Assembly: GCF_024346755.1 (NCBI RefSeq)
Contig: NZ_AP024861.1
Span: 3,782,001-3,846,000, forward strand
Direction of reading: 5' to 3'
Length of the DNA: 64,000 nt
Origin: Vibrio aerogenes
GTDB lineage: Bacteria; Pseudomonadota; Gammaproteobacteria; Enterobacterales; Vibrionaceae
The notes under the pieces are model-generated. The model did no database searches, had not been told where the DNA came from, and saw only the letters and a list, made by a program, of their open reading frames with translations. The first letter of the stretch is position 1, and each line of letters starts with the position of its first letter. The translations under genes and the position numbers were made by a program. This document shows positions 1 to 64,000 of this stretch, in pieces.

Positions 1-241
1 AGTTTAAGTCATATTCAGCAACCTGACAGCCAGCCATATAAGTATGGGGGATTGAATCAATTTCAGAAGTCACTCCCCAAAACTGATTGTTTCGGACTTT
101 ATGCTTAAGCAGGCCGGAATCCAGGTGAAAAAAACGATACCATGCCTGCTGAACCTCAGAGAGATTACCGGAATGCAAATCCAGAGCTTCCCGGCAGCCG
201 GCAAATTTCATCACCGGTAAATGAATAATATCTGGTTCCAT
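1..241 (-). CDS. Effector-binding (GyrI-like) domain protein, partial
   Basis: This reading frame runs off the left edge of the window, so only the first 80 residues are visible. They begin MEPDIIHLPVMKFAG and continue with a WYRFF segment and a WGVTSE segment. This pattern resembles the N-terminal half of the GyrI-like/AraC-type effector-binding fold, which opens with a short beta strand followed by a helix with aromatic residues. No DNA-binding domain precedes it, so it is probably a stand-alone small-molecule-binding protein; its ligand cannot be told. The ATG has no strong ribosome binding site. An in-frame GTG four codons upstream, at 251-253, is an alternative start. The family call is by resemblance only. 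Confidence 0.55.
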   Translation of the reverse strand, partial: MEPDIIHLPVMKFAGCREALDLHSGNLSEVQQAWYRFFHLDSGLLKHKVRNNQFWGVTSEIDSIPHTYMAGCQVAEYDLN

Positions 242-604
242 ATCGACGTTCACTGCTCAAAATATATCCGGTGGATGCGGACATACTGTTGTTAGAAAAT
301 AAAACGACTATTCATAAAAAATAAACGATTGGGCCGGTGATCGAAGTCACAAGAGCCGCTTCAATCACCTGATTTTTATACCTTGGGATCTCATTAAAAA
401 TAATGGTGAAAGGGTCATCTTACCTTCAGTTATTTTCCCTGAACTGAACCTGTTGATGAACCTGTTGATGACACTTTGAATCCTGCGTCTTGAGGTCACT
501 TGGGTATATACAGAATTCTTAATACTTGATATCCGGGAATAATTCGCCCTGATATTAAACAAATGTGAAGCAGGTTCAGATAAAAAGATGAGAAAAACAG
601 CAAA
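242..604. other. Intergenic region, no supported gene
   Basis: This is a 363-base stretch between two minus-strand genes. The only open frame in it, 65 codons on the minus strand, has low-complexity content and no recognisable family, and I do not accept it as a gene. A short direct repeat (AACCTGTTGATG twice) lies near 447-472. No clear terminator or promoter was recognised. Confidence 0.5.
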
Positions 605-1042
605 TTATCGGGCTTCCACTTTATTGATATTAATGTCGGCATAACCATTCACGTCAGAAGCCATCAGCCAGATCCGCCCGTCAGAAACCCCAAACAAAAC
701 CTGAATCTGCGCTTTGCCTTTTTTCTGCGGATATATACCGGATAATTGATACGTGCCGAGTCCGGTATCATCTTTGACATATTTAGAGCGGCCACGAAAC
801 AGCTGAATGATAATTTCTTCCTGATCATCATCGGCTGTACTGAAGGTTTGCACCTGACGACACGGGAGCTCACACCCCATAAACAAAATCGGGTTCATCT
901 CGCCACTATGCATCCCGATACCAATATCTTCAGACAAAGTTTGCCCCTGTGCGACCGGGGAATCAGGCTCGACAATGATCCCCGCTGCGTAAGCCGCACA
1001 CGAAAAAAAATATATCATCAGTAAAATCAGATACCTGCTCAT
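605..1042 (-). CDS. Secreted stand-alone Hsp70 (DnaK) substrate-binding domain protein
   Basis: The protein is about 145 residues. A hydrophobic signal peptide ends in AYA near residue 20, predicting export to the periplasm or beyond. The rest matches the beta-sandwich substrate-binding domain of DnaK, from memory of the family: EDIGIGMHSGEMNPIL corresponds to the SLGIETMGG...TLI strand pair, QVQTFSTADDDQ to SQVFSTAEDNQ, LGTYQLSGI to LGQFNLDGI, and IQVLFGVSDGRIWLMASD to IEVTFDIDADGILHVSAKD. There is no nucleotide-binding domain and no helical lid. Two cysteines four residues apart (CELPC) could form a disulfide in the oxidising periplasm. Two adjacent ATGs exist; the second (1042) is better spaced from GGAAG, while the first would end at 1045. 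It has no obvious operon partner. Role unknown: possibly an ATP-independent peptide-binding or holdase protein. Confidence 0.8.
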   Translation of the reverse strand: MSRYLILLMIYFFSCAAYAAGIIVEPDSPVAQGQTLSEDIGIGMHSGEMNPILFMGCELPCRQVQTFSTADDDQEEIIIQLFRGRSKYVKDDTGLGTYQLSGIYPQKKGKAQIQVLFGVSDGRIWLMASDVNGYADININKVEAR

Positions 1043-1287
1043 CATATCTTCCTGTACAACAAATCCCGGGGCAAAGCATTGACTAACGGATACCGGGATT
1101 CAAAAGACATCACCGGTTTATCGTAGCAGGTTATCCCTGAAATAGAAGCGCCATGTGGTAAAACCGGAATGGGTCTCTGTTTGCATCAATCCATGCAGGA
1201 AAAATGAGCCGGTTTTCAGCGATCAGGCGGGAGGGTTCTGTCACCAGAAAGCGCCATTCCCGCTTCACGCATCTGAGGTTAACAGGA

Positions 1288-2469
1288 TCAGCGCGTTAGT
1301 TTGATATCCCGGTAATCTTTTGGTGTTTGTGCCAGGTCTTTTTTGAACACTGAATACATATATTGCAGAGATGGATAACCACATAGTTCCGAAATTTCCT
1401 GAATAGACAGCATCGTGGTTGCCAGCAGATGGCAGGACCGGCGCAGCTTCGCATGGTGAATTTCATGGTGAATCGAATGCCCCATTTCCTGCTTGAAGCG
1501 GGTTTCTAAATTAGACCGTGAAACACCCACCGAATTCAGCACCTGTTCCACCTTGATGCCTTTGCAGGCATTGCGCCGGATGAAGTGCATTGCCTGAATC
1601 ACATAAGGATCTTTCAGCGCCTGATAATCCGTACTTTGACGTTCATATACTTTGGCAGGCGGAATAATAATGCGACAGGGCTCATTTTTCTTCTGCTGTT
1701 GGTACTCAAGCTGCTGATGTAATAATTTGGCCGCCTGATAGCCCATCGTTTTGCAACCCTGTCCGACTGAGCTCAGAGAAACCCGGGTCAGAAAACGAGC
1801 CAGTTGCTCATTATCAATCCCGATAACTGCGACTTTATCCGGCACCATAATATTCAGATTATCGCATACCTGAAGCAAGTGCCTCGCTCTGGCATCCGTC
1901 ACCGCAATAATACCGACCGGAGTCGGCAGCATTTGCAGCCAGTCAGCCAGACGGTTCATATCGTACTGCCAGGTTTTCGGGTCTGTCGCATTACCGCGGA
2001 ACACAGCACCGGAATAGCCTTCAGATTTCATCAGCGCCAGAAATGCACTTTCACGCTCCTGCGCCCATCGCTTGCGCGGGTCTTCGGGCAATCCGTAGTA
2101 GGCAAAGTTTTCCAGCCCTTTTTCCTTCAGATGCTGTAGTGCCAGATTCACCAGCGCAGCGTTATCTGTCGCCACATAAGGCACATCAGGATACATACTG
2201 GCATCCTGATATGATCCGCCCACACCAACCACCGGAATATCGACGTTGCGGAACAAAGATTCAATCTCTGGATTGTCAAAGTCAGCAATCACACCGTCAC
2301 CGTGCCATGCCTGAAAACTCTCAGGATCTGCAGTAAACTCATCCTCAAGAAAGACATCCCAGTTACACTGGGATGCCTGTAAATACTCTCCAATTCCCTC
2401 AATGACCTGTCGGTCATACACTTTATTTGCATTAAAAAGCAGATTTATCCGATAACGTTTATCCATCAT
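1288..2469 (-). CDS. xylR: Xylose operon transcriptional regulator XylR
   Basis: This AraC-type activator of xylose genes is about 393 residues, close to the 392 of E. coli XylR. The N-terminal two-thirds is a periplasmic-binding-protein/LacI-like sugar-sensing domain (YRINLLFNANKVYDRQVIEGIGEYLQ, then DGVIADFD, VGVGGSY, IAVTDARARH, VIGIDNE). The C-terminal 100 residues are a double helix-turn-helix AraC domain (IKVEQVLNSVGVSRSNLE and IQEISELCGYPSLQYMYSVFKK). The reading frame can be extended upstream by 24 codons to 2541, but family comparison favours starting at the MMDKRYR doublet (2469 or 2466). It is divergent from xylB, and the shared 280-base region carries candidate XylR sites. In the family, D-xylose binding triggers DNA bending and activation of xylAB and transport genes. 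Confidence 0.93.
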   Translation of the reverse strand: MMDKRYRINLLFNANKVYDRQVIEGIGEYLQASQCNWDVFLEDEFTADPESFQAWHGDGVIADFDNPEIESLFRNVDIPVVGVGGSYQDASMYPDVPYVATDNAALVNLALQHLKEKGLENFAYYGLPEDPRKRWAQERESAFLALMKSEGYSGAVFRGNATDPKTWQYDMNRLADWLQMLPTPVGIIAVTDARARHLLQVCDNLNIMVPDKVAVIGIDNEQLARFLTRVSLSSVGQGCKTMGYQAAKLLHQQLEYQQQKKNEPCRIIIPPAKVYERQSTDYQALKDPYVIQAMHFIRRNACKGIKVEQVLNSVGVSRSNLETRFKQEMGHSIHHEIHHAKLRRSCHLLATTMLSIQEISELCGYPSLQYMYSVFKKDLAQTPKDYRDIKLTR

Positions 2470-2583
2470 GTTATTTAATACCTGTTTCCTGAAATAACCG
2501 GAACATTCGCGAACGCCAATAATCATCCGCTTGCAATGCATCTACAACGATCGTCAAGATTAACAGTGTGTCCCGCCCGGTAG

Positions 2584-2636
2584 TGTGATCACTCACGCGT
2601 TGATGAAATAACAGAAATAAGCAACCAGAAATCATA
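2584..2636. promoter_or_regulatory. Candidate XylR operator region between xylR and xylB
   Basis: The intergenic region contains GAAATAACAGAAATAAG and then ACCAGAAATCA, that is three GAAAT/GAAAT-like half-sites at roughly helical spacing. From memory this resembles the direct-repeat XylR sites ahead of xylA in E. coli. Immediately left of it, GTGATCAC is an 8-base palindrome within TGTGATCACTCACG, which is CRP-like but with a four-base rather than six-base spacer. The operator call is inference from motif similarity and position. Confidence 0.4.
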
Positions 2637-2751
2637 ATTGTCCGTAATATCAATCAGACTAACATACAAAAATAACATCTGGATCTGCTGAACTGTGACG
2701 ATAGTTCAGGGAATAGCCACAATAAATATACCCGAAAAGGCAAATAAGCAT

Positions 2752-4203
2752 ATGTACATTGGTATCGATCTTGGAACGTCCGGGGTAAAAGTGATTGCCC
2801 TGTCTTCATCCGGAGAAATCATCGCAACCGGCACATCATCACTAGATATATCACGTCCACAGCCCCTTTGGTCCGAACAAAATCCGTTGCAATGGTGGCA
2901 GGCGACCTGTGACTGTATTCAGCAACTGGGACAACAGGCTGATCTGAAGCAGGTCAAAGCCATTGGTCTTTCCGGACAAATGCACGGCGCAACACTGATT
3001 GATGTCAAAGGCAATGTGCTGCGTCCGGCGATTTTGTGGAATGATGGCCGGTGTGCCAGAGAATGTCAGGAGCTGGAAACACAGGTCCCGGAAAGCCGTC
3101 AAATTACCGGCAACCTGATCATGCCCGGTTTCACCGCACCAAAGCTCAAATGGGTGCAAAAACATGAACCGGATATCTTTACACGAATCGCGAAAGTTCT
3201 CTTACCGAAAGACTATCTGCGCTGGCAAATGACCGGCCAGTTTGCAACGGATATGTCTGATGCTGCCGGTACCTGCTGGCTGGATCTGGCAGGACGCTGC
3301 TGGAATGATGCCATGCTGCAAGCCTGCGGTTTAACGCAGGCGCAGATGCCAAAATTATATGAAGGAACAGAGATCACCGGTTATCTGAGTGAATCTGTCG
3401 CTAAACAATGGGGCATGCCGTCTGTACCCGTTATCGCCGGCGGCGGTGACAATGCAGCAGGTGCGGTGGGCTCAGGGATTACCCGGCCCGGACAAGCGAT
3501 GCTGTCACTAGGCACTTCCGGCGTATATTTTGCGGTCAGCGATGGTTGTCAGTCCAACCCGGCGTCGGCATTACATACTTTCTGTCATGCTTTGCCCAAG
3601 ACCTGGCATCATATGTCGGTCATGCTGAGTGCGGCCTCCTGTCTGGACTGGGTCGCAAATTTAACCGGCTTCAGTGCCGTCGGCGAGATGCTGACGCAAC
3701 TTGAAGACAATCTGCCAGAACTGAATCCGGTCATCTTCCTGCCCTACTTATCCGGGGAGCGGACACCACATAATAACCCAGATGCAAAAGGTGTCTTTTT
3801 TGGCATGACGCATGAGACCACACGCTTTCATCTGGTTCAGGCAGTTCTCGAAGGTGTTGGGTTTGCTTTTGCTGACGGCGCAGACGCACTCCATGCAACC
3901 GGAAATATTCCACAGGAAGTCAGCCTGATTGGCGGCGGTGCACGCAGTGCTTACTGGCGTCAGATGCTGGCTGATATTACCGGCATGACACTCACCTACC
4001 GGCAGGGCGGAGACGTCGGGCCGGCGCTCGGAGCTGCCAGACTCGCAGCATTAGGCACTGAGGGATTATCCCGGACAGATGACATTTGTCCGGTGCCACC
4101 TCAGCTTGATCGTCATCAACCCGACCTGGCCGCTCATCAGGCGTATCAAAATAAACGCGTGACGTTCCGGAAACTTTATCAACATCTGAAGCCTTTGTTC
4201 TGA
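2752..4203 (+). CDS. xylB: Xylulokinase
   Basis: This enzyme phosphorylates D-xylulose to xylulose 5-phosphate with ATP, feeding xylose carbon into the pentose phosphate pathway. The 483-residue protein is a FGGY-family kinase almost colinear with E. coli XylB (484 residues). It shows the N-terminal phosphate loop YIGIDLGTSGVKV, the substrate region GQMHGATL and ILWNDGR, the GGGDNAAGAVG loop, and LSGERTPHNNPDAKG plus GGGARSAYWRQMLADI in the C-terminal ATPase lobe. The frame is open upstream to 2695, but the conserved family start is the ATG at 2752, preceded by AAAAGG. xylA is not beside it, although the two are usually adjacent, so the isomerase must lie elsewhere or be supplied by another enzyme. 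Induction by XylR and cAMP-CRP is expected. Confidence 0.95.
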   Translation: MYIGIDLGTSGVKVIALSSSGEIIATGTSSLDISRPQPLWSEQNPLQWWQATCDCIQQLGQQADLKQVKAIGLSGQMHGATLIDVKGNVLRPAILWNDGRCARECQELETQVPESRQITGNLIMPGFTAPKLKWVQKHEPDIFTRIAKVLLPKDYLRWQMTGQFATDMSDAAGTCWLDLAGRCWNDAMLQACGLTQAQMPKLYEGTEITGYLSESVAKQWGMPSVPVIAGGGDNAAGAVGSGITRPGQAMLSLGTSGVYFAVSDGCQSNPASALHTFCHALPKTWHHMSVMLSAASCLDWVANLTGFSAVGEMLTQLEDNLPELNPVIFLPYLSGERTPHNNPDAKGVFFGMTHETTRFHLVQAVLEGVGFAFADGADALHATGNIPQEVSLIGGGARSAYWRQMLADITGMTLTYRQGGDVGPALGAARLAALGTEGLSRTDDICPVPPQLDRHQPDLAAHQAYQNKRVTFRKLYQHLKPLF

Positions 4204-4525
4204 CACCAACACATACGCCGGAACTCTCCTTGTGGGTCGGAGTCATTAATTGATATCTGACTCACATTTTTTAAGGCCGGGGATTTTCACCCAGTGCTTT
4301 ATGTCAAATAACATTAGATACATTAGATACATTAGATATAAATGAAGTATCATATCACCTAATTTCACTTAAATAATCAGTACATCAAAAAGAACTGAGC
4401 CATCAGCATGGGTTGAGCACCTTCTCTCTTCCGCCTCAGCTATCGTGCCGGTTTTTATTTTCTGTGAATCATTTCAGCAATCAACATTCGCTTGCTTATT
4501 GGCAGTTCGGACAGGAAGTTAAACA
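4204..4525. other. Intergenic region upstream of the Rhs operon
   Basis: This 322-base, partly A+T-rich stretch follows xylB and precedes the Rhs helper gene. It contains the 9-base tandem repeat listed separately. GGACAGGAAG sits about 10 bases before the next start codon and would serve as its ribosome binding site. No gene or strong terminator is visible. Confidence 0.5.
4311..4337 (+). repeat. Three tandem copies of ACATTAGAT
   Basis: The nonamer ACATTAGAT occurs three times end to end with no mismatches, about 190 bases upstream of the Rhs helper gene. Such short perfect repeats can vary in copy number by slippage. Whether this alters promoter strength is unknown. Confidence 0.85.
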
Positions 4526-5530
4526 ATGACTGATAAAAATGCGACCAATCAATTCTTAGACGAAAAATTCAACGCAGTAAAAGCTGATTTCATGAGTTCA
4601 ATTGATGAGTATAAAAAGCAATCTGAAAACCTGCTCTATGGCTGGGCATTAGAGATGGATCAAAAGGTAATGGTCAACGGACATACAAAATCCGCTGACA
4701 TTGATGATTCAAGTATCCGTGCAGATATAGTCAAGTGTCCACTGGATGGGAAGCTAACTTTAGTCCATTGCTTTGAAGCGGAAAGTTTTATCCCTATCGG
4801 AGGGACTCCGTTTAAAATTCAGCCGGTTAAAGTAAAAAAACACTGGTTCAGATCAGATAGTTATATCAAGGATGGTCCGCCATATGAAGATACGATTGGA
4901 GAAGATGGACATAAAGATCTCCATCTTGATAAAGCAACTTATGCCGGCAAAATGCTGCAAATTAATTTTCAGCCAGATGTCACTCAAAGTGACATGAACC
5001 GATTGCTCCAATCATATGATGTCACGCTCAACAGTATGATGAACTGGCTTGAATCTCAGTGGAAAAGTCAAAAAGAAGAGTGGGCAGACTTCCTTGCCCA
5101 TCCGATTGATGTGGGTGCTGAGGTGAAGCGTTTTCTGCACAATGCCGTCATCGAACTGGTCAAAGCGTGGGATGAGATCGCGGACCTGTTCAAATTACTT
5201 TCCCACCCCACTCAGTTAATCAAAACACTGGCAAAATATGTCGAAAACCCGGAACTCATCGTACAAAAAATTCAGGAAGCCGGGAAAGAAGCCGTTGAAA
5301 TGCTGATGATGCTCAAAGATGAAGCCCGCTGTTTTTTATGTGTCAAAGCGGTGTTTTGCTGGATTCAACTGTTAAGCCCCCGCCAGATTATTGATTTTGT
5401 TTCTGTCAGCCTGGCTTCCGTCCTGGTGGAAGTCATTCTTTCCGTTGTCGTTCCCGGCGGAATTATTTCTAAAAGTTTTGAAAAATTACGGGATGTTGCG
5501 GGGATGGCACAAGGAGTCATTGATGGCTAA
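4526..5530 (+). CDS. Rhs-associated helper protein of unknown family
   Basis: I do not recognise the family. The 334-residue protein has no signal peptide. Residues 1-35 look helical and charged. Residues 60-155 form a probable beta-rich domain with a GGTPFKIQPVKVKK stretch. Residues 160-265 are helical with several tryptophans (MMNWLESQWKSQKEEW). Two hydrophobic segments at about 265-285 and 288-315 (FVSVSLASVLVEVILSVVV) could be membrane-inserting. Its stop codon overlaps the start of the Rhs gene by eight bases (ATGGCTAA), so the two are translationally coupled. Hydrophobic segments ahead of an Rhs shell are usual in secreted Rhs effectors, but there they belong to the same polypeptide. 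I infer that this ORF supplies a delivery or membrane-translocation function in trans. No PAAR or DUF1795 chaperone signature is visible. Confidence 0.7.
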   Translation: MTDKNATNQFLDEKFNAVKADFMSSIDEYKKQSENLLYGWALEMDQKVMVNGHTKSADIDDSSIRADIVKCPLDGKLTLVHCFEAESFIPIGGTPFKIQPVKVKKHWFRSDSYIKDGPPYEDTIGEDGHKDLHLDKATYAGKMLQINFQPDVTQSDMNRLLQSYDVTLNSMMNWLESQWKSQKEEWADFLAHPIDVGAEVKRFLHNAVIELVKAWDEIADLFKLLSHPTQLIKTLAKYVENPELIVQKIQEAGKEAVEMLMMLKDEARCFLCVKAVFCWIQLLSPRQIIDFVSVSLASVLVEVILSVVVPGGIISKSFEKLRDVAGMAQGVIDG

Positions 5531-8500
5531 GAAAAAATTAGGCAAGGCCGTAGATTGGGTCAAAAAAATTGAAGAAATCATCAAAATTGCCCAAAAAGAT
5601 ACCAAAAAGTACATGCCGGAACTCAAAAAAGCGGTGACGAAAGGAGAAGGAAGCTTCAACAAAGCACGCAAAAAGAAACAAAAATTCGGCAAAAAAAACA
5701 AAACGAAACTCACCAAAGAAGCAACCAGCATCAGCCGGAATGGTAAAAGCAAAACAAGGCTGAAAATAACCAACAATAAAAAAACCAAGAAACTGAAAAG
5801 AAAGGGCAATACCCGGAATAAGAAAAAGACCAACAAAGAAAAAAACATCTGTATCAACGGATGCCCGGTATCGATGGTCAGTGGAGAAGAATTACTGACG
5901 ATTGAAGATGTCATACTCCCCGGAGCCGTCCCTTTTACATTTAAACGGACCTACCGGACTTCCGCCTGTGAGGTCAAGTCTTATCTGGGTTACGGATGGA
6001 GCCATACACTTTCTCATCAACTTGAATTTACCGGTGATGAAGTCCTCTGGTATGACAATGAAAACAGAGTGACATCGTTACTGTTACCGGATGAAGCGAT
6101 CAGTGAATCGACAAATCCGATCGCCGGTGCAACACTCTATCTCAGTGATAAAGCCGGTGAATTCGTTTTATCTGCACCAGAGCTTCCTTTCCTGCACTTT
6201 AAGCGTCAGGGAAATACAGGCCACTTAGTCCGGCTTTCAGATAACTACAACAACGAACTCTTCATTCAATATAACCAGAACCAGCAACCGCAAGCGGTAG
6301 TGAATCCGCATGGTATTGCCCTGTGGCTGAACTATAACGAAGCTGACTTAATCAGCAGCATTGAACTGAAAACCTTTTCAGATACCCCCGACGGACGTGA
6401 GTGGCAAACACAACGGTTAATGCATCAGTATGACTACAACGAAAGCAGTCAGCTCATCTCAGAACAGAATGAAGCGGGTGAAGGCGAGTATTATCACTAC
6501 AACGAACAACATGTGATTACCGGGCGACAAATGGCTGGCGGAATGACATTTGGCTGGGAGTGGGAAGGCGAAAGTAAAGATGTTCGTTGTACCAAACACT
6601 GGAGTAATACCGGTTTTCAGGCCAGTTACCTGTGGGATGATGAAGCACATACAGTCACTGTGAGTTATCCGGATGGCAGCACAGAAGTTTATCAGCATGA
6701 TGAAGAAACCAACCTGATCAACACAACAGATCCGGATGGTGCGGTCACAACTCAGGAATACAATGATGACGGGCAACTCGTCCGGAGTGTCGATGCTTTA
6801 GGCTATGAAACCCTGCATTATTATGATGATGAAGGGCAACGGGAACTCACAGTTCTGCCGGATGGAACAGAAATCAGTTTTGAGTATCTGCTGGGCCACC
6901 TGTTCAAAGTCACTTGTGGCGATGCCACCTGGCGTTATTTCTATAATCTGGAAGGCGACTTAACCGAAAAGCGTGACCCACTGCATCAAACCACATTCTA
7001 CCACTATAACCCGCAAGGCAATCTGTCCCGGATTGCGTACCCGGACGGCAGTGAGCATCAGCTCAGCTGGAACCGGCTGGGGATGCTGATTGAGGAAAGG
7101 TACCCGGACGGCACCACCAGCCAATACCGCCATGATATCAGCGGCCGGGTGATTTACCAGAAATCCTCCATTGGCGGCGTGACGCAATATCAGTGGGATG
7201 AAGCGGACCGGTTAGTCAAACTGATTCAGCCCAACGGCAAGTCCAAAACCTTCTGTTACAACGCTTACGGCAAAGTGACAGAAGTGATGGATGAAGCAGG
7301 ACGCAAAACAGCGTATGAATACGAAGAGAACAGCCATCTGCTAAGCCGGGTGACCAATCCGGACGGCACCAGCCTGAGCTATCTGTACGACAACCCGAAA
7401 CGTTTTGTCAGCCAAATCACCAACGAACGCGGTGAAGCCTACAACATTGATTACTTTACTAATGGCCTGGTGAAAACAGAAACCACCTTCGACGGGCGGC
7501 AGATGCATTATGCGTATGATTTGCTCGGCCAGCTGCTGAAGAAAACCGAAGTGGGTAGCGAAGGCACCGAACTGGTGACCGAATTTACTCATGATGAAAT
7601 GGGCCGCCTGAGTGAAAAAGTGCTGCCTGATGGCAACAAAGTGGCCTACGGGTACGATGAGAGTGGGAACCTTGCCAGTATCGATGATGGTGAAACCCCA
7701 CTTGCATGGAAGTATGATTTACTCAACCGGGTCACGGAAGAGCATCAGAACTGGGCCTCAAACTATTTTGAGTATGATGTGGTCGGTCAGGTAGTGAAAT
7801 GGCAACTGCCGGATGCCAAAGTGCTGCACTACCAGCGAGGTCAGGGCGGATTACTCAATCAAATCAGTCTGGATGACCATGTGCTGACACGGCACTTATA
7901 TCAGAACGGGATAGAAAGCCGCCGGACCCAGGGCGCGGTGATCAGCAGTTTTGATTATGATACACAGGGCAGATTAGTTCATCAGAGCCAATCGATTAAC
8001 GGGCACCAAACCCGAACGCGGGATTACGGTTACGACGCGCTGGGCAATTTGTCGCAAATCGCTGACAGCCGCTTTGGAGACAGTTATTTCGATTATGACC
8101 CGCTGTCACGCCTGAAAGCCGTACGCGGCAATCTGGAAGAGCATTTTGTCCATGATGCGACGGGCAATGTCTTGTCTCAGCATCTGGGAAGACGTCAGGA
8201 TGAACTGAATCTGGCGGAAGCCGGCGGCAACCAGCTCACTTTCCACGGGGACAGTCATTATGAGTACGATGAGTTCGGGCGTCTCATGACTGAGAAACGC
8301 GGTAAGAATCAATCTCTCATTACTACTTACGAGTATGACTGCCAACACCGTCTGATTCAGGCCAGCATGCCGGACGGCACCACCGCCACCTACACCTATG
8401 ATGCATTTGGCCGCAGAACCAAAAAAGTCGTCACGGACAAAGCGCAAACCACCACAACCACCGAGTTTATATGGCAGGGTGATAACCTGATTGGTGAAGT

Positions 8501-9434
8501 CACGGGCAGTGATTACAAAACCTACGTGTACGAGCCCGGCACCTTCCGCCCGCTGGCCCAAATCAGCGGTGAAGGCAGAAACAACGGCGAAGTGTATTAC
8601 TACCATCTGGACCAAATCGGTACGCCCATCGAGCTGACGGATGTGCAGGGCCAAAGTGTCTGGTCGGTACAATACCGCGCTTACGGCAATGTGCTGACCC
8701 AACACACAGAAGAAATACAAAGTGCACTGCGCTTTCAGGGGCAGTATTATGACAGCGAAACCGGCCTTCATTACAACCGGCACCGTTATTACAGCCCCGG
8801 CACGGGACGGTTTACTACGATCGACCCGATAGGGCTTGCGGGTGGCTTGAATAATTATCAGTATGTGCCGAACCCGACGGGGTGGGTGGATCCGCTGGGG
8901 TTGTATGTTATTAAAGGTAGTCAATGTCAAGATAGTGCTGCCAGAAGAGCGAAGATTATTGATGCGATTGAAGAAAAAATGCAGCCTGTGATTGATTACA
9001 TTCACAAACTCGATCCTGATGCTCAGGTTGGTTTCCGGGGAAGTGTTGCTTCTGGTATGAAAGGGGAACATAAGAGGTTTGGTGGTCCAGATGGAGACAG
9101 AGTCCCTTTTGATGGTGAATATACACATAAAAACAAAGTTGCCGTACCTCATAACGGCCCTCAGGGATATGATGTAGACTTGTTTATTGTTAGTGATAAG
9201 CTTTATTCAAAATTTCCGAAGATACCATTCTTCAAAGATTTATCTAACATTGATGATAATATTGATGATATTCTGGAATCTGTAAGACAGTCTTTGAACA
9301 ACAATCCAGCCTTGAAGGGATTGAAACAGGAAAAAATGGATATACGTGTTTGGAGAGGAAAAGATATTATTAAAAAATTAAATAAGGGTGATACACAGGT
9401 TTATCTGGAATCAAAAATCAAACCTCAGAAGTAA
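5523..9434 (+). CDS. Rhs/YD-repeat toxin with nucleotidyltransferase-like C-terminal tip
   Basis: This polymorphic toxin has 1303 residues. Residues 1-108 are extremely lysine-rich and low complexity. From about 109 (CINGCPVSMVSGEELL) begins the DUF6531/RHS start, followed by many YD repeats (for example YDALGNLSQIAD and YDEFGRLMTEKRG). The hallmark core RFQGQYYDSETGLHYNRHRYY...GRF is near residues 1070-1100 and the DPLGL boundary at 1123-1127. The tip (1128-1303) has FRGSVASG at 1171-1178, YDVDLFIVSD with D1217 and D1219, and a further acidic strand KMDIRVW with D1273. This is the G-S...DxD...D pattern of the polymerase-beta nucleotidyltransferase fold. Rhs shells encapsulate and release such tips. 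I prefer the ATG at 5523, with AAGGAG upstream, over the longer open frame to 5391. There is no PAAR domain. The tip is A+T-richer than the shell, which suggests exchange. Confidence 0.88.
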   Translation: MAKKKLGKAVDWVKKIEEIIKIAQKDTKKYMPELKKAVTKGEGSFNKARKKKQKFGKKNKTKLTKEATSISRNGKSKTRLKITNNKKTKKLKRKGNTRNKKKTNKEKNICINGCPVSMVSGEELLTIEDVILPGAVPFTFKRTYRTSACEVKSYLGYGWSHTLSHQLEFTGDEVLWYDNENRVTSLLLPDEAISESTNPIAGATLYLSDKAGEFVLSAPELPFLHFKRQGNTGHLVRLSDNYNNELFIQYNQNQQPQAVVNPHGIALWLNYNEADLISSIELKTFSDTPDGREWQTQRLMHQYDYNESSQLISEQNEAGEGEYYHYNEQHVITGRQMAGGMTFGWEWEGESKDVRCTKHWSNTGFQASYLWDDEAHTVTVSYPDGSTEVYQHDEETNLINTTDPDGAVTTQEYNDDGQLVRSVDALGYETLHYYDDEGQRELTVLPDGTEISFEYLLGHLFKVTCGDATWRYFYNLEGDLTEKRDPLHQTTFYHYNPQGNLSRIAYPDGSEHQLSWNRLGMLIEERYPDGTTSQYRHDISGRVIYQKSSIGGVTQYQWDEADRLVKLIQPNGKSKTFCYNAYGKVTEVMDEAGRKTAYEYEENSHLLSRVTNPDGTSLSYLYDNPKRFVSQITNERGEAYNIDYFTNGLVKTETTFDGRQMHYAYDLLGQLLKKTEVGSEGTELVTEFTHDEMGRLSEKVLPDGNKVAYGYDESGNLASIDDGETPLAWKYDLLNRVTEEHQNWASNYFEYDVVGQVVKWQLPDAKVLHYQRGQGGLLNQISLDDHVLTRHLYQNGIESRRTQGAVISSFDYDTQGRLVHQSQSINGHQTRTRDYGYDALGNLSQIADSRFGDSYFDYDPLSRLKAVRGNLEEHFVHDATGNVLSQHLGRRQDELNLAEAGGNQLTFHGDSHYEYDEFGRLMTEKRGKNQSLITTYEYDCQHRLIQASMPDGTTATYTYDAFGRRTKKVVTDKAQTTTTTEFIWQGDNLIGEVTGSDYKTYVYEPGTFRPLAQISGEGRNNGEVYYYHLDQIGTPIELTDVQGQSVWSVQYRAYGNVLTQHTEEIQSALRFQGQYYDSETGLHYNRHRYYSPGTGRFTTIDPIGLAGGLNNYQYVPNPTGWVDPLGLYVIKGSQCQDSAARRAKIIDAIEEKMQPVIDYIHKLDPDAQVGFRGSVASGMKGEHKRFGGPDGDRVPFDGEYTHKNKVAVPHNGPQGYDVDLFIVSDKLYSKFPKIPFFKDLSNIDDNIDDILESVRQSLNNNPALKGLKQEKMDIRVWRGKDIIKKLNKGDTQVYLESKIKPQK

Positions 9435-9446
9435 CTATAAGTTTAA

Positions 9447-9896
9447 ATGGTTAGAATTATGAATTATTCATATAAAGCGCAAGTTGGAATAAGAATAGAT
9501 AAAGGAATTGATGAAGAGTGTTTTTCTGGAGTTGCAGCCAGCTTGTCTAATATATTTGATGAATTTTATTTTGAGCAAGATCACTCAGATCGTTATGATG
9601 ATTTTTTGGCTGTATATATTGCAAAGTTTAAAAATATTGAGTTTATGCTGATTGGTCCACCTTTAGACTATGAAGATTATGATCTCGATGAGGAGCCAGA
9701 TTATTGTCAATTGAATTTTGTTTTCAGAGTAAAAGGTGATCTGGAAATTGCTAATGAATATAAGAGTGATTTTATATCAAAATTGCTTCAGGATAAAAAA
9801 AATATCGCTTCAGAAAAAAGAATAGATGTTTCCAATGAAATGGTAAGGTTTATTAATAATAGTGGTGGTAATATTGAAGCAATTTTATTTGAATGA
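9447..9896 (+). CDS. Putative immunity protein for the Rhs tip
   Basis: This 149-residue cytosolic-looking protein has no signal peptide or membrane segment and is strongly acidic (for example YEDYDLDEEPDY). It begins 12 bases after the Rhs stop codon. I do not recognise its family. Position directly after a polymorphic toxin tip, small size, acidity and low G+C all fit an immunity protein that neutralises the nucleotidyltransferase-like tip; that role is inference. No good ribosome binding site precedes the ATG at 9447. A second ATG at 9459 (MNYSYK) is an equally plausible start. Confidence 0.65.
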   Translation: MVRIMNYSYKAQVGIRIDKGIDEECFSGVAASLSNIFDEFYFEQDHSDRYDDFLAVYIAKFKNIEFMLIGPPLDYEDYDLDEEPDYCQLNFVFRVKGDLEIANEYKSDFISKLLQDKKNIASEKRIDVSNEMVRFINNSGGNIEAILFE

Positions 9897-9916
9897 TTTT
9901 TATAATATTACTATTT

Positions 9917-11163
9917 AGGGTGACCGCATGAGTGTTTAACTTTTATTCATCGAGTTCAAACCAGCATTAAGGACGGCTTCCAACATGGATGTATTCATCA
10001 TGCAGCGTTTTTGCTTTCCAACAATGCTCAGTTTGGTTGGCTCTGAACGCAACATATTTAGACCAATATGACGTAAGCAAGAGAGGTTTTCTGCTCCGTG
10101 ACCCTTGTAAATCTGGCAAGCATCTTCGGCCATGGTGACATCTAAAACCCAGTGCATTGACTCTATGCCCCAATGCTCTCTAACTGCGCTTGCTGCTTGC
10201 TCTGCATTCAACTGCTTTGAGCTGATGTAGTAACGATACTCGAGCTCTGCCGCTTTGCCTTTTTGATAGCGGAAATTTTCTACCGTAACAATGGACTTAA
10301 GTCCTTTCCAACGTGAGAAATTACCATCGAGAGTCTCACTGCTTAATACGTATGCCTGACGGGATTCAATACGACCATGACCTTGCTCAGCCTCTATGCG
10401 CTCTGGCGCCGTTGCCCGTTGCGTTGCAAAAACTGCTTCGACTGCCTGACGTAATTTGCCCTGATTGTTTTTGACTGCAAGTAAGTAATCGGCACCTTGG
10501 TCGACGATCGTTTTCGCTATTTCGGTTTGACACGCCATTGCATCGATAGTGACCAAAGCACCCTTGATATCGAGAAGTTTAATCAGCTCAGGTATTGCTG
10601 TGATTTCATTGCTTTTCTCTTCTGTTTTAAGCTGTCCAAGCACCAACTTGTTTGAAGAGGCATAAGCACTAATCATGTGAATAGTGCTGGCGCGATCATC
10701 TCTGTTGTATGAGCCTCGAAGCGTCTTTCCATCGATAGCAACGACTTGAGACCATCAGTCAATGAATGCACCGCTGACATCCAGTCAATAAAGCAGGCGT
10801 GAAACGACTCTGGGTCAATTCTGGAGATGATACGGGCTATCGTATCATCGGCAGGGATGTCTTTAATAAACATATCATTACGCTTAAACCAATCATGATG
10901 ACCAAGAATGTATTCGCGAATGTCAAACCACCCTTTTGCTCCGGCAATAACGGCACATAAAGAGCCAAACAATACCTCAAACAGGCAATAGGTTACCTTT
11001 GCAGATTGGCGTTCATCTGTTACCGCATGGAAATATTCTTTAAACTCGTCAATGTGCATAATAGGAAGCGCTCTTTCATCAAAGGAGCGTATATGATCAC
11101 AGGGAAATATGATCGTCAACCTGATCGTTCTAATAGTTCAAAAAACGTTCGCGATCTTGCCCT
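9917..11163 (-). mobile_element. ISAs1-family insertion sequence (H-repeat type)
   Basis: The element is about 1.25 kb and carries one broken transposase gene. Its right end read inward is AGGGCAAGATCGCGAACGTT and its left end is AGGGTGACCGCATGAGTGTT. These are imperfect inverted repeats sharing AGGG, a CGC core and GTTT, and the right end resembles ISAs1 termini from memory. I could not find a convincing 8-10 base target duplication, so the exact ends and the insertion event are uncertain. ISAs1 includes the H-repeats that accompany Rhs elements in E. coli, so its location beside an Rhs gene fits. Confidence 0.75.
9936..11059 (-). pseudogene. ISAs1-family transposase, frameshifted
   Basis: Two minus-strand frames together make one transposase. 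The first starts at MHIDEFKEYF (11059) and carries the N-terminal DDE_Tnp_1-associated domain (CLFEVLFGSLCAVIAGAKGW, DDTIARIISRIDP). The second continues with MISAYASSNKLVLGQLKT, VTIDAMACQ and the catalytic-domain end REHWGIESMHWVLDV. Between them the expected VAIDGKTLRGSYNRDD is present but in a different frame, so one base, probably a G in AAGTCGGTTGCT, has been lost near 10742. ISAs1 elements are not known for programmed frameshifting. The element is therefore probably unable to transpose by itself, unless the shift is a sequencing error. The longer upstream frame to 11119 adds unconserved residues. Confidence 0.85.
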
Positions 11164-11164
11164 G

Positions 11165-11230
11165 GGAATATACCTCACATTGGTGGGGCATCTAAGTTAC
11201 GCAATAATGGATAAAATTCAGTATGACTGA
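11165..11230 (+). other. Possible 21-residue C-terminal stub of a displaced toxin
   Basis: Just right of the insertion sequence the frame GIYLTLVGHLSYAIMDKIQYD ends in a stop that overlaps the start of the next gene (ATGACTGA). That eight-base overlap is typical of a toxin followed by its immunity gene. Only 20 bases separate the left end of the insertion from the previous immunity gene, so the rest of such a toxin is absent. This is speculative and may be a chance open frame. Confidence 0.25.
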
Positions 11231-11813
11231 TAAATTTCAAAACTTAATCAACCTGGGTATTCGTCCGCTAAAGAATGCCCAGTCAGATTTAAAGCAATAT
11301 TTAAAAAATCATCAAGCCGCAGCTTCTGATTTACCCGAAGACAAAGGTTACAGAGATTTTTTGAACCATTTCTCCCAAACCAGTGTTTTTGACAAGGAAG
11401 TTTGTTTCACAGGTCAAGAGGCTTCTGCTTTTTCAGATCATGGCAAGGAGTTTCTGGAAGCATTGTTTGCAGAATGTGAAGATTCAAATAATGACTTATT
11501 TTCTCTGAGAGAAAAATATGCGGAGCAACTCCCGGACAACCTGTTTGTTATTGGAGAAGTTACAGGAGGGAACCTTATCTGTTTAGATAAAAACGCCGGT
11601 GATTCAGTGAAAGTTTGGGACAGAACCGTTTCAGGAGATTTAAGCCAAAGCTTATTTCATATCGCTGACAGCTTTCTTGATTTTATTGATTTACTGGAAG
11701 AAACTCAGGACGATGTTTCTGATAACTCAAATGCCCCCAAAGTCGTTAACTACACGCCTTCAGAGATTATGAAAGCTAAAGTTGCTGAATATCTGAAAAA
11801 GCAAAACAAATAA
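11223..11813 (+). CDS. SMI1/KNR4 (SUKH) family orphan immunity protein
   Basis: This 196-residue soluble protein has features of the SUKH superfamily, from memory: a central NLFVIGEVTGGNLICLDKNAGDSVKVWD strand-turn region matching the hG...h.hD......hhhWD signature, and a following LFHIADSFLDFIDLLEE helix. SUKH proteins neutralise diverse polymorphic toxins, often nucleases. It sits downstream of the Rhs gene but is separated from it by the ISAs1 element, so it has no intact partner toxin here. I infer an orphan immunity gene left from a displaced tip module. The ribosome binding site is weak. A perfect 10-base-pair hairpin follows the gene at 11851-11876. Confidence 0.78.
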   Translation: MTDKFQNLINLGIRPLKNAQSDLKQYLKNHQAAASDLPEDKGYRDFLNHFSQTSVFDKEVCFTGQEASAFSDHGKEFLEALFAECEDSNNDLFSLREKYAEQLPDNLFVIGEVTGGNLICLDKNAGDSVKVWDRTVSGDLSQSLFHIADSFLDFIDLLEETQDDVSDNSNAPKVVNYTPSEIMKAKVAEYLKKQNK

Positions 11814-11850
11814 GTGTTTTGACGAGCCCTGTCATTTCTATATCGTCAGC

Positions 11851-11876
11851 CAGTACACCCGACAAAGGGTGTACTG
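11851..11876 (+). terminator. Perfect hairpin after the SUKH gene, possible terminator
   Basis: CAGTACACCC and GGGTGTACTG form a perfect 10-base-pair stem with a six-base loop GACAAA, 37 bases past the SUKH stop codon. No uninterrupted T tract follows directly; ATATGTCGGTTTTA lies downstream. It may be a weak terminator or an RNA-stabilising structure. Confidence 0.45.
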
Positions 11877-12006
11877 ATATGTCGGTTTTACCTGTAGAAC
11901 AGCCAAATCTCTGGTCTTGCATGATATCAGTCACAAGCATATCGGCATTTCGCCAGAATATGCCATAATAACCCCTCACCCTATTCTACCGGCAAGGAAT
12001 CGTTCC

Positions 12007-13023
12007 ATGAAGACACCAAGACTGCTGATCATCCTTCTGACCATGCACTTACTTCAGGCATGCAGTCTTCCTGTATCATCTCCTCAGCCGGGGAAAAGAG
12101 ATGTTTCTCTGGAAAATCTGGCCAATATTAAAACACCAGATATTCTCTTTCGCGGGCGGATAACCATTGGCCCGAAAAGCAGTTCTTTTTCTCCTTGTGG
12201 CAGTCGTCAGCAATATCTGCTTCATTTGACTCCGGCCATGCAACGTACATTGATGACCATGGCAAAAACACCCTATCAGGAAATTTATGGGGAAGTTTTT
12301 GGTCATCTGGCGATTCCCAGTCTGACCGGCTATAACGCTGACTTTCAGGCAATGCTGGTCACGAAGCAGCTCAATTATGCCACCCCGGACTCACTGAAAT
12401 CTTGTAGTCAGGCTTATCAGCCAACGCAGGCCAGTGGTATTAAACCGGTTTGGTCTGTGATGCTTTCAGGGCAAAAAGTCATTGCGACACTGCCCGGCCA
12501 GACAAACCAGCAATGGCATTTACAGCAAATTCAGACCCAGGCCGACAGGCGACTGTATCTGACCAGTCAGGGACAGCTGTCTCTGACACCAGAGACCTGC
12601 AGACCCGATAAAAGCCAGGTATACGGCTGGACAGCGACACTGACACACAATAAACAGCGCCGTTATGGATGTGCCCGTCTGAGTAACATTGACGCTTCCC
12701 GATCATGGGTGGGCACTTACTTTGCTTCATCGACCAAAAGCAACAACTTTTCAGTCACACTCCATTTATATCCGGACCATAGCGCAAGAACCTTATATAC
12801 CTATACCAATGACCCGGCTCCTTTGATTGAAACCGGGTTCTGGCAAGCGCTGAATGATCATCAGGTTCAGGTTGTAATGACTCAGCATCAGCAACAATAT
12901 CTGTTATCCCAGCGAATTTTCAGCCGTGACGGTGACAAGCTCCACACTCAGAAAGAGCAGGTTGGTGCACAAATTTACCAGATTAACAATGGTGGCCTGA
13001 CACTCTACAGGGAGAAAAAGTGA
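12007..13023 (+). CDS. Predicted lipoprotein of unknown function
   Basis: The 338-residue product starts MKTPRLLIILLTMHLLQAC, a lipoprotein signal with lipobox LQAC, so it should be anchored by an acylated cysteine to the inner or outer membrane. The start at ATG 12007 follows AAGGAATCGTTCC; the open frame extends upstream without further support. An N-terminal region (FRGRITIGPKSSSFSPCGS) and a C-terminal region (ARTLYTYTNDPAPLIETGFWQ) are reminiscent of copper-sensing or NlpE/META-like lipoproteins, but I cannot assign a family. Two cysteines near FSPCGS and LKSCSQ could pair. It overlaps tapT by four bases (GTGA) and is probably cotranscribed with it, though no functional link to tRNA modification is known to me. 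Confidence 0.8.
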   Translation: MKTPRLLIILLTMHLLQACSLPVSSPQPGKRDVSLENLANIKTPDILFRGRITIGPKSSSFSPCGSRQQYLLHLTPAMQRTLMTMAKTPYQEIYGEVFGHLAIPSLTGYNADFQAMLVTKQLNYATPDSLKSCSQAYQPTQASGIKPVWSVMLSGQKVIATLPGQTNQQWHLQQIQTQADRRLYLTSQGQLSLTPETCRPDKSQVYGWTATLTHNKQRRYGCARLSNIDASRSWVGTYFASSTKSNNFSVTLHLYPDHSARTLYTYTNDPAPLIETGFWQALNDHQVQVVMTQHQQQYLLSQRIFSRDGDKLHTQKEQVGAQIYQINNGGLTLYREKK

Positions 13024-13613
13024 GTAAATGTTCACATTGCGGACTTCAGTACCAGTGTTTATGTGATGAGATTCCTCATCTGAGTACATCTCTTCATTTA
13101 TCATTGCTGATGCATGAACAGGAAGCTCGCCGGGATACCAATACCGGCCGCTGGCTCGCTGATATGTTTCCTTCATGCCAGATTTATCAATGGCAGCGGC
13201 TTCAGCCTGCTCCCGGTTTGGAACAGCAACTGGAACACAGCGAGGCATTGCCACTATTACTTTTCCCTTCACAAGAAAGCCTGTCACTGTCAGAAGGATT
13301 GGCAATGGCCGGGCAAAGCAGCAAAACACCGCATTTTATCGTGCTCGATGGCACCTGGCAGGAAGCAAAGAAAATGGAAAGGAAGAGTCAGTGGTTAAAA
13401 GAGGTGCCACGGGTACAACTCAGTCCATCTCAGGCATCAGAGTATCGTTTGAGAAAGAACCAGCAATCCGGTGAACTGTGTACACTGGAAGTTGTGTCTG
13501 AACTGTTGAGCCAGTTAAACCAACCGGAGGCAGCAGCGGCACTCCGGCTGTTTTTACAGCGGTTTATGGCCAGATTGCAGACTGATAAAAGCGGCCACGC
13601 ACTGCAAATCTGA
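13020..13613 (+). CDS. tapT: tRNA-uridine aminocarboxypropyltransferase (DTW domain)
   Basis: The family uses S-adenosylmethionine to add a 3-amino-3-carboxypropyl group to uridine 47 of some tRNAs (acp3U), as shown for E. coli TapT/YfiP. The 197-residue protein has an N-terminal zinc-type cysteine cluster (CSHCGLQYQCLC) and the defining DGTW motif (IVLDGTWQEAKKM), then RLRKNQQSGELCTLE, which is conserved in the family. The start codon is GTG at 13020, overlapping the upstream lipoprotein stop by four bases, with GGGAG just before it. The product is cytosolic. Vibrio homologues can form more than one DTW paralogue group, so the exact tRNA position is inferred. Confidence 0.85.
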   Translation: MSKCSHCGLQYQCLCDEIPHLSTSLHLSLLMHEQEARRDTNTGRWLADMFPSCQIYQWQRLQPAPGLEQQLEHSEALPLLLFPSQESLSLSEGLAMAGQSSKTPHFIVLDGTWQEAKKMERKSQWLKEVPRVQLSPSQASEYRLRKNQQSGELCTLEVVSELLSQLNQPEAAAALRLFLQRFMARLQTDKSGHALQI

Positions 13614-13615
13614 AA

Positions 13616-14338
13616 TTATTCAACCAACAGCAGCAACTCATTCAGCTGGTGAATTTCAACATCCGGCAGCAACCGGGAGCGTTTAGCCCGGCTCAAACTT
13701 CGTGTGCCACCGACATTCATCCAACAGGCACTAAAACCGTTTAATTTTGCCCCGGCGACGTCAGTTCTCAGGTGATCACCAATGTGTAAAATCTGTCCGG
13801 CCGGACAGGATAGCGCTTGTCTGGCTTTGATAAATAAGTCTGAATGGGGCTTGGAAAATCCGTCCGGACCTGCTTTTAACGTTTGTTGAAAATAGGATGA
13901 CAAGCCAATCTTTTCCGGACTGGCATTCCCGTTGGTAATCGCAATCAAAGGAATTTTTTCAGCCAGTGTCTGCAACACCTGGTGAGTCTCTTGGGGTACA
14001 TGAATCTGATTACGCCAGTACAACACTTCGACGATCGCATCTCTTGCCACTGCTGTTGCTTTTTCTTCATCGTAACCCAATGCCTGCATACCACGACAAA
14101 TACTCTGAAAACGCCATTGAGTGACATCATGGATAATCTCCGGATATTCTTCCCGCAGGGATTGTTTTTGCTGCTGCCACCACGATAGCGGACAGGAAGC
14201 AGTCACCGGATGATGCGTATGCATCCACGCCATCAGTTTTTTTTCAACCTGCCGGATGACCGGTCCGTTATCATACAGCGTGTCATCGAGATCAAAGGTC
14301 ATTGCCCGGATACGAGGCATGTTACGATAATAATGCAT
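13616..14338 (-). CDS. yigB: HAD phosphatase YigB
   Basis: This 240-residue haloacid-dehalogenase hydrolase is colinear with E. coli YigB. YigB dephosphorylates 5-amino-6-(5-phosphoribitylamino)uracil in riboflavin synthesis among other substrates. HAD motif I is TFDLDDTLYDNG, motif II is AITNGN, the lysine is in AGPDGFSKPHSDLF, and motif IV is HIGDHLRTDVAGA. The segment EIIHDVTQWRFQSI is characteristic of the YigB branch. It lies three bases after xerC on the same strand, as in E. coli, and is the last gene of the lptM-lysA-dapF-xerC unit. Confidence 0.9.
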   Translation of the reverse strand: MHYYRNMPRIRAMTFDLDDTLYDNGPVIRQVEKKLMAWMHTHHPVTASCPLSWWQQQKQSLREEYPEIIHDVTQWRFQSICRGMQALGYDEEKATAVARDAIVEVLYWRNQIHVPQETHQVLQTLAEKIPLIAITNGNASPEKIGLSSYFQQTLKAGPDGFSKPHSDLFIKARQALSCPAGQILHIGDHLRTDVAGAKLNGFSACWMNVGGTRSLSRAKRSRLLPDVEIHQLNELLLLVE

Positions 14339-14341
14339 AGT

Positions 14342-15274
14342 TCAGCTTTCCCGTTTCTTCTTCGCACGTGGATGAGCCTGATCATAAACATTCGCCAAAT
14401 GCTGAAAATCAAGGTGAGTGTATATTTGAGTTGTTGAAATATTTTCATGCCCCAGCAGTTCCTGAACCGCACGTAAATCATGACTTGATTCAAGAATGTG
14501 AGTCGCAAATGAGTGACGGAGCTTATGGGGGCTGATATGGCTGGAAACAGACTGTTTAATTCCCCACTCAGCCATACGCTTTTGTACATTCCGGTGAGAA
14601 ATTCTGCACCCCCGTTTAGAAATGAACAGCGCAGGCTCATCGGCGAGAACCCATTGGGCCCGGAAAGGAATCCACCGGCGGATCCATTCAGCTGCCAGAC
14701 CAGTAAACGGAACTTTACGCTCCTTATCACCTTTGCCCACCACCCGGAGCTCTCCCTGATCAAATGACAGGTCAGCAAGATTGAGGCTCACCATTTCAGC
14801 CAGTCGTAAACCCGCGCCATACATCAATTCCATCATCGCCCGGTCACGAACAGCCAGCGGATCATCCTCATTGACCTCAAGCAATTGAGCCACTTCATCG
14901 ACATCCAGATTTTTTGGCAAAGGGCGTTTTTTCTTTGGTGCAGAAACACCTTTCGCAGGGTTGGCTGGCAATTCTCCGCGCAGGATCAGGAAATCAAAAA
15001 AACTTCGCAGTGATGATAACCGGGTCCCCACACTGCTGGCCTTCATCCCCTCACGCATTCCCTGAGCGGCAAGCTGTCTGACCCAGGATGCATCGACCTG
15101 CTGCCAGGATTTGAGCCCCCTTTCTGCTAGATACTCAGCCATGTGGACCAACTGCTGCCGGTAATTCTGGCGGGTATGAGCACTCAGTCCTTTCTCATTT
15201 CGCATGTAATCATCGAAACGGTTCAGGGGCTGAAGGAGTGTTTCCGGTAACACTGAAGCCGACGTCTCATGCAT
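14342..15274 (-). CDS. xerC: Tyrosine recombinase XerC
   Basis: XerC acts with XerD at the dif site to resolve chromosome dimers. The 310-residue protein has the N-terminal SAM-like core-binding domain ([19 protein letters not shown]) and the catalytic domain with all six expected residues: R in GAGLRLAE, K in [10 protein letters not shown] and R in [13 protein letters not shown] in LLGHENIS and nucleophile Y in TQIYTHLD. I start at the ATG 15272-15274, one base after the DUF484 stop. A TTG ten codons upstream would also be in frame. In vibrios XerC/D also serve integrating phages such as CTX. Its operon position after the DUF484 gene matches E. coli. Confidence 0.95.
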
Positions 15275-15275
15275 A

Positions 15276-15965
15276 TCACGAACGCTTCCAGGGTAAAATA
15301 TCAATCAGGTGGGACAGAACCACCCCGAGATGAGACAAAAATAGCGTATCCATAGAAGGCTGGAAATGCCCGCCATCTTCGCTGGAAAAAGCCAAAATGC
15401 CATTCATCTTGCGGGACGTCAGTGGCAGAACAACATAGGAGCCAAATTCAGGTGAGACCGACTGGGGACCAAACAGTCCAACCCGATCGATTTTTCTCAT
15501 TCTGCCCAGATAAGCCTGACCACCGTGAATGTAACTGCGGGAAAAGTTATGCCAGTAATCCATATCTAACTGATACTGACTCACCGACAGCGGCGCGGAT
15601 AAACGGATATAAGCTTTCAGATTGATATCAGCTGCTTTTTGCTCAACCAGCCGAATCACCTCAGACAGTTCATCACAACGCAGGATGTCTTCCTGTAGCA
15701 TCATAAAGTGCTGAAATGTACGATCATTACCGGCGGCAAGCGACATTAAAGCTGTTATTTCTTCCTCAAGTGACTCAATCCGCTGGCGCTGACGACGCAT
15801 CTGGATATGAGCCAGAGAGACAGCTCCCGGCTCCTGCGGCAAAGTCAACCGCTCAGCCAGTTCCGGACGATGGATAAAAAAATCAGGATGATGGCGAAGA
15901 TACTCAGCCACCACCTCTGCTGTCAGTGCATCACTTTCTTCAATTTCTATATCAGTGCTAGACAC
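15276..15965 (-). CDS. DUF484 family protein
   Basis: This is a 229-residue cytosolic protein of the DUF484 (YigA) family, which always travels with dapF and xerC. It opens with an acidic helix and [20 protein letters not shown], followed by a short coiled coil ([20 protein letters not shown]) and a GAF-like domain ([39 protein letters not shown]). The function is not established. I choose the GTG at 15965, placed four to five bases after AAGGGA. The frame extends to a TTG at 15983, which overlaps the dapF stop. The gene is translationally close to both neighbours. Confidence 0.88.
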
Positions 15966-15976
15966 AATATCCCTTA

Positions 15977-16807
15977 TCAGCAAGAAATCTGACCATCAAA
16001 AACATGTGCAGTGGGTCCCGTCATATATAACGGCTTACCCGGCCCCTTCCACTGAATTTTCAGTGTGCCTCCCGGCAACCGGACCAAAACAGTCTCCTCA
16101 AGAGTCTCCTGAAGAATCCCGACAGCAACAGCAGCACAGGCACCACTTCCGCAAGCCTGAGTTTCCCCGGCACCACGTTCGTAAACCCTTAAATGAATTT
16201 CTCCGGGATGAACAATCTGCATAAACCCGGCATTCACCCGCTCGGGGAAACGTTCGTGTGATTCCAGCTGTGGCCCCATCGTATCAACATCGGCAGTCAA
16301 TACGTCGTCAACAACAGTCACAACATGCGGATTTCCCATACTGACGGCACCACAGAACAAAGTTTGCCCGCCTACACGTAAAATATAGGTTTTTTCCTGC
16401 TGTTTTGCTTTAAACGGAATTTTGTGAGGCGTGAAGTCCGGCACCCCCATGTTAACGGTAATCTGATCGTCTTCTTCGACTTTCAGAACCATTTTTCCTT
16501 TTTTGGTGCTGACGTGAATACTGAACTTATTCGTCAATCCTTTCATCCGGACAAAGCGGGCAAAACAGCGGGCACCATTGCCACATTGTTCAACTTCACT
16601 GCCATCCGCATTAAAAATCCGGTAATGAAAGTCAGTTTCAGGGTCGTAAGGGGCTTCAACGATCAATAGCTGGTCAAAACCGACCCCGGTGTGACGATCC
16701 GCCAGTCGGCGGATCAATTCAGGTGAAAAAAACACATTCTGGGTGATACAGTCAACGACCATAAAATCGTTACCCAGTCCATGCATTTTAGAAAAATGGA
16801 AGTGCAT
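15977..16807 (-). CDS. dapF: Diaminopimelate epimerase
   Basis: DapF interconverts LL- and meso-diaminopimelate, supplying lysine synthesis and peptidoglycan cross-bridges. The 276-residue protein has both catalytic cysteines in their motifs: C75 in EQCGNGARC and C219 in TQACGSGAC. The conserved start [15 protein letters not shown] and the closing [13 protein letters not shown] are present. The open frame continues upstream to 16846 into lysA, but the family start is the ATG at 16807, eight bases after the lysA stop. It uses no cofactor. It is cotranscribed with lysA, giving the last two steps of the pathway in one unit. Confidence 0.96.
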
Positions 16808-16815
16808 AAAATTCT

Positions 16816-18066
16816 TTACTCCGGCAATTGGGTCTCCTGAGCCCACAAATCAGCAAGAGATTCCCGCTGACGAACCACATACGCCTGATCACCATCAATC
16901 ATAATTTCTGCAGCCCGTGGGCGGGTATTATAATTTGAAGACATCACAAATCCGTATGCACCGGCTGATCGGACAGCCAGAATATCACCTTCCTGAACAG
17001 ACAGACTGCGGTCTTTACCAAGGAAGTCGCTGGTTTCACACACAGGCCCGACAATATCATAGACAGTCTCTTGCCCTTCACGCGGAACAACAGGAATAAT
17101 CTCCTGCCATGCCTGATATAATGCGGGACGCATCAGATCATTCATCGCGGCATCAACAATCGCGAAATTTTTATGTTCCGTATGTTTCAGAAATTCCACT
17201 TTGGTCAGCAACAGTCCTGCATTGGCCGCAATCGCCCGGCCAGGCTCAAAGATCAGTTCGAGATTCTGATGATTCGATAAACGTGACAACAGCGTTTTAG
17301 CGTACTCAGATGGCTGAGGTGGTGTCTCATCATTATAGCTGACACCCAAACCGCCACCGACATCCAGATGATGAATCTCGATTCCTTCCGATTTCAGTTG
17401 CTCAATCAACGCTAACAGACGGTCGGTGGCATCAATGAATGGGTCGATATTCGTCAGCTGGGAACCGATATGGCAATCCATCCCCTGTACAGAAAGGTGC
17501 TCAAGTTGATTCGCTAAACGATAAACATCCACAGCACGATCAAAGGTGATACCAAATTTATTATCTCTCAACCCGGTAGAGATGTAAGGGTGGGTTTTTG
17601 CATCAACGTCCGGGTTAATCCGCAATGAAACCGGTGCAATTTTGCCAGATAATCCGGCAACCTTATTGAGTCTTTCCAACTCAGGTTCGGATTCGACATT
17701 GAAACATTTAATACCCAGCTCAAGGGCACGGCGCATTTCTGCTTCCGTTTTCCCCACCCCGGAGAAAACAATTTTTTCCGGATCGCCGCCAGCGGCGATC
17801 ACCCGCTCAAGCTCTCCGCCGGAAACAATGTCAAAGCCTGATCCCAGACGGGCCAGAACATTCAAAACACCGATATTTGAATTGGCTTTAACGGCATAAC
17901 AAACTAAATGCGGGTGATCACCAACCGCCTTATCAAATGCATGCCAGTGACGCTCCAGTGTCGCTCTGGAATAAACATACAAGGGCGTTCCGAAATCTTG
18001 TGCCAGTTCCGAAACAGTGACATCTTCGGCCCAAAGCTGGCCATCCCGGTAATTAAAGTAATCCAA
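16816..18066 (-). CDS. lysA: Diaminopimelate decarboxylase
   Basis: LysA decarboxylates meso-diaminopimelate to L-lysine using pyridoxal phosphate. The 416-residue alanine-racemase-fold protein has the cofactor lysine K60 in CYAVKANSN, the specificity and glycine loops [22 protein letters not shown] and FEPGRAI, and the dimer active-site cysteine in [12 protein letters not shown]. The order lptM-lysA-dapF on the minus strand is the standard gammaproteobacterial arrangement. There is no LysR-type lysR beside it, so regulation is not shown by the sequence. Confidence 0.97.
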
Positions 18067-18094
18067 AATCTTTTCCCTTCACACTAATTGATGA

Positions 18095-18214
18095 TTATGG
18101 CTGAGATTGCTCATTTTGAGGCTTATCTGCCGGCATATATAAGGCACCCGTTTGCCCGCAGCCAGACAATGCTAACAAGCAGAGTAACAAAAATGCCGTC
18201 AACTTTTTATTCAT
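18095..18214 (-). CDS. lptM: LPS-assembly small lipoprotein LptM (YifL)
   Basis: This 39-residue gene is easily missed by length filters. Its product starts MNKKLTAFLLLCLLALSGC, a lipoprotein signal with lipobox LSGC, followed by GQTGALYMP, the conserved motif of LptM/YifL after the acylated cysteine. LptM binds the LptD-LptE translocon in the outer membrane and helps its disulfide maturation. It lies upstream of lysA on the same strand, exactly as in E. coli, and divergent from cyaY. The tail after the conserved GQTGALYMP motif is hydrophilic and variable. Confidence 0.93.
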   Translation of the reverse strand: MNKKLTAFLLLCLLALSGCGQTGALYMPADKPQNEQSQP

Positions 18215-18290
18215 TTTGTATATATCGTGATTATTTATTCAATGCCCTCTATAATCGCACCAGATTCAGGAAAAGCAATAGGACATCAGA

Positions 18291-18605
18291 ATGAACGATA
18301 CTGAATTTCATCAATATGTTGACCAGCAAATGGAATGCATTGAGCAGTTAATTGATGATTCCGGCGCCGATATAGATTATGAAACAACCGGGAATGTCAT
18401 GACGCTTGATTTTGAGGATCGCAGCCAGATCATTATCAACCGTCAGGAGCCGATGCACGAGATATGGCTTGCGTCCAAATCGGGTGGGTTTCATTTTCAG
18501 TATACAAACAATCAGTGGATTTGTTCGAAAACAGGTCTGGAACTAACGGAACTGGTCAGACAGGAATGTGAAAAACACGCCGACGAAACCATTGAATGGG
18601 AATAA
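18291..18605 (+). CDS. cyaY: Frataxin-like iron-binding protein CyaY
   Basis: The 104-residue bacterial frataxin modulates iron-sulfur cluster assembly by the Isc machinery as an iron-binding regulator. An acidic first helix (EFHQYVDQQMECIEQLIDDSGADIDYE) would bind iron, and the beta sheet contains VMTLDFEDRSQIIINRQ and EIWLASKSGGFHF, then the C-terminal helix region. Length and order fit the family. It is convergent with cyaA, with one base between the two stop codons, and divergent from lptM, the usual gammaproteobacterial placement. Confidence 0.96.
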   Translation: MNDTEFHQYVDQQMECIEQLIDDSGADIDYETTGNVMTLDFEDRSQIIINRQEPMHEIWLASKSGGFHFQYTNNQWICSKTGLELTELVRQECEKHADETIEWE

Positions 18606-18606
18606 A

Positions 18607-21156
18607 TCAGCCAAACCGCTGTTGTGAGAGAGAGTCCGCTCCCCGCTCAGCAGAGCCGGATGATGATTGACTACGACACGGAATGACATGACTACACCCG
18701 TTGTCTTCAGGGTGTAGTATCTGGTAGTACTGCGGCAGATTAAAGTTGATAAATTTAGAGGAGACTTTATTCTCGTCACGCATCGAGGTGTAGAAGTTAT
18801 TCAGGCTTGAAACCATATCATCTTTACTGCCACTGAACTGATGGTACACTTCAACACGGTTCGACTCATCCAGAACGTAGATATTAAAACCTTTCTCCGA
18901 ATCTTCGAAGAAAAACTGAATCAGTCCCTCACTGGCAAAGCCGTCAATCACATCCGGTAAATTGAAGTCCTGCTCCCGATCAATCATCAGCAAAGGCGAA
19001 CCATTGACTTTATTAATGGAAATACTGCGGTAAAAATCGACTGAATTTTCCAGCCGCTGAACAGAAACACCCCGGCGTTCAAAAAAGAAACCATACATCT
19101 GCCCCTGAACGCGCAATGCTTTGAAACGACGACGCTTCATCTGATCGATTGGTTTTAACCTTAAATCAATACATTCCGCTAACAGCTGATAAATCGCATT
19201 CCGGATCACGCCACGTAAATTCTGACTGTAGCAAAAAACATCCACAGACTCCGGAGGAAGCGCATCCTGATGCATTTTACATAACATGGTTTTCAGCGCA
19301 TCAAGAATGGATGTTTCACCTTCAAAATGCAGCGTACGGACCTCATGCCATGAATTCCGGTAAACTAAATCAATACTGCCGACCAAACATTGCTGTTCCC
19401 TGCCAAAGCTGAGGATATCGACTGTCTTTAAATCAATTTTGAGCGTTTTCCCGGAAATATGACAAGTTGGGTCCTGCTCGAAATTAATAAACATGGCTAA
19501 TTGATTAATCTCACAGGGGCTCGCCAGTGCCTGCATTGTCGGCCTGCGTTTATTTAACGAAAAGGTATTCCGTAAATCACTGACCATCTGATATAACTTG
19601 TCAATGTCCAGTTGCCCATCACGAATCACCGCATCAAGCCGGGTTGATTCGGTGATCAGCCCATTAAAAAATGCCCACGCGACCAGTTTACTCAAATACT
19701 CGTGATGTTCTAAATACCGGTGACCGATAATCCGCTCCGGAATCAACGGTTGTTTGTAGAGATACCAGCCATCCGGATTCACCCGCCCTTCCTGCACTTC
19801 GATAAATGATAAATCCGATTCATGTAAATCGGGAGAAATCTGAGGATTCAGCAGCGTTACTTTTCCCGGCAAAATTTCAAACGCTGTATACAACTTCCGG
19901 GCAAGAATAGAAATATCCTGTGGACTGATAGATGAAGTGATATCGTTACGGCGCGCAAACTGGATTAAATTACGATAGCTTTGCATTAAAGCATCCAGTA
20001 AATCACTGTGAACAATTTTCACCTGTTCCACTTTCCAGTTCCGCCGGTTATCAAGACCTTCGATCTCTTCAGCCGTCCATCCCCAGGATTCTGACAACTC
20101 TTGTAGTGCCGCCCGTCGCCAGGGCATGGAACCCACTCCCGGCTCACGGGATAATTTCTCATGTGTTTTCAGGTAGAAACAGCGCCGAACCAAATCAAGC
20201 CGTGTCTGATCATTGATTCGCTCGAGATACAGCGTGACTTTCTCAAGCATCAGATAATACGAATCAATACCATATAACTCAGGTTCATGGGTAAAAAACC
20301 GGCGCTTACTGTCGATACTCAACAGTTGTGTGTGCGGGTATTCCCATGAATAGGCTTCAAGCAGAATGGCTTTCAGAACAGACTTATAGGGTGAGTCAAT
20401 ACTCTTATAAAGCTGCCAGAGATTGGCTCCGAAATACTCTTCAGCAGGTATATGATTCAACCGGCCAAAATCGAACCACTCGTCACAGTTAATATAGGAC
20501 TTTTGACATAGCTGCTGCGTGTACTCGTCATAGCACTCTTCCATCTCTGGCGGAACAATTTGCCACAGCAGACGTTTTCCTGCTAAACGTACAGCAGAAC
20601 GATAAAACTCATCCAATAACAATAAATGCTGGGAAGAGCCGCAATTTTCACCCGTCATTTCTTCTGAATGCTGATGACGAAAACGCTGCTCATCCATGAT
20701 AAAGAAGTTCGCTTCAACCCCCTGAGTTTTTGCCCAGTCAGTCAGCAACAAACATTTTTTGGAGAGCTTTTCTCTCAGCTCCAGCCCCATAGAAGAATGA
20801 ATGCATACCCAAACATCCAGATCGCTGGATGTGCTCTGGCCAATGGAGGAAGTACTTCCCATCGTGTACAAACCGAGGATGCCTGGCACCGGCTCCTGAT
20901 ACAGAGAATGACCCAAAGTGAGCTCTGTATCGCTGATAAAGCGTTGCTGATATTCGTCGGGCTCAAACCCCCAGACACCAGAAGGAACATCTTGATTGTA
21001 ATAACCGGGAATTGCAGGATGATTGAAATGAAAAAGTGCGGGAATAAGGCGAAATACACGTTGACTTTGAAGATCCATCAATGCAAGCGCACGCTCAGTG
21101 CGCAGCTGATTCAGATGATCCAATCTTTCTATCAAAGTCTCAGTATAGCTTAGCAA
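18607..21156 (-). CDS. cyaA: Class I adenylate cyclase
   Basis: CyaA makes cyclic AMP, the partner of CRP in carbon catabolite control. The 849-residue protein matches enterobacterial CyaA end to end. The N-terminal catalytic half begins LSYTETLIERLDHLNQLRTERAL and contains GSTSSIGQSTSSDLDVWVC, the nucleotidyltransferase G-S and D-x-D site of class I cyclases. The C-terminal half is the glucose-responsive regulatory part. The start codon is TTG, as in E. coli where it limits translation; AAGGAAA sits eight bases before it. A CRP-like site lies in the divergent region shared with hemC, which would allow feedback on cAMP synthesis. Confidence 0.97.
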   Translation of the reverse strand: MLSYTETLIERLDHLNQLRTERALALMDLQSQRVFRLIPALFHFNHPAIPGYYNQDVPSGVWGFEPDEYQQRFISDTELTLGHSLYQEPVPGILGLYTMGSTSSIGQSTSSDLDVWVCIHSSMGLELREKLSKKCLLLTDWAKTQGVEANFFIMDEQRFRHQHSEEMTGENCGSSQHLLLLDEFYRSAVRLAGKRLLWQIVPPEMEECYDEYTQQLCQKSYINCDEWFDFGRLNHIPAEEYFGANLWQLYKSIDSPYKSVLKAILLEAYSWEYPHTQLLSIDSKRRFFTHEPELYGIDSYYLMLEKVTLYLERINDQTRLDLVRRCFYLKTHEKLSREPGVGSMPWRRAALQELSESWGWTAEEIEGLDNRRNWKVEQVKIVHSDLLDALMQSYRNLIQFARRNDITSSISPQDISILARKLYTAFEILPGKVTLLNPQISPDLHESDLSFIEVQEGRVNPDGWYLYKQPLIPERIIGHRYLEHHEYLSKLVAWAFFNGLITESTRLDAVIRDGQLDIDKLYQMVSDLRNTFSLNKRRPTMQALASPCEINQLAMFINFEQDPTCHISGKTLKIDLKTVDILSFGREQQCLVGSIDLVYRNSWHEVRTLHFEGETSILDALKTMLCKMHQDALPPESVDVFCYSQNLRGVIRNAIYQLLAECIDLRLKPIDQMKRRRFKALRVQGQMYGFFFERRGVSVQRLENSVDFYRSISINKVNGSPLLMIDREQDFNLPDVIDGFASEGLIQFFFEDSEKGFNIYVLDESNRVEVYHQFSGSKDDMVSSLNNFYTSMRDENKVSSKFINFNLPQYYQILHPEDNGCSHVIPCRSQSSSGSAERGADSLSQQRFG

Positions 21157-21493
21157 GGGAAATTTCCTTGGTTAAATACAGTCTGTAAAATTGTTCACTA
21201 CCTGCACGACATCGCAGAAAAAACGTGATCAATGTATCATTTTATTTATCTATGGTAAAGAATTAGCCAGTGGCCATACAGGGAAATACGACCTACTTCA
21301 CCAAATTATCAATATTCTTGTGTGTCACTACTAAATAATAGCCCATTCTATAAACAAGAGCTACATCACAAAAATAAAATAATGCGACTCAATATTCAAC
21401 CAGATTCACTAATTTATTCTTGATTTTCGATTTTTATGAAAAGAATGTTAGGATGACTTAAAGGCCTTCAGCGATTCAACATCAGAAATAATT
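21157..21493. other. Divergent promoter region between cyaA and hemC
   Basis: This 337-base A+T-rich region holds the start signals for both genes. A CRP-like palindrome is listed separately. No other gene is visible. The 170 bases nearest hemC are A+T-rich and would hold its promoter, but no single -10/-35 pair stands out. Confidence 0.6.
21222..21243. promoter_or_regulatory. CRP-like binding site upstream of cyaA
   Basis: AACGTGATCAATGTATCATT matches the GTGAT-N6-ATCAC form of the CRP consensus with one mismatch in the right half. It lies 66-87 bases upstream of the cyaA TTG. In E. coli cyaA is repressed by cAMP-CRP at a site near its promoter. The distance here is compatible but the promoter has not been mapped. 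Confidence 0.5.
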
Positions 21494-22438
21494 ATGACCA
21501 ATATCCGTCCAGTCCGCATTGCAACACGAAAAAGTCCACTTGCTCTTTGGCAGGCAGAATATGTAAAAGCAGCACTGCTCAGGAAACACCCTGAGTTGAC
21601 TGTTGAGCTGGTCACAATGACCACAAAAGGAGATGTCATCTTAGACACGCCACTCGCAAAAGTTGGTGGTAAAGGACTTTTCGTCAAAGAACTTGAAGTG
21701 GCAATACTCGAAGGGCGGGCAGATCTTGCGGTTCACTCCATGAAAGATGTCCCCGTCGATTTTCCTTCCGGACTGGGGCTTGTGACGATTTGTGAACGGG
21801 ATGATCCGAGGGATGCGTTTGTTTCAAATACATTTTCTTCTGTTGATGCACTCCCGCAGGGAGCCATCGTCGGTACATGTAGCCTGCGCCGACAGTGTCA
21901 GCTGAAATCTTATCGCCCGGATCTGATTATCAGGGAACTGAGAGGCAATGTCGGCACCCGGCTGGGTAAACTGGATGCGGGGGATTTTGACGCGATTATT
22001 CTGGCGGCTGCAGGGTTAAAGCGCTTGCAACTGGAAGAAAGAATTAAAAGTTATTTATCACCGGAAAACTCACTGCCAGCGGTTGGTCAGGGGGCCATAG
22101 GCATTGAATGCAGACTTGATGATGTCTGGCTGCGGGAAAAACTTGAAGTTTTGAATCACGATGAAACTTCAGATCGTGTTCTCTGTGAGCGGGCGATGAA
22201 TCTGACACTTGAAGGTGGATGTCAGGTACCAATCGGAAGTTATGCCATTCTGGAGAACAATGAACTATGGCTCAGAGCACTGGTCGGTGAACCCGATGGC
22301 AGCAAAATTATCCGTGGAGAAATACGCGGTCCACGGCAAGAAGCTGAAAAGCTGGGTATGACGCTGGCAAAACAACTGATTCAGGATGGCGCTCAAGAGA
22401 TACTCAACCGCCTGAGTCATACAACAGAGCCCTCATGA
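21494..22438 (+). CDS. hemC: Hydroxymethylbilane synthase (porphobilinogen deaminase)
   Basis: HemC joins four porphobilinogen molecules into hydroxymethylbilane in haem, sirohaem and cobalamin synthesis. In the 314-residue protein the dipyrromethane cofactor cysteine is C243 in [10 protein letters not shown]. The catalytic aspartate is in [10 protein letters not shown] (D85), and the arginine-rich pyrrole-binding segment is [10 protein letters not shown] plus [11 protein letters not shown]. It is the first gene of hemCDXY and overlaps hemD by four bases (ATGA). Cytosolic. Confidence 0.97.
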
Positions 22439-23172
22439 GCATACTTGTCATCCGCCCGCATCCACACGGAGAAGACCTGTGTAAGCAACTTGATCAGCAT
22501 GGTCTTCCCGCTATTCATCTGCCGCTCGTCCGCTTTAACAGAGGACGAGACTGCCCGAAAATCATCCCCCTGACAGAACAAAGCCAAATAATTATTGCCG
22601 TAAGTCAGCAGGCTGTCATGTTTAGCCACGAATATCTCACAGCGCTTGATTACAAGTGGCCGGAACACATCAGATATCTTGCCATTGGTCAAAAAACTGC
22701 ACAACTTTTGAGTAAATTTACCCAACAACCGGTAAACTACCCCGGAATTAGTGACAGCGAACACTTTATCGGACTTCCGGAACTTCAGAATCTCTCTGGT
22801 ATCTCAATAGTGATACTCCGGGGAAATAGTGGCAGAGAGCTCATCGCTCAGGAGTTAAAGAAACGGGGAGCCAAGATAAACTATTGCGAAGTTTATCAAC
22901 GGGAAATGGTGCCGTTTAATGCGGAAAAAATGGTACAACAATGGCAGAATGCAGCGATAGACCATATCGTCGTGACCAGTGCTTCTCAACTCAGCTTTTT
23001 TGTTTCGCAAATACCTGATTTTTGCCACCCATGGCTATTTGATCGGATATTACTTGTCCCTGGTTTGCGTATAGAAGAAATTGCACAAAACATGGGATTC
23101 AAACATATTATCGTGGTGGGTAGCGCCAGCAATTCAGATTTAGTGGCTGCACTTCAGCCCCAGAAAGAGTGA
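22435..23172 (+). CDS. hemD: Uroporphyrinogen-III synthase
   Basis: HemD cyclises hydroxymethylbilane with inversion of ring D, giving uroporphyrinogen III. The sequence of this family is poorly conserved. The 245-residue protein shows the expected two-lobe pattern: an initial [17 protein letters not shown], then [46 protein letters not shown] and [11 protein letters not shown]. It is coupled to hemC by an ATGA overlap and followed after 12 bases by hemX. The family assignment rests on both motifs and operon position. Confidence 0.93.
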
Positions 23173-23184
23173 TAGGAACCATCA

Positions 23185-24366
23185 ATGACTGATAAAAAAA
23201 ATCAACCTGAAAAACAGCAGCCAAAAGACAGTAAGCCAGAGTCTCAGGTATCACCGGCTCAGGGACAGACATCTTCAGGCACGACACAGCACACTTCCGG
23301 TTCTTCAGCAAAAACATCCACTCCAAAACAAAAAGATAAAGCAACACCAGGAACCGGGCTTGCCAAAACAGCCATTATTCTCAGCCTGATTCTTGCCGGT
23401 GGGATGGGGGCATATGTTTACCACATACAGAAGAATTATCAGACCCAGATAGCCAGCCTTCAGCAACAACTTCAGAATTCAGTCTCTGAACTCAATCAAC
23501 AAGTCACCTCACAAGACCAATCGACCCAGGAAAAACTGGTCCAGACATCCAATAAATTCGATACACTGCTGAACCAACAGCAAAAAAGTCTTGAGAGCCT
23601 TCAGCTGGCACTGGCTGATATGAAGGGCCGTCGTCCGAATGACTGGCTGCTGGCTGAATCTGACTATCTGGTCAAACTTGCCGGAAGAAAACTCTTTCTC
23701 GAACATGATGTTCAAAGCGCGACATTGTTAATGGAAAGTGCAGATCAACGCATTGCCGCCCTGAACGACCCGAGTCTTGTGCCGTTGCGCAAATCAATGG
23801 CCCATGACATCACAACGCTCAAGGCCGTTCCGCTGATAGACAAAGATGGTTTGGTACTGCGTCTGACCAGCCTGCAACAACAGATCAAACAATTACCGCT
23901 CGCGAATGCAATTCTGCCGGACGCACCTGAAATACAGAAAGAAGAAGTGACTGAGAATATCAGTGACTGGCAACATAACCTGCTGACTTCAGCGAAAGAT
24001 TTTGTCAATAATTTCATCACGTTCCGAACCAGAGACGGTAATGTCATTCCACTGCTTTCTCCAAAGCAGGACTTCTACTTAAGAGAAAATTTAAAAGCGA
24101 AACTGGAAACAGCAATTCGCGCGGTTTACGACGAACAGCAAGCGGTATACAGCACAGCGCTTTCAACTGCCAGAGAGTGGTCGGTGTCTTTCCTGAATCA
24201 GGAAAACAATCATGTACAGCAATTCAATCATATGCTGGAAACGCTCAGTAAGAAAAATATTCAGGTCAACTACCCGGTCAAACTGGAATCACAGAGTCAG
24301 TTGACTGATATTATTAATACACGTCTGCGCAAAGAAGTAACCAGTTTGACGGAGGATGATTCATGA
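23185..24366 (+). CDS. hemX: HemX, membrane protein of the haem operon
   Basis: The 393-residue protein has a hydrophilic N-terminal tail rich in Q, S, P, T and K (about residues 1-55) and one membrane segment (TAIILSLILAGGMGAYVYHI). A predicted periplasmic coiled coil follows (IASLQQQLQNSVSELNQQV). The HemX family domain includes RRPNDWLLAESDYLVKLAGRKLFLEHD. It is often mislabelled uroporphyrinogen-III methyltransferase, but it lacks the SAM-binding methylase domain. It may hold haem enzymes at the membrane together with HemY. It overlaps hemY by four bases (ATGA) and is preceded by AGGAACC. Confidence 0.94.
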   Translation: MTDKKNQPEKQQPKDSKPESQVSPAQGQTSSGTTQHTSGSSAKTSTPKQKDKATPGTGLAKTAIILSLILAGGMGAYVYHIQKNYQTQIASLQQQLQNSVSELNQQVTSQDQSTQEKLVQTSNKFDTLLNQQQKSLESLQLALADMKGRRPNDWLLAESDYLVKLAGRKLFLEHDVQSATLLMESADQRIAALNDPSLVPLRKSMAHDITTLKAVPLIDKDGLVLRLTSLQQQIKQLPLANAILPDAPEIQKEEVTENISDWQHNLLTSAKDFVNNFITFRTRDGNVIPLLSPKQDFYLRENLKAKLETAIRAVYDEQQAVYSTALSTAREWSVSFLNQENNHVQQFNHMLETLSKKNIQVNYPVKLESQSQLTDIINTRLRKEVTSLTEDDS

Positions 24367-25559
24367 TTCGTTCAATCTTTCTGTTTGTTGTTCTCGGCAT
24401 CGGTTTATTTGTCGGCACTCAGTATGCAGGACAGCAAGGCTACGTTTTAATTTCTGCTGCTGGTAAAACGATTGAAATGAGTGTGACATCACTTGTCGTC
24501 ATGATTATTGTTTTACTGGCAATCCTGTTCGGCCTTGAATTTCTGATTAAAAAAGTCCTGAATACAACCACTTCAACCTGGAACTGGTTTGGTGAACGGA
24601 AGCTGAAAAAGTCCCGCCGGTTCACCAATGAAGGTATCGTCAAACTCATTGAAGGTGACTGGAAACTCGCAGAAAAAAAAGTCACCCGGTTGGCGAAAAA
24701 TCATGATATGCCTTTACTATGCTATCTCATTGCTTCCGAGGCAGCATTAGAGCAGGGAAATAATCAAAAAAGGGAACATTATTTATCTCTGGCCTCACAG
24801 CAAAAAGATTCAACACTTGCTGTGGAACTGACGAAAGCGAGACAATACATTAAAGAGAAGAATTATCAGGCAGCACAAAAAATTGTCTCTGAGTTATCAA
24901 CACATTATCCATCCAATCCGGTTGTGCTCACCCTGCTGAAAAGTACTTACTACCAGTTACAACAATGGCCTGAATTACTCTATCTGTTGCCTCAGCTCAA
25001 AAAACGTAAGTTAATTGAAGATGATGAATTACAAAAACTAAAAGTTGAAGCACATTGCCAACAACTCTCACAGGCAGCAAATCAACTGAATCAGGAAGGG
25101 TTACAGGAACACTGGAATCAACTTGCAAGAAAAACCAAATCACAACCCGAAATTCTGACGCATTATATTCGATTGCTGATTAAGCATAATGAAGATTCCC
25201 AAGCCTTCAAACTCATCAAAGAACAACTGAAAAAACAACCTGAATCTCTGTTAAGTACACTTCTTCCCGAACTCAATCTTGAGCCACCTCAGGCTGAATC
25301 TGCAATAAAGCTGCTTAAAGACATGGTTCAAAGTAATGAACATAATGCTGAAGCTCAGAGTGCCTTAGGCCGGTTCTATATGAAACAGCAACAGTGGAGC
25401 AGAGCTCAAACCTGTTTTGAAACCGCGTTAAGAGGCAGAAGTCAGATATCAGATTATCGTTATCTGGCACAAGCTCTGGAATACCAAAACATGGCACAGG
25501 CAGCTCACGATGTCAGTCAGAAAGCATTAAGCCTCGCAAGTGCTACAGATATAAAATGA
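24363..25559 (+). CDS. hemY: HemY, TPR membrane protein of the haem operon
   Basis: The 398-residue HemY-type protein has two N-terminal membrane segments (about 1-22 and 38-62) and a long cytoplasmic helical domain of tetratricopeptide character, ending NAEAQSALGRFYMKQQQWSRAQTCFETAL. In proteobacteria HemY accompanies HemX and is needed for normal haem levels; the gammaproteobacterial HemY is unrelated to the Bacillus protoporphyrinogen oxidase of the same name. It is the last gene of hemCDXY and is followed by a strong terminator. Confidence 0.94.
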   Translation: MIRSIFLFVVLGIGLFVGTQYAGQQGYVLISAAGKTIEMSVTSLVVMIIVLLAILFGLEFLIKKVLNTTTSTWNWFGERKLKKSRRFTNEGIVKLIEGDWKLAEKKVTRLAKNHDMPLLCYLIASEAALEQGNNQKREHYLSLASQQKDSTLAVELTKARQYIKEKNYQAAQKIVSELSTHYPSNPVVLTLLKSTYYQLQQWPELLYLLPQLKKRKLIEDDELQKLKVEAHCQQLSQAANQLNQEGLQEHWNQLARKTKSQPEILTHYIRLLIKHNEDSQAFKLIKEQLKKQPESLLSTLLPELNLEPPQAESAIKLLKDMVQSNEHNAEAQSALGRFYMKQQQWSRAQTCFETALRGRSQISDYRYLAQALEYQNMAQAAHDVSQKALSLASATDIK

Positions 25560-25584
25560 AGAGACAACAGAACAAAACAAAACA

Positions 25585-25616
25585 AAAAGCCAGTAACACG
25601 CTTACTGGCTTTTTTA
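25585..25616 (+). terminator. Rho-independent terminator of hemCDXY
   Basis: AGCCAGTAA and TTACTGGCT form a perfect nine-base-pair stem around CACGC, followed by a run of Ts on the plus strand. The A-rich left flank means it may also act on the minus strand for hemN. Confidence 0.93.
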
Positions 25617-25674
25617 TTTCATCAATCGCTTTAATTTCGTAAATATCTATATAGCGTGATAGCGTGAGAAATGA

Positions 25675-27075
25675 CTATATCACACGGGAAAATTGTTGCT
25701 GCCGGGCCCTGTTTCGTAGATACCGGTCAAAACACATACAAATATTGCGAATGAGTAACCGCCCCCTTGGAGTCACCAAAATCACGTTGGGCGTTATTTT
25801 TACCAGACCATCAGTTGCGAAAGTCTGAAGCAACCCTAAATCTTCACTGAAATAACGATCGAACTGAATACCAAAATCAGACTGGATGGCTTTCTTGTCC
25901 AGTACAAAATTACACATCAGTTGCTTAATCACTTCACGCCGGATTAAATCATCCCGATCAAGAGAAACACCTTTCCACAAGGCATGGCGCTGTTCATCCA
26001 CCTGATGATAATACTGCGATAGCTCTTTGTGGTTCTGTGCATACACATCACCAACCATTGAGATGGCAGAAACACCAAAACCAATCAAATCACAGTCGCC
26101 ATGAATCGTATATCCCTGAAAATTCCTGTGCAGGCACCCTTGCCTTTGTGCAACGGCCAAATCATCATCAGGCACAGAGAAATGATCCATACCGATATAT
26201 TGATAACCCGCACCGGTCAAATGCCGGATAGCAGACTGAAGAATATTCATTTTTTCCTGAGCAACCGGCAAGTCTGCTTCTTTTATTTTTCGTTGCGCTG
26301 CAAACAACTGTGGCATATGAGCATAATTAAAAACAGATAAACGCTCGGGCGCCAGCTGAATGACTTTCTTCAGTGTCTCCGTAAATGATTCGCAACTTTG
26401 CTTCGGTAAACCATAAATTAAATCAAGATTCACAGATCTGAAGCCAATTGATTTCGCTCGTGCGACTAAATCAATGATAAACGCTTCATCCTGCTCACGG
26501 TTAATCAATTGTTGAACCTGTTTATCAAAATCCTGAACACCGATACTCAGACGGTTAAAACCTTCCTGATATAAATGGTCCAGCAAAGTTACATCAATTT
26601 CCCGGGGGTCTATTTCAATGCTGATCTCAGCATCCGGGGTAAAATCAAACTCGGCACGCAACAGCGTCATTAAACGGCTGATTTGGGCTTCGGTCAGAAA
26701 AGTGGGCGTACCACCACCAAAATGTAACTGCACAACCTCCCGATTCTGCAGCTGTAGCAGAGAGGCCCTCTGACGAATTTCCAGCTCTAAAACATCCAGA
26801 TATTCATCAGCTTTGTGATGATGACGGGTCACCAGTTTATTACAGCCACAGTAGTAGCAAAGCTTATGACAGAATGGAATATGAATATATAACGACAATG
26901 GACGCTCGGGATACTGAGTACATGCCATGTCGAATTCAGCAATAGTAAAAGCTTCATGAAATTCTAAGGCAGTCGGGTACGAGGTGTAGCGGGGCCCGGA
27001 GTAGTTGTACTTATCCAACATATCCTGGTCCCATATGACCTGCTGATCCAATATTGCTCGTTGAAACATATTCAT
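25675..27075 (-). CDS. hemN: Oxygen-independent coproporphyrinogen III oxidase
   Basis: HemN is a radical-SAM enzyme converting coproporphyrinogen III to protoporphyrinogen IX without oxygen. The 466-residue protein carries the cluster motif C69, C73 and C76 (CHKLCYYC, followed by GCNK), the SAM glycine motif LHFGGGTPTFL, and the HemN-specific tail RGRLLIRNICMCFDRYLR. The NYSGPRYTSYPTA N-terminus marks true HemN rather than HemW. It faces hemY convergently, so haem genes flank one terminator. Anaerobic (FNR/ArcA) control would be expected but no clear site was seen upstream. Confidence 0.97.
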   Translation of the reverse strand: MNMFQRAILDQQVIWDQDMLDKYNYSGPRYTSYPTALEFHEAFTIAEFDMACTQYPERPLSLYIHIPFCHKLCYYCGCNKLVTRHHHKADEYLDVLELEIRQRASLLQLQNREVVQLHFGGGTPTFLTEAQISRLMTLLRAEFDFTPDAEISIEIDPREIDVTLLDHLYQEGFNRLSIGVQDFDKQVQQLINREQDEAFIIDLVARAKSIGFRSVNLDLIYGLPKQSCESFTETLKKVIQLAPERLSVFNYAHMPQLFAAQRKIKEADLPVAQEKMNILQSAIRHLTGAGYQYIGMDHFSVPDDDLAVAQRQGCLHRNFQGYTIHGDCDLIGFGVSAISMVGDVYAQNHKELSQYYHQVDEQRHALWKGVSLDRDDLIRREVIKQLMCNFVLDKKAIQSDFGIQFDRYFSEDLGLLQTFATDGLVKITPNVILVTPRGRLLIRNICMCFDRYLRNRARQQQFSRVI

Positions 27076-27207
27076 TTATTCCGCACTCAACACTGAAAGT
27101 GTATTTTGCCACACAGATTGGGTCTCGAGTTGAATAAGAAAACAGAAAATCTTAGTAATCGTCTAAACTGTTACTCAGATCACTGAACTCATTCATTTGC
27201 ACCACGA

Positions 27208-27696
27208 CTAAATGGTTTGAACCAGAATTTGGTTATCTGTTGCCTTTAAATCTTTCCGGAGCTGATGTAACTCCTGATTAATAGCTTCATGAAGCCGCTC
27301 TTCCGCTTTCATACGACTCAGGTTTTGCTTCATGCGCTCCTGCTTAGGCAATGCCTGTCGCGCCTCACCTCGCGCCATATCTTTGACAATATGATACAGT
27401 TCGCTGATAGCCGGGTAGGTTTGCTCAAAGTCGACCCGTTGCTCTCCCTGAACATAATCCATAATACAGTAGATTCGGATACTTAGTTCAGACAGGTCAC
27501 ATTGCCCCTGAATACCAACCATACATAAAGTGTTCACATTATCAAAAATATTCGCGTTTCTCTTTTCAACTGCCAAAGCCTGATGCTTTGCAAGCAAAGC
27601 TTTCTGCTTTTTCAGTTTGAATAACAAATATCCGGCATAAACAGCCAAAACCAGAATAATGATACTGCCAATGACCACAAGTACGGTTAAATTCAT
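27208..27696 (-). CDS. DUF2489 membrane protein
   Basis: The 162-residue protein has one N-terminal membrane helix (LTVLVVIGSIIILVLAVYAGYLLF) and a cytoplasmic helical domain matching DUF2489, with VNTLCMVGIQGQCDLSELSIRIYCIMDYV and FEQTYPAISELYHIVKDM. No function is known. In vibrios it sits next to yihI and hemN, as here. It lies 15 bases after yihI and is probably in the same transcript. Confidence 0.85.
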   Translation of the reverse strand: MNLTVLVVIGSIIILVLAVYAGYLLFKLKKQKALLAKHQALAVEKRNANIFDNVNTLCMVGIQGQCDLSELSIRIYCIMDYVQGEQRVDFEQTYPAISELYHIVKDMARGEARQALPKQERMKQNLSRMKAEERLHEAINQELHQLRKDLKATDNQILVQTI

Positions 27697-27711
27697 TCTC
27701 GGCTCCAGAGA

Positions 27712-28263
27712 TTACAATTTATCAGTGTCCAGATCGGTAAACTGCTGTAACAACTCATCTTCATCCGACAGTCCTGAAAAATCAGAAGTATCCGGCTGGT
27801 CATCATCATCTGGTGCCTGAGTATCCATCTCTTCCAGTAAACCAAGTTGTTGCATCAATTGCTCGATCCGATCGAGCTTTTCATCGACATACTTTTGTAA
27901 ACCTGCACCAAGCTTTTCACCGTTCTCCAAACGCCCCAACAGCACCTGTAACTGCGCATCATTTTCCAGCTGTATTAATTCCTGTTCAGCAGAAAGACGT
28001 CGCTCCTGTTTGGTTTGTTTTTTGGGCGCATCGACAATGAGAGGAACCTTTTTCTTACTCCCCAGACGCGGATCTCCGTGTTGATTGCTTTTTACAAAAT
28101 CACCTTCAGCGCCCTGAGAGTGGCGGCTTCCGGTTTTTAATCCTTTTCTTTTCTTTTCTTTTTTTCTCAGACGACCTTCAATATCTACATTTTTACGGTT
28201 ACTTTTCCGTGCAAATACAAGATCACCATTCACACCTGTTGTTGTTACTTTTCTGCGAGTCAT
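27712..28263 (-). CDS. yihI: Der GTPase-activating protein YihI
   Basis: YihI stimulates the GTPase of the ribosome-assembly factor Der. The 183-residue protein has a very basic N-terminal half (RLRKKEKKRKGLKTGSRHS, DPRLGSKKKVPL) and an acidic C-terminal half, with the conserved block LSAEQELIQLENDAQLQVLLGRLENGE...YVDEKLDRIEQLMQQLGL. It overlaps the upstream methyltransferase by four bases (ATGA), so the two are coupled. Confidence 0.92.
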   Translation of the reverse strand: MTRRKVTTTGVNGDLVFARKSNRKNVDIEGRLRKKEKKRKGLKTGSRHSQGAEGDFVKSNQHGDPRLGSKKKVPLIVDAPKKQTKQERRLSAEQELIQLENDAQLQVLLGRLENGEKLGAGLQKYVDEKLDRIEQLMQQLGLLEEMDTQAPDDDDQPDTSDFSGLSDEDELLQQFTDLDTDKL

Positions 28264-28907
28264 GACAAGCCTTTCCTCAGTAAAATTACATCACGCCCGA
28301 TAAATTCAAGTTCAAGCTTATCCCGCTCAGCTAAATACCGGAATGTTTTCTGGCTGAAAAAACTCACGTGGGTGAGGTCATTTTTATAGTGCCAGGTTGA
28401 AAATGCATCCTGACTTTCAACTAATTTCGTCATTAAACCAATATATCCACCAGGTTTCAGCATGTTTAACCATTGCAGCCAAACCTCTCCGGGATGATAT
28501 AAATACTCAATCACTTCTGTTGCCGTAATAAAATCATAGGTTGATGATAGAGCCGATATATTGTGATGGTAAAAAAAATCGTACAGCGTTGTCTGGTGAC
28601 CAGCTTCTTCCAGCATGACTGACAACGTCGGTCCCGGTCCACATCCATAATCCAGCCCTGAAGATTCGGGCGGCAAACGTTGCTTCAGCGGCAGACACAA
28701 GCGAGACAAAAACCGCCTGTATCCGGGATCAGAAGGATGATTCTCATGCAAATCATAGATGGCTTTTTCTTCGTCTGCCTCTAAACGATAAGAGGGAGCA
28801 ACACTCACCAGGGCACAGCAAGGACACTGCCAATATTCACGCCGTTTATCCTGATGATAAAACTGCAAAGAAGAAGCGTCACAAAGCGGACAACTATGCA
28901 TGCGCAC
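28260..28907 (-). CDS. Class I SAM-dependent methyltransferase with zinc ribbon
   Basis: The 215-residue protein starts with a probable zinc-binding segment made of two CxxC pairs, one in HSCPLCDASS and one in YWQCPCCALV, followed by the methyltransferase domain. SAM motif I is SSGLDYGCGPGPTLSVMLEEAG, and later come YDFITATEVIEYLYHPGEVWLQWLNMLKPGGYIGLMTKL and an FFSQKTFRYLAE segment. The closest general class is methyltransf_23 (UbiG-like). The substrate is unknown. Coupling to yihI hints at, but does not prove, a role near the ribosome. MRMHSCPLC offers two nearby ATGs. Confidence 0.85.
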   Translation of the reverse strand: MRMHSCPLCDASSLQFYHQDKRREYWQCPCCALVSVAPSYRLEADEEKAIYDLHENHPSDPGYRRFLSRLCLPLKQRLPPESSGLDYGCGPGPTLSVMLEEAGHQTTLYDFFYHHNISALSSTYDFITATEVIEYLYHPGEVWLQWLNMLKPGGYIGLMTKLVESQDAFSTWHYKNDLTHVSFFSQKTFRYLAERDKLELEFIGRDVILLRKGLS

Positions 28908-28995
28908 TCCGGATTAGAGGATCATTAACCATAAGGATGCGGAACATACCAGAAACTGAGAAAATAGTGGAGTCAGTATACCGACTTTTTCAGGC

Positions 28996-29328
28996 TTATT
29001 TATAAAAAAAACGACAGGAGAACCTGTCGCTTTCTAATTCTGCTTTCTGAGCAGAAAATGATTCGGGCACATAACTGTGCACAACTTTCCATTTGTTATT
29101 CGTGCTTTCCATGCATAAACATCGTTTGTCATCATCCTGATGAATTTTAACTGTCCATGAAAACTTCACTGTTATGGGCACTTCCGTGTCCTGGTCCTTT
29201 CCACGCTTCTTCCTGAAACAAATAGACCATCCATATCGGGTACAACGCCTTGTCGACCCTGAAAGGCTATCACAAAGACTATTCGCGAAACCCACGATCA
29301 AATTTACCTGAATTTTCAGTAAGAACAA
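28996..29328 (-). CDS. Hypothetical protein with its own terminator, doubtful
   Basis: A 110-codon frame opens with TTG and ends exactly over a terminator hairpin (29004-29029), which supports transcription on this strand. The C-terminal two-thirds (EVPITVKFSWTVKIHQDDDKRCLCMESTNNKWKVVHSY) looks like real protein, with alternating strands and charged turns. The N-terminal part is less convincing, and the gene could be a decayed remnant or start internally. No family is recognised. Confidence 0.4.
   Translation of the reverse strand: MFLLKIQVNLIVGFANSLCDSLSGSTRRCTRYGWSICFRKKRGKDQDTEVPITVKFSWTVKIHQDDDKRCLCMESTNNKWKVVHSYVPESFSAQKAELESDRFSCRFFYK
29004..29029 (-). terminator. Rho-independent terminator on the minus strand
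   Basis: On the minus strand CGACAGG-TTCT-CCTGTCG forms a seven-base-pair stem with a tetraloop, directly followed by eight Ts. It ends whatever is transcribed leftwards from 29030-29500. Confidence 0.9.
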
Positions 29329-29429
29329 CGTGCCTGCTTTGTTTATTTATCACACTTTGAAACAATTTTTTAAAAAATATTAAAAATCAGATGATTAAAT
29401 TAATCAAACCATAAACAGAGGATGTATTT

Positions 29430-29480
29430 ATGGGCAATCTCTTACAAAAATCATCAGAAAAAAAGAAAATTATCCGATAA
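29430..29480 (+). CDS. Candidate 16-codon small ORF upstream of engB
   Basis: ATG GGC AAT CTC opens a 16-codon frame, MGNLLQKSSEKKKIIR, eight bases after the ribosome-binding sequence AGAGG. It lies about 130 bases before engB on the same strand. It could be a leader peptide, a small protein or chance; there is no homology argument. Confidence 0.25.
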   Translation: MGNLLQKSSEKKKIIR

Positions 29481-29611
29481 TCGACTACTGCGTCCGAATA
29501 CGCTCTCATGAATCATAAAGATAATCATCCTCTCTTTTGAACTATCCAGCTATCAAGAGTATTCATGATATACTCAATGCTGTTCCAGACTTTGCCACAA
29601 TGGAGTTTACT

Positions 29612-30253
29612 TTGAGTGTAAAAATTAACTATCAAAACACACACTTTATTACCAGTGCCCCGGATATTCGGCACTTACCTGAAGATCAAGGCATTGAAAT
29701 TGCGTTTGCCGGCCGCTCAAATGCAGGGAAATCAAGTGCGTTAAACCGGCTGGCTAACCAGAAAAGTCTGGCGAAAACCAGTAAAACACCCGGCAGAACT
29801 CAGCTTATAAATTTATTCAAAGTCACTGAGGATTGTCATATTGTCGATTTACCGGGATATGGATTCGCTCAGGTTCCCATTGAGATGAAAAAGAAATGGC
29901 AGAAATCCCTGGGAGAATACCTGCAAAAGCGCCAGTGCCTGAATGGTCTGGTCGTTTTAATGGATATCCGTCATCCAATGAAAGATTTGGATCAACAGCT
30001 GATTCACTGGGCAGTTGAAAGTCATATTCCGGTTCAGGTTCTGCTCACCAAAGCAGATAAGCTGAAAAGTGGTGCCAGAAAAGCACAACTGCTGAAGATC
30101 AGAGAAGCTTCACTCGCATTTTGTGGTGATGTCAGCGTTGATTTATTTTCTTCTTTGTCAGGCATCGGTGTTGACACATTACGCAATAAACTTGATAGCT
30201 GGTTTTCACCGGCTTTGACTTCCGGCTCCGATCCTGATGCGGATGAAGTTTAA
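29612..30253 (+). CDS. engB: Ribosome biogenesis GTPase EngB (YsxC/YihA)
   Basis: EngB is an essential GTPase for large-subunit ribosome assembly. The GTPase motifs are all present: G1 [10 protein letters not shown]2 KTPGRTQ, G3 DLPGYG and G4 TKADK, with the late motif FSSLSGIG. The open frame extends upstream to 29537, and an ATG occurs at 29600. I prefer the TTG at 29612 because it gives [12 protein letters not shown], the usual Vibrio start, and has GGAG six bases before it. The product is then 213 residues. The neighbours spf and polA are as in E. coli. Confidence 0.93.
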
Positions 30254-30325
30254 TTTCCTCAGCTAAAACATCACTATCATTTCATCAGTCCTCCACAACC
30301 AGAAGATGCTTGAGTATCAGCACAA

Positions 30326-30353
30326 ATAAAAACCCCACCTTCCTGGCGGGGTT
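30326..30353 (-). terminator. Minus-strand terminator between spf and engB
   Basis: Read leftwards, AACCCC and GGGGTT form a stem extended by GCC/GGT, followed by TTTTTATT. The plus-strand side lacks a T run, so it serves transcription entering from the Spot 42 side. Confidence 0.8.
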
Positions 30354-30691
30354 AACGGGAGAGATAATGAACTTTTTGTTATTTGTTTTTGTGCCACTAG
30401 AAGCATCGTTCAATATCAAGAATATTGCAATCCCGAATTAATAAATTTAACAGTCAAACAATTTAAAACCTATCCTATTGATAATAAAGATAAAAGTATT
30501 AATTTTATATCTTTATTCACAAATAGAATTAATTAATTTGTGACAAACAATTAATTACAAATTCGTTATATACATTCATTTCATTCAAGATAGCCGACAT
30601 CGGAACAGACGGAGAAGAAAAACGGAGAGAGAAGACACGGAAAGGTCTCAAAAGCGAAGATTTAAGCTTTAGTATCAATATGTTAATACAA
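30354..30691. other. Intergenic region between engB and Spot 42
   Basis: This A+T-rich stretch has no convincing ORF; the longest minus-strand candidate is 23 codons near 30600. Around 30600-30645 the plus strand is purine-rich with four CGGA motifs, which read TCCG on the minus strand. The region is bounded on the left by a minus-strand terminator, so a short minus-strand RNA is possible. Confidence 0.5.
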
Positions 30692-30797
30692 TAAAAAACG
30701 CCCCAGTCAAAAACTGACTGGGGCGGCTGAAACAGCCTAATCCAATAACGTGAAACAAAAGGTCTGAAAGATAGAACATCTTACCTCTGTACCCTAC
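30692..30797 (-). ncRNA. spf: Spot 42 small regulatory RNA
   Basis: The minus strand reads GTAGGGTACAGAGGTAAGAT, then GTTCTATCTTTCAGACCTTTTG, and ends in the terminator CGCCCCAGTCAG...CTGACTGGGGCG plus Ts. This is nearly identical to E. coli Spot 42, which lies in the same place next to polA. Spot 42 is an Hfq-dependent RNA repressed by cAMP-CRP that silences secondary sugar-use genes, with xylose and galactose genes among its targets in E. coli. A -10-like TACATT lies upstream. Here it sits in the same window as cyaA and xylB. Confidence 0.97.
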
Positions 30798-30909
30798 GTC
30801 ATTTAATGTACAATATACTGATGAAAAAAGAAACCCTTTTTGTAATTAATTTTCATATTTTATTTTATCAAAATACATAAGGTCATGATTCATCCTTGTT
30901 TTTTTCAAT

Positions 30910-30938
30910 TAAAAAAAAACTGGCGTATAAACACCAGT
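30910..30938 (-). terminator. polA terminator
   Basis: About 90 bases past the polA stop, the minus strand reads CTGGTGT-TTAT-ACGCCAG followed by nine Ts: a seven-base-pair stem with one G-U pair. Confidence 0.88.
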
Positions 30939-31026
30939 TATTGATTTAAATAAGATTAAGATCACACATTCAACAGGTGAATACACTTAACCAGGACAAA
31001 CCTATTCATTTTAAAGTTAAAAATGG

Positions 31027-33807
31027 TTAATGCGCTTGTTCCCAGCTTTCGCCATCACCACATTCAGCCAGTAACGGAACATTCAGCGATGCGGCTGACT
31101 CCATGAGTTTCTGTATTTTACTTTCAATTTCGGGTAAAAATGACTCTTGGACTTCAAATACCAGTTCATCATGAACCTGCATCAGTAAACGAACTCTGCC
31201 CTGCCCTTCATCTTCAATCCATTGGTCAACTAATAACATCGCTTTTTTGATAATATCCGCTGCGGTTCCCTGCATCGGTGCATTAATTGCCGCCCGCTCA
31301 GCAGCCTTACGCCGCATTCCGTTTCTTGAACGAATTTCAGGCAGATATAAACGCCGGCCAAACAGAGTTTCAACGTAACCATTCTCACTCGCTTTGGAAC
31401 GGGTATCTTCCATATACTGCATCACACCAGGATAACGCTCAAAATAGGTATCCATATAGGATTGCGCTTCTGCCCGCGAGATCCCGAGCTGTTTCGCTAA
31501 ACCAAATGCACTCATCCCATAGATCAACCCAAAATTAACGGCTTTGGCACGTCGGCGGTGTTCACTTGAAACCTCATCAATATGAACCCCTAAAATCTCA
31601 GCCGCAGTTGCAGCATGGATATCCTTTCCTTCACGGAAAGCATCCAGTAAGGCCTGATCACCAGAGAGATGAGCCATGATTCTTAACTCAATTTGAGAGT
31701 AATCGATAGCAACAACTTTCCAGCCTTTTTCCGCAATAAACGCCTGACGGATTCTCCGGCCTTCTTCATTACGGACCGGTATATTCTGTAAGTTTGGATC
31801 GGTCGATGATAAACGCCCTGTCGCCGTCACTGCCTGATGATATGACGTATGAACCCGTCCGGTTGCAGGATTGATCATTTTGGGTAATTTATCGGTATAC
31901 GTTGATTTGAGCTTAGCCAGTCCCCGGTACTCCAGTATTACCTGAGGTAACGGATAATCTAAAGCCAGCTCCTGTAAAACCTCTTCATTGGTTGAAGGTG
32001 CACCGGATGGCGTTTTCTTCACTACAGGTAAGCCCATCTTATCAAACAGAATAACCTGCAATTGTTTGGGAGAACTGAGATTGAATTCTTCACCTGCTAT
32101 CTCAAAAGCTTTTTGCTCAAGTTCCGTTAATCTGACCGAGATTTCCTGAGACTGAGCATGAAGTAACGAATCATCAATTAAGACCCCTGTTCTTTCCATT
32201 CTGGACAAAACAGGAACCAAAGGAACTTCGATCTCTTCATACACACGCTTCAGCTTCGGATTTGCTTCAATATTTTCGGTTAAGCGATTGTGCAGACGTA
32301 AAGTAATATCAGCATCTTCAGCAGCATATATACCTGCCTGTTCCAAATCGATTTGATTAAATGTCAGCTGATTTTTACCTTTACCGGCAATCTGTTCGAA
32401 CGAAATACATTGGTGCTGCAGAAAACGTAATGCCAGACTATCCATATCATGACGTCCGCCGACACTGTCGTAAACGTAGGATGCCAGCATGGTATCATGA
32501 CGTATCCCGCGCAGTTCGATGTCGTAACGGGCCATGATACTCATATCAAACTTCAGATTCTGCCCGGCTTTTGCCAGGTTCTCATCTTCAAGCAGCGGTT
32601 TCAGTTTCTCTAACACCCACTCCCTGCTCAACTGCTGAGGTGCATCAAGATAATCATGAGCCAGCGGTACATAAGCAGCTTCTCCCTCTTCAGTTGCGAA
32701 AGATAAACCAACCAGATTAGCTGTCATGTAATCCAAACCATCGGTTTCAGTATCAAATGCAAATAAAGATGCCGCTTTCAATTTATCCAGCCAGGATAAA
32801 AATGTCGCTTCATCCAGAACTGTCTGGTAACCGGACTGATCGATTTTGACGGCTGAGGTATTCACCTGAGATGAGGATTCATTCTGAGTATTCCCGGATG
32901 ATGGCGCAGACTCCGCATTTTCGCTGCCTTCAGTCAGCTCATTCAACCATGACTTAAATGCCAGCTGGCTATACATCTCTGTCAGAGTATCTTTATCCGG
33001 ATCTTGTTTAACTAATGCGTCCGACGTTTCGTCCAGAGCCACATCAAGCTTAATCGTCGCCAGCTGATAAGAAAGCAAAGCATCATCTTTATGCGCTTCA
33101 AGCTTTTTCGCCATACTTTTGGCGCCCCGAAAGCTCAATTCTGAGATTTTATCAAGGTTTTGATACAGCGTATCCAGTCCGCCGATTCCCTGAAGTAATG
33201 CCTTCGCTGTTTTTTCTCCAACCCCGGGGACACCCGGAATATTATCGACCTTATCACCCATTAATGATAAGTAATCAATAATCAGTTCGGGTGGGATACC
33301 AAACTTTTCAATCACACCCTCACGATCCAGAATGACGTTTGTCATCGTATTGATTAACGTCACATGCTCATTGACAAGCTGAGCCATATCTTTATCACCG
33401 GTACTGATTAAAACAGGTATACCAGCCTGCGCGGCCTGAGTGGAAATTGTACCAATCACATCATCGGCTTCCACACCCTCTATCGCCAGTAATGGCAGCC
33501 CCATAGCACGGATAATTTTATGTAGCGGCTCGATTTGATTGCTCAATTCATCCGGCATGGGTGGCCGGTGCGCTTTGTATTGTGGATAAATATCATCCCG
33601 GAAAGTTTTTCCTTTTGCATCGAAGATGACGGCAATCCGATCAGATGGATATTGCCGTAGCATGCTGCGAATCATATTCACAACGCCATAAATTGCATTC
33701 GTCTGAATGTTACCGTTGCTCATCGTTTCAGGATAAGCATGGAATGCGCGATACAGATAAGATGAGCCATCAATAAGAATGAGAGGATTATCAGGAATTT
33801 GAGCCAT
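31027..33807 (-). CDS. polA: DNA polymerase I
   Basis: PolA fills gaps and removes RNA primers. The 926-residue protein has three domains. The 5' nuclease spans about residues 1-290 ([45 protein letters not shown]). The 3'-5' exonuclease keeps its acidic motif ([11 protein letters not shown], near residue 355), so proofreading should be active. The polymerase domain (about 520-926) includes [47 protein letters not shown] and [11 protein letters not shown] Ser/Asn-rich linker, variable in the family, lies near 300-330. The start is [11 protein letters not shown]; the frame is open 11 codons further. A consensus DnaA box lies about 135 bases upstream. Confidence 0.97.
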
Positions 33808-33941
33808 AGTCTGTTGGTATCCAAATTTTTCGGGAATCACAAGCAGGCCTTAGAATGCCACTTCTGTCTTCAGGATGCTACGCTCTGAATTACTTTTGGT
33901 TGAAATGAGCAGAATCATTGAAAGATGGGGGAACGGTATTT

Positions 33942-33950
33942 TGTGGATAA
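33942..33950 (+). promoter_or_regulatory. Consensus DnaA box upstream of polA
   Basis: TGTGGATAA is the exact reverse complement of the strict DnaA box TTATCCACA. It lies 135 bases upstream of the polA start. A single perfect nonamer can arise by chance, but DnaA-responsive polA transcription has been reported in E. coli. Confidence 0.55.
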
Positions 33951-34132
33951 GTCTGTTCATACTTTTTTTCGTCCGTAAATAGACACGGACAAATATGCAA
34001 TAAAAATAGAAATAAGACATTGATTATTAATAAAAAATAAAAAGATCTGTGTAAATGACAACGATCCTTTTGTGATCAATAGCTGTGGAAAAGTATAGCT
34101 TTTGTACAATGAGGGACTTTTATATATCGTAA

Positions 34133-34167
34133 AAAAAGAAAAGCGATATTCAAATATGAATATCGCC
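34133..34167 (-). terminator. Terminator downstream of hemB
   Basis: The minus strand reads GCGATATTC-ATATTT-GAATATCGC, a nine-base-pair stem, followed by TTTTCTTTTTTT. It is about 220 bases after the hemB stop and before polA, so it separates the two transcripts. Confidence 0.85.
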
Positions 34168-34383
34168 TAGCATAAGGAAGAAAGTGATTTATGTGACAAA
34201 TCGCTTTCCTGTAAAGCTATAAATTACACTGGAAGCAATGTGAGCAATGTCGTGCCAAAAAGAATGAATATGCCTGACTATATTTCGTTTATGAATATAC
34301 AGAACAGCAAGTGCATTCCCTATGACGAGGTTAATAATAACCATTCTCACTTGAGAGTCAAGTGCAAATAAGAATTAATATCA

Positions 34384-35454
<1,071 letters not shown>

Positions 35455-35503
35455 TCAGGCCACAAAGCTCAGACTTTTGAACTCTGTCTGAGTGATTAAA
35501 ATC

Positions 35504-35565
35504 ATATACCCAAACCACCTGAACATACATCATTCAGCGCCAGCCGAAAGATGGTTTGGGTATAT
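35504..35565. repeat. Inverted repeat, Vibrio-type palindromic element
   Basis: ATATACCCAAACCACCT on the left is matched by AGATGGTTTGGGTATAT on the right, a near-perfect 17-base inverted repeat around a 28-base loop. From memory, copies with the same arms are scattered in intergenic regions of vibrios. A one-armed relative with one mismatch lies at 58111. It separates hemB from tatD and could form a hairpin in either transcript. Confidence 0.8.
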
Positions 35566-35685
35566 CACTCCACTGATTCTCCACCATACAACAATCATGA
35601 AAAATCTTCATACCCCGTTCTCCCCTGTTTTCTCAGGATATTCCGGTATACTAAGCAACACAAATCCGAATATTCAGACAAAACT

Positions 35686-36450
35686 ATGATTGATACACAT
35701 GCCCACATCTATGCCAGCGAATTTGACCCGGATCGTGACGACGTCATTCAGAGAGCACGACAAGCGGGAATAGAAAAGATCCTGATGCCAAATATTGATC
35801 CCGACTCCATAGCACCAATGCTTGCCACCGAATCTGCATATCCGGATTTCTGCTATGCCATGATGGGGCTTCATCCGTGTTATGTCGATCAAGACTATCA
35901 GCAGAAACTCGCTCTTATCGAGCACTGGTTTGAGCAACGGGATTTCATCGCTGTGGGTGAAATTGGCATCGATTTGTACTGGGATAAAACCTATAAAAAG
36001 CAGCAGGAAATAGCCTTTATTACCCAACTACAGCTGGCAAAACAAAAGCAGCGCCCGGTCGTGATCCACACCAGAGACTCGATTCAGGAAACACTGGCAC
36101 TGGTGCAACAAGAACAGGATGGTTCTCTGCGGGGCGTTTTTCACTGCTTTGGCGGAACACGGGATGAAGCACAACAAATCATTGATTCCGGGTTTCATCT
36201 GGGCCTTGGCGGTGTGACCACATTTAAAAATGGCGGGATGGATCAAGTCGTCCCGCATCTTGACCTGAGCCATATCATTCTTGAAACTGACTGCCCTTAT
36301 CTTGCGCCCGTTCCACACAGAGGGAAACGCAATGAACCGACGTACACACAGTTAGTCGCAGAGCGCATTGCGACACTCAAGTCATGTTCCCCGGAAGATG
36401 TGGACCGCCTGACCACACAAAATGCCAAAACGCTTTTCAGGCTCAGCTGA
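35686..36450 (+). CDS. tatD: TatD family metal-dependent hydrolase
   Basis: The 254-residue TIM-barrel protein has the family metal ligands: H5 and H7 (THAH), E92 (VGEIGIDLY), H128 (VVIHTRDS), H153 (VFHCFGG) and D202 (ETDCPYLAP). TatD proteins are metal-dependent DNases or esterases with roles in DNA repair and, in some bacteria, extracellular DNA degradation; they are not required for Tat transport despite the name. The start is ATG 35686 (MIDTHAHIYA); the upstream open frame is not conserved. Here it converges on tatC instead of following it. Paralogues such as YcfH are similar, so the symbol is by neighbourhood. Confidence 0.88.
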   Translation: MIDTHAHIYASEFDPDRDDVIQRARQAGIEKILMPNIDPDSIAPMLATESAYPDFCYAMMGLHPCYVDQDYQQKLALIEHWFEQRDFIAVGEIGIDLYWDKTYKKQQEIAFITQLQLAKQKQRPVVIHTRDSIQETLALVQQEQDGSLRGVFHCFGGTRDEAQQIIDSGFHLGLGGVTTFKNGGMDQVVPHLDLSHIILETDCPYLAPVPHRGKRNEPTYTQLVAERIATLKSCSPEDVDRLTTQNAKTLFRLS

Positions 36451-36513
36451 TAACACGGGCCGACTGGCCAACAAAAGCTTTGGGCCATCAATCTGGTGAC
36501 ACGGTTTTTTTAA

Positions 36514-37260
36514 TCATTGAACGGTGTCACTTTCAGTCTCTTTCCGGGTATAAAAACGGGCAAAAAAGATACCGACTTCAAACAGTAAACACATCGGGAT
36601 AGCTAATAATGTCTGTGAAAAAATATCCGGAGGCGTTAACAACATCCCCACAATAAACACACTGACAATGATGTAAGGGCGTTTGGACCGGAGAGTTTCC
36701 GGAGAGGTAGCCCCTGTCCAGCACAACAAAATAATTGCAACCGGCACTTCAAATGCAATGCCGAAAGCCAAAAACAGGGCCAGCACAAAATCCAGATAAC
36801 TGACAATATCTGTCGCATATTCCACGCCACCTAAAGAAATCGCTGTAAAGAACCCAAAAATCAGCGGAAATACGACATAGTAGGCAAACGCCACACCACA
36901 ATAAAACAGTAAAGTACTGGAGAACATCAGCGGCATCACCAGACGGCGTTCACGTTGATATAAACCCGGTGCAACAAAAGCCCACAGCTGGTAAAGAATA
37001 TAAGGTACTGCAATAAATACCGACACAATTAAAGTCAGTTTCAGTGGTGTGAGGAAAGGAGAAGCGACATCCGTCGCTATCATCGTTGCACCCTGAGGTA
37101 ACCGCTCAATTAAAGGACGGGAAACAAATTCATATATATGGCTTGAAAAATAAACCAGTGCGATGAAAATCACTAACACCGCACCCATACTTCGCAAAAG
37201 ACGATCACGAAGCTCAAGCAGATGACTGATTAAAGGTTGAGTCTGTTCTGCGGATGACAT
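36514..37260 (-). CDS. tatC: Twin-arginine translocase subunit TatC
   Basis: TatC recognises twin-arginine signal peptides and forms the core of the Tat export channel for folded proteins. The 248-residue inner-membrane protein has six membrane segments. Conserved parts are [16 protein letters not shown] at the start (with the family glutamate), the first periplasmic loop with PLIERLP and [12 protein letters not shown], and [24 protein letters not shown] at the end. The start is MSSAEQTQ (37260), with AGGAG about 11 bases upstream. It is the last gene of tatABC, with 69 bases between tatB and tatC. Confidence 0.95.
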
Positions 37261-37329
37261 AATGACGATGACTCCTGACAGCAATCAAAACAGTCAGTAA
37301 TAACTCACTATTTTGAAAACAATTCTATG

Positions 37330-37686
37330 CTAAGATTCCGGCTTTTTTTCCGTTGCTGACGTATCAGGTACGCTTTCTGCGCCAGAGGTTAAGGCTTTTT
37401 TCTCACGCTCAACAGCATCATCTACAGTTTCTTTTACCTGGTTGACAGAAGACTCAAATTCAGAAGCTTTTTTTCTGATCGTCTGTTCTGCATCTTGTAA
37501 ATCTTTCTGAATCTGATTGAGCTCAAGCTCACGGTTTAACTCATCTTTGACACTGTTGGCCATTTGTCTCGCTGTGCGGACAAAACGGCCTACAGAGCGA
37601 ATCGCAGATGGCATCCGTTCCGGCCCTAACACGACTAAAGCAACAACGAAAATTAATACCAGCTCCCAAAAACCGATATCAAACAC
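37330..37686 (-). CDS. tatB: Sec-independent translocase subunit TatB
   Basis: The 118-residue protein has a short N-terminal membrane helix with the TatB signature MFDIGFWELVLIFVVALVVLGPERMP, an amphipathic helix, and a long acidic coiled tail. TatB with TatC forms the signal-peptide receptor. It follows tatA by nine bases in the tatABC unit. Confidence 0.95.
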   Translation of the reverse strand: MFDIGFWELVLIFVVALVVLGPERMPSAIRSVGRFVRTARQMANSVKDELNRELELNQIQKDLQDAEQTIRKKASEFESSVNQVKETVDDAVEREKKALTSGAESVPDTSATEKKPES

Positions 37687-37695
37687 GATTAGGCC

Positions 37696-37935
37696 CTACT
37701 CTTTATCCTGATGACTCTGTTCCTTTTGATGACTCAAAGGCTGACCAGATTTAAGAGCATCTTCATCAGACTTATCCTGTTGTAGTTTATCAGGATCATC
37801 ATCAGAAATAGCCTTCTTAAAACCTTTAACGGCACCACCTAAGTCACTTCCCATACCGCGAAGCTTCTTTGTTCCAAACAGTAAAACCACGATCACAGCA
37901 ATAATCAATAATTGCCAGACACTAATTCCACCCAT
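37696..37935 (-). CDS. tatA: Sec-independent translocase subunit TatA
   Basis: The 79-residue protein has an N-terminal membrane helix ([22 protein letters not shown]), then the amphipathic helix [15 protein letters not shown] with the conserved FGxxKL hinge, and a hydrophilic tail rich in D, K and Q. TatA oligomerises to form the translocation pore after the TatBC-cargo complex assembles. It is the first tat gene, 63 bases after ubiB. Confidence 0.95.
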
Positions 37936-37998
37936 CCTTTACTCTCCTTTTGAAGTCATATTTCTATTTATAATCGTGGTGCACCTGAATCATTGAGT

Positions 37999-39633
37999 TT
38001 ATCGACGATAAAGTACCCAACTGCACACCCAACTGATAGTACCACCAATCAAAGTGCTAACAGAAATATCAACATGATCATTCACTGCAAAAATTGCGGA
38101 GCAAATCATCAATGTGGCACCAACTCCGAGGAAAAATTTCCCCGTTCCATGTTCCCGTTTCACCTGACGGTAGTTTTGATACATCAGATCAACCCGTTGA
38201 TTCATCACCCGTCCCTGTTTCAGACTCTCATAAACCAGTTCGGGAAATTCAGGTAATTTCTCAGCCCAATATGGCGCTTTCTCTTTGATAGACCGGACGA
38301 TAGCCTCCGGACCAACCTGCTGTCGCATCCATCGTTCAAGAAAAGGTTTTGCTGTCTCCCATAAATCCAGTTGTGGGTAAAGCTGACGGCCAAGACCTTC
38401 AACATACAACAAAGTCTTCTGCAATAAAACTAACTGTGGCTGAACTTCCATATGAAAGCGCCGGGCCGTATTAAAAAGATTCAGTAAAACGTGACCAAAT
38501 GAAATCTCACAAAGTGGCTTGGCAAAAATAGGTTCGCACACAACCCGGATTGCACTTTCAAACTCATCAATATTCGTGTCAAAAGGCACCCAGCCAGACT
38601 CTACATGTAACTCAGCTACCCGCCGGTAATCCCGGTTAAAGAAGGCCAGAAAATTCTCAGCCAGATAACGCTTATCTTCTTTATTCAGTGTGCCGACAAT
38701 CCCGCAGTCCAAACCAATCCATTGAGGATTTTCGGGATGATGCGGAGAGACAAACACATTACCAGGGTGCATGTCAGCATGGAAGAAACTGTCTCTGAAA
38801 ACCTGTGTAAAAAAGACACTTACTCCCCGCTCCGCCAGCAATTTCATATTGGTTCCATTCGCCCGTAATCCTTCGTGGTCAGAGACCTGAATACCATAGA
38901 TACGTTCAGAAACCATGACAGTCTGGTTACTCAGCTCAGAAATAACTTCCGGAATATATAACTCATCACTGCCTTCAAAATTGCGCCGCAACTGAATGGC
39001 ATTCGCAGCTTCACGCCGCAGATCCAACTCATCTCTGAGGGTTTTTTCATATTCCTGAATCACTTCAACCGGCTTCAGACGACGCGCTTCCGGCAATGTT
39101 TTTGCCACCAACCGGGCAAGACGGAACATCAGCTTAATATCCGCCTTAATCACTGGCTGGATATCCGGTCGAATGACTTTAATCACGACTTCAAGTCCGG
39201 AAGATTTCAACGTCGCAGTGTGAACCTGGGCAATGGATGCCGACGCCAGCGGACTGACCTGAAAATCATCAAACCAAGTTTCAACAGGTCCACCTAACGC
39301 CGATTCAATTTGCTGCCTGGCCAGCTCACCGTCAAACGGGTCCACTTTGTCTTGCAGCAACGCCAGCTGATCAGCGATATGAGGCGGGAATAAATCCCGG
39401 CGGGTCGACATCATCTGACCAAACTTAATCCACACAGGCCCTAACGCCTGTAATGCAAGCCTTAAGCGCTCACCGATAGGTTTTTCCGGATGACGGTTTT
39501 TCAGCCAGAATAAAGATTTTCGGGCCAGCATCGGTGCTTTCAATAACTGGTGATGAGGCAGGAGTTCATCCAGTCCAAATTCCAGCTGAACTTTAATAAT
39601 CCGGTAAAGTCTTTTGATTTCTGTCGGCGTCAT
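37999..39633 (-). CDS. ubiB: Ubiquinone biosynthesis protein UbiB (atypical kinase/ATPase)
   Basis: UbiB is a membrane-associated ADCK-like ATPase needed for ubiquinone synthesis, probably extracting lipid intermediates from the membrane. The 544-residue protein has the family KxGQ motif ([17 protein letters not shown]), an ATP-binding kinase-like core ([42 protein letters not shown]) and two C-terminal membrane segments. It is coupled to ubiJ by an ATGA overlap, in the conserved order ubiE-ubiJ-ubiB-tatABC. Confidence 0.96.
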
Positions 39634-40259
39634 TGTTTGTCTGCTACCTGATTATCAATGTTACGCGATACGTGCTGAATACGGGCTTCCAGCCGGGCAA
39701 GCTGGCTATGTAAATCATCCACCTGATCACAAAAGTCAGCGACTTCAAGTGGTCCGGGTGCAATACGCCACTCTTCCGTAATGACCTGTCCAAGATGAGA
39801 TTGGTGCCGGATTAACTCTGCCTGAAAAAAATGGCCCAAATCTTTGGCTCCACGCACAACAGAATGCGCAACAACATCTCCGGTTAACCGGGACAACCAT
39901 TCTTCCGGGTCTGGCTGACACTCCGTAAGCAATACGGAAAAGTTTTGTGCTAAACGCATATCGCCTTCCAGAACCAGTTCATCTGCTTTGATCAACCGGG
40001 TAATATTTGCCTGCTCTTTCAGCTGTGGTAACACACTCAGTTTCAGAGATAAAAAACAATCCGGTTGCCCTTCATAACCATTCAGAACATCAACCTGCTG
40101 ACTGAACACAAAAGTCAGTGTTTGATCCAGTTCTTTCAGATGAATTTGAACAGACTGCCCCTTGAGGCGGGCAGCCTGACGAACAAGCATGGGATCATCC
40201 TGAATTAAACGATTCAAAACCGTTTCAATTGTCGCGGTAATCAAAGATGAAAATGGCAT
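39630..40259 (-). CDS. ubiJ: Ubiquinone biosynthesis accessory factor UbiJ
   Basis: UbiJ has an SCP2 lipid-binding domain and, with UbiK, organises the soluble ubiquinone-synthesis complex. The 209-residue protein begins [22 protein letters not shown] and shows the SCP2-like part ([34 protein letters not shown]) and a C-terminal coiled region ([14 protein letters not shown]). The start is ATG 40259; the frame is open 19 codons further upstream over the ubiE end. It overlaps ubiB by four bases. Confidence 0.93.
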
Positions 40260-40287
40260 AAACCAGACCTTTAAAAATGTGTAACCA

Positions 40288-41055
40288 CTAAAATTTATAA
40301 CCCCGGTGCAGCGCAACTATCCCGCCCGTCATATTGTAATAACTCACCTGTTCGAAACCGGCTGTTTCCATCATGGCCTTCAATGTTTCCTGATCAGGGT
40401 GCATCCGGATAGACTCAGCCAGATAACGGTAACTATCGGCATCATTTGCAATCAGCTGCCCCATTTTCGGCAAAATATGAAACGAATAGGCATCATACAC
40501 TTTTGACAGGGGTTCAAAGACAGGCTTGGAAAATTCTAAAATCAATAAACGGCCACCCGGTTTAAGTACCCGAAACATCGACTGAATCGCTTTCTCTTTA
40601 TCAGTGACATTTCGCAAACAAAAACTGATAGTGATACAGTCAAAATAATCATCCGGAAAAGGCAGTTCTTCTGCATTCGCCTGTACGTAATGAATATTAC
40701 CGACAAAGCCTTTATCACGTAGCTTATCCCGGCCAACACACAACATTGAGTTGTTGATATCTGCCAGAATAACCTTGCCTGAGTCACCGACAATCCGGGA
40801 AAATTTCGCGGTCAAATCACCGGTGCCGCCGCCTAAATCAAGAATTTTCTGTCCGGGTCGGGCACCACTACAATCAATCGTAAATCGTTTCCATAAACGA
40901 TGGATACCACCAGACATCAAATCGTTCATCACATCATACTTTGCCGCAACCGAATGAAATACCTGTGCAACTTTACGCACCTTTTCATCTTTATCTACGG
41001 TTTCGAAACCAAAATGTGTGGTTTCCTGAATATCGTCTAGTTTTTCTGATTGCAC
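40288..41055 (-). CDS. ubiE: Ubiquinone/menaquinone biosynthesis C-methyltransferase UbiE
   Basis: UbiE performs the SAM-dependent C-methylation in both ubiquinone and menaquinone synthesis. The 255-residue protein shows [25 protein letters not shown] at the start, SAM motif [17 protein letters not shown], then [26 protein letters not shown] and [18 protein letters not shown]. The start codon is GTG at 41055, with AAGGTAGG upstream. It is 28 bases before ubiJ and leads the ubi-tat unit. Confidence 0.96.
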
Positions 41056-41268
41056 ACCAATACCTACCTTAAACTATACAAACAGCCTGTAAATAAAAGC
41101 CGTTTCCTGAGATACGCGGCTCCCGCATCAGGAGATCACCACCGTACCTTTTCATCATGTTGATTCAGTCAAAGACCGCAGACAACGCAAGACTTACCCA
41201 AAACCAGATTTCCCTGAAACAGTCGCCCGGAAAAAATATCAACATCTTTGAGATAACCAAATTGAGAA

Positions 41269-42798
41269 TTAGTTTACTTTATCCCTTTCGGGATGTCTTT
41301 GTGCAATCGACAGATTTTCTTCCGGGTCGTCCTGAGCGTCACTGACCAGCTTCGGAGAAATCGGACGTTTCACCTCAACACCAAGACTTTTGAAGCTTTC
41401 AGCCTGACGAATCAGATTACCACGACCAGTTGACAGTTTTTTCATCGCACCGTGATAACTTTGTCCTGCTTTCTCGAGTGCTTGCCCAAGTCCATCCATA
41501 TCATCAATAAATAACCGCAGTTTGTCGTAAAGTTTTGCGGCTTTATCGGCAATAACCTGAGCATTTTGGTTCTGATATTCATTCCGCCATAAATTATCAA
41601 TCGTTCTTAAAGCCACGAGTAAAGTAGTCGGGCTGACAATAATAATGTTGTTCTCCATCGCATCATTCACCAATGATGGATCGGCCTGAACAGCGACCTG
41701 AAATGCCGGTTCAACCGGGATAAACATCAAAACATAATCAAGAGAGTGAACACCTACTAACTTTTGATAATCCTTGCGCCCCAGCTCCTTAATATGAGAG
41801 CGGATGGCGATCAGATGTGCCGACATTTCTCTTTCCCGGTCTTCATCTGCTTCTGCATGGAAATAACGTTCATAGGCGACCAAAGCCATTTTAGAATCGA
41901 TCACGACCTGCTTTTTATCCGGCAGGTTGACGATCACATCGGGCTGGTAGCGCTTACCAGCCTCATTATTTAAGCTTATCTGCGTCTGATACTCATGCCC
42001 TTCTCTGAGACCAGATTCAGCCAAAATCTGCGCCAGAACCACTTCTCCCCAGTTCCCCTGCTGCTTGTTATCCCCTTTCAGCGCCTGAGTCAGATTGACG
42101 GCTTCTTTTGCCATTTGTTCATTCAGGCGTTGCAGATTTTTCAGCTCATGCACGAGTGTATGTCTTTCTTTCGCTTCTGAACTAAAACTGTCGTTGACCT
42201 GCTTTTTAAAACCTTCGAGCTGAATTTTCAGCGGATTCAATAATCCCTCCAGGCTCTGACGGTTTTGCTGATCAACTTTTGCCGTTTTCTCCTCAAAAAG
42301 CTGACCGGCCAGATTTTCAAATTGCTGTTTCAGGCGCTCTTCAGCCCGCTCCAGCAACTGGATTTTTTCCTGGCCTGATTTCAGCTGTGCTTCATACTTT
42401 GCATTGAGCTCGCGCACTTCTCCGTTCAACCGGGCATTCTGCTCCTGCAACTGATTCATTCGTTGCAGCAACTGTTCCCGTTCCTGCTTAATGACTGAAT
42501 ACTGTTCCAGCTTTTCACGTGCAACCATCAGTTGACCATGCAGTGACCGCGACTCAATCGCTGACTGATCCTGAAGCCTTTCCAGCTCATGTACATTATC
42601 CAGAGACGACTCCAGCTGATGATTCAGCTGTGCTACTTTCTGATCACTGAGCTGCTGCTGCATCTCCGATTGCTGCCGGAGCTGAGATATCGTCATTTGA
42701 TACTTTTGTCTCAACCCAAACCATGTCAGCCCACAAGCCCCGAATACACCGCCCAGAAAAGCAATTAACAATGGCTGGTTCTCAATTATCCAATGCAT
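41269..42798 (-). CDS. rmuC: DNA recombination protein RmuC
   Basis: RmuC limits inversions between short inverted repeats in E. coli and has a PD-(D/E)XK-like nuclease fold. The 509-residue protein has an N-terminal membrane helix (about residues 8-28), a long coiled coil (about 30-180) and the RmuC core: GNWGEVVLAQILAESGLREGHEYQTQISL, RYQPDVIVNLPDKKQVVIDSKMALVAYERY and DYVLMFIPVEPAFQVA. It precedes ubiE, as in E. coli, with 213 bases between them. Confidence 0.94.
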   Translation of the reverse strand: MHWIIENQPLLIAFLGGVFGACGLTWFGLRQKYQMTISQLRQQSEMQQQLSDQKVAQLNHQLESSLDNVHELERLQDQSAIESRSLHGQLMVAREKLEQYSVIKQEREQLLQRMNQLQEQNARLNGEVRELNAKYEAQLKSGQEKIQLLERAEERLKQQFENLAGQLFEEKTAKVDQQNRQSLEGLLNPLKIQLEGFKKQVNDSFSSEAKERHTLVHELKNLQRLNEQMAKEAVNLTQALKGDNKQQGNWGEVVLAQILAESGLREGHEYQTQISLNNEAGKRYQPDVIVNLPDKKQVVIDSKMALVAYERYFHAEADEDREREMSAHLIAIRSHIKELGRKDYQKLVGVHSLDYVLMFIPVEPAFQVAVQADPSLVNDAMENNIIIVSPTTLLVALRTIDNLWRNEYQNQNAQVIADKAAKLYDKLRLFIDDMDGLGQALEKAGQSYHGAMKKLSTGRGNLIRQAESFKSLGVEVKRPISPKLVSDAQDDPEENLSIAQRHPERDKVN

Positions 42799-42951
42799 GA
42801 TGACATCACTTTTTTATCTTTTATTCCCCATTTGATGGTATTGCGATACTGGATATCTGTCCAGTAAATAAAATATCACCACTTTCCGATTCATGCCGGG
42901 CGTGCAATAATCATGCGATCACATAACCGCATGAAACATTCAGGGAAGCAT

Positions 42952-44799
42952 ATGACTGCAACAGCCTATCTTTATGAACTCAACCAACAATATCTGACCT
43001 TGCACCGCACAAAAGAAGACTTCTTCTGGGAAACCTATATGGGAACCAGTGATGATCATCAGGGATCAGCACAAGCTCAGACGAAATGGACAGAATTCCT
43101 CAGTCAGGCATCAAAAATTCCCGAGCTCAGGCAGCAAATCCTCAACGCAGAATCTATTGCGGATCCAGATGAAAAACGCAGCACAGTCACCGGACTAAAA
43201 GGCTGGCTGACCATGTTTGAAGCACATGCACTCGAATCTGAAAAAGCACAAATGCTGAAAAAAGAACTCATCGACTTCGAAGCAGCATTGTTTGAAAAGA
43301 AACAAAATCACACGATGACTTACCGCGATGAGTCAGGTGAACTTAAAGAGGGCTCACTGCCTTTACTCGCATCAGTTATCCGCACCAGTGATAATGAGGA
43401 AGTCAGGCAGTCTGCGCATCAGGCCTTACTGGATCTAGAGCAGTGGCTGCTCAGCAACGGTTTTCTCGAATTGGTCAAACTACGCAATCAGTTTGCCAAA
43501 GCGATGGGGTATGACACATTTTTTGATTACTCGGTGCAAAAAACAGAGCAAATGACAACGGATCAATTATTCAGGATTCTGGATGATTTTGAATGCCGGA
43601 CAAGAGACTGTCATCTTAACAGCCTGAAAGATTTGAAGAATCAGCAAGGCACTCAGGCTCTGCTCGGCCATAACTTTATCAATGCTTTCTCCGGCGATGT
43701 TATGCGTGAACTGGATCCGTACGTGCCATTCTCCAGGTCATTACGCCGCTGGGTTGAATCATTCAGCCGTCTGAACATTAATTATTCCGGTGCTGATCTA
43801 ACGCTTGATTTACTGGATCGCAAGGGCAAATATCAGAATGGTTTCTGTCATGGTCCCGTCCCTTCATTCTACAATCAAAATCAATGGATTCCGGCGAAGG
43901 TGAACTTCACCAGTAATGCAAAACCAGATCAGATTGGCAGCGGATATTCAGGGATTAACACGCTCTTCCATGAAGGAGGCCATGCCGCACATTTTGCCAA
44001 TGTAAAGATGAATGCGCCTTGTTTTTCTCAGGAGTTTGCTCCGACGTCAATGGCCTATGCAGAAACACAATCCATGTTCTGTGACAGCCTGCTGGAAGAT
44101 GCTGACTGGCTCAAACGCTACGCACATGATGCAGAAGGTAATCCGGTACCGGATGAAATCATTAAGGCAATGATCGACAGCCGACAACCATTCCGGGCAT
44201 ATCAGGAGCGAAGCATTCTGGTTGTTCCTTACTTTGAGCGCACTTTATATCAGCTGAGTGACGAAGAACTTACCCCGCAAAATGCAACGCAACTGGCCAG
44301 AAAAATGGAAGCACAGATTCTCGGTCTGGAATGCAGCCCACGTCCGCTCATGGCGATCCCTCATCTGCTCTCAGATGAATCTGCCTGTTCTTACCAGGGG
44401 TACCTGCTTGCCCATATGGCTGTTTATCAAACCCGGGCACATTTCCTGGCAAAATATGGTTATTTAACCGACAATCCGGAAATCGGCCCGCAACTGGCAG
44501 AACATTACTGGCATGCGGGAAATAGTGTGTCCCTGAATGCGTGCATCGAAAGTTTATGTGGCGAAGGCTTTAATGCCAAATATCTGGCAGATGAGTGTAA
44601 CCTGTCGGCAGAGCAATTGTGGCAATCAGAACAACAAAAAATCCGGGCATCAGCGACACGAAAACAAAACCCGGTCATCCCTTTGAATGCAACAATCAAG
44701 GTTGTTGATGGGGATAAAGAGCTGGCATCCAATACCGGTTCGGATATTGACATGTGTCAGCAGTTTGAGAAATATATTACGGAAACATACGGTTGCTAA
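42952..44799 (+). CDS. M3 family zinc oligopeptidase
   Basis: The 615-residue cytosolic-looking protein is a thimet-oligopeptidase-type (M3) metallopeptidase. The zinc motif is HEGGH at residues 340-344 (TLFHEGGHAAHF), with the downstream EFAPTSMAYAETQSMF region providing the third ligand. This is an atypical branch: the motif is HEGGH rather than the HEFGH seen in PrlC later in this window, and the overall length is shorter. It probably cleaves short peptides. The start is ATG 42952 with GGGAAG just before; the frame is open 13 codons upstream. It is divergent from rmuC. Confidence 0.85.
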   Translation: MTATAYLYELNQQYLTLHRTKEDFFWETYMGTSDDHQGSAQAQTKWTEFLSQASKIPELRQQILNAESIADPDEKRSTVTGLKGWLTMFEAHALESEKAQMLKKELIDFEAALFEKKQNHTMTYRDESGELKEGSLPLLASVIRTSDNEEVRQSAHQALLDLEQWLLSNGFLELVKLRNQFAKAMGYDTFFDYSVQKTEQMTTDQLFRILDDFECRTRDCHLNSLKDLKNQQGTQALLGHNFINAFSGDVMRELDPYVPFSRSLRRWVESFSRLNINYSGADLTLDLLDRKGKYQNGFCHGPVPSFYNQNQWIPAKVNFTSNAKPDQIGSGYSGINTLFHEGGHAAHFANVKMNAPCFSQEFAPTSMAYAETQSMFCDSLLEDADWLKRYAHDAEGNPVPDEIIKAMIDSRQPFRAYQERSILVVPYFERTLYQLSDEELTPQNATQLARKMEAQILGLECSPRPLMAIPHLLSDESACSYQGYLLAHMAVYQTRAHFLAKYGYLTDNPEIGPQLAEHYWHAGNSVSLNACIESLCGEGFNAKYLADECNLSAEQLWQSEQQKIRASATRKQNPVIPLNATIKVVDGDKELASNTGSDIDMCQQFEKYITETYGC

Positions 44800-45434
44800 G
44801 CAATCTGTAACCTTCAGAGCATACCAACTCTCTGATTTATCATGTTCAGTCACGACTGCCGGGCATCAAATGGCCCGGCAATTCGTCATCACCGTTCTCT
44901 CCCGCTAAAAGGTTGATGCGTATCTGTGTTCGATATCTGCCTCGTGAGCGACAATCAGGAACCGATCTTTATTACTCAATTATAGGGAATACCATCTTAT
45001 ACCCAGGATGAAATAACAATATAAAAAATCTGGCTACTATTATTTTCAGCTTTAAATTTAAAATTATTAATTGATATATTTATTATTAAAAAATACTATA
45101 AATATGCCTTAATTCTTTTTTCTGATAATCTTTCTATCGCTTACATCAAACATTAAATAAAACAACATTCCAATAATAATAAAACCAGTAAATAATTATA
45201 TTACAACAATGGACCAGAAAAATTCACTCAAATCAGATTCAACATTTGATTCAGCGGGCAGGCAAGAAGACTGACAGACATAAGGTGAAGCATATCCTGA
45301 AACCTATGAACCGTCAGAAAGCCAGCTGCGATAGGGAAATGAATTATTCAGAGTACCGGTAATATATAACCAGGTATACCCATAATTGAAATCACTAATT
45401 ATTAGAAACCAAATAACGAAACACAGGATAGATA
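44800..45434. other. A+T-rich intergenic region upstream of the pectin methylesterase
   Basis: This 635-base stretch has no supported gene. A strong eight-base-pair hairpin (TGCCGGGC, eight-base loop, GCCCGGCA) lies at 44857-44880, 58 bases past the peptidase stop, without a T run. Base composition shifts to very A+T-rich from 45000 to 45250. TACCGGTA occurs at 45354. The remaining sequence probably carries the promoter of the next gene. Confidence 0.6.
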
Positions 45435-47915
45435 ATGAAACTTAAACAACATTCAATCAGAATAATGATGCTTGCGTCGTTATCTGTTCCCGTTACTTTC
45501 ACGTCAGTTTATGCATCTGAAAATTCAGATCTTACCACTACCTCAGAAAGTATCTGCACAGATACAACGGCTTATTTTTGCGAAGACTTTAGTGCCGGAA
45601 ATACAGATAACTGGAACTTGCTTCCTGAAAACGAAAACGCTTTTGTTCCTGATGGTCAGTTTGATTTAGTGACCGATCAGGACAATACCATGCTCAGGTA
45701 TACCGCCGGCAGTAAAGGTGGCGTCATTGCCTTGGTGAAACCAGAAGCACTCAGCAAATTAAATAGTGCGGATTATTATGTTGAAGCAAAGATCCGACCA
45801 CGAAAAAACAGCACTACCGCGAATAAACAGCTCTATTTACTGGGCCGGTATCAGGACGGTAATAACTGGTATGCCGGCGCTTTGAACGTTCAAAATTCAA
45901 CCAACAGCACTCAGGTTGAAATTGCGGTCATGAGTGAAGGTAAGCTCTCCCGGGTTAAACGGGCCAAAGTGCCTATTTCACAAGGCACGGCAGGCGCACT
46001 GGACGGCGACTGGCACCAGCTCAGGTTTGTCATGAAAGATCAAACCCTCACCGTCTATTTTGATGGTGATAAAATTGCTTCAACAACTGACACTCAACTC
46101 TCATCTCAGGGATTAATCGGCCTGTGGACATCGAATAAATCATTTGAAATTGATGATATCAATGTCGGTAATGCGGATGAAGAACCAGCATCATTGACCA
46201 TTGACAGTGAATTACTTGAATATGCAGCCGATGCCGGAGACGAAGCAACAACCATTCCGGTCAGCGCCACAACCCGGGACGGAGAAGCAGACACAATCAC
46301 AGTCACATCTGGTGACAGCACAGTTGTCAAAGCCGAACTCCTTGACGGCAATATCGTATTAACACCGCTCTCTCAGGGGAAAGTTACGGTCACAATCACC
46401 ACAGGCTCCGGCGTATCAAAATCAATTCATGCCGTCATTGCTCCGGCCTTTGAGATGCCAACAGCGACTTATTCTTTCACTGATCAGTTAGCTCCTGCGG
46501 CACAAAGCTACAGTGTTTATGAAGATACAACATTATCTGTCACGTTTGATTCTCAACCAACCAAAGGCATTGGCTCGGTCCGGATTTATGATGCTGATGA
46601 CGATACACTGGTTGACCAGATTAATGTTGATACCGATGAAGACAATATTGGTTATAAACAACTCAGAACCATCAAAACACATTCTGTCAGAATCGTTGGT
46701 AATGAAGTCCATATCACACCTCATGCAAATGCTTTGAAGCAGGGGAAAACATATTATGTCGTGATTCCTGAAGCGGCGTTGACTGGTGCAACTCTGGCCG
46801 GTAAAACGTTTGCCGGAATTGGCAGAAACAGCAACTGGGTGTTCACAACCCGGACAAATAAGCCAGACGTAAACAAAACATTCCTGATCGTCGATGATGA
46901 TGGTTATCAGGCTGATTTCCGCTCCGTGCAAGGGGCTATCAATTTTGTTCGCCAATACCACGATACTGAAACACCAATGACCATTTTGGTGAAAGCCGGT
47001 ATTTATGAAGAGCCAATTTATGTTTACGGACAAAAAAATCTGACCATCATGGGAGAGGGCCGGCAACGAACCATCATTACCTACAAAAATAATGAGCAGC
47101 TGAATTCAGGTACCAACGCACGCGCATTGTTCCTGGCTAAAGATGTCGATCTGCTGACTTTGCAGGATTTAACACTGAAAAACACCACCCTGATTGGTGA
47201 AGGCCATCAGGCTGAAGCTTTATATTTCAACAGCAATGAAGGTCGCTTGATTGCTTACCGCAGCAATTTCATCAGTGAACAGGACACACTGATGCTGAAT
47301 GGCTGGACATGGTTCTACAAATCCATGGTGGCAGGAAACGTTGACTTCATCTGGGGTTACACCCATGCATCTCTGTTTGAAAACAGTGAAATCCGTACAT
47401 TGGGTGATTCCAGAGGCCAAAATAATGGCGGCTATATTTTGCAGGCCAGAGTGAAAGACGAAAATGATAAAGGATTTGTGTTCCTCAACTCAATTCTGAC
47501 CAGAGCAGATAGCGAAAATGGTTACTCCGTCGCTGATGATTCAGTCTACCTTGCACGCAGTGGCGGGTGTCCCGGATGCTATGACAATATCGCATTTATT
47601 AACACATGGATGGATGACCATATCCGTAAAACAGGGTGGCTGGATAAGCCGGCACCAACCCCGGAGACTGCATCCTCGACGGCAGGCTGGCGTGAATTTA
47701 ACAGCATGAACATGCTTGGCTATCCACTGGATACCTCTCAACGTCTGGAAGGCACTTATCAAATGACCTGGGAAGATGTGCTGACTGATGGCTACCTGAC
47801 CCGTCAGCAAATTTTTGCAGACTATAATGACGGCGAAGGATGGTTCCCTTATCCACCAATTCCTGAATATCACTGGCATGGCTGGATGAACTGGTTTGAT
47901 ATTATCAGGCTGTAA
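45435..47915 (+). CDS. Secreted pectin methylesterase (CE8) with LamG-like and Ig-like modules
   Basis: This enzyme removes methyl groups from pectin. The 826-residue protein has a signal peptide (cleavage near VYA-SE, residue 27) and a concanavalin/LamG-like domain (about 45-245, FEIDDINVGNAD). A bacterial Ig-like segment follows (about 255-345), then a Big_5/SbsA-type Ig module (about 350-475, ending NWVFTTRT). The CE8 parallel beta-helix domain runs from about 480 to the end: FRSVQGAINFV, IYVYGQKNLTIMGEG, catalytic D617 in EQDTLMLNG, nucleophile D637 in GNVDFIWGY, and GYILQAR. The adhesion-type modules suggest binding to plant cell walls. A strong terminator follows. No pectate lyase or KdgR site was seen nearby. 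Confidence 0.92.
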   Translation: MKLKQHSIRIMMLASLSVPVTFTSVYASENSDLTTTSESICTDTTAYFCEDFSAGNTDNWNLLPENENAFVPDGQFDLVTDQDNTMLRYTAGSKGGVIALVKPEALSKLNSADYYVEAKIRPRKNSTTANKQLYLLGRYQDGNNWYAGALNVQNSTNSTQVEIAVMSEGKLSRVKRAKVPISQGTAGALDGDWHQLRFVMKDQTLTVYFDGDKIASTTDTQLSSQGLIGLWTSNKSFEIDDINVGNADEEPASLTIDSELLEYAADAGDEATTIPVSATTRDGEADTITVTSGDSTVVKAELLDGNIVLTPLSQGKVTVTITTGSGVSKSIHAVIAPAFEMPTATYSFTDQLAPAAQSYSVYEDTTLSVTFDSQPTKGIGSVRIYDADDDTLVDQINVDTDEDNIGYKQLRTIKTHSVRIVGNEVHITPHANALKQGKTYYVVIPEAALTGATLAGKTFAGIGRNSNWVFTTRTNKPDVNKTFLIVDDDGYQADFRSVQGAINFVRQYHDTETPMTILVKAGIYEEPIYVYGQKNLTIMGEGRQRTIITYKNNEQLNSGTNARALFLAKDVDLLTLQDLTLKNTTLIGEGHQAEALYFNSNEGRLIAYRSNFISEQDTLMLNGWTWFYKSMVAGNVDFIWGYTHASLFENSEIRTLGDSRGQNNGGYILQARVKDENDKGFVFLNSILTRADSENGYSVADDSVYLARSGGCPGCYDNIAFINTWMDDHIRKTGWLDKPAPTPETASSTAGWREFNSMNMLGYPLDTSQRLEGTYQMTWEDVLTDGYLTRQQIFADYNDGEGWFPYPPIPEYHWHGWMNWFDIIRL

Positions 47916-47928
47916 CCTACAAGATATG

Positions 47929-47960
47929 CCTGTGCTGATCTGATCAGCACAGGTTTTTTT
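47929..47960 (+). terminator. Terminator of the pectin methylesterase gene
   Basis: CCTGTGCTGATC and GATCAGCACAGG form a 12-base-pair perfect stem followed by seven Ts, 14 bases after the stop codon. Confidence 0.95.
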
Positions 47961-48079
47961 GTGTCATTCACCTCATCATGATTCTCCGCTGTCTTTGACA
48001 AAATCAAAGGTGCAACAGACAAATTGTTTGCGTATATTGGTCGACTCAAACTGTATTCCTGTACGAAGCAAAAATAAGC

Positions 48080-48970
48080 ATGAATGAGAAACGCGCACTG
48101 TTTTTCGGATTAGCCGCCGTCATCTTATGGTCAACCGTAGCAACCGCTTTTAAGCTAACTCTGGCAGTATTTACTCCGGTTCAGATGCTGGTCATTGCCG
48201 GTGTCACTTCGTCATGTGTCTTGTTGATTCTCTGTTTCATTCAGGGAAAAGCGACAGACATCATTCCGACATTTTTAGCTCAGCCAGCCAGTTTCATTCT
48301 TTCCGGCCTGATTAACCCGTTAGGCTATTATCTTATTTTGTTTAAAGCATATGCCCTGCTTCCCGCTTCTCAGGCACAGGCCATTAACTATAGCTGGGCA
48401 ATTACCTTAACGATTATGGCTGCCATCTTTCTCAGACAGCCAATCCGGCATAAGGACTATCTCGCAGCTGCAATCTGCTATCTGGGCGTTTTGGTGATTG
48501 CCACGCAGGGCAATTTGCTGACACTTCACTTTCAAAGTCCGGCTGGTGTCGGACTGGCTTTACTGTCCACACTGCTCTGGTCAGGTTACTGGATTTTGAA
48601 TACCAAAAATAAAGCAGATCCCATTATCAGTATTTTGCTTGGTTTTTTGGTTGCACTCCCGCTGATGATAACTCTTGCCTGCTATGAACAGGCCGACTGG
48701 ACAACGCAACATCTGTCCGGCTGGCTGAGTGCTGTTTATATTGGTGTGTTTGAAATGGGGATTACTTTTTTTCTCTGGATCAGCGCGCTTCGTCTGACTC
48801 AAAATACCTCACGCATCAGCAACCTGATTTTTATCTCGCCCTTTCTGTCTCTGATATTTCTGGCAACGATCATTCATGAACCTATCCACATCTCGACAGT
48901 GGTTGGCTTAGTGATTATTATTACCGGCCTGATCATTCAGCAGTATCAGAAAAAACGTAAGAAACATTGA
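48080..48970 (+). CDS. EamA-family (DMT) transporter
   Basis: The 296-residue inner-membrane protein has about ten hydrophobic segments in two EamA repeats, the first starting LFFGLAAVILWSTVATAFKL and the second GVGLALLSTLLWSGYWILNTK. The family exports or imports small metabolites such as amino acids, nucleosides or sugars. The substrate cannot be told from sequence. It is between the pectinase terminator and a Sel1-repeat gene; no functional link to either is evident. Confidence 0.9.
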   Translation: MNEKRALFFGLAAVILWSTVATAFKLTLAVFTPVQMLVIAGVTSSCVLLILCFIQGKATDIIPTFLAQPASFILSGLINPLGYYLILFKAYALLPASQAQAINYSWAITLTIMAAIFLRQPIRHKDYLAAAICYLGVLVIATQGNLLTLHFQSPAGVGLALLSTLLWSGYWILNTKNKADPIISILLGFLVALPLMITLACYEQADWTTQHLSGWLSAVYIGVFEMGITFFLWISALRLTQNTSRISNLIFISPFLSLIFLATIIHEPIHISTVVGLVIIITGLIIQQYQKKRKKH

Positions 48971-49067
48971 ACTAATTACAATTCTATTGGTTTAAATGCT
49001 GAGAAGCTTCATACGGCTTCACCGATTAACAAGATTTATCAACGCATTGCATTCAAAAAGGTCAATC

Positions 49068-49847
49068 ATGAAACTAATAAAAGCCTTAATCTCAGTTCTG
49101 TTGCTGACAAACCTGTGTTTTGCAAACGCATACGACGATGGCTTGAAAGCATTAAAATCCGGGGATAAAGAAAAAGCACTGGCGCTTTTTAAACAGAGTA
49201 AAAACCCACTTGCCTTAATGAATGTTGGTGTTTTTTATACCCAACAGAAGGATTACAAAGAAGCATTAAACTGGTATGTCAAAGCAGCTGAGCTAGGTGA
49301 TCCTGTTGCCCAGGCAAAAACCGGCAGTCTCTATGAAAGAGGAATAGGCACGAAAGCTGATTACAGAAAAGCAGCAGAATGGTTTTATAAAGCAGCCAAA
49401 CAAGGTAGTGCGATGGCACAGCACAACCTTGCTAATATGTATATGGATGGCCGTGGTGTGAAAGAAAGTCATGAAAAAGCTTTTAAACTATATACACTGG
49501 CATCAAAGCAGGGTATGACTTTTTCAATGTATAAACTGGCAAGAATGTACAGAGATGGCATTGCTACCAAACAAGATTATCAGGAAGCAGCTAAGTGGTA
49601 TCAAAAAGCTGTCGATGGAAGAGATACCAATAGCGCCCTTGAGCTCGGTATGCTTTATTATCAGGGTACCGGGTTGAAAAAAGATCAACCACTGGCCTTT
49701 AAATATATCGAATTTTCGGCACGGGCAGGAAACAAGAAAGCACAAGACAGAATAAAGAAAATATGTAAAGAAAACAGTGAACTGTCATCAAAATTCACCT
49801 GTAAACACCTGGATGTCTTTGATAAAAAAGCCGCTGACACCAAATAG
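49068..49847 (+). CDS. Sel1-repeat (SEL1-like TPR) exported protein
   Basis: The 259-residue protein has a signal peptide (LIKALISVLLLTNLCFANA) and a row of 36-residue Sel1 repeats, for example DPVAQAKTGSLYERGIGTKADYRKAAEWFYKAAKQGS followed by AMAQHNLANMYMDGRGVKESHEKAFKLYTLASKQG in separate repeats. These repeats form protein-binding solenoids. The start is ATG 49068 after AAAAAGG; the frame is open 24 codons upstream without support. The partner is unknown. C-terminal cysteines (KKICKEN, KFTCKHL) may form a disulfide. A perfect-stem terminator follows. Confidence 0.88.
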   Translation: MKLIKALISVLLLTNLCFANAYDDGLKALKSGDKEKALALFKQSKNPLALMNVGVFYTQQKDYKEALNWYVKAAELGDPVAQAKTGSLYERGIGTKADYRKAAEWFYKAAKQGSAMAQHNLANMYMDGRGVKESHEKAFKLYTLASKQGMTFSMYKLARMYRDGIATKQDYQEAAKWYQKAVDGRDTNSALELGMLYYQGTGLKKDQPLAFKYIEFSARAGNKKAQDRIKKICKENSELSSKFTCKHLDVFDKKAADTK

Positions 49848-49885
49848 TTCACATATGTCATATTGAATACCAAGCTAATCCTGTG

Positions 49886-49927
49886 CAGGGAATGATATGA
49901 ATAAAACCATATCATTCCCTGTTTTTT
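49886..49927 (+). terminator. Terminator of the Sel1-repeat gene
   Basis: CAGGGAATGATAT and ATATCATTCCCTG form a 13-base-pair perfect stem around a GAATAAAACC loop, followed by six Ts. Confidence 0.95.
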
Positions 49928-50186
49928 CAGCAGTCCCTAGAGCACGCTCTAGCTTCAAATAAACAATTCACACTTGCATACTCTGTTGGCCTTTGATGCG
50001 GCTGGAAGAGGATTTCGTCAATTGTCAATTCATGGCGTCCCGCCGAAATTCTGTATAAAACATTTCAGTACAAAACATATGTAAGCGCTCATTTTTCTCT
50101 GTGAAAGATAGCGAACAATCAACACGCTGACATCGTTCGGGTATAATCCACCGTCCATTTGTTCGCAGGTCAACTCAGGAAATATT
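49928..50186. other. Intergenic region before the small membrane protein
   Basis: After the terminator there is a 16-base palindrome CTAGAGCACGCTCTAG (49937-49952) and otherwise unremarkable sequence. No gene is supported in either strand. Confidence 0.5.
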
Positions 50187-50564
50187 ATGTCCAAACGTCC
50201 ATGGTCAGTTAAGATTATCAGCTGGTTTTTAATGATCGCCGGTGTGATGACCCTCATTTCTGTTTTCATCAGTACAAACAATCCGGAGGTCATGGAAATT
50301 ATGAAAAAAAGTATGATACCGGTCCATGTCCAGATCATTTTTTCATATGTGGGCAGCGTCATCACTTTTATCTGCGGCTTACAGATACACCGGGGGAAAA
50401 TTGCAGGCAGGCACCTTTATATCGGATGGACAATAGTTTCGTTAATCATCAGCCTGATAGTAACTCCGGATAAAAAAATGATTGTTCCCGGCCTGATCTT
50501 TTCTGCCACTATCATTTTCTTTTTATTCAGCGCCAAAGCGACAGAGTTCTTCAGAGTTGAGTAA
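50187..50564 (+). CDS. Small four-helix inner-membrane protein of unknown function
   Basis: The 125-residue protein has four hydrophobic segments at about 9-28, 45-65, 75-92 and 97-115, with a positive N-terminus (MSKRPWSVKII). No family is recognised. It is preceded by CAGGAAATATT, a fair ribosome binding site. It converges on the first cellulase, whose terminator lies between them. Confidence 0.7.
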   Translation: MSKRPWSVKIISWFLMIAGVMTLISVFISTNNPEVMEIMKKSMIPVHVQIIFSYVGSVITFICGLQIHRGKIAGRHLYIGWTIVSLIISLIVTPDKKMIVPGLIFSATIIFFLFSAKATEFFRVE

Positions 50565-50632
50565 ACTTTCCCAACCCGGTCAGTGGCAACATTGTCAGGC
50601 TATCTTACTTACGATCAGGAGAGGTTTGCGAT

Positions 50633-50661
50633 AAAAAAGAGAGGAGCACACAGCCCCTCTC
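50633..50661 (-). terminator. Terminator of the first cellulase gene
   Basis: On the minus strand GAGAGGGGC and GCTCCTCTC form a stem with one mismatch, followed by six Ts, about 30 bases after the stop codon. Confidence 0.92.
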
Positions 50662-50692
50662 AGATATAACCCATTGAATAATTGCTCAGCAA

Positions 50693-52651
50693 TTATTGGG
50701 CATTCGCTTTCCACAACCGTTGAAGCATTTCCCATTTCTCAGTTTCGAAACCAGTCCATGTACCCCAGCCTGATGTATTTGTACGTGCATCATACGCGTG
50801 AGTGTATAAACCGCCGGTATCGTCTGACTCTGGGTTAATACCCCAGTAACAACCTTCGATCTTTCTGTCTGACATGTAGTCAACCAGCGCATTCTGCCAT
50901 TTTTTATCATAGTCAGATTTTGGCAGGAAGTTCCACATATCCTGAATACGGATTGCACCAGATTTTGGCCAGTCATAGTGACCACCAAATTCACCCAGGA
51001 TAACAGCATAGCCTTTGTCTTTCAGATAACCAAAGTGCTCTTCCCAGCCTTTTTTCAGCATATCGGGTTTGATCACGATGTTACATTTGGCTTTCGCAGC
51101 AGCATCTTCAGACAAACCGACACAATCAGGATTTGTTTGATCAACAAACTGTGGCTGAACAGAAACAGAAGGTCCGTAAGTATGTGGAGAAATAACTAAA
51201 CGGTCTTTTGGAATGTCCAGCGGATCAGTGGCCATTGAGTAGAAGTTTTCGCCCCAGTTCGGGTTCAGCTCTTCATCGCCGTGTGGGTTTTTCGTACCAT
51301 CTGATTTTGCACTACCAACCCCTTCAACCCAGACAAGTACGTTTTTGTTTTCTTCGTTGATTGCCTGATAAGCGTGTTCTGCCAGAGTTTTCCACTCAGA
51401 CCACGTGTAATCCCATGGTTCGTTAAAGATATCGATACCCAGAATGTTGTTCACTTTCAGTTCATCAGCAAAGCGAGCCAACTCACGTAAGTTCTCCAGC
51501 CATTTCTGCTCGTTATATTCCTGAACAGTGACACCAGGACCAACATCCGTACCACAAGAGTAGTCTTCACGTTTGTAGATGTAATTATCACGGGTTGCAT
51601 CAGTGTATGGTGGTGTTGCATCCAGACGACCCGCACGCCAACCAAGATAGTTTGAACAAGAGTGAATATCTAACAGAATATCAAGACCATTCTTATCTGC
51701 CAGTTTAATGAAATCTTCTAACTGTTGACGAGCATTTGTTGCACGAACGGACTGATGGTTTTTAAATACTTTTGGCTGGCCCTGAGGGTCATTCGGATCT
51801 AAAGTTTGAGGCGCAATAGGAAGACGGATCAGGTTAATTCCTTTTGCTTTAATTTCATCCATTGTTTGCTGGATTGTACGGCCAGTACCCTGGCTGTTAT
51901 TTGCCCAGAATGTATTACCAACGTAAAGCTCCATTGGGGCACCATTCGGGTTTACACCATCACTTGGTAATTCGTGACGACCTTCAAGACCGAACCATGA
52001 ACCACAGTGAACAGGTTTAACCTCACCATCTTTAGTAATACGACCGTTATCATTGACACGGAAGACGACCTGATTACCACCATCTTTTCCATCAGTGCTA
52101 CCAGTGTCACCGCCAGTATTACCAGTGTCACCGCCAGTATTACCTGTGTCGCCACCCGTATCACCAGTGTCACCACCCGTATTACCTGTGTCACCGCCAG
52201 TATTACCTGTGTCACCGCCAGTATTGCCTGTGTCACCACCAGTATTGCCTGTGTCAGAAGCATCACACAGAGAACCAGTCAGAGAAGGAACTTCAGATGA
52301 ACCTGCACCACTTAACTGGAAACCAAATGAAGTGCTTTGTCCTGGCTGCAGTCCACCATTGTAACCCATGTTATTGATGACATAAGGATTTGAGCCAGAA
52401 GACTGTGCATTCCAGATATTTGTAATACGGGCACTGCCATCGTACTCCCAGCCAATGTTCCACGCAGTCACTGCGCTATCAGTATCATTTTGAACTGTCA
52501 CATTGACAATGGCACCGGCACCCCAGTCACTCTGAACTTCATATGTACAACTTGCATACGCTGAACCTGATAAAGCTGCCAGAGCCAGGCTCACGCCGAC
52601 ACTGAGTGCACGTTTCGCACATCTGACGTCTTTACGGAAAGTTTTTCTCAT
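50693..52651 (-). CDS. CBM2-GH5 endoglucanase with DTGNTGG linker
   Basis: This secreted cellulase hydrolyses beta-1,4-glucan. The 652-residue protein has an N-terminal signal (cleavage near AYA-S, residue 33) and a CBM2-type cellulose-binding domain (about 35-129) with its end-to-end cysteine pair C35/C129. A linker of seven tandem DTGNTGG-type heptads follows (about 133-186). The glycoside hydrolase family 5 domain spans about 195-652, with acid/base E411 in FNEPW and nucleophile E554 in ILGEFGG; RLPIAP and HTYGP are also family motifs. AAGGAAC precedes the ATG. The catalytic domain is nearly identical to that of the next gene, so the pair arose by tandem duplication. Confidence 0.94.
   Translation of the reverse strand: MRKTFRKDVRCAKRALSVGVSLALAALSGSAYASCTYEVQSDWGAGAIVNVTVQNDTDSAVTAWNIGWEYDGSARITNIWNAQSSGSNPYVINNMGYNGGLQPGQSTSFGFQLSGAGSSEVPSLTGSLCDASDTGNTGGDTGNTGGDTGNTGGDTGNTGGDTGDTGGDTGNTGGDTGNTGGDTGSTDGKDGGNQVVFRVNDNGRITKDGEVKPVHCGSWFGLEGRHELPSDGVNPNGAPMELYVGNTFWANNSQGTGRTIQQTMDEIKAKGINLIRLPIAPQTLDPNDPQGQPKVFKNHQSVRATNARQQLEDFIKLADKNGLDILLDIHSCSNYLGWRAGRLDATPPYTDATRDNYIYKREDYSCGTDVGPGVTVQEYNEQKWLENLRELARFADELKVNNILGIDIFNEPWDYTWSEWKTLAEHAYQAINEENKNVLVWVEGVGSAKSDGTKNPHGDEELNPNWGENFYSMATDPLDIPKDRLVISPHTYGPSVSVQPQFVDQTNPDCVGLSEDAAAKAKCNIVIKPDMLKKGWEEHFGYLKDKGYAVILGEFGGHYDWPKSGAIRIQDMWNFLPKSDYDKKWQNALVDYMSDRKIEGCYWGINPESDDTGGLYTHAYDARTNTSGWGTWTGFETEKWEMLQRLWKANAQ
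52097..52252 (-). repeat. 21-base tandem repeat coding the cellulase linker
   Basis: Seven consecutive 21-base units encode DTGNTGG (one reads DTGDTGG). Codon choice varies between units, so the repeat is maintained at both DNA and protein level and could expand or contract by slippage. Confidence 0.9.
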
Positions 52652-53262
52652 TTTTTGTTCCTTTATATAAAAAGTAAGACTATTTTTATTTTTTAGTTAT
52701 ATAGAAATAAATAGACCCTGAGACAGAAACTCTTCAGTCGCACTATTCAAACGAACTGAAAAAACCACTCAGAATAAATATGAAATTGGAGCGAAAGAAT
52801 AACATTGAAAGTTGATTTTCTTTCACAGTTAAATTTCACGTAAAAACTAATCATCCATACATATCATGTCAACCGGTATTAAATAACACCGGGTTAAATT
52901 CGTATAAAAAACATGCTAAACGTTAATACCATTCAAAAAAATATCAACTTTTAAAGATTGATTTATCATTATAAGATATTGAATATTTGCGATAAATATC
53001 AAATAAAGACAATGTAACCCGTACCATTATTCAGACCTTAATAAAAATGAACTTACTGTTAAAAAGAAGGATCATGGAAATAAGGTCACAAAAAATAATT
53101 TATTAAAAAATCAAAAATATGGACAAGAACAAGTATAAAGATATCCTTTCGTCAATAATGAAATCTATTTTCCAGATAAAAAGCACCCAATAAAAACTAA
53201 CAGTATTTTTTCCTTAAGCTCACACAAATATTATAAGCGTCAGTTCCTTTATAAATAACAAC
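52652..53262. other. A+T-rich intergenic region between the two cellulase genes
   Basis: This stretch carries the promoter of the left cellulase. ACCGGT and an adjacent CACCGGG occur around 52871-52895. No ORF of note is present. The right half is about 75 percent A+T. Confidence 0.6.
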
Positions 53263-53294
53263 CAAAAAAAGAGGAGCCTGAGCTCCTCTTTTAT
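53263..53294 (-). terminator. Terminator of the second cellulase gene
   Basis: AAGAGGAGC and GCTCCTCTT form a perfect nine-base-pair stem with a four-base loop. The minus strand is followed by seven Ts after the stem, and the plus strand side also has TTTTA, so it may be bidirectional. Confidence 0.92.
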
Positions 53295-53329
53295 TATTGA
53301 TGTACTTTTAACGATGTAAAACTCAGCAA

Positions 53330-55189
53330 TTATTTTGGATTTGAATCCCACAACCGTTGAAGCATTTCCCATTTCTCAGTTTCAAAGCCAGTCCATTCAC
53401 CCCAGCCAGATGTATTGGTGCGGGCATCATATGCGTGGGTGTATAAGCCACCGGTGTCATCTGATTCAGGGTTAATACCCCAGTAACAACCTTCAATTTT
53501 CTTATCAGACATGTAGTCAACCAGTGCATTCTGCCATTTTTGGTCATAATCAGATTTAGGCAGGAAGCTCCACATGTCCTGAATACGGATCGCGCCAGAT
53601 TTTGGCCAGTCATAGTGACCACCAAACTCACCCAATACAACCGCATAACCTTTGTCTTTCAGATAACCGAAGTGCTCTTCCCAACCTGATTTCAGCAGAT
53701 CAGAATCAATCACAATGTTACATTTCGCTTTTGCAGCCGCATCTTCAGATAGTCCGGCACACTCTGGTTGAGCAGGATCCATGAACTGTTTCTGAACAGA
53801 CACTGAAGGACCGTATGTGTGAGGAGAGATAACTAAGCGATCTTTTGGAATATCGAGCGGACTGGTCGCCATTGAGTAGAAGTTTTCACCCCAGTTCGGG
53901 TTAGTATCTTCATCACCATGAGGGTTTGCCGTACCATCAGATGTAGAACTACCGATACCTTCAACCCAGACAAGCACGTTTTTGTTCTCTTCGTTAATTG
54001 CCTGATAAGCATCTTCTGCCAGTGATTTCCATTCTGACCAGGTGTAATCCCATGGTTCGTTAAAGATATCGATACCCAGAATGTTGTTTACACCCAGTTC
54101 ATCCGCAAAACGAGCCAGTTGACGTAAGTCTTCAAGCCATTTCTGTTCGTTATATTCCTGAACAGTCACACCTTCACCCACATCAGTACCGCAAGAGTAA
54201 TCTTCACGTTTGTAAATGTAGTTATCACGGGTTGCATCTGTATATGGCGGTGTTGCATCCAAACGGCCGGCACGCCAACCAAGATAGTTAGAACAAGAGT
54301 GGATATCTAACAGGATATCGAGATCATTTTTATCCGCCAGTTTAATGAAATCTTCCAGAGCCTGACGAGCATTGGTTGCACGAACAGAGGCATGGTTTTT
54401 AAACACAGCAGGCTGTCCCTGAGGATCATCAGCATCAAGTGTTTGCGGAGCAATAGGCAGACGAATCAGGTTGATGCCTTTCGCTTTGATTTCATCCATT
54501 GTTTGCTGGATGGTACGGCCAGTACCCTGGCTGTTATTTGCCCAGAATGTATTACCAACATAAAGTTCCATTGGCGCACCATTCGGGTTAGTTGCATCCG
54601 TTGGTAATTCGTGGCGGCCTTCCAGACCAAACCATGAACCACAGTGAACCGGTTTAACTTCGCCATCTTTGGTAATACGGCCTTCATCATTAACACGGAA
54701 GACAACCTGATTTCCGTCGGTTGGATCCGTTGGGTCAGTTGGATCCGTTGGGTCAGTTGGATCGGTTGGGTCAGTCGGATCCGTTGGGTCAGTTGGATCG
54801 GTTGAACAGAGTGAACCTGTCAGCGTTGGAACTTCAGAAGCGCCTGTTGCCTGGAAGCCAAACGTCGCACTGGAGCCTGGTTGCAAGCTACCATTATGAC
54901 TGGCATTGGTCGCTGTATAAGGATTCGTACCAGAAAGAGTGACATTCCATGAGTTAGAGATGGTAGCACCTTTGGTATATTCCCATCCCACGTTCCATGA
55001 AGACACAGCGCTGGATGTATCGTTTGTCACTGTAATGTTCGCGGCAAACCCGGTACCCCAATCATTTTGTACTTCGTATACACACTTCGCAAATGTAGAT
55101 CCAGACAATGCAGCCAAAGCCAGACCAATCCCAATACTTAGCGCCTTTTTCCTGCAACTGACGTTCCTGAAAACTTGTTGTTTTCTCAT
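53330..55189 (-). CDS. CBM2-GH5 endoglucanase with TDP linker
   Basis: This 619-residue paralogue of the adjacent cellulase has the same plan: signal peptide (cleavage near TFA-K), CBM2 (about 36-128, C36/C128), linker, and GH5 domain with E375 (FNEPW) and E518 (VLGEFGG). The linker is different: a run of about eight TDP triplets (about 130-155) in place of the DTGNTGG heptads. CBM sequences have also diverged (FAANITVTNDTSSAVSSWNVGWEY), whereas the catalytic domains are nearly identical. The ATG at 55189 has AAGGAG six bases upstream; five more codons are open. A perfect operator-like palindrome lies 135 bases upstream. Confidence 0.94.
   Translation of the reverse strand: MRKQQVFRNVSCRKKALSIGIGLALAALSGSTFAKCVYEVQNDWGTGFAANITVTNDTSSAVSSWNVGWEYTKGATISNSWNVTLSGTNPYTATNASHNGSLQPGSSATFGFQATGASEVPTLTGSLCSTDPTDPTDPTDPTDPTDPTDPTDPTDPTDGNQVVFRVNDEGRITKDGEVKPVHCGSWFGLEGRHELPTDATNPNGAPMELYVGNTFWANNSQGTGRTIQQTMDEIKAKGINLIRLPIAPQTLDADDPQGQPAVFKNHASVRATNARQALEDFIKLADKNDLDILLDIHSCSNYLGWRAGRLDATPPYTDATRDNYIYKREDYSCGTDVGEGVTVQEYNEQKWLEDLRQLARFADELGVNNILGIDIFNEPWDYTWSEWKSLAEDAYQAINEENKNVLVWVEGIGSSTSDGTANPHGDEDTNPNWGENFYSMATSPLDIPKDRLVISPHTYGPSVSVQKQFMDPAQPECAGLSEDAAAKAKCNIVIDSDLLKSGWEEHFGYLKDKGYAVVLGEFGGHYDWPKSGAIRIQDMWSFLPKSDYDQKWQNALVDYMSDKKIEGCYWGINPESDDTGGLYTHAYDARTNTSGWGEWTGFETEKWEMLQRLWDSNPK
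54725..54802 (-). repeat. 9-base tandem repeat coding the (TDP)n linker
   Basis: Consecutive ACCGATCCAACTGACCCA-type units, with GATCC and GATCG variants alternating, encode threonine-aspartate-proline triplets. The alternation of two variants suggests an 18-base higher-order unit. Confidence 0.88.
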
Positions 55190-55896
55190 TTTTTGCTCCT
55201 TCAATTTATTTAAATTTTTATTTTGTCTTAATCAATATTTCTTTTTCATCTTAAGTGACTTATCAGCCAAACATCTGACACATATGTCATTAGCCAAGAA
55301 AGAAAAGCCGAACTCATTCACATCTGTAACCGGTTACACTCATAAATAATATAATTCCATTCAGGTATAAACCCAAAAAAATAAACAAAAGTGAAATTAA
55401 GTTACGTAGCGTATAAATAATTGACCAATTATTAACCGCCTGTCAAACCTTATTTATCATGTGCGGATAATGAATTATGTATCTGTTATTGCTATCGAAA
55501 AAAATAATACTATAAACTACACTATTATCATCACGGTAATATTAAAAACAACAAATACAAAATTTATCCAATAAAAACAATAAGATAATGAAAATTACAA
55601 ATAGATGAGATATACGGTTAAAAATAAATTCACTATATATAGTTTCAGTAATAAAATTACAGAGACCTATTATGATATTATTTATTTTTCACTATAAAAT
55701 AATATCCGTTCATTTTATTTCTTCTTTTTATTTATGTTTACAGTGTTAATTATATTAATTAAAAAAGGTATAAAATTACGAAAATTAAATTTAGATAATC
55801 AAGTCATTAAAAAAATTCAAAAATCCGGCACACCTGGCCCCGGACAACCGGCAGATAAATACAACCGGTTGATTGGGTCTATCAGAAAAAACAAGA
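55190..55896. other. A+T-rich intergenic region upstream of the second cellulase
   Basis: This 707-base region holds the cellulase promoter and the operator listed separately, and further right a very A+T-rich tract (55400-55800) with no supported gene. At 55818-55844 the minus strand has a five-base-pair stem (TCCGG...CCGGA) followed by TTTTT, a weak candidate uvrD terminator. Confidence 0.6.
55325..55338. promoter_or_regulatory. Perfect palindromic operator upstream of a cellulase gene
   Basis: TGTAACCGGTTACA is a perfect 14-base palindrome. It has the form of LacI/GalR-family or GntR(gluconate)-type operators, which centre on CCGG or CG. It lies 135 bases upstream of the cellulase start, on the promoter side. 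The regulator is not in this window. The operator role is inference. Confidence 0.5.
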
Positions 55897-58071
55897 TTAT
55901 ATCAGTTCCAGTTTTGCATAAGCGGTCACCAGCCACTTAATTCCTTCACCATTAAATGCAACCTGAACTCTGCTCTGAGGTCCGGCCCCTTCAAAATTGA
56001 TAATGGTACCTTCACCAAATTTAGGATGTTTAACCCGGTTTCCCAAAGAAAAGCCGGTCTCATTGAAGTTCTCTTTCACCGTCTTCTGACTAAAGCGTCC
56101 ATGACTTGCCGGACGACTCACCTGTGCTTTCATCCGGACTTCATCAAGGCACTTTTCGGGTAACTCACGAATAAAACGTGATGGTTTATGGTATTTGTCC
56201 TGACCATATAACCGGCGCATTTCTGCATAAGTGATATAAAGTTTTTGCATGGCGCGCGTCATACCGACGTAGCAAAGACGGCGTTCTTCTTCCAAACGCC
56301 CGGCTTCTTCCGCAGACATCAGACTCGGGAACATCCCTTCCTCGACACCAACCATAAACACAAGCGGGAACTCCAGCCCTTTGGCACTATGAAGCGTCAT
56401 CAGCTGAACAGCATCTTCAAATTCATCAGCCTGCCCTTCTCCGGATTCAAGCGCTGCATGAGTCAGAAAGGCCACCAGCATGCTCATCTCTTCCGCCTCT
56501 TCAGGTTTTTCAAACTGGCGCGTTGCTGTGACCAGCTCCTCAAGGTTTTCAAGTCTTGCTTTCGACTTCTCCCCTTTTTCCTGTTCATACATGGTATACA
56601 GGCCGGAAGCATGAATGACATGGTCTGTCTGGCGATGCAGTGTCATCTCGCTGGTATCATCCTCTAAGGCATCAATCAGCTCAATAAACCGGCCCATTGC
56701 ACCGGCAGCACGTCCTGCCAGCACCTTTTCTTCCAGCAACGCAACACTGGCCTGCCATAACGTACACCCCCGGTCTCTGGCAGCAAAACGCACCGTTTCC
56801 AGGGTTTTTTCTCCTAAACCTCGTGTCGGTGTATTGACCACTCGCTCAAATGCAGCGTCATCATTGCGGTTAGACATTAAACGCAGATAACACAGGGCAT
56901 CTTTGACTTCCTGACGTTCGAAGAATCGCATACCACCATAGATCCGGTAAGGAAGTCCGGACTGAATTAACGCTTCTTCTAATACCCGCGATTGGGCATT
57001 ATTTCTGTAAAGTAATGCCGTATTATTCAGCTCACCGCCTTCTTCCTGCCAGACCTTAATTTTATTGACGACAAACCGGGCTTCATCCAGTTCGTTGTAA
57101 GCTGAGTAAACCGAAATCTGTTCACCTTCCTGCCCTTCCGTCCACAGGTTTTTACCCATGCGTTCGGTATTGTTAGATATCAGGGTGTTTGCAGCTTCAA
57201 GAATGGTTTGGGTTGAGCGGTAGTTCTGCTCAAGGCGAATGGTATTCACACTGGCAAATTCTCTGGAGAACTTTTCAATATTCTCAACTTTCGCACCCCG
57301 CCAGCCATAAATTGATTGATCATCGTCACCAACAATCATGACATGGCATTCCGGCCCGGCCATCAATTGCAGCCAGGCATACTGAATATTGTTTGTGTCC
57401 TGAAATTCATCGACCAGAATATGTTTAAACCGGGCCTGATAATGCTCCCGGATAAATTTATTTTCACGTAACAACTCAAGGGTACGCAGCAGAATCTCAG
57501 CAAAGTCAACCAATCCGGCCCGGTCACAAGCTTCCTGATAAGCCTGATAGATCCGCAAATACGTCGCCGTCACCGGATCCTGATAAGTTTCAATATGTTT
57601 TGGTCGCAACCCTTCATCTTTCTTCCCGTTGATCCACCAGGAAACCTGCCGGGCTGGCCACTGCTTCTCATCCAGATTCTGCGCTTTTATCAGCCGGCGA
57701 ATCAGGCGCATCTGATCTTCTGAATCAATGATTTGGAAATCTTCAGGAAGCTTGGCATCCATATAATGCGCCCGGAGAATCCTGTGGCAAATACCATGGA
57801 ATGTCCCATTCCACATGCCGGAAGCACTGCCCATCATCAATGCTTCGATTCGCCCCCGCATTTCAGCAGCAGCTTTATTCGTAAACGTGACCGACATGAC
57901 AGAGAAAGGAGAAGCCTCTTCGACAGAGATAAGCCAGGCTATCCGGTGAACCAGAACCCGGGTTTTACCACTTCCGGCACCAGCAAGTATCAGTAAATTC
58001 TGCAACGGGGCGGCCACAGCATCACGCTGTTTGTCGTTCAGGCCATCGAGTAAAAGAGAAGGATCCATCAT
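55897..58071 (-). CDS. uvrD: DNA helicase II UvrD
   Basis: UvrD is a 3'-5' helicase of nucleotide-excision and mismatch repair. The 724-residue superfamily 1 protein has the Walker A motif GAGSGKT (31-37), motif Ia (SVTFTNKAAAEMRGR), DEFQDTN (motif II), GDDDQSIYGWRGA (motif III), EQNYRST (IV) and MTLHSAKGLEFPLVFMVGVEEGMFP (V). The extended C-terminal tail (RVKHPKFGEGTIINFEG) is a Tudor-like RNA-polymerase-binding motif typical of UvrD/PcrA. It starts at an ATG-ATG pair. A consensus LexA box lies 11 bases upstream, so SOS induction is expected as in E. coli. Confidence 0.97.
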   Translation of the reverse strand: MMDPSLLLDGLNDKQRDAVAAPLQNLLILAGAGSGKTRVLVHRIAWLISVEEASPFSVMSVTFTNKAAAEMRGRIEALMMGSASGMWNGTFHGICHRILRAHYMDAKLPEDFQIIDSEDQMRLIRRLIKAQNLDEKQWPARQVSWWINGKKDEGLRPKHIETYQDPVTATYLRIYQAYQEACDRAGLVDFAEILLRTLELLRENKFIREHYQARFKHILVDEFQDTNNIQYAWLQLMAGPECHVMIVGDDDQSIYGWRGAKVENIEKFSREFASVNTIRLEQNYRSTQTILEAANTLISNNTERMGKNLWTEGQEGEQISVYSAYNELDEARFVVNKIKVWQEEGGELNNTALLYRNNAQSRVLEEALIQSGLPYRIYGGMRFFERQEVKDALCYLRLMSNRNDDAAFERVVNTPTRGLGEKTLETVRFAARDRGCTLWQASVALLEEKVLAGRAAGAMGRFIELIDALEDDTSEMTLHRQTDHVIHASGLYTMYEQEKGEKSKARLENLEELVTATRQFEKPEEAEEMSMLVAFLTHAALESGEGQADEFEDAVQLMTLHSAKGLEFPLVFMVGVEEGMFPSLMSAEEAGRLEEERRLCYVGMTRAMQKLYITYAEMRRLYGQDKYHKPSRFIRELPEKCLDEVRMKAQVSRPASHGRFSQKTVKENFNETGFSLGNRVKHPKFGEGTIINFEGAGPQSRVQVAFNGEGIKWLVTAYAKLELI

Positions 58072-58081
58072 GATGATATCA

Positions 58082-58097
58082 CTGTTTATTTATACAG
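58082..58097. promoter_or_regulatory. LexA (SOS) box upstream of uvrD
   Basis: CTGTTTATTTATACAG fits CTGT-N8-ACAG exactly with an A/T-only spacer, the canonical gammaproteobacterial SOS box. It is 11 bases before the uvrD start codon. Confidence 0.92.
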
Positions 58098-58110
58098 AAA
58101 GAAGATGATT

Positions 58111-58136
58111 ATATACTCAAACCACCTCAAGATGCT
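58111..58136. repeat. One-armed copy of the ATATACCCAAACCACCT repeat
   Basis: ATATACTCAAACCACCTCAAGATGC begins here and matches the arm of the inverted repeat at 35504 with one mismatch over 17 bases. The complementary arm is not found in the following 300 bases, so this is a degenerate or half element. Confidence 0.65.
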
Positions 58137-58221
58137 CGTATGACTTCAATATCTTTTATAACCGGACAACCTCCGGATTCAGATTTCAACAGGATGAGCT
58201 CATTCACTGCATTTCTGTTTA

Positions 58222-58240
58222 TAACGTATTCAATACGTTA
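58222..58240. promoter_or_regulatory. 19-base palindrome between uvrD and the phosphatase gene
   Basis: TAACGTATTCAATACGTTA has perfect nine-base arms around a single C. A further half, AATACGT, follows at 58244. Its size and symmetry fit a TetR- or MarR-type operator. It is about 180 bases upstream of the phosphatase gene; the role is inferred. Confidence 0.4.
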
Positions 58241-58417
58241 ACAAATACGTCATACAAGCTTCACGATTCATTCATTCTTCGCTGATAGTTTTCCATTCGA
58301 TTAAAGAAAACTTTGTCTTTTTATAGCTGGAAACTTTGCCTCTGATACTCAGGATCACTTGATCTATGCATCAGGGCTTCAATGTATGAATTTTACAGGT
58401 AAGGATACTCATCCATC

Positions 58418-60778
58418 ATGAATCATCAATCACAAACCCGCATCTTTGCGCTGTCTGCGATTACGCTGGCACTGGCTGCATGTAACTCTTCTGATAATCA
58501 AACCACCTATACAAATCCGGGAATGCCAACGGGCAAATCAGGTACTGTCACTATCAGTGAGCCGGTATTAAGTGGCACCAACGTAGCTATCGTTGATGGT
58601 GATATCCCAACAACAAATGACAAACACAACACGGATGCTTACAACCCGGATAAGAACCCAATCATCCAGATTCTGAGCGGCTTTGATGATATCTGGTATG
58701 CGGGTGATGATGTTTGGGCAAGCAACGGTTCCAACACCCTGACAGTCGTGAATGGTAACAGCGGTGTTGAAGGTGGCGGCTCAAACAGCACGACACTGGC
58801 AATTCCGTTTGACTTCTCGAACGATGTCATCCGGGATATGCAGGTCTGGAAAGAGAACTTTGATTATGTCACGACGCTGACACGTCAGGGACAATCAACA
58901 CCAGACGTTGACCGCAGTGACAAAGCAGCCATGGTCAGCGCCTATCTGGATGATCAGCGGGATAAAGGTTTCAGTCTCACTTCAGGGTTAGGTCCGCTCG
59001 CCGACGATTACCATTCCGGTGCAAACTCTCACTCTTCATATGGTACAGACAGCAACAATAATGTGACACTGACAGACAATGACGGCCAGGTGACAACCGT
59101 TGATGTGACCGCTGCAACATATAATAAAAGCCTGAACACAAAACTGGCCAGTTATACAAAAACCGGATACGGCACCACCACACTGGATGGGAGTGCAACA
59201 GCATTAAGCAACGTAGTCACTTTACTTCAGACAATCGCTGCCTATGGCGCATCGAGTGAAGCACCAAAGTATCACTTCGAATCACCCCGTCCGTGGCGCA
59301 TCAGCAAAGATGACTATGACGTCCCTGCATTCAATGATGCATCGGCTTCGGTTTACAGCACTATCAGCGATCTGACCACACTGGATCAGGTCAGTTGCCT
59401 GAATTTAGACGGCTCAACGGATACAGCAAAATACTACGAACGTCCAGCCAATCCGATTGTAGAACCAATGTCGGGCCTGCTGTGTGCGGCCCGAACCACT
59501 TACCGTGCGAAAGACAGCGGCGGTTATAGCGAAGGGTATGATTTTAGTGCATCTCCGCTGGCGACAGTGACCTACTCAAGCCGTGCAAAAGATGGGGCTT
59601 TCCCAAGTGGTCACACAGCTGAGGCGTTCGACCGCGGTCTGGGTTATGCTTATGCAATCCCTGAGCGTTTTGCTGAAATGGTAGCCCGTGCCGGTGATTT
59701 AGGACAAAACCGGATTGTTGCAGGCATGCACTCACCACTGGATGTCATCGGTGGCCGAATCATGGCAACGGCAATTACAGCGGCAACATTGTCTGACGCC
59801 GCGAATGCAACGATTGCAAACAATGCATTCACACAAGCGAACAGCTATTTCACGACGAAAGCAGTGGCTGCCGGTTACGATAACGCTTATGACTTTGCTC
59901 ACTGTACAACCAACACAACCAATCCATGTCGTGGCAAAACAGACAACTATGCTGATCGTGCAGCCATGAAAGCACGCTACAAAGCTTACATGACTTACGG
60001 TTTCAGCAAACTGGATGAAGCAAGCAAAGACCCTGAAGTGCCAAAAGGTGCGGAAGTCTTGCTGGAAACACGTTTCCCTTATCTGGATGCAGACCAACGA
60101 CGTGTCGTTCTTGCATCAACTGAAATCGATTCAAACTATCCTGTGATTAACAAGTCTCGCGGCTGGGGTCGGCTGAATCTGGTTGATGCAGCTGATGGTT
60201 ACGGTACATTTGATGGTAATGTCTCTGTGTACATGGATTTGAGCAAAGGCGGATTTAATGCTCAAGATCACTGGCGGAATGACATTTCAGGTCAGGGTCG
60301 TCTTGAGAAAGACGGAACGGGTGTGCTATTCCTTGAAGGTGCAAACACCTACAGTGGCGGAACAGTCGTAGACGCAGGTACGCTGGTTGGCACATCAGGC
60401 ACGGCATTTGGTAACGGTACACTTTACCAGCAGGGCGGTACAGTTAAAGTCTCCATTGACGACGGCGCATCAGACAGCAGCAAAGGTATTCTGACGGTTT
60501 CTGACTTTGTACAGACTGACGGAGAACTGGCACTGGATCTGACCAACAATGCACAGCTTCATGCTTCGAAAGGGATTTATCTGACGGGCAGCAGTACAAC
60601 GCTGACGCTGAATGTTCCGGTACTGACAGCAGCGACGACTTATACGGTGCTTTCATCGGCTCATCTGGAAGGAACTTTCGCGGCAGTGGAAGCAACGGAT
60701 GCAAGCAGCACCGCTTATGATGTCAGCATCAGCTATTCAGATACTGGCGCAACAGTGACTGTCTCTCCAAAAGCCTGA
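58418..60778 (+). CDS. PAP2-type acid phosphatase lipoprotein with autotransporter-type strand repeat
   Basis: The 786-residue protein has a lipoprotein signal ending ALAAC (C22). A long N-terminal extension (22-280) precedes a class A acid phosphatase/PAP2 domain with all motif residues: K284-x6-R291-P292, the PSGH at 396-399, and R432-x5-H438-x3-D442. After GWGRLNLVDAADGYG (about 580) comes a beta-rich region with the autotransporter-associated strand repeat GANTYSGGTVVDAGTL, but no C-terminal barrel follows. I infer a surface or periplasmic phosphomonoesterase tethered by lipid. AAGGA lies about 12 bases before the ATG. The phosphatase-plus-passenger layout is unusual. It is followed by a strong terminator. 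Confidence 0.88.
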   Translation: MNHQSQTRIFALSAITLALAACNSSDNQTTYTNPGMPTGKSGTVTISEPVLSGTNVAIVDGDIPTTNDKHNTDAYNPDKNPIIQILSGFDDIWYAGDDVWASNGSNTLTVVNGNSGVEGGGSNSTTLAIPFDFSNDVIRDMQVWKENFDYVTTLTRQGQSTPDVDRSDKAAMVSAYLDDQRDKGFSLTSGLGPLADDYHSGANSHSSYGTDSNNNVTLTDNDGQVTTVDVTAATYNKSLNTKLASYTKTGYGTTTLDGSATALSNVVTLLQTIAAYGASSEAPKYHFESPRPWRISKDDYDVPAFNDASASVYSTISDLTTLDQVSCLNLDGSTDTAKYYERPANPIVEPMSGLLCAARTTYRAKDSGGYSEGYDFSASPLATVTYSSRAKDGAFPSGHTAEAFDRGLGYAYAIPERFAEMVARAGDLGQNRIVAGMHSPLDVIGGRIMATAITAATLSDAANATIANNAFTQANSYFTTKAVAAGYDNAYDFAHCTTNTTNPCRGKTDNYADRAAMKARYKAYMTYGFSKLDEASKDPEVPKGAEVLLETRFPYLDADQRRVVLASTEIDSNYPVINKSRGWGRLNLVDAADGYGTFDGNVSVYMDLSKGGFNAQDHWRNDISGQGRLEKDGTGVLFLEGANTYSGGTVVDAGTLVGTSGTAFGNGTLYQQGGTVKVSIDDGASDSSKGILTVSDFVQTDGELALDLTNNAQLHASKGIYLTGSSTTLTLNVPVLTAATTYTVLSSAHLEGTFAAVEATDASSTAYDVSISYSDTGATVTVSPKA

Positions 60779-60795
60779 ACAAATAGTTAAACAAC

Positions 60796-60834
60796 AAAAA
60801 GCCCGGCGAATATGAAATCGCCGGGCTTTTTTTA
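60796..60834. terminator. Bidirectional terminator between the phosphatase gene and prlC
   Basis: AAAAAGCCCGGCGA and TCGCCGGGCTTTTT form a very stable stem with Ts on both strands. It can end both convergent transcripts. Confidence 0.95.
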
Positions 60835-60862
60835 TTCACGACCCAATAACAGTCTTATGATG

Positions 60863-62905
60863 TTAAGCTGCAATACCAGCATGACGTAACAGCGCATCAA
60901 TCTGAGGTTCACGGCCACGGAAACGCTTAAACAGTTCCATTGGCTCTTCACTCCCTCCCATTTCAAGGATATTGTTCAGGAAGCTTAATCCGGTTTCCGG
61001 ATTAAAGATGCCTTCTTCTTCAAAGCGGGAGAATGCATCAGAAGACAGCACTTCTGCCCACAAGTAGCTGTAGTAACCAGCACTATATCCACCAGCAAAA
61101 ATATGCGCGAAACTATGGGAGAAGCGATTCCACTCAAGTGCAGGTAACACGGCAACTTTTGCCTTCACCTCTGCCAAAGTTTCCAGTACCCTCGGACCGA
61201 CCTCAGGGTCATAGTCGTGATGCAGTGTGAAGTCAAACAGACCAAACTCAAGCTGACGTAAAATAAACATCGCAGACTGGAAGTTCTTCGCTGCCAGCAT
61301 TTTATCAAGCATCTCTTTCGGTAATGGTTCACCGGTTTCGTAGTGACCGGAAATAAATGCCAGCGCATCTTCTTCCCAGCACCAATTCTCCAGGAACTGG
61401 CTTGGCAGTTCAACGGCATCCCATGGCACACCACTAATTCCGGCCACTGCACCCACATCAACCTGAGTCAACATATGATGAATACCATGACCAAATTCAT
61501 GGAACAAAGTCACGACTTCATCATGGGTAAACAGTGCAGGCTTATCACCCACAGGTTTGTTGAAATTACAGGTCAGATAAGCCACCGGCGTTTGTAACTT
61601 GCCATCAGCCGTGATCCGGCGTCCCCGGCAATCATCCATCCATGCACCGCCACGTTTATGTTCACGGGCATACAAATCTAAATAGAAGCTGCCACGTAAC
61701 TGCTGCTGAGCATCGTAGATTTCATAGAACCGGACAGATTCATGCCAGGTGTCCACACCTTCACGCGCTTTTACTGTCATCCCAAAAACACGCTTCAGGA
61801 CTTCAAACAACCCGCTGATCACTTTCTGTTCCGGGAAATAAGGCCGGAGCATTTCATCTGAAATATCAAATAAGTGCTGTTTTTGCTTTTCGCTGTAATA
61901 AGCTATATCCCACAGCGCCAGTTCTTCAACCCCAAATTCATCTTTGGCAAATTGACGCAGCGCTTCAACTTCTCTTTCACCCTGAGGTTTCGCCCGTTTT
62001 GCCAGATCATTGAGAAAACTCAACACCTGTTCCGGCGTTTCGGCCATCTTTGTTGCCAGAGATTTTTCACTGTAGTTATTAAAACCCAATATACGGGAAA
62101 TTTCGTAACGCAGTTTCAGCTCTTCAGCCATAATTTCTGTATTATCCCACTGGCCTGCATTTGGCCCGCGATCTGAAGCCCGGGTCACGAAAGCTTCATA
62201 CATTTCAGCCCTCAGCTCACGGTTATCACAATAAGTCATCACCGGCAGATAAGAAGGCATTTCCAGCGTCAGCAGATAACCTTCCAGCTCTTTCGCTTCT
62301 GCCGCTGCTTTTGCTGCGGCCATTGCGCTTTCAGGCATACCGGACAGTGCTTTTTCATCGGTAATGTGTTTGGTCCAGCCCATGGTTGCATCCAGCACAT
62401 TATTTGAGAATTTTGACCCCAGCTCCGACATCCGCTTACTGATTTCACCATAGCGTTTCTGTTCTGCTACCGGCAGGCCGATCCCTGACAATTTAAAATC
62501 ACGCAGTGCATCCTGAATGGTCTTCTTCTGCGCCTGTGTTAACCCGGCAAAAGCCTCACTGTCATGAATTTTCAGATAAGCTTCGTACAATCCTTTGTGC
62601 TGCCCAACCCAAGTGCCATATTCAGATAAAATGGGCAGACAACTTTCATACGCTTCACGCAGTGCTTCACTGTTCACGACAGAATTCATATGACTCACTG
62701 GCGACCAGATACGGCTCAGCCAATCATCCGCTTCTTCAATCGGCGCCACCAGATTTTCCCAGGATGGATTTTCATTATCCTGTAAAACCTGCTCAATCCG
62801 CTGGCGGCATGTTTCAATCACCTGCTCAACAGCTGGCTTTACATGTTCAGGTTTGATTTGCGAAAACGGAGGTAAATCCGTAAAGGTAAGCAATGGGTTC
62901 GACAT
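60863..62905 (-). CDS. prlC: Oligopeptidase A
   Basis: PrlC is a cytosolic M3 zinc peptidase that degrades short peptides, including cleaved signal peptides. The 680-residue length equals E. coli PrlC. The zinc motif is HEFGHGIHH (LFHEFGHGIHHML), and the conserved EREVEALRQFAKDEFG, LDLYAREHKRGGAWMDD and GVPWDAVELPSQFLENW regions are present. The start is ATG 62905 (MSNPLLTF), seven bases after AGGAA; the frame is open 34 codons upstream, which is not conserved. It is divergent from rlmJ, as in many gammaproteobacteria. Confidence 0.97.
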   Translation of the reverse strand: MSNPLLTFTDLPPFSQIKPEHVKPAVEQVIETCRQRIEQVLQDNENPSWENLVAPIEEADDWLSRIWSPVSHMNSVVNSEALREAYESCLPILSEYGTWVGQHKGLYEAYLKIHDSEAFAGLTQAQKKTIQDALRDFKLSGIGLPVAEQKRYGEISKRMSELGSKFSNNVLDATMGWTKHITDEKALSGMPESAMAAAKAAAEAKELEGYLLTLEMPSYLPVMTYCDNRELRAEMYEAFVTRASDRGPNAGQWDNTEIMAEELKLRYEISRILGFNNYSEKSLATKMAETPEQVLSFLNDLAKRAKPQGEREVEALRQFAKDEFGVEELALWDIAYYSEKQKQHLFDISDEMLRPYFPEQKVISGLFEVLKRVFGMTVKAREGVDTWHESVRFYEIYDAQQQLRGSFYLDLYAREHKRGGAWMDDCRGRRITADGKLQTPVAYLTCNFNKPVGDKPALFTHDEVVTLFHEFGHGIHHMLTQVDVGAVAGISGVPWDAVELPSQFLENWCWEEDALAFISGHYETGEPLPKEMLDKMLAAKNFQSAMFILRQLEFGLFDFTLHHDYDPEVGPRVLETLAEVKAKVAVLPALEWNRFSHSFAHIFAGGYSAGYYSYLWAEVLSSDAFSRFEEEGIFNPETGLSFLNNILEMGGSEEPMELFKRFRGREPQIDALLRHAGIAA

Positions 62906-63172
62906 AAGACATTCCTTTTGATGTTTAACCATACCATCTTCCGGACAATGAAGATGCAAAGGCTGTTGTGCATGAATCAATAACGCCGGACACATATCCG
63001 GTAACATAGTTACTAAATATAGGTATGATCAGCAATTTTCAATAGCACCATACCAAAGTCAGCCAATCAATGCCTCCGGCTTACCGGTAAACAGGGCGGA
63101 TCAGAACACTGCATCTTCAGTCCACTTGAGTATATAATCAGCATTTCCCGATGCAGAACCAGAGAATTAATT

Positions 63173-64000
63173 TTGCTTAGTTATCGCCACAGTTTTCATG
63201 CCGGCAATCATGCCGATGTCCTCAAACATATCGTTCAGAGCCTGATTCTGGATGCGTTAAAACAGAAAGAAAAACCCTTCGTCTATCATGACACCCATTC
63301 CGGTGCCGGACGCTATGACCTGAATCACGAGTGGTCAGAGAAAACAGGAGAATACAAGCTGGGCATCGGTCGTATCTGGCAACAGCCGGATTTACCAACT
63401 GAGCTGAATCCTTATCAGGAAAGTGTTGCCCGGCTGAATCAGCCAAACATTCTCCGCTATTACCCCGGTTCTCCCCTTGTCGGACGGGCATTGATTCGTC
63501 CACAGGACCGGATGGTTCTGACCGAACTTCATCCCAGTGATTATCCATTGCTGGCGCAGGAATTCCAGCGGGATCGCCAGGTCAGGATTTTTAAAGAAGA
63601 TGGATTTACCCGCCTGAAAGCCAGCCTTCCCCCCAAAGAACGCCGTGGATTGGTTCTGATTGATCCGCCATACGAGCTTGCAACTGAGTACAGAGATACC
63701 GTAAAAGCGATAATTGAAGCACACAAGCGCTGGGCAACCGGGATTTATGCGATTTGGTATCCGGTCGTATACCGGGAAAATATCGATGACATGCTGACGG
63801 GCCTGAAAAATTCAGGTATCCGGAAAATTTTGCAGATTGAACTGGGCGTTTCTCCTGATACAACGGAAAGAGGCATGACCGCATCCGGTATGATCGTCAT
63901 CAATCCGCCCTGGAAACTGGAAAGTCAGATGGAAAAGCTGCTACCGTTTCTGAAAGAAAAAATTGCACCGGCAACAGGCCATTTCACGCTGAAATGGGTT
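63173..64000 (+). CDS. rlmJ: 23S rRNA (adenine2030-N6)-methyltransferase RlmJ, partial
   Basis: RlmJ methylates A2030 of 23S rRNA. The frame begins TTG-CTT-AGT-TAT, giving MLSYRHSFHAGNHADVLKH, nearly identical to E. coli, and runs off the right edge after 276 residues, only a few short of full length. Family motifs are YHDTHSGAGRYDL (SAM site), YYPGSPLVGRAL, LTELHPSDYP and catalytic LIDPPYE, followed by GMTASGMIVINPPWKLE. The TTG start has no strong ribosome binding site (AGAG is eight bases upstream). Confidence 0.95.
   Translation, partial: MLSYRHSFHAGNHADVLKHIVQSLILDALKQKEKPFVYHDTHSGAGRYDLNHEWSEKTGEYKLGIGRIWQQPDLPTELNPYQESVARLNQPNILRYYPGSPLVGRALIRPQDRMVLTELHPSDYPLLAQEFQRDRQVRIFKEDGFTRLKASLPPKERRGLVLIDPPYELATEYRDTVKAIIEAHKRWATGIYAIWYPVVYRENIDDMLTGLKNSGIRKILQIELGVSPDTTERGMTASGMIVINPPWKLESQMEKLLPFLKEKIAPATGHFTLKWV

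Follow-up and report, generated by a model that had tools for sequence, protein, structure and literature searches.

A stand-alone Hsp70 substrate-binding beta-domain with an export-like N-terminus in Vibrio aerogenes

The 64,000-nucleotide stretch of Vibrio aerogenes DNA analysed here (termed the window; contig NZ_AP024861.1, positions 3,782,001 to 3,846,000, from a source genome of 5.37 Mb in three contigs) encodes on its minus strand a protein that is very probably an exported-looking single Hsp70 beta-domain, devoid of both ATPase domain and lid. It belongs to a small family with 12 members, all apparently exported and consisting of a single domain, which would have originated from the beta-domain of an Hsp70 most like DnaK. 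The best overall explanation, to which we assign a probability of about 0.5, is that a self-docked form of this domain acts in the periplasm, where it would serve without ATP as a holdase or peptide buffer.

Gene and export-like N-terminus

The coding sequence (605..1042, minus strand; 145 aa plus stop) is delimited by its open reading frame, its HSP70 match, the start codon of the Vibrio quintilis orthologue and purifying selection. The ORF list of the window gives 605-1045 (-), corresponding to 146 aa if the ATG at 1045 is used, but the ATG at 1042 is to be preferred because V. quintilis presents CTG at the upstream start codon and shares the same 'MSRY' start, which agrees with the coordinates 605-1042 of the first-pass annotation. 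The proteins of the window and of the syntenic V. quintilis locus are 79% identical, and the 98 bases that differ between the two genes are distributed as 19, 12 and 67 over codon positions 1, 2 and 3. Two methods yield dN values of 0.11 and 0.10, dS values of 1.59 and 1.80 and ratios of 0.07 and 0.05, i.e. a dN/dS of ~0.06; 605-1042 is a real gene under purifying selection. DnaK fragments are common in protein databases: except for the proteins of the window and V. quintilis, the best 120 of 7980 matches to a profile including DnaK rows (E 1e-5; 8000 candidates scored, 7980 kept) are all pieces of DnaK, a background against which the gene could be taken for a degenerating piece of a dnaK copy. 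We give this reading virtually no credence in view of the dN/dS value, the open frame, the common features of the 12 members and their hydrophobic N-terminus, a combination that is absent from the 118 listed fragments; selection, open frame and the 12-member family likewise rule out a pseudogene or broken dnaK.

The N-terminus of the protein consists of a hydrophobic stretch followed by AYA and the putative cleavage site before the next A, and is considered a putative Sec signal peptide (986..1042, minus strand; residues 1-19). Its Sec-like character is judged by hydropathy (2.57 over 11 residues) and, for the cleavage site, by eye, and on these grounds the signal peptide described in the first-pass annotation is supported as an export-signal-like N-terminus. 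Residues 1-20 have low pLDDT in the AlphaFold2 model. The best 11-residue hydropathy is 2.04-3.16 in 11 of the 12 family members and 1.94 in the remaining one, as compared to 2.07 in one of the 118 listed DnaK fragments and at most 1.89 in the others, so that hydropathy separates the family from DnaK fragments well, although not perfectly. Judging from these N-termini, the family members are apparently exported. Their destination could also be the outer membrane or the cell surface, where they would reside as lipoproteins and not as soluble periplasmic proteins, possibly with the same mechanism. A PROSITE-like pattern that we take to represent the lipobox fits four of the 12 members (P0002, P0128, P0129 and P0130), but the other eight, including the window protein, do not fit, and four of these lack a cysteine within the first 30 residues, which leaves a lipoprotein improbable.

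Homology to the Hsp70 substrate-binding domain

The Pfam HSP70 profile matches the window protein with an E value of 1.1e-11, restricted to profile positions 394-475 of 599, and the NCBIfam DnaK profile aligns its positions 391-484 with residues 41-133 (E 6.2e-15). In addition, a sequence search of the PDB retrieves chains that represent the substrate domains of Hsp70/DnaK (E ~5.5e-13). At the level of sequence, the Hsp70 match is far above chance, and the protein shares with the beta-domain of DnaK and other Hsp70s (residues ~393-507 in Escherichia coli DnaK) its sequence, its predicted eight-strand fold and the core residues of the cleft. The Hsp70 substrate-binding beta-domain covers positions 608..928 (minus strand; residues 39-145), with eight strands and no lid according to sequence and model. 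The open frame around the gene comprises 164 codons and is closed in front, and the next gene on the same strand encodes a XylR-type regulator; therefore, no ATPase domain is present upstream of the gene. Since the last strand of the model ends at residue 142 of 145, no helical lid follows the domain. The interdomain linker VLLLDV, found in the 28 aligned DnaK rows, is absent from all 12 family members. In contrast to DnaK, the domain thus stands alone in this family, apparently exported and without ATPase domain, linker and lid. The first-pass annotation had described a stand-alone substrate-binding beta-domain lacking ATPase domain and lid and had proposed a profile search and a structure prediction; Pfam, NCBIfam, PDB and the model all uphold its description. 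Neither of the two points on which it had staked this reading counted against it, as the DnaK substrate-domain strands are present in the model and an upstream ATPase domain occurs in none of the 12 members, all of 138-152 aa. Nine further stretches of the source genome match Hsp70, among them, by eye, DnaK, HscA and an HscC-like protein. Two arrangements of Hsp70-like genes were also observed in this genome: a 927-aa protein with a J-domain-like start adjoins a 556-aa HscC-like Hsp70 on C2 (L023 638-3421 (+) and 3469-5139 (-); names by eye), and two proteins with Hsp70-like ATPase domains (615 and 932 aa) adjoin each other on C1 (L024 5366-7213 and 7216-10014 (+)).

Family members and their distribution

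A search with the single window sequence recovered only the window and V. quintilis proteins, with 14 candidates drawn from 5.8 billion proteins. A third copy, 49% identical, was detected in Vibrio salinus by scanning 329 Vibrionaceae genomes, and a search with the three sequences scored 495 candidates, of which 12 passed at E 0.001, each with a length of 138-152 aa; the protein search took candidates of 0.55-1.75 times the query length and the genome scans applied no such limit. The copies found in genome scans sit in open frames of 153-164 codons. Besides the proteins of the window, V. quintilis and V. salinus, the family includes those of a Vibrio sp. and Saccharophagus degradans and seven more. 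Each of the 12 members is individually matched by Pfam HSP70, and a length of 138-152 aa as well as an invariant CxxxC, E25, R83 and W125 are common to the family, which is defined here from these same proteins. Automatic annotation calls the members from V. quintilis, V. salinus, a Vibrio sp. and S. degradans 'Hsp70 family protein' or 'Chaperone protein DnaK', labels that are silent on the missing ATPase domain and the exported look. In a tree of 42 rows (12 members, 28 DnaK, one HscA and one HscC), the members form one clade with a support of 100/100. The 30 non-family rows are the remainder of 53 Hsp70 domains after removal of duplicate loci and near-copies, with eight of 80 viral loci used. 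The stem that connects the clade to some of the DnaK rows measures 3.9 changes per site; no donor within DnaK is named because this stem is long and the tree warns of long-branch joining.

The gene is rare: three of the 329 Vibrionaceae genomes contain a copy that outscores full-length Hsp70s (at least 151 bits, with the next match at 59.5). An overlapping sample of 196 genomes of the genus contains two copies, and evenly drawn samples of 369 genomes of the class, 295 of the order and 398 of the phylum (the last at E 1e-27) yielded, among the matches listed, only the window's own copy. These scans also match full-length Hsp70s and score a limited number of candidates per genome, so that a diverged copy scoring below DnaK could be missed. 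A first scan of genome contigs gave no match, and a second with two patterns gave V. salinus only. In IMG/VR, no stand-alone copy was found in the best 80 of at least 428 encoding stretches; all 80 lie in open frames of at least 526 aa, the shortest of which ends at a contig end. When the family member P0129 was compared with plasmids and phages, none of 138 and none of 33 records, respectively, covered 80% of it. For P0001, five of 71 plasmid records reached this coverage; three records are 29-30% identical, with two annotated as DnaK and one unannotated. The viral, phage and plasmid matches covered here thus contained no stand-alone copy.

Genomic context

A XylR-type regulator upstream on the same strand and a GyrI-like gene downstream are common to the window and V. 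quintilis, and a search for the XylR gene matched four of 21 genomes. The GyrI-like protein (165 codons; L021 11756-12253 (-)) reaches into the window at positions 2-253, a part for which the Pfam GyrI-like match is below the cut-off. In V. salinus the neighbours are, by eye, NYN-like and SpoIIAA-like. No conserved operon partner was found in the window, V. quintilis and V. salinus loci, and synteny is limited to one species pair. The GC content of the gene is 0.463 as compared to 0.447 for the window, and that of the V. salinus gene is 0.409 as compared to 0.404 for its locus; composition gives no foreign mark. An extended -10-like sequence, TGCTACGAT, was noticed by eye at positions 1120..1128 (minus strand) upstream of the gene in the window and in V. 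quintilis. It suggests a candidate promoter of the gene's own, since the two species share it in a spacer that has otherwise diverged. TGCTACGAT is absent from the list of a consensus scan; promoter scanning of the window locus returned no more hits than shuffled sequences, and no terminator was found there. Elsewhere in the window, a 1347-codon frame with YD/RHS repeats (5391-9434, plus strand) ends in a C-terminal tail that by eye is nucleotidyltransferase-like, and the 334-codon frame that precedes it (4526-5530, plus strand) may be its partner.

Cysteines, cleft and docking residues

The CxxxC motif (860..874, minus strand; residues 57-61) occupies the sites of DnaK T416 and T420, each of which is a cysteine in 12 of 12 members, so that the motif reported by the first-pass annotation proves to be a conserved family trait. 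T416 is found in 28 of 28 DnaK, and CxxxC is absent from the 28 DnaK rows as well as from all 118 listed DnaK fragments. The two cysteines, C57 and C61, may form a disulfide.

Among 17 positions that we take to constitute the peptide cleft, seven are the same in all 12 members and in DnaK (I401, F426, T428, A429, Q433, I438, present in 27 of the 28 DnaK, and L454), and the other ten are altered in at least one member, some of them strongly. The M404 site carries W in eight members, L in two and H and Q in one each; T403 is replaced by M in 10 of 12, A435 by D, E or Q in all 12, and V436 by M in seven and I in five. A tryptophan occupies position 485 in 12 of 12 members and is missing from the residue counts given for the 28 DnaK. 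The HscA of the source genome also has M at the V436 site, and the pocket may be HscA-like. The conserved core of the cleft favours peptide binding, and its altered rim probably changes the specificity. The changes at 404, 435, 436 and 485 speak for the main rival explanation, namely that the beta-sandwich is a reused scaffold which no longer grips unfolded chains and instead has a ligand of another kind (one specific partner, a sugar, a surface) or uses its N-terminal strand to polymerise. Oligomers with the linker inserted into the cleft are described for Hsp70 and BiP in two studies (PMC3696110, PMC4608358). This rival is rather unlikely in our estimation, as the seven unchanged positions, with F426, A429 and I438 among them, and the lack of a conserved partner gene in the loci described above speak against it.

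Three of the four residues that connect this domain to the ATPase domain in DnaK are replaced in all 12 members. According to PMC6017645, K414, N415, Q442 and D481 hold the docked beta-domain of DnaK to the ATPase domain, and the exchange K414I leaves peptide binding intact while allostery is lost. N415G weakens or abolishes DnaK allostery (PMC5240922), and changes at D481 break it as well (PMC4595643). In the family, the K414 site is M in 10 members and S in two, N415 is G in all 12 and Q442, which is Q in 28 of 28 DnaK, is R in all 12. D481 is no clean case, since its site is K in five, N in three, D in two and E and Q in one member each, while the 28 DnaK rows are themselves divided between D (15) and N (13), so that only seven of the 12 members depart. 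Such a loss of docking residues argues for a coupling to the ATPase domain that has been given up, and against a protein that awaits such a partner.

Predicted structure and possible self-docking

The AlphaFold2 model retained as the best of five has a pLDDT of 87, with two of the five below a mean pLDDT of 58. Foldseek aligns its eight strands with the DnaK substrate domain (E 2e-9, rmsd 1.6), and structural families missing from the match list are not thereby ruled out. The model is closest to domain-docked Hsp70s in the ATP state, and the predicted domain is thus open and not closed; a control model was of poor confidence (57.9). In front of the domain lies a family-specific N-terminal segment (929..985, minus strand; residues 20-38), defined by the alignment of the 12 members and the model, with a predicted strand at residues 20-25. 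Within this segment, E25, S28, P29, G33 and L36 are invariant in the 12 family members, at the place where the 28 DnaK have the VLLLDV linker. The extra strand superposes from E25 on the ATPase-domain docking residue that is D148 in DnaK, and of the 13 best VIA rows, 11 superpose the segment on ATPase-domain residues. The two others (7krt and 5nro) are aligned from the substrate domain only, and five of the 13 rows pair residue 27 with 181 or 158, which shifts the register slightly. R83 (794..796, minus strand), which stands at DnaK Q442 and is R in 12 of 12 members, is the putative partner of E25. With hhalign the segment falls on the helix that ends the ATPase domain of DnaK, but only across large gaps, and this alignment is too gapped to be believed. 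The extra N-terminal strand, the loss of docking residues, the resemblance to the open form and the rarity of the gene are observations that go beyond the first-pass annotation.

Taken as a mechanism, the beta-domain of DnaK would have been cut out and exported, and its ATPase domain replaced by an N-terminal strand that docks via E25-R83 (for D148-Q442 in DnaK) and, together with the disulfide, keeps the domain in a self-docked, ATP-like open state; this full scenario is a tentative one, and we hold it somewhat doubtful. In ATP-bound docked Hsp70s such as DnaK (4b9q) and BiP (6zmd), the whole ATPase domain holds this state, whereas a short N-terminal strand would do so in the window family, which in addition differs from DnaK by the replacement of K414, N415 and Q442 and the gain of CxxxC. 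Proline-rich antimicrobial peptides bind the substrate domain of DnaK, and PDB complexes with pyrrhocoricin, oncocin, apidaecin and A3-APO are among the structural matches of the protein or the control. A periplasmic sink for such peptides is nevertheless quite a long shot, given that these complexes use the closed domain and the model is open, and that sequence and neighbourhood carry no hint of peptide defence.

Proposed function

Under the preferred explanation of a periplasmic holdase or peptide buffer, the Sec-type signal would release the protein to the periplasm, where a short disulfide would join C57 and C61 within the loop whose DnaK counterpart docks on the ATPase domain. The N-terminal strand would pack at the docking place of the ATPase domain, with E25 facing R83 in place of D148-Q442, and this self-docked strand would hold the domain in an open form like that of the ATP state. 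Client binding is proposed because the hydrophobic peptide cleft has retained its core, which would allow weak, fast-exchange binding of extended hydrophobic peptides or unfolded chains, and binding without ATP, lid or co-chaperone would make the protein a small holdase or peptide buffer. That it binds peptides or unfolded chains outside the cytoplasm at all is, in our judgement, an even bet. The lid-less substrate domain of DnaK binds peptides fast and weakly, with rates quoted in PMC6017645 that imply ~0.6 mM. Therefore, a tight holdase is disfavoured, short of some compensation in this protein. Two publications on the unrelated chaperone Spy likewise have weak interaction as their theme (PMC6811625, PMC7870927).

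The proposed ATP-free client binding outside the cytoplasm would resemble that of ATP-independent periplasmic chaperones such as Spy, SurA and others. These chaperones have folds other than the Hsp70 beta-domain. In a review on stress-responsive chaperones of the periplasm, the passages on Hsp70/DnaK concern only cytoplasmic roles (PMC8144458). Among the titles and abstract openings listed from the open-access literature, none describes an exported or stand-alone bacterial Hsp70 substrate domain, which is not proof of absence.

Significance of the family

Peptide binding by Hsp70 is thought to be useful through its coupling to ATP via the neighbouring domain. As a conserved and apparently exported group with the cleft core retained and motor, lid and docking residues lost, the family would show what the beta-domain is capable of by itself where ATP is lacking. 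Provided that the N-terminal strand does replace the ATPase domain, a bench protein of ~125 residues would be at hand to test how docking opens the Hsp70 cleft. Should the proposed function hold true as well, these proteins would represent a new class of periplasmic chaperones that work without ATP, and nature's own minimal model for the allostery of Hsp70.
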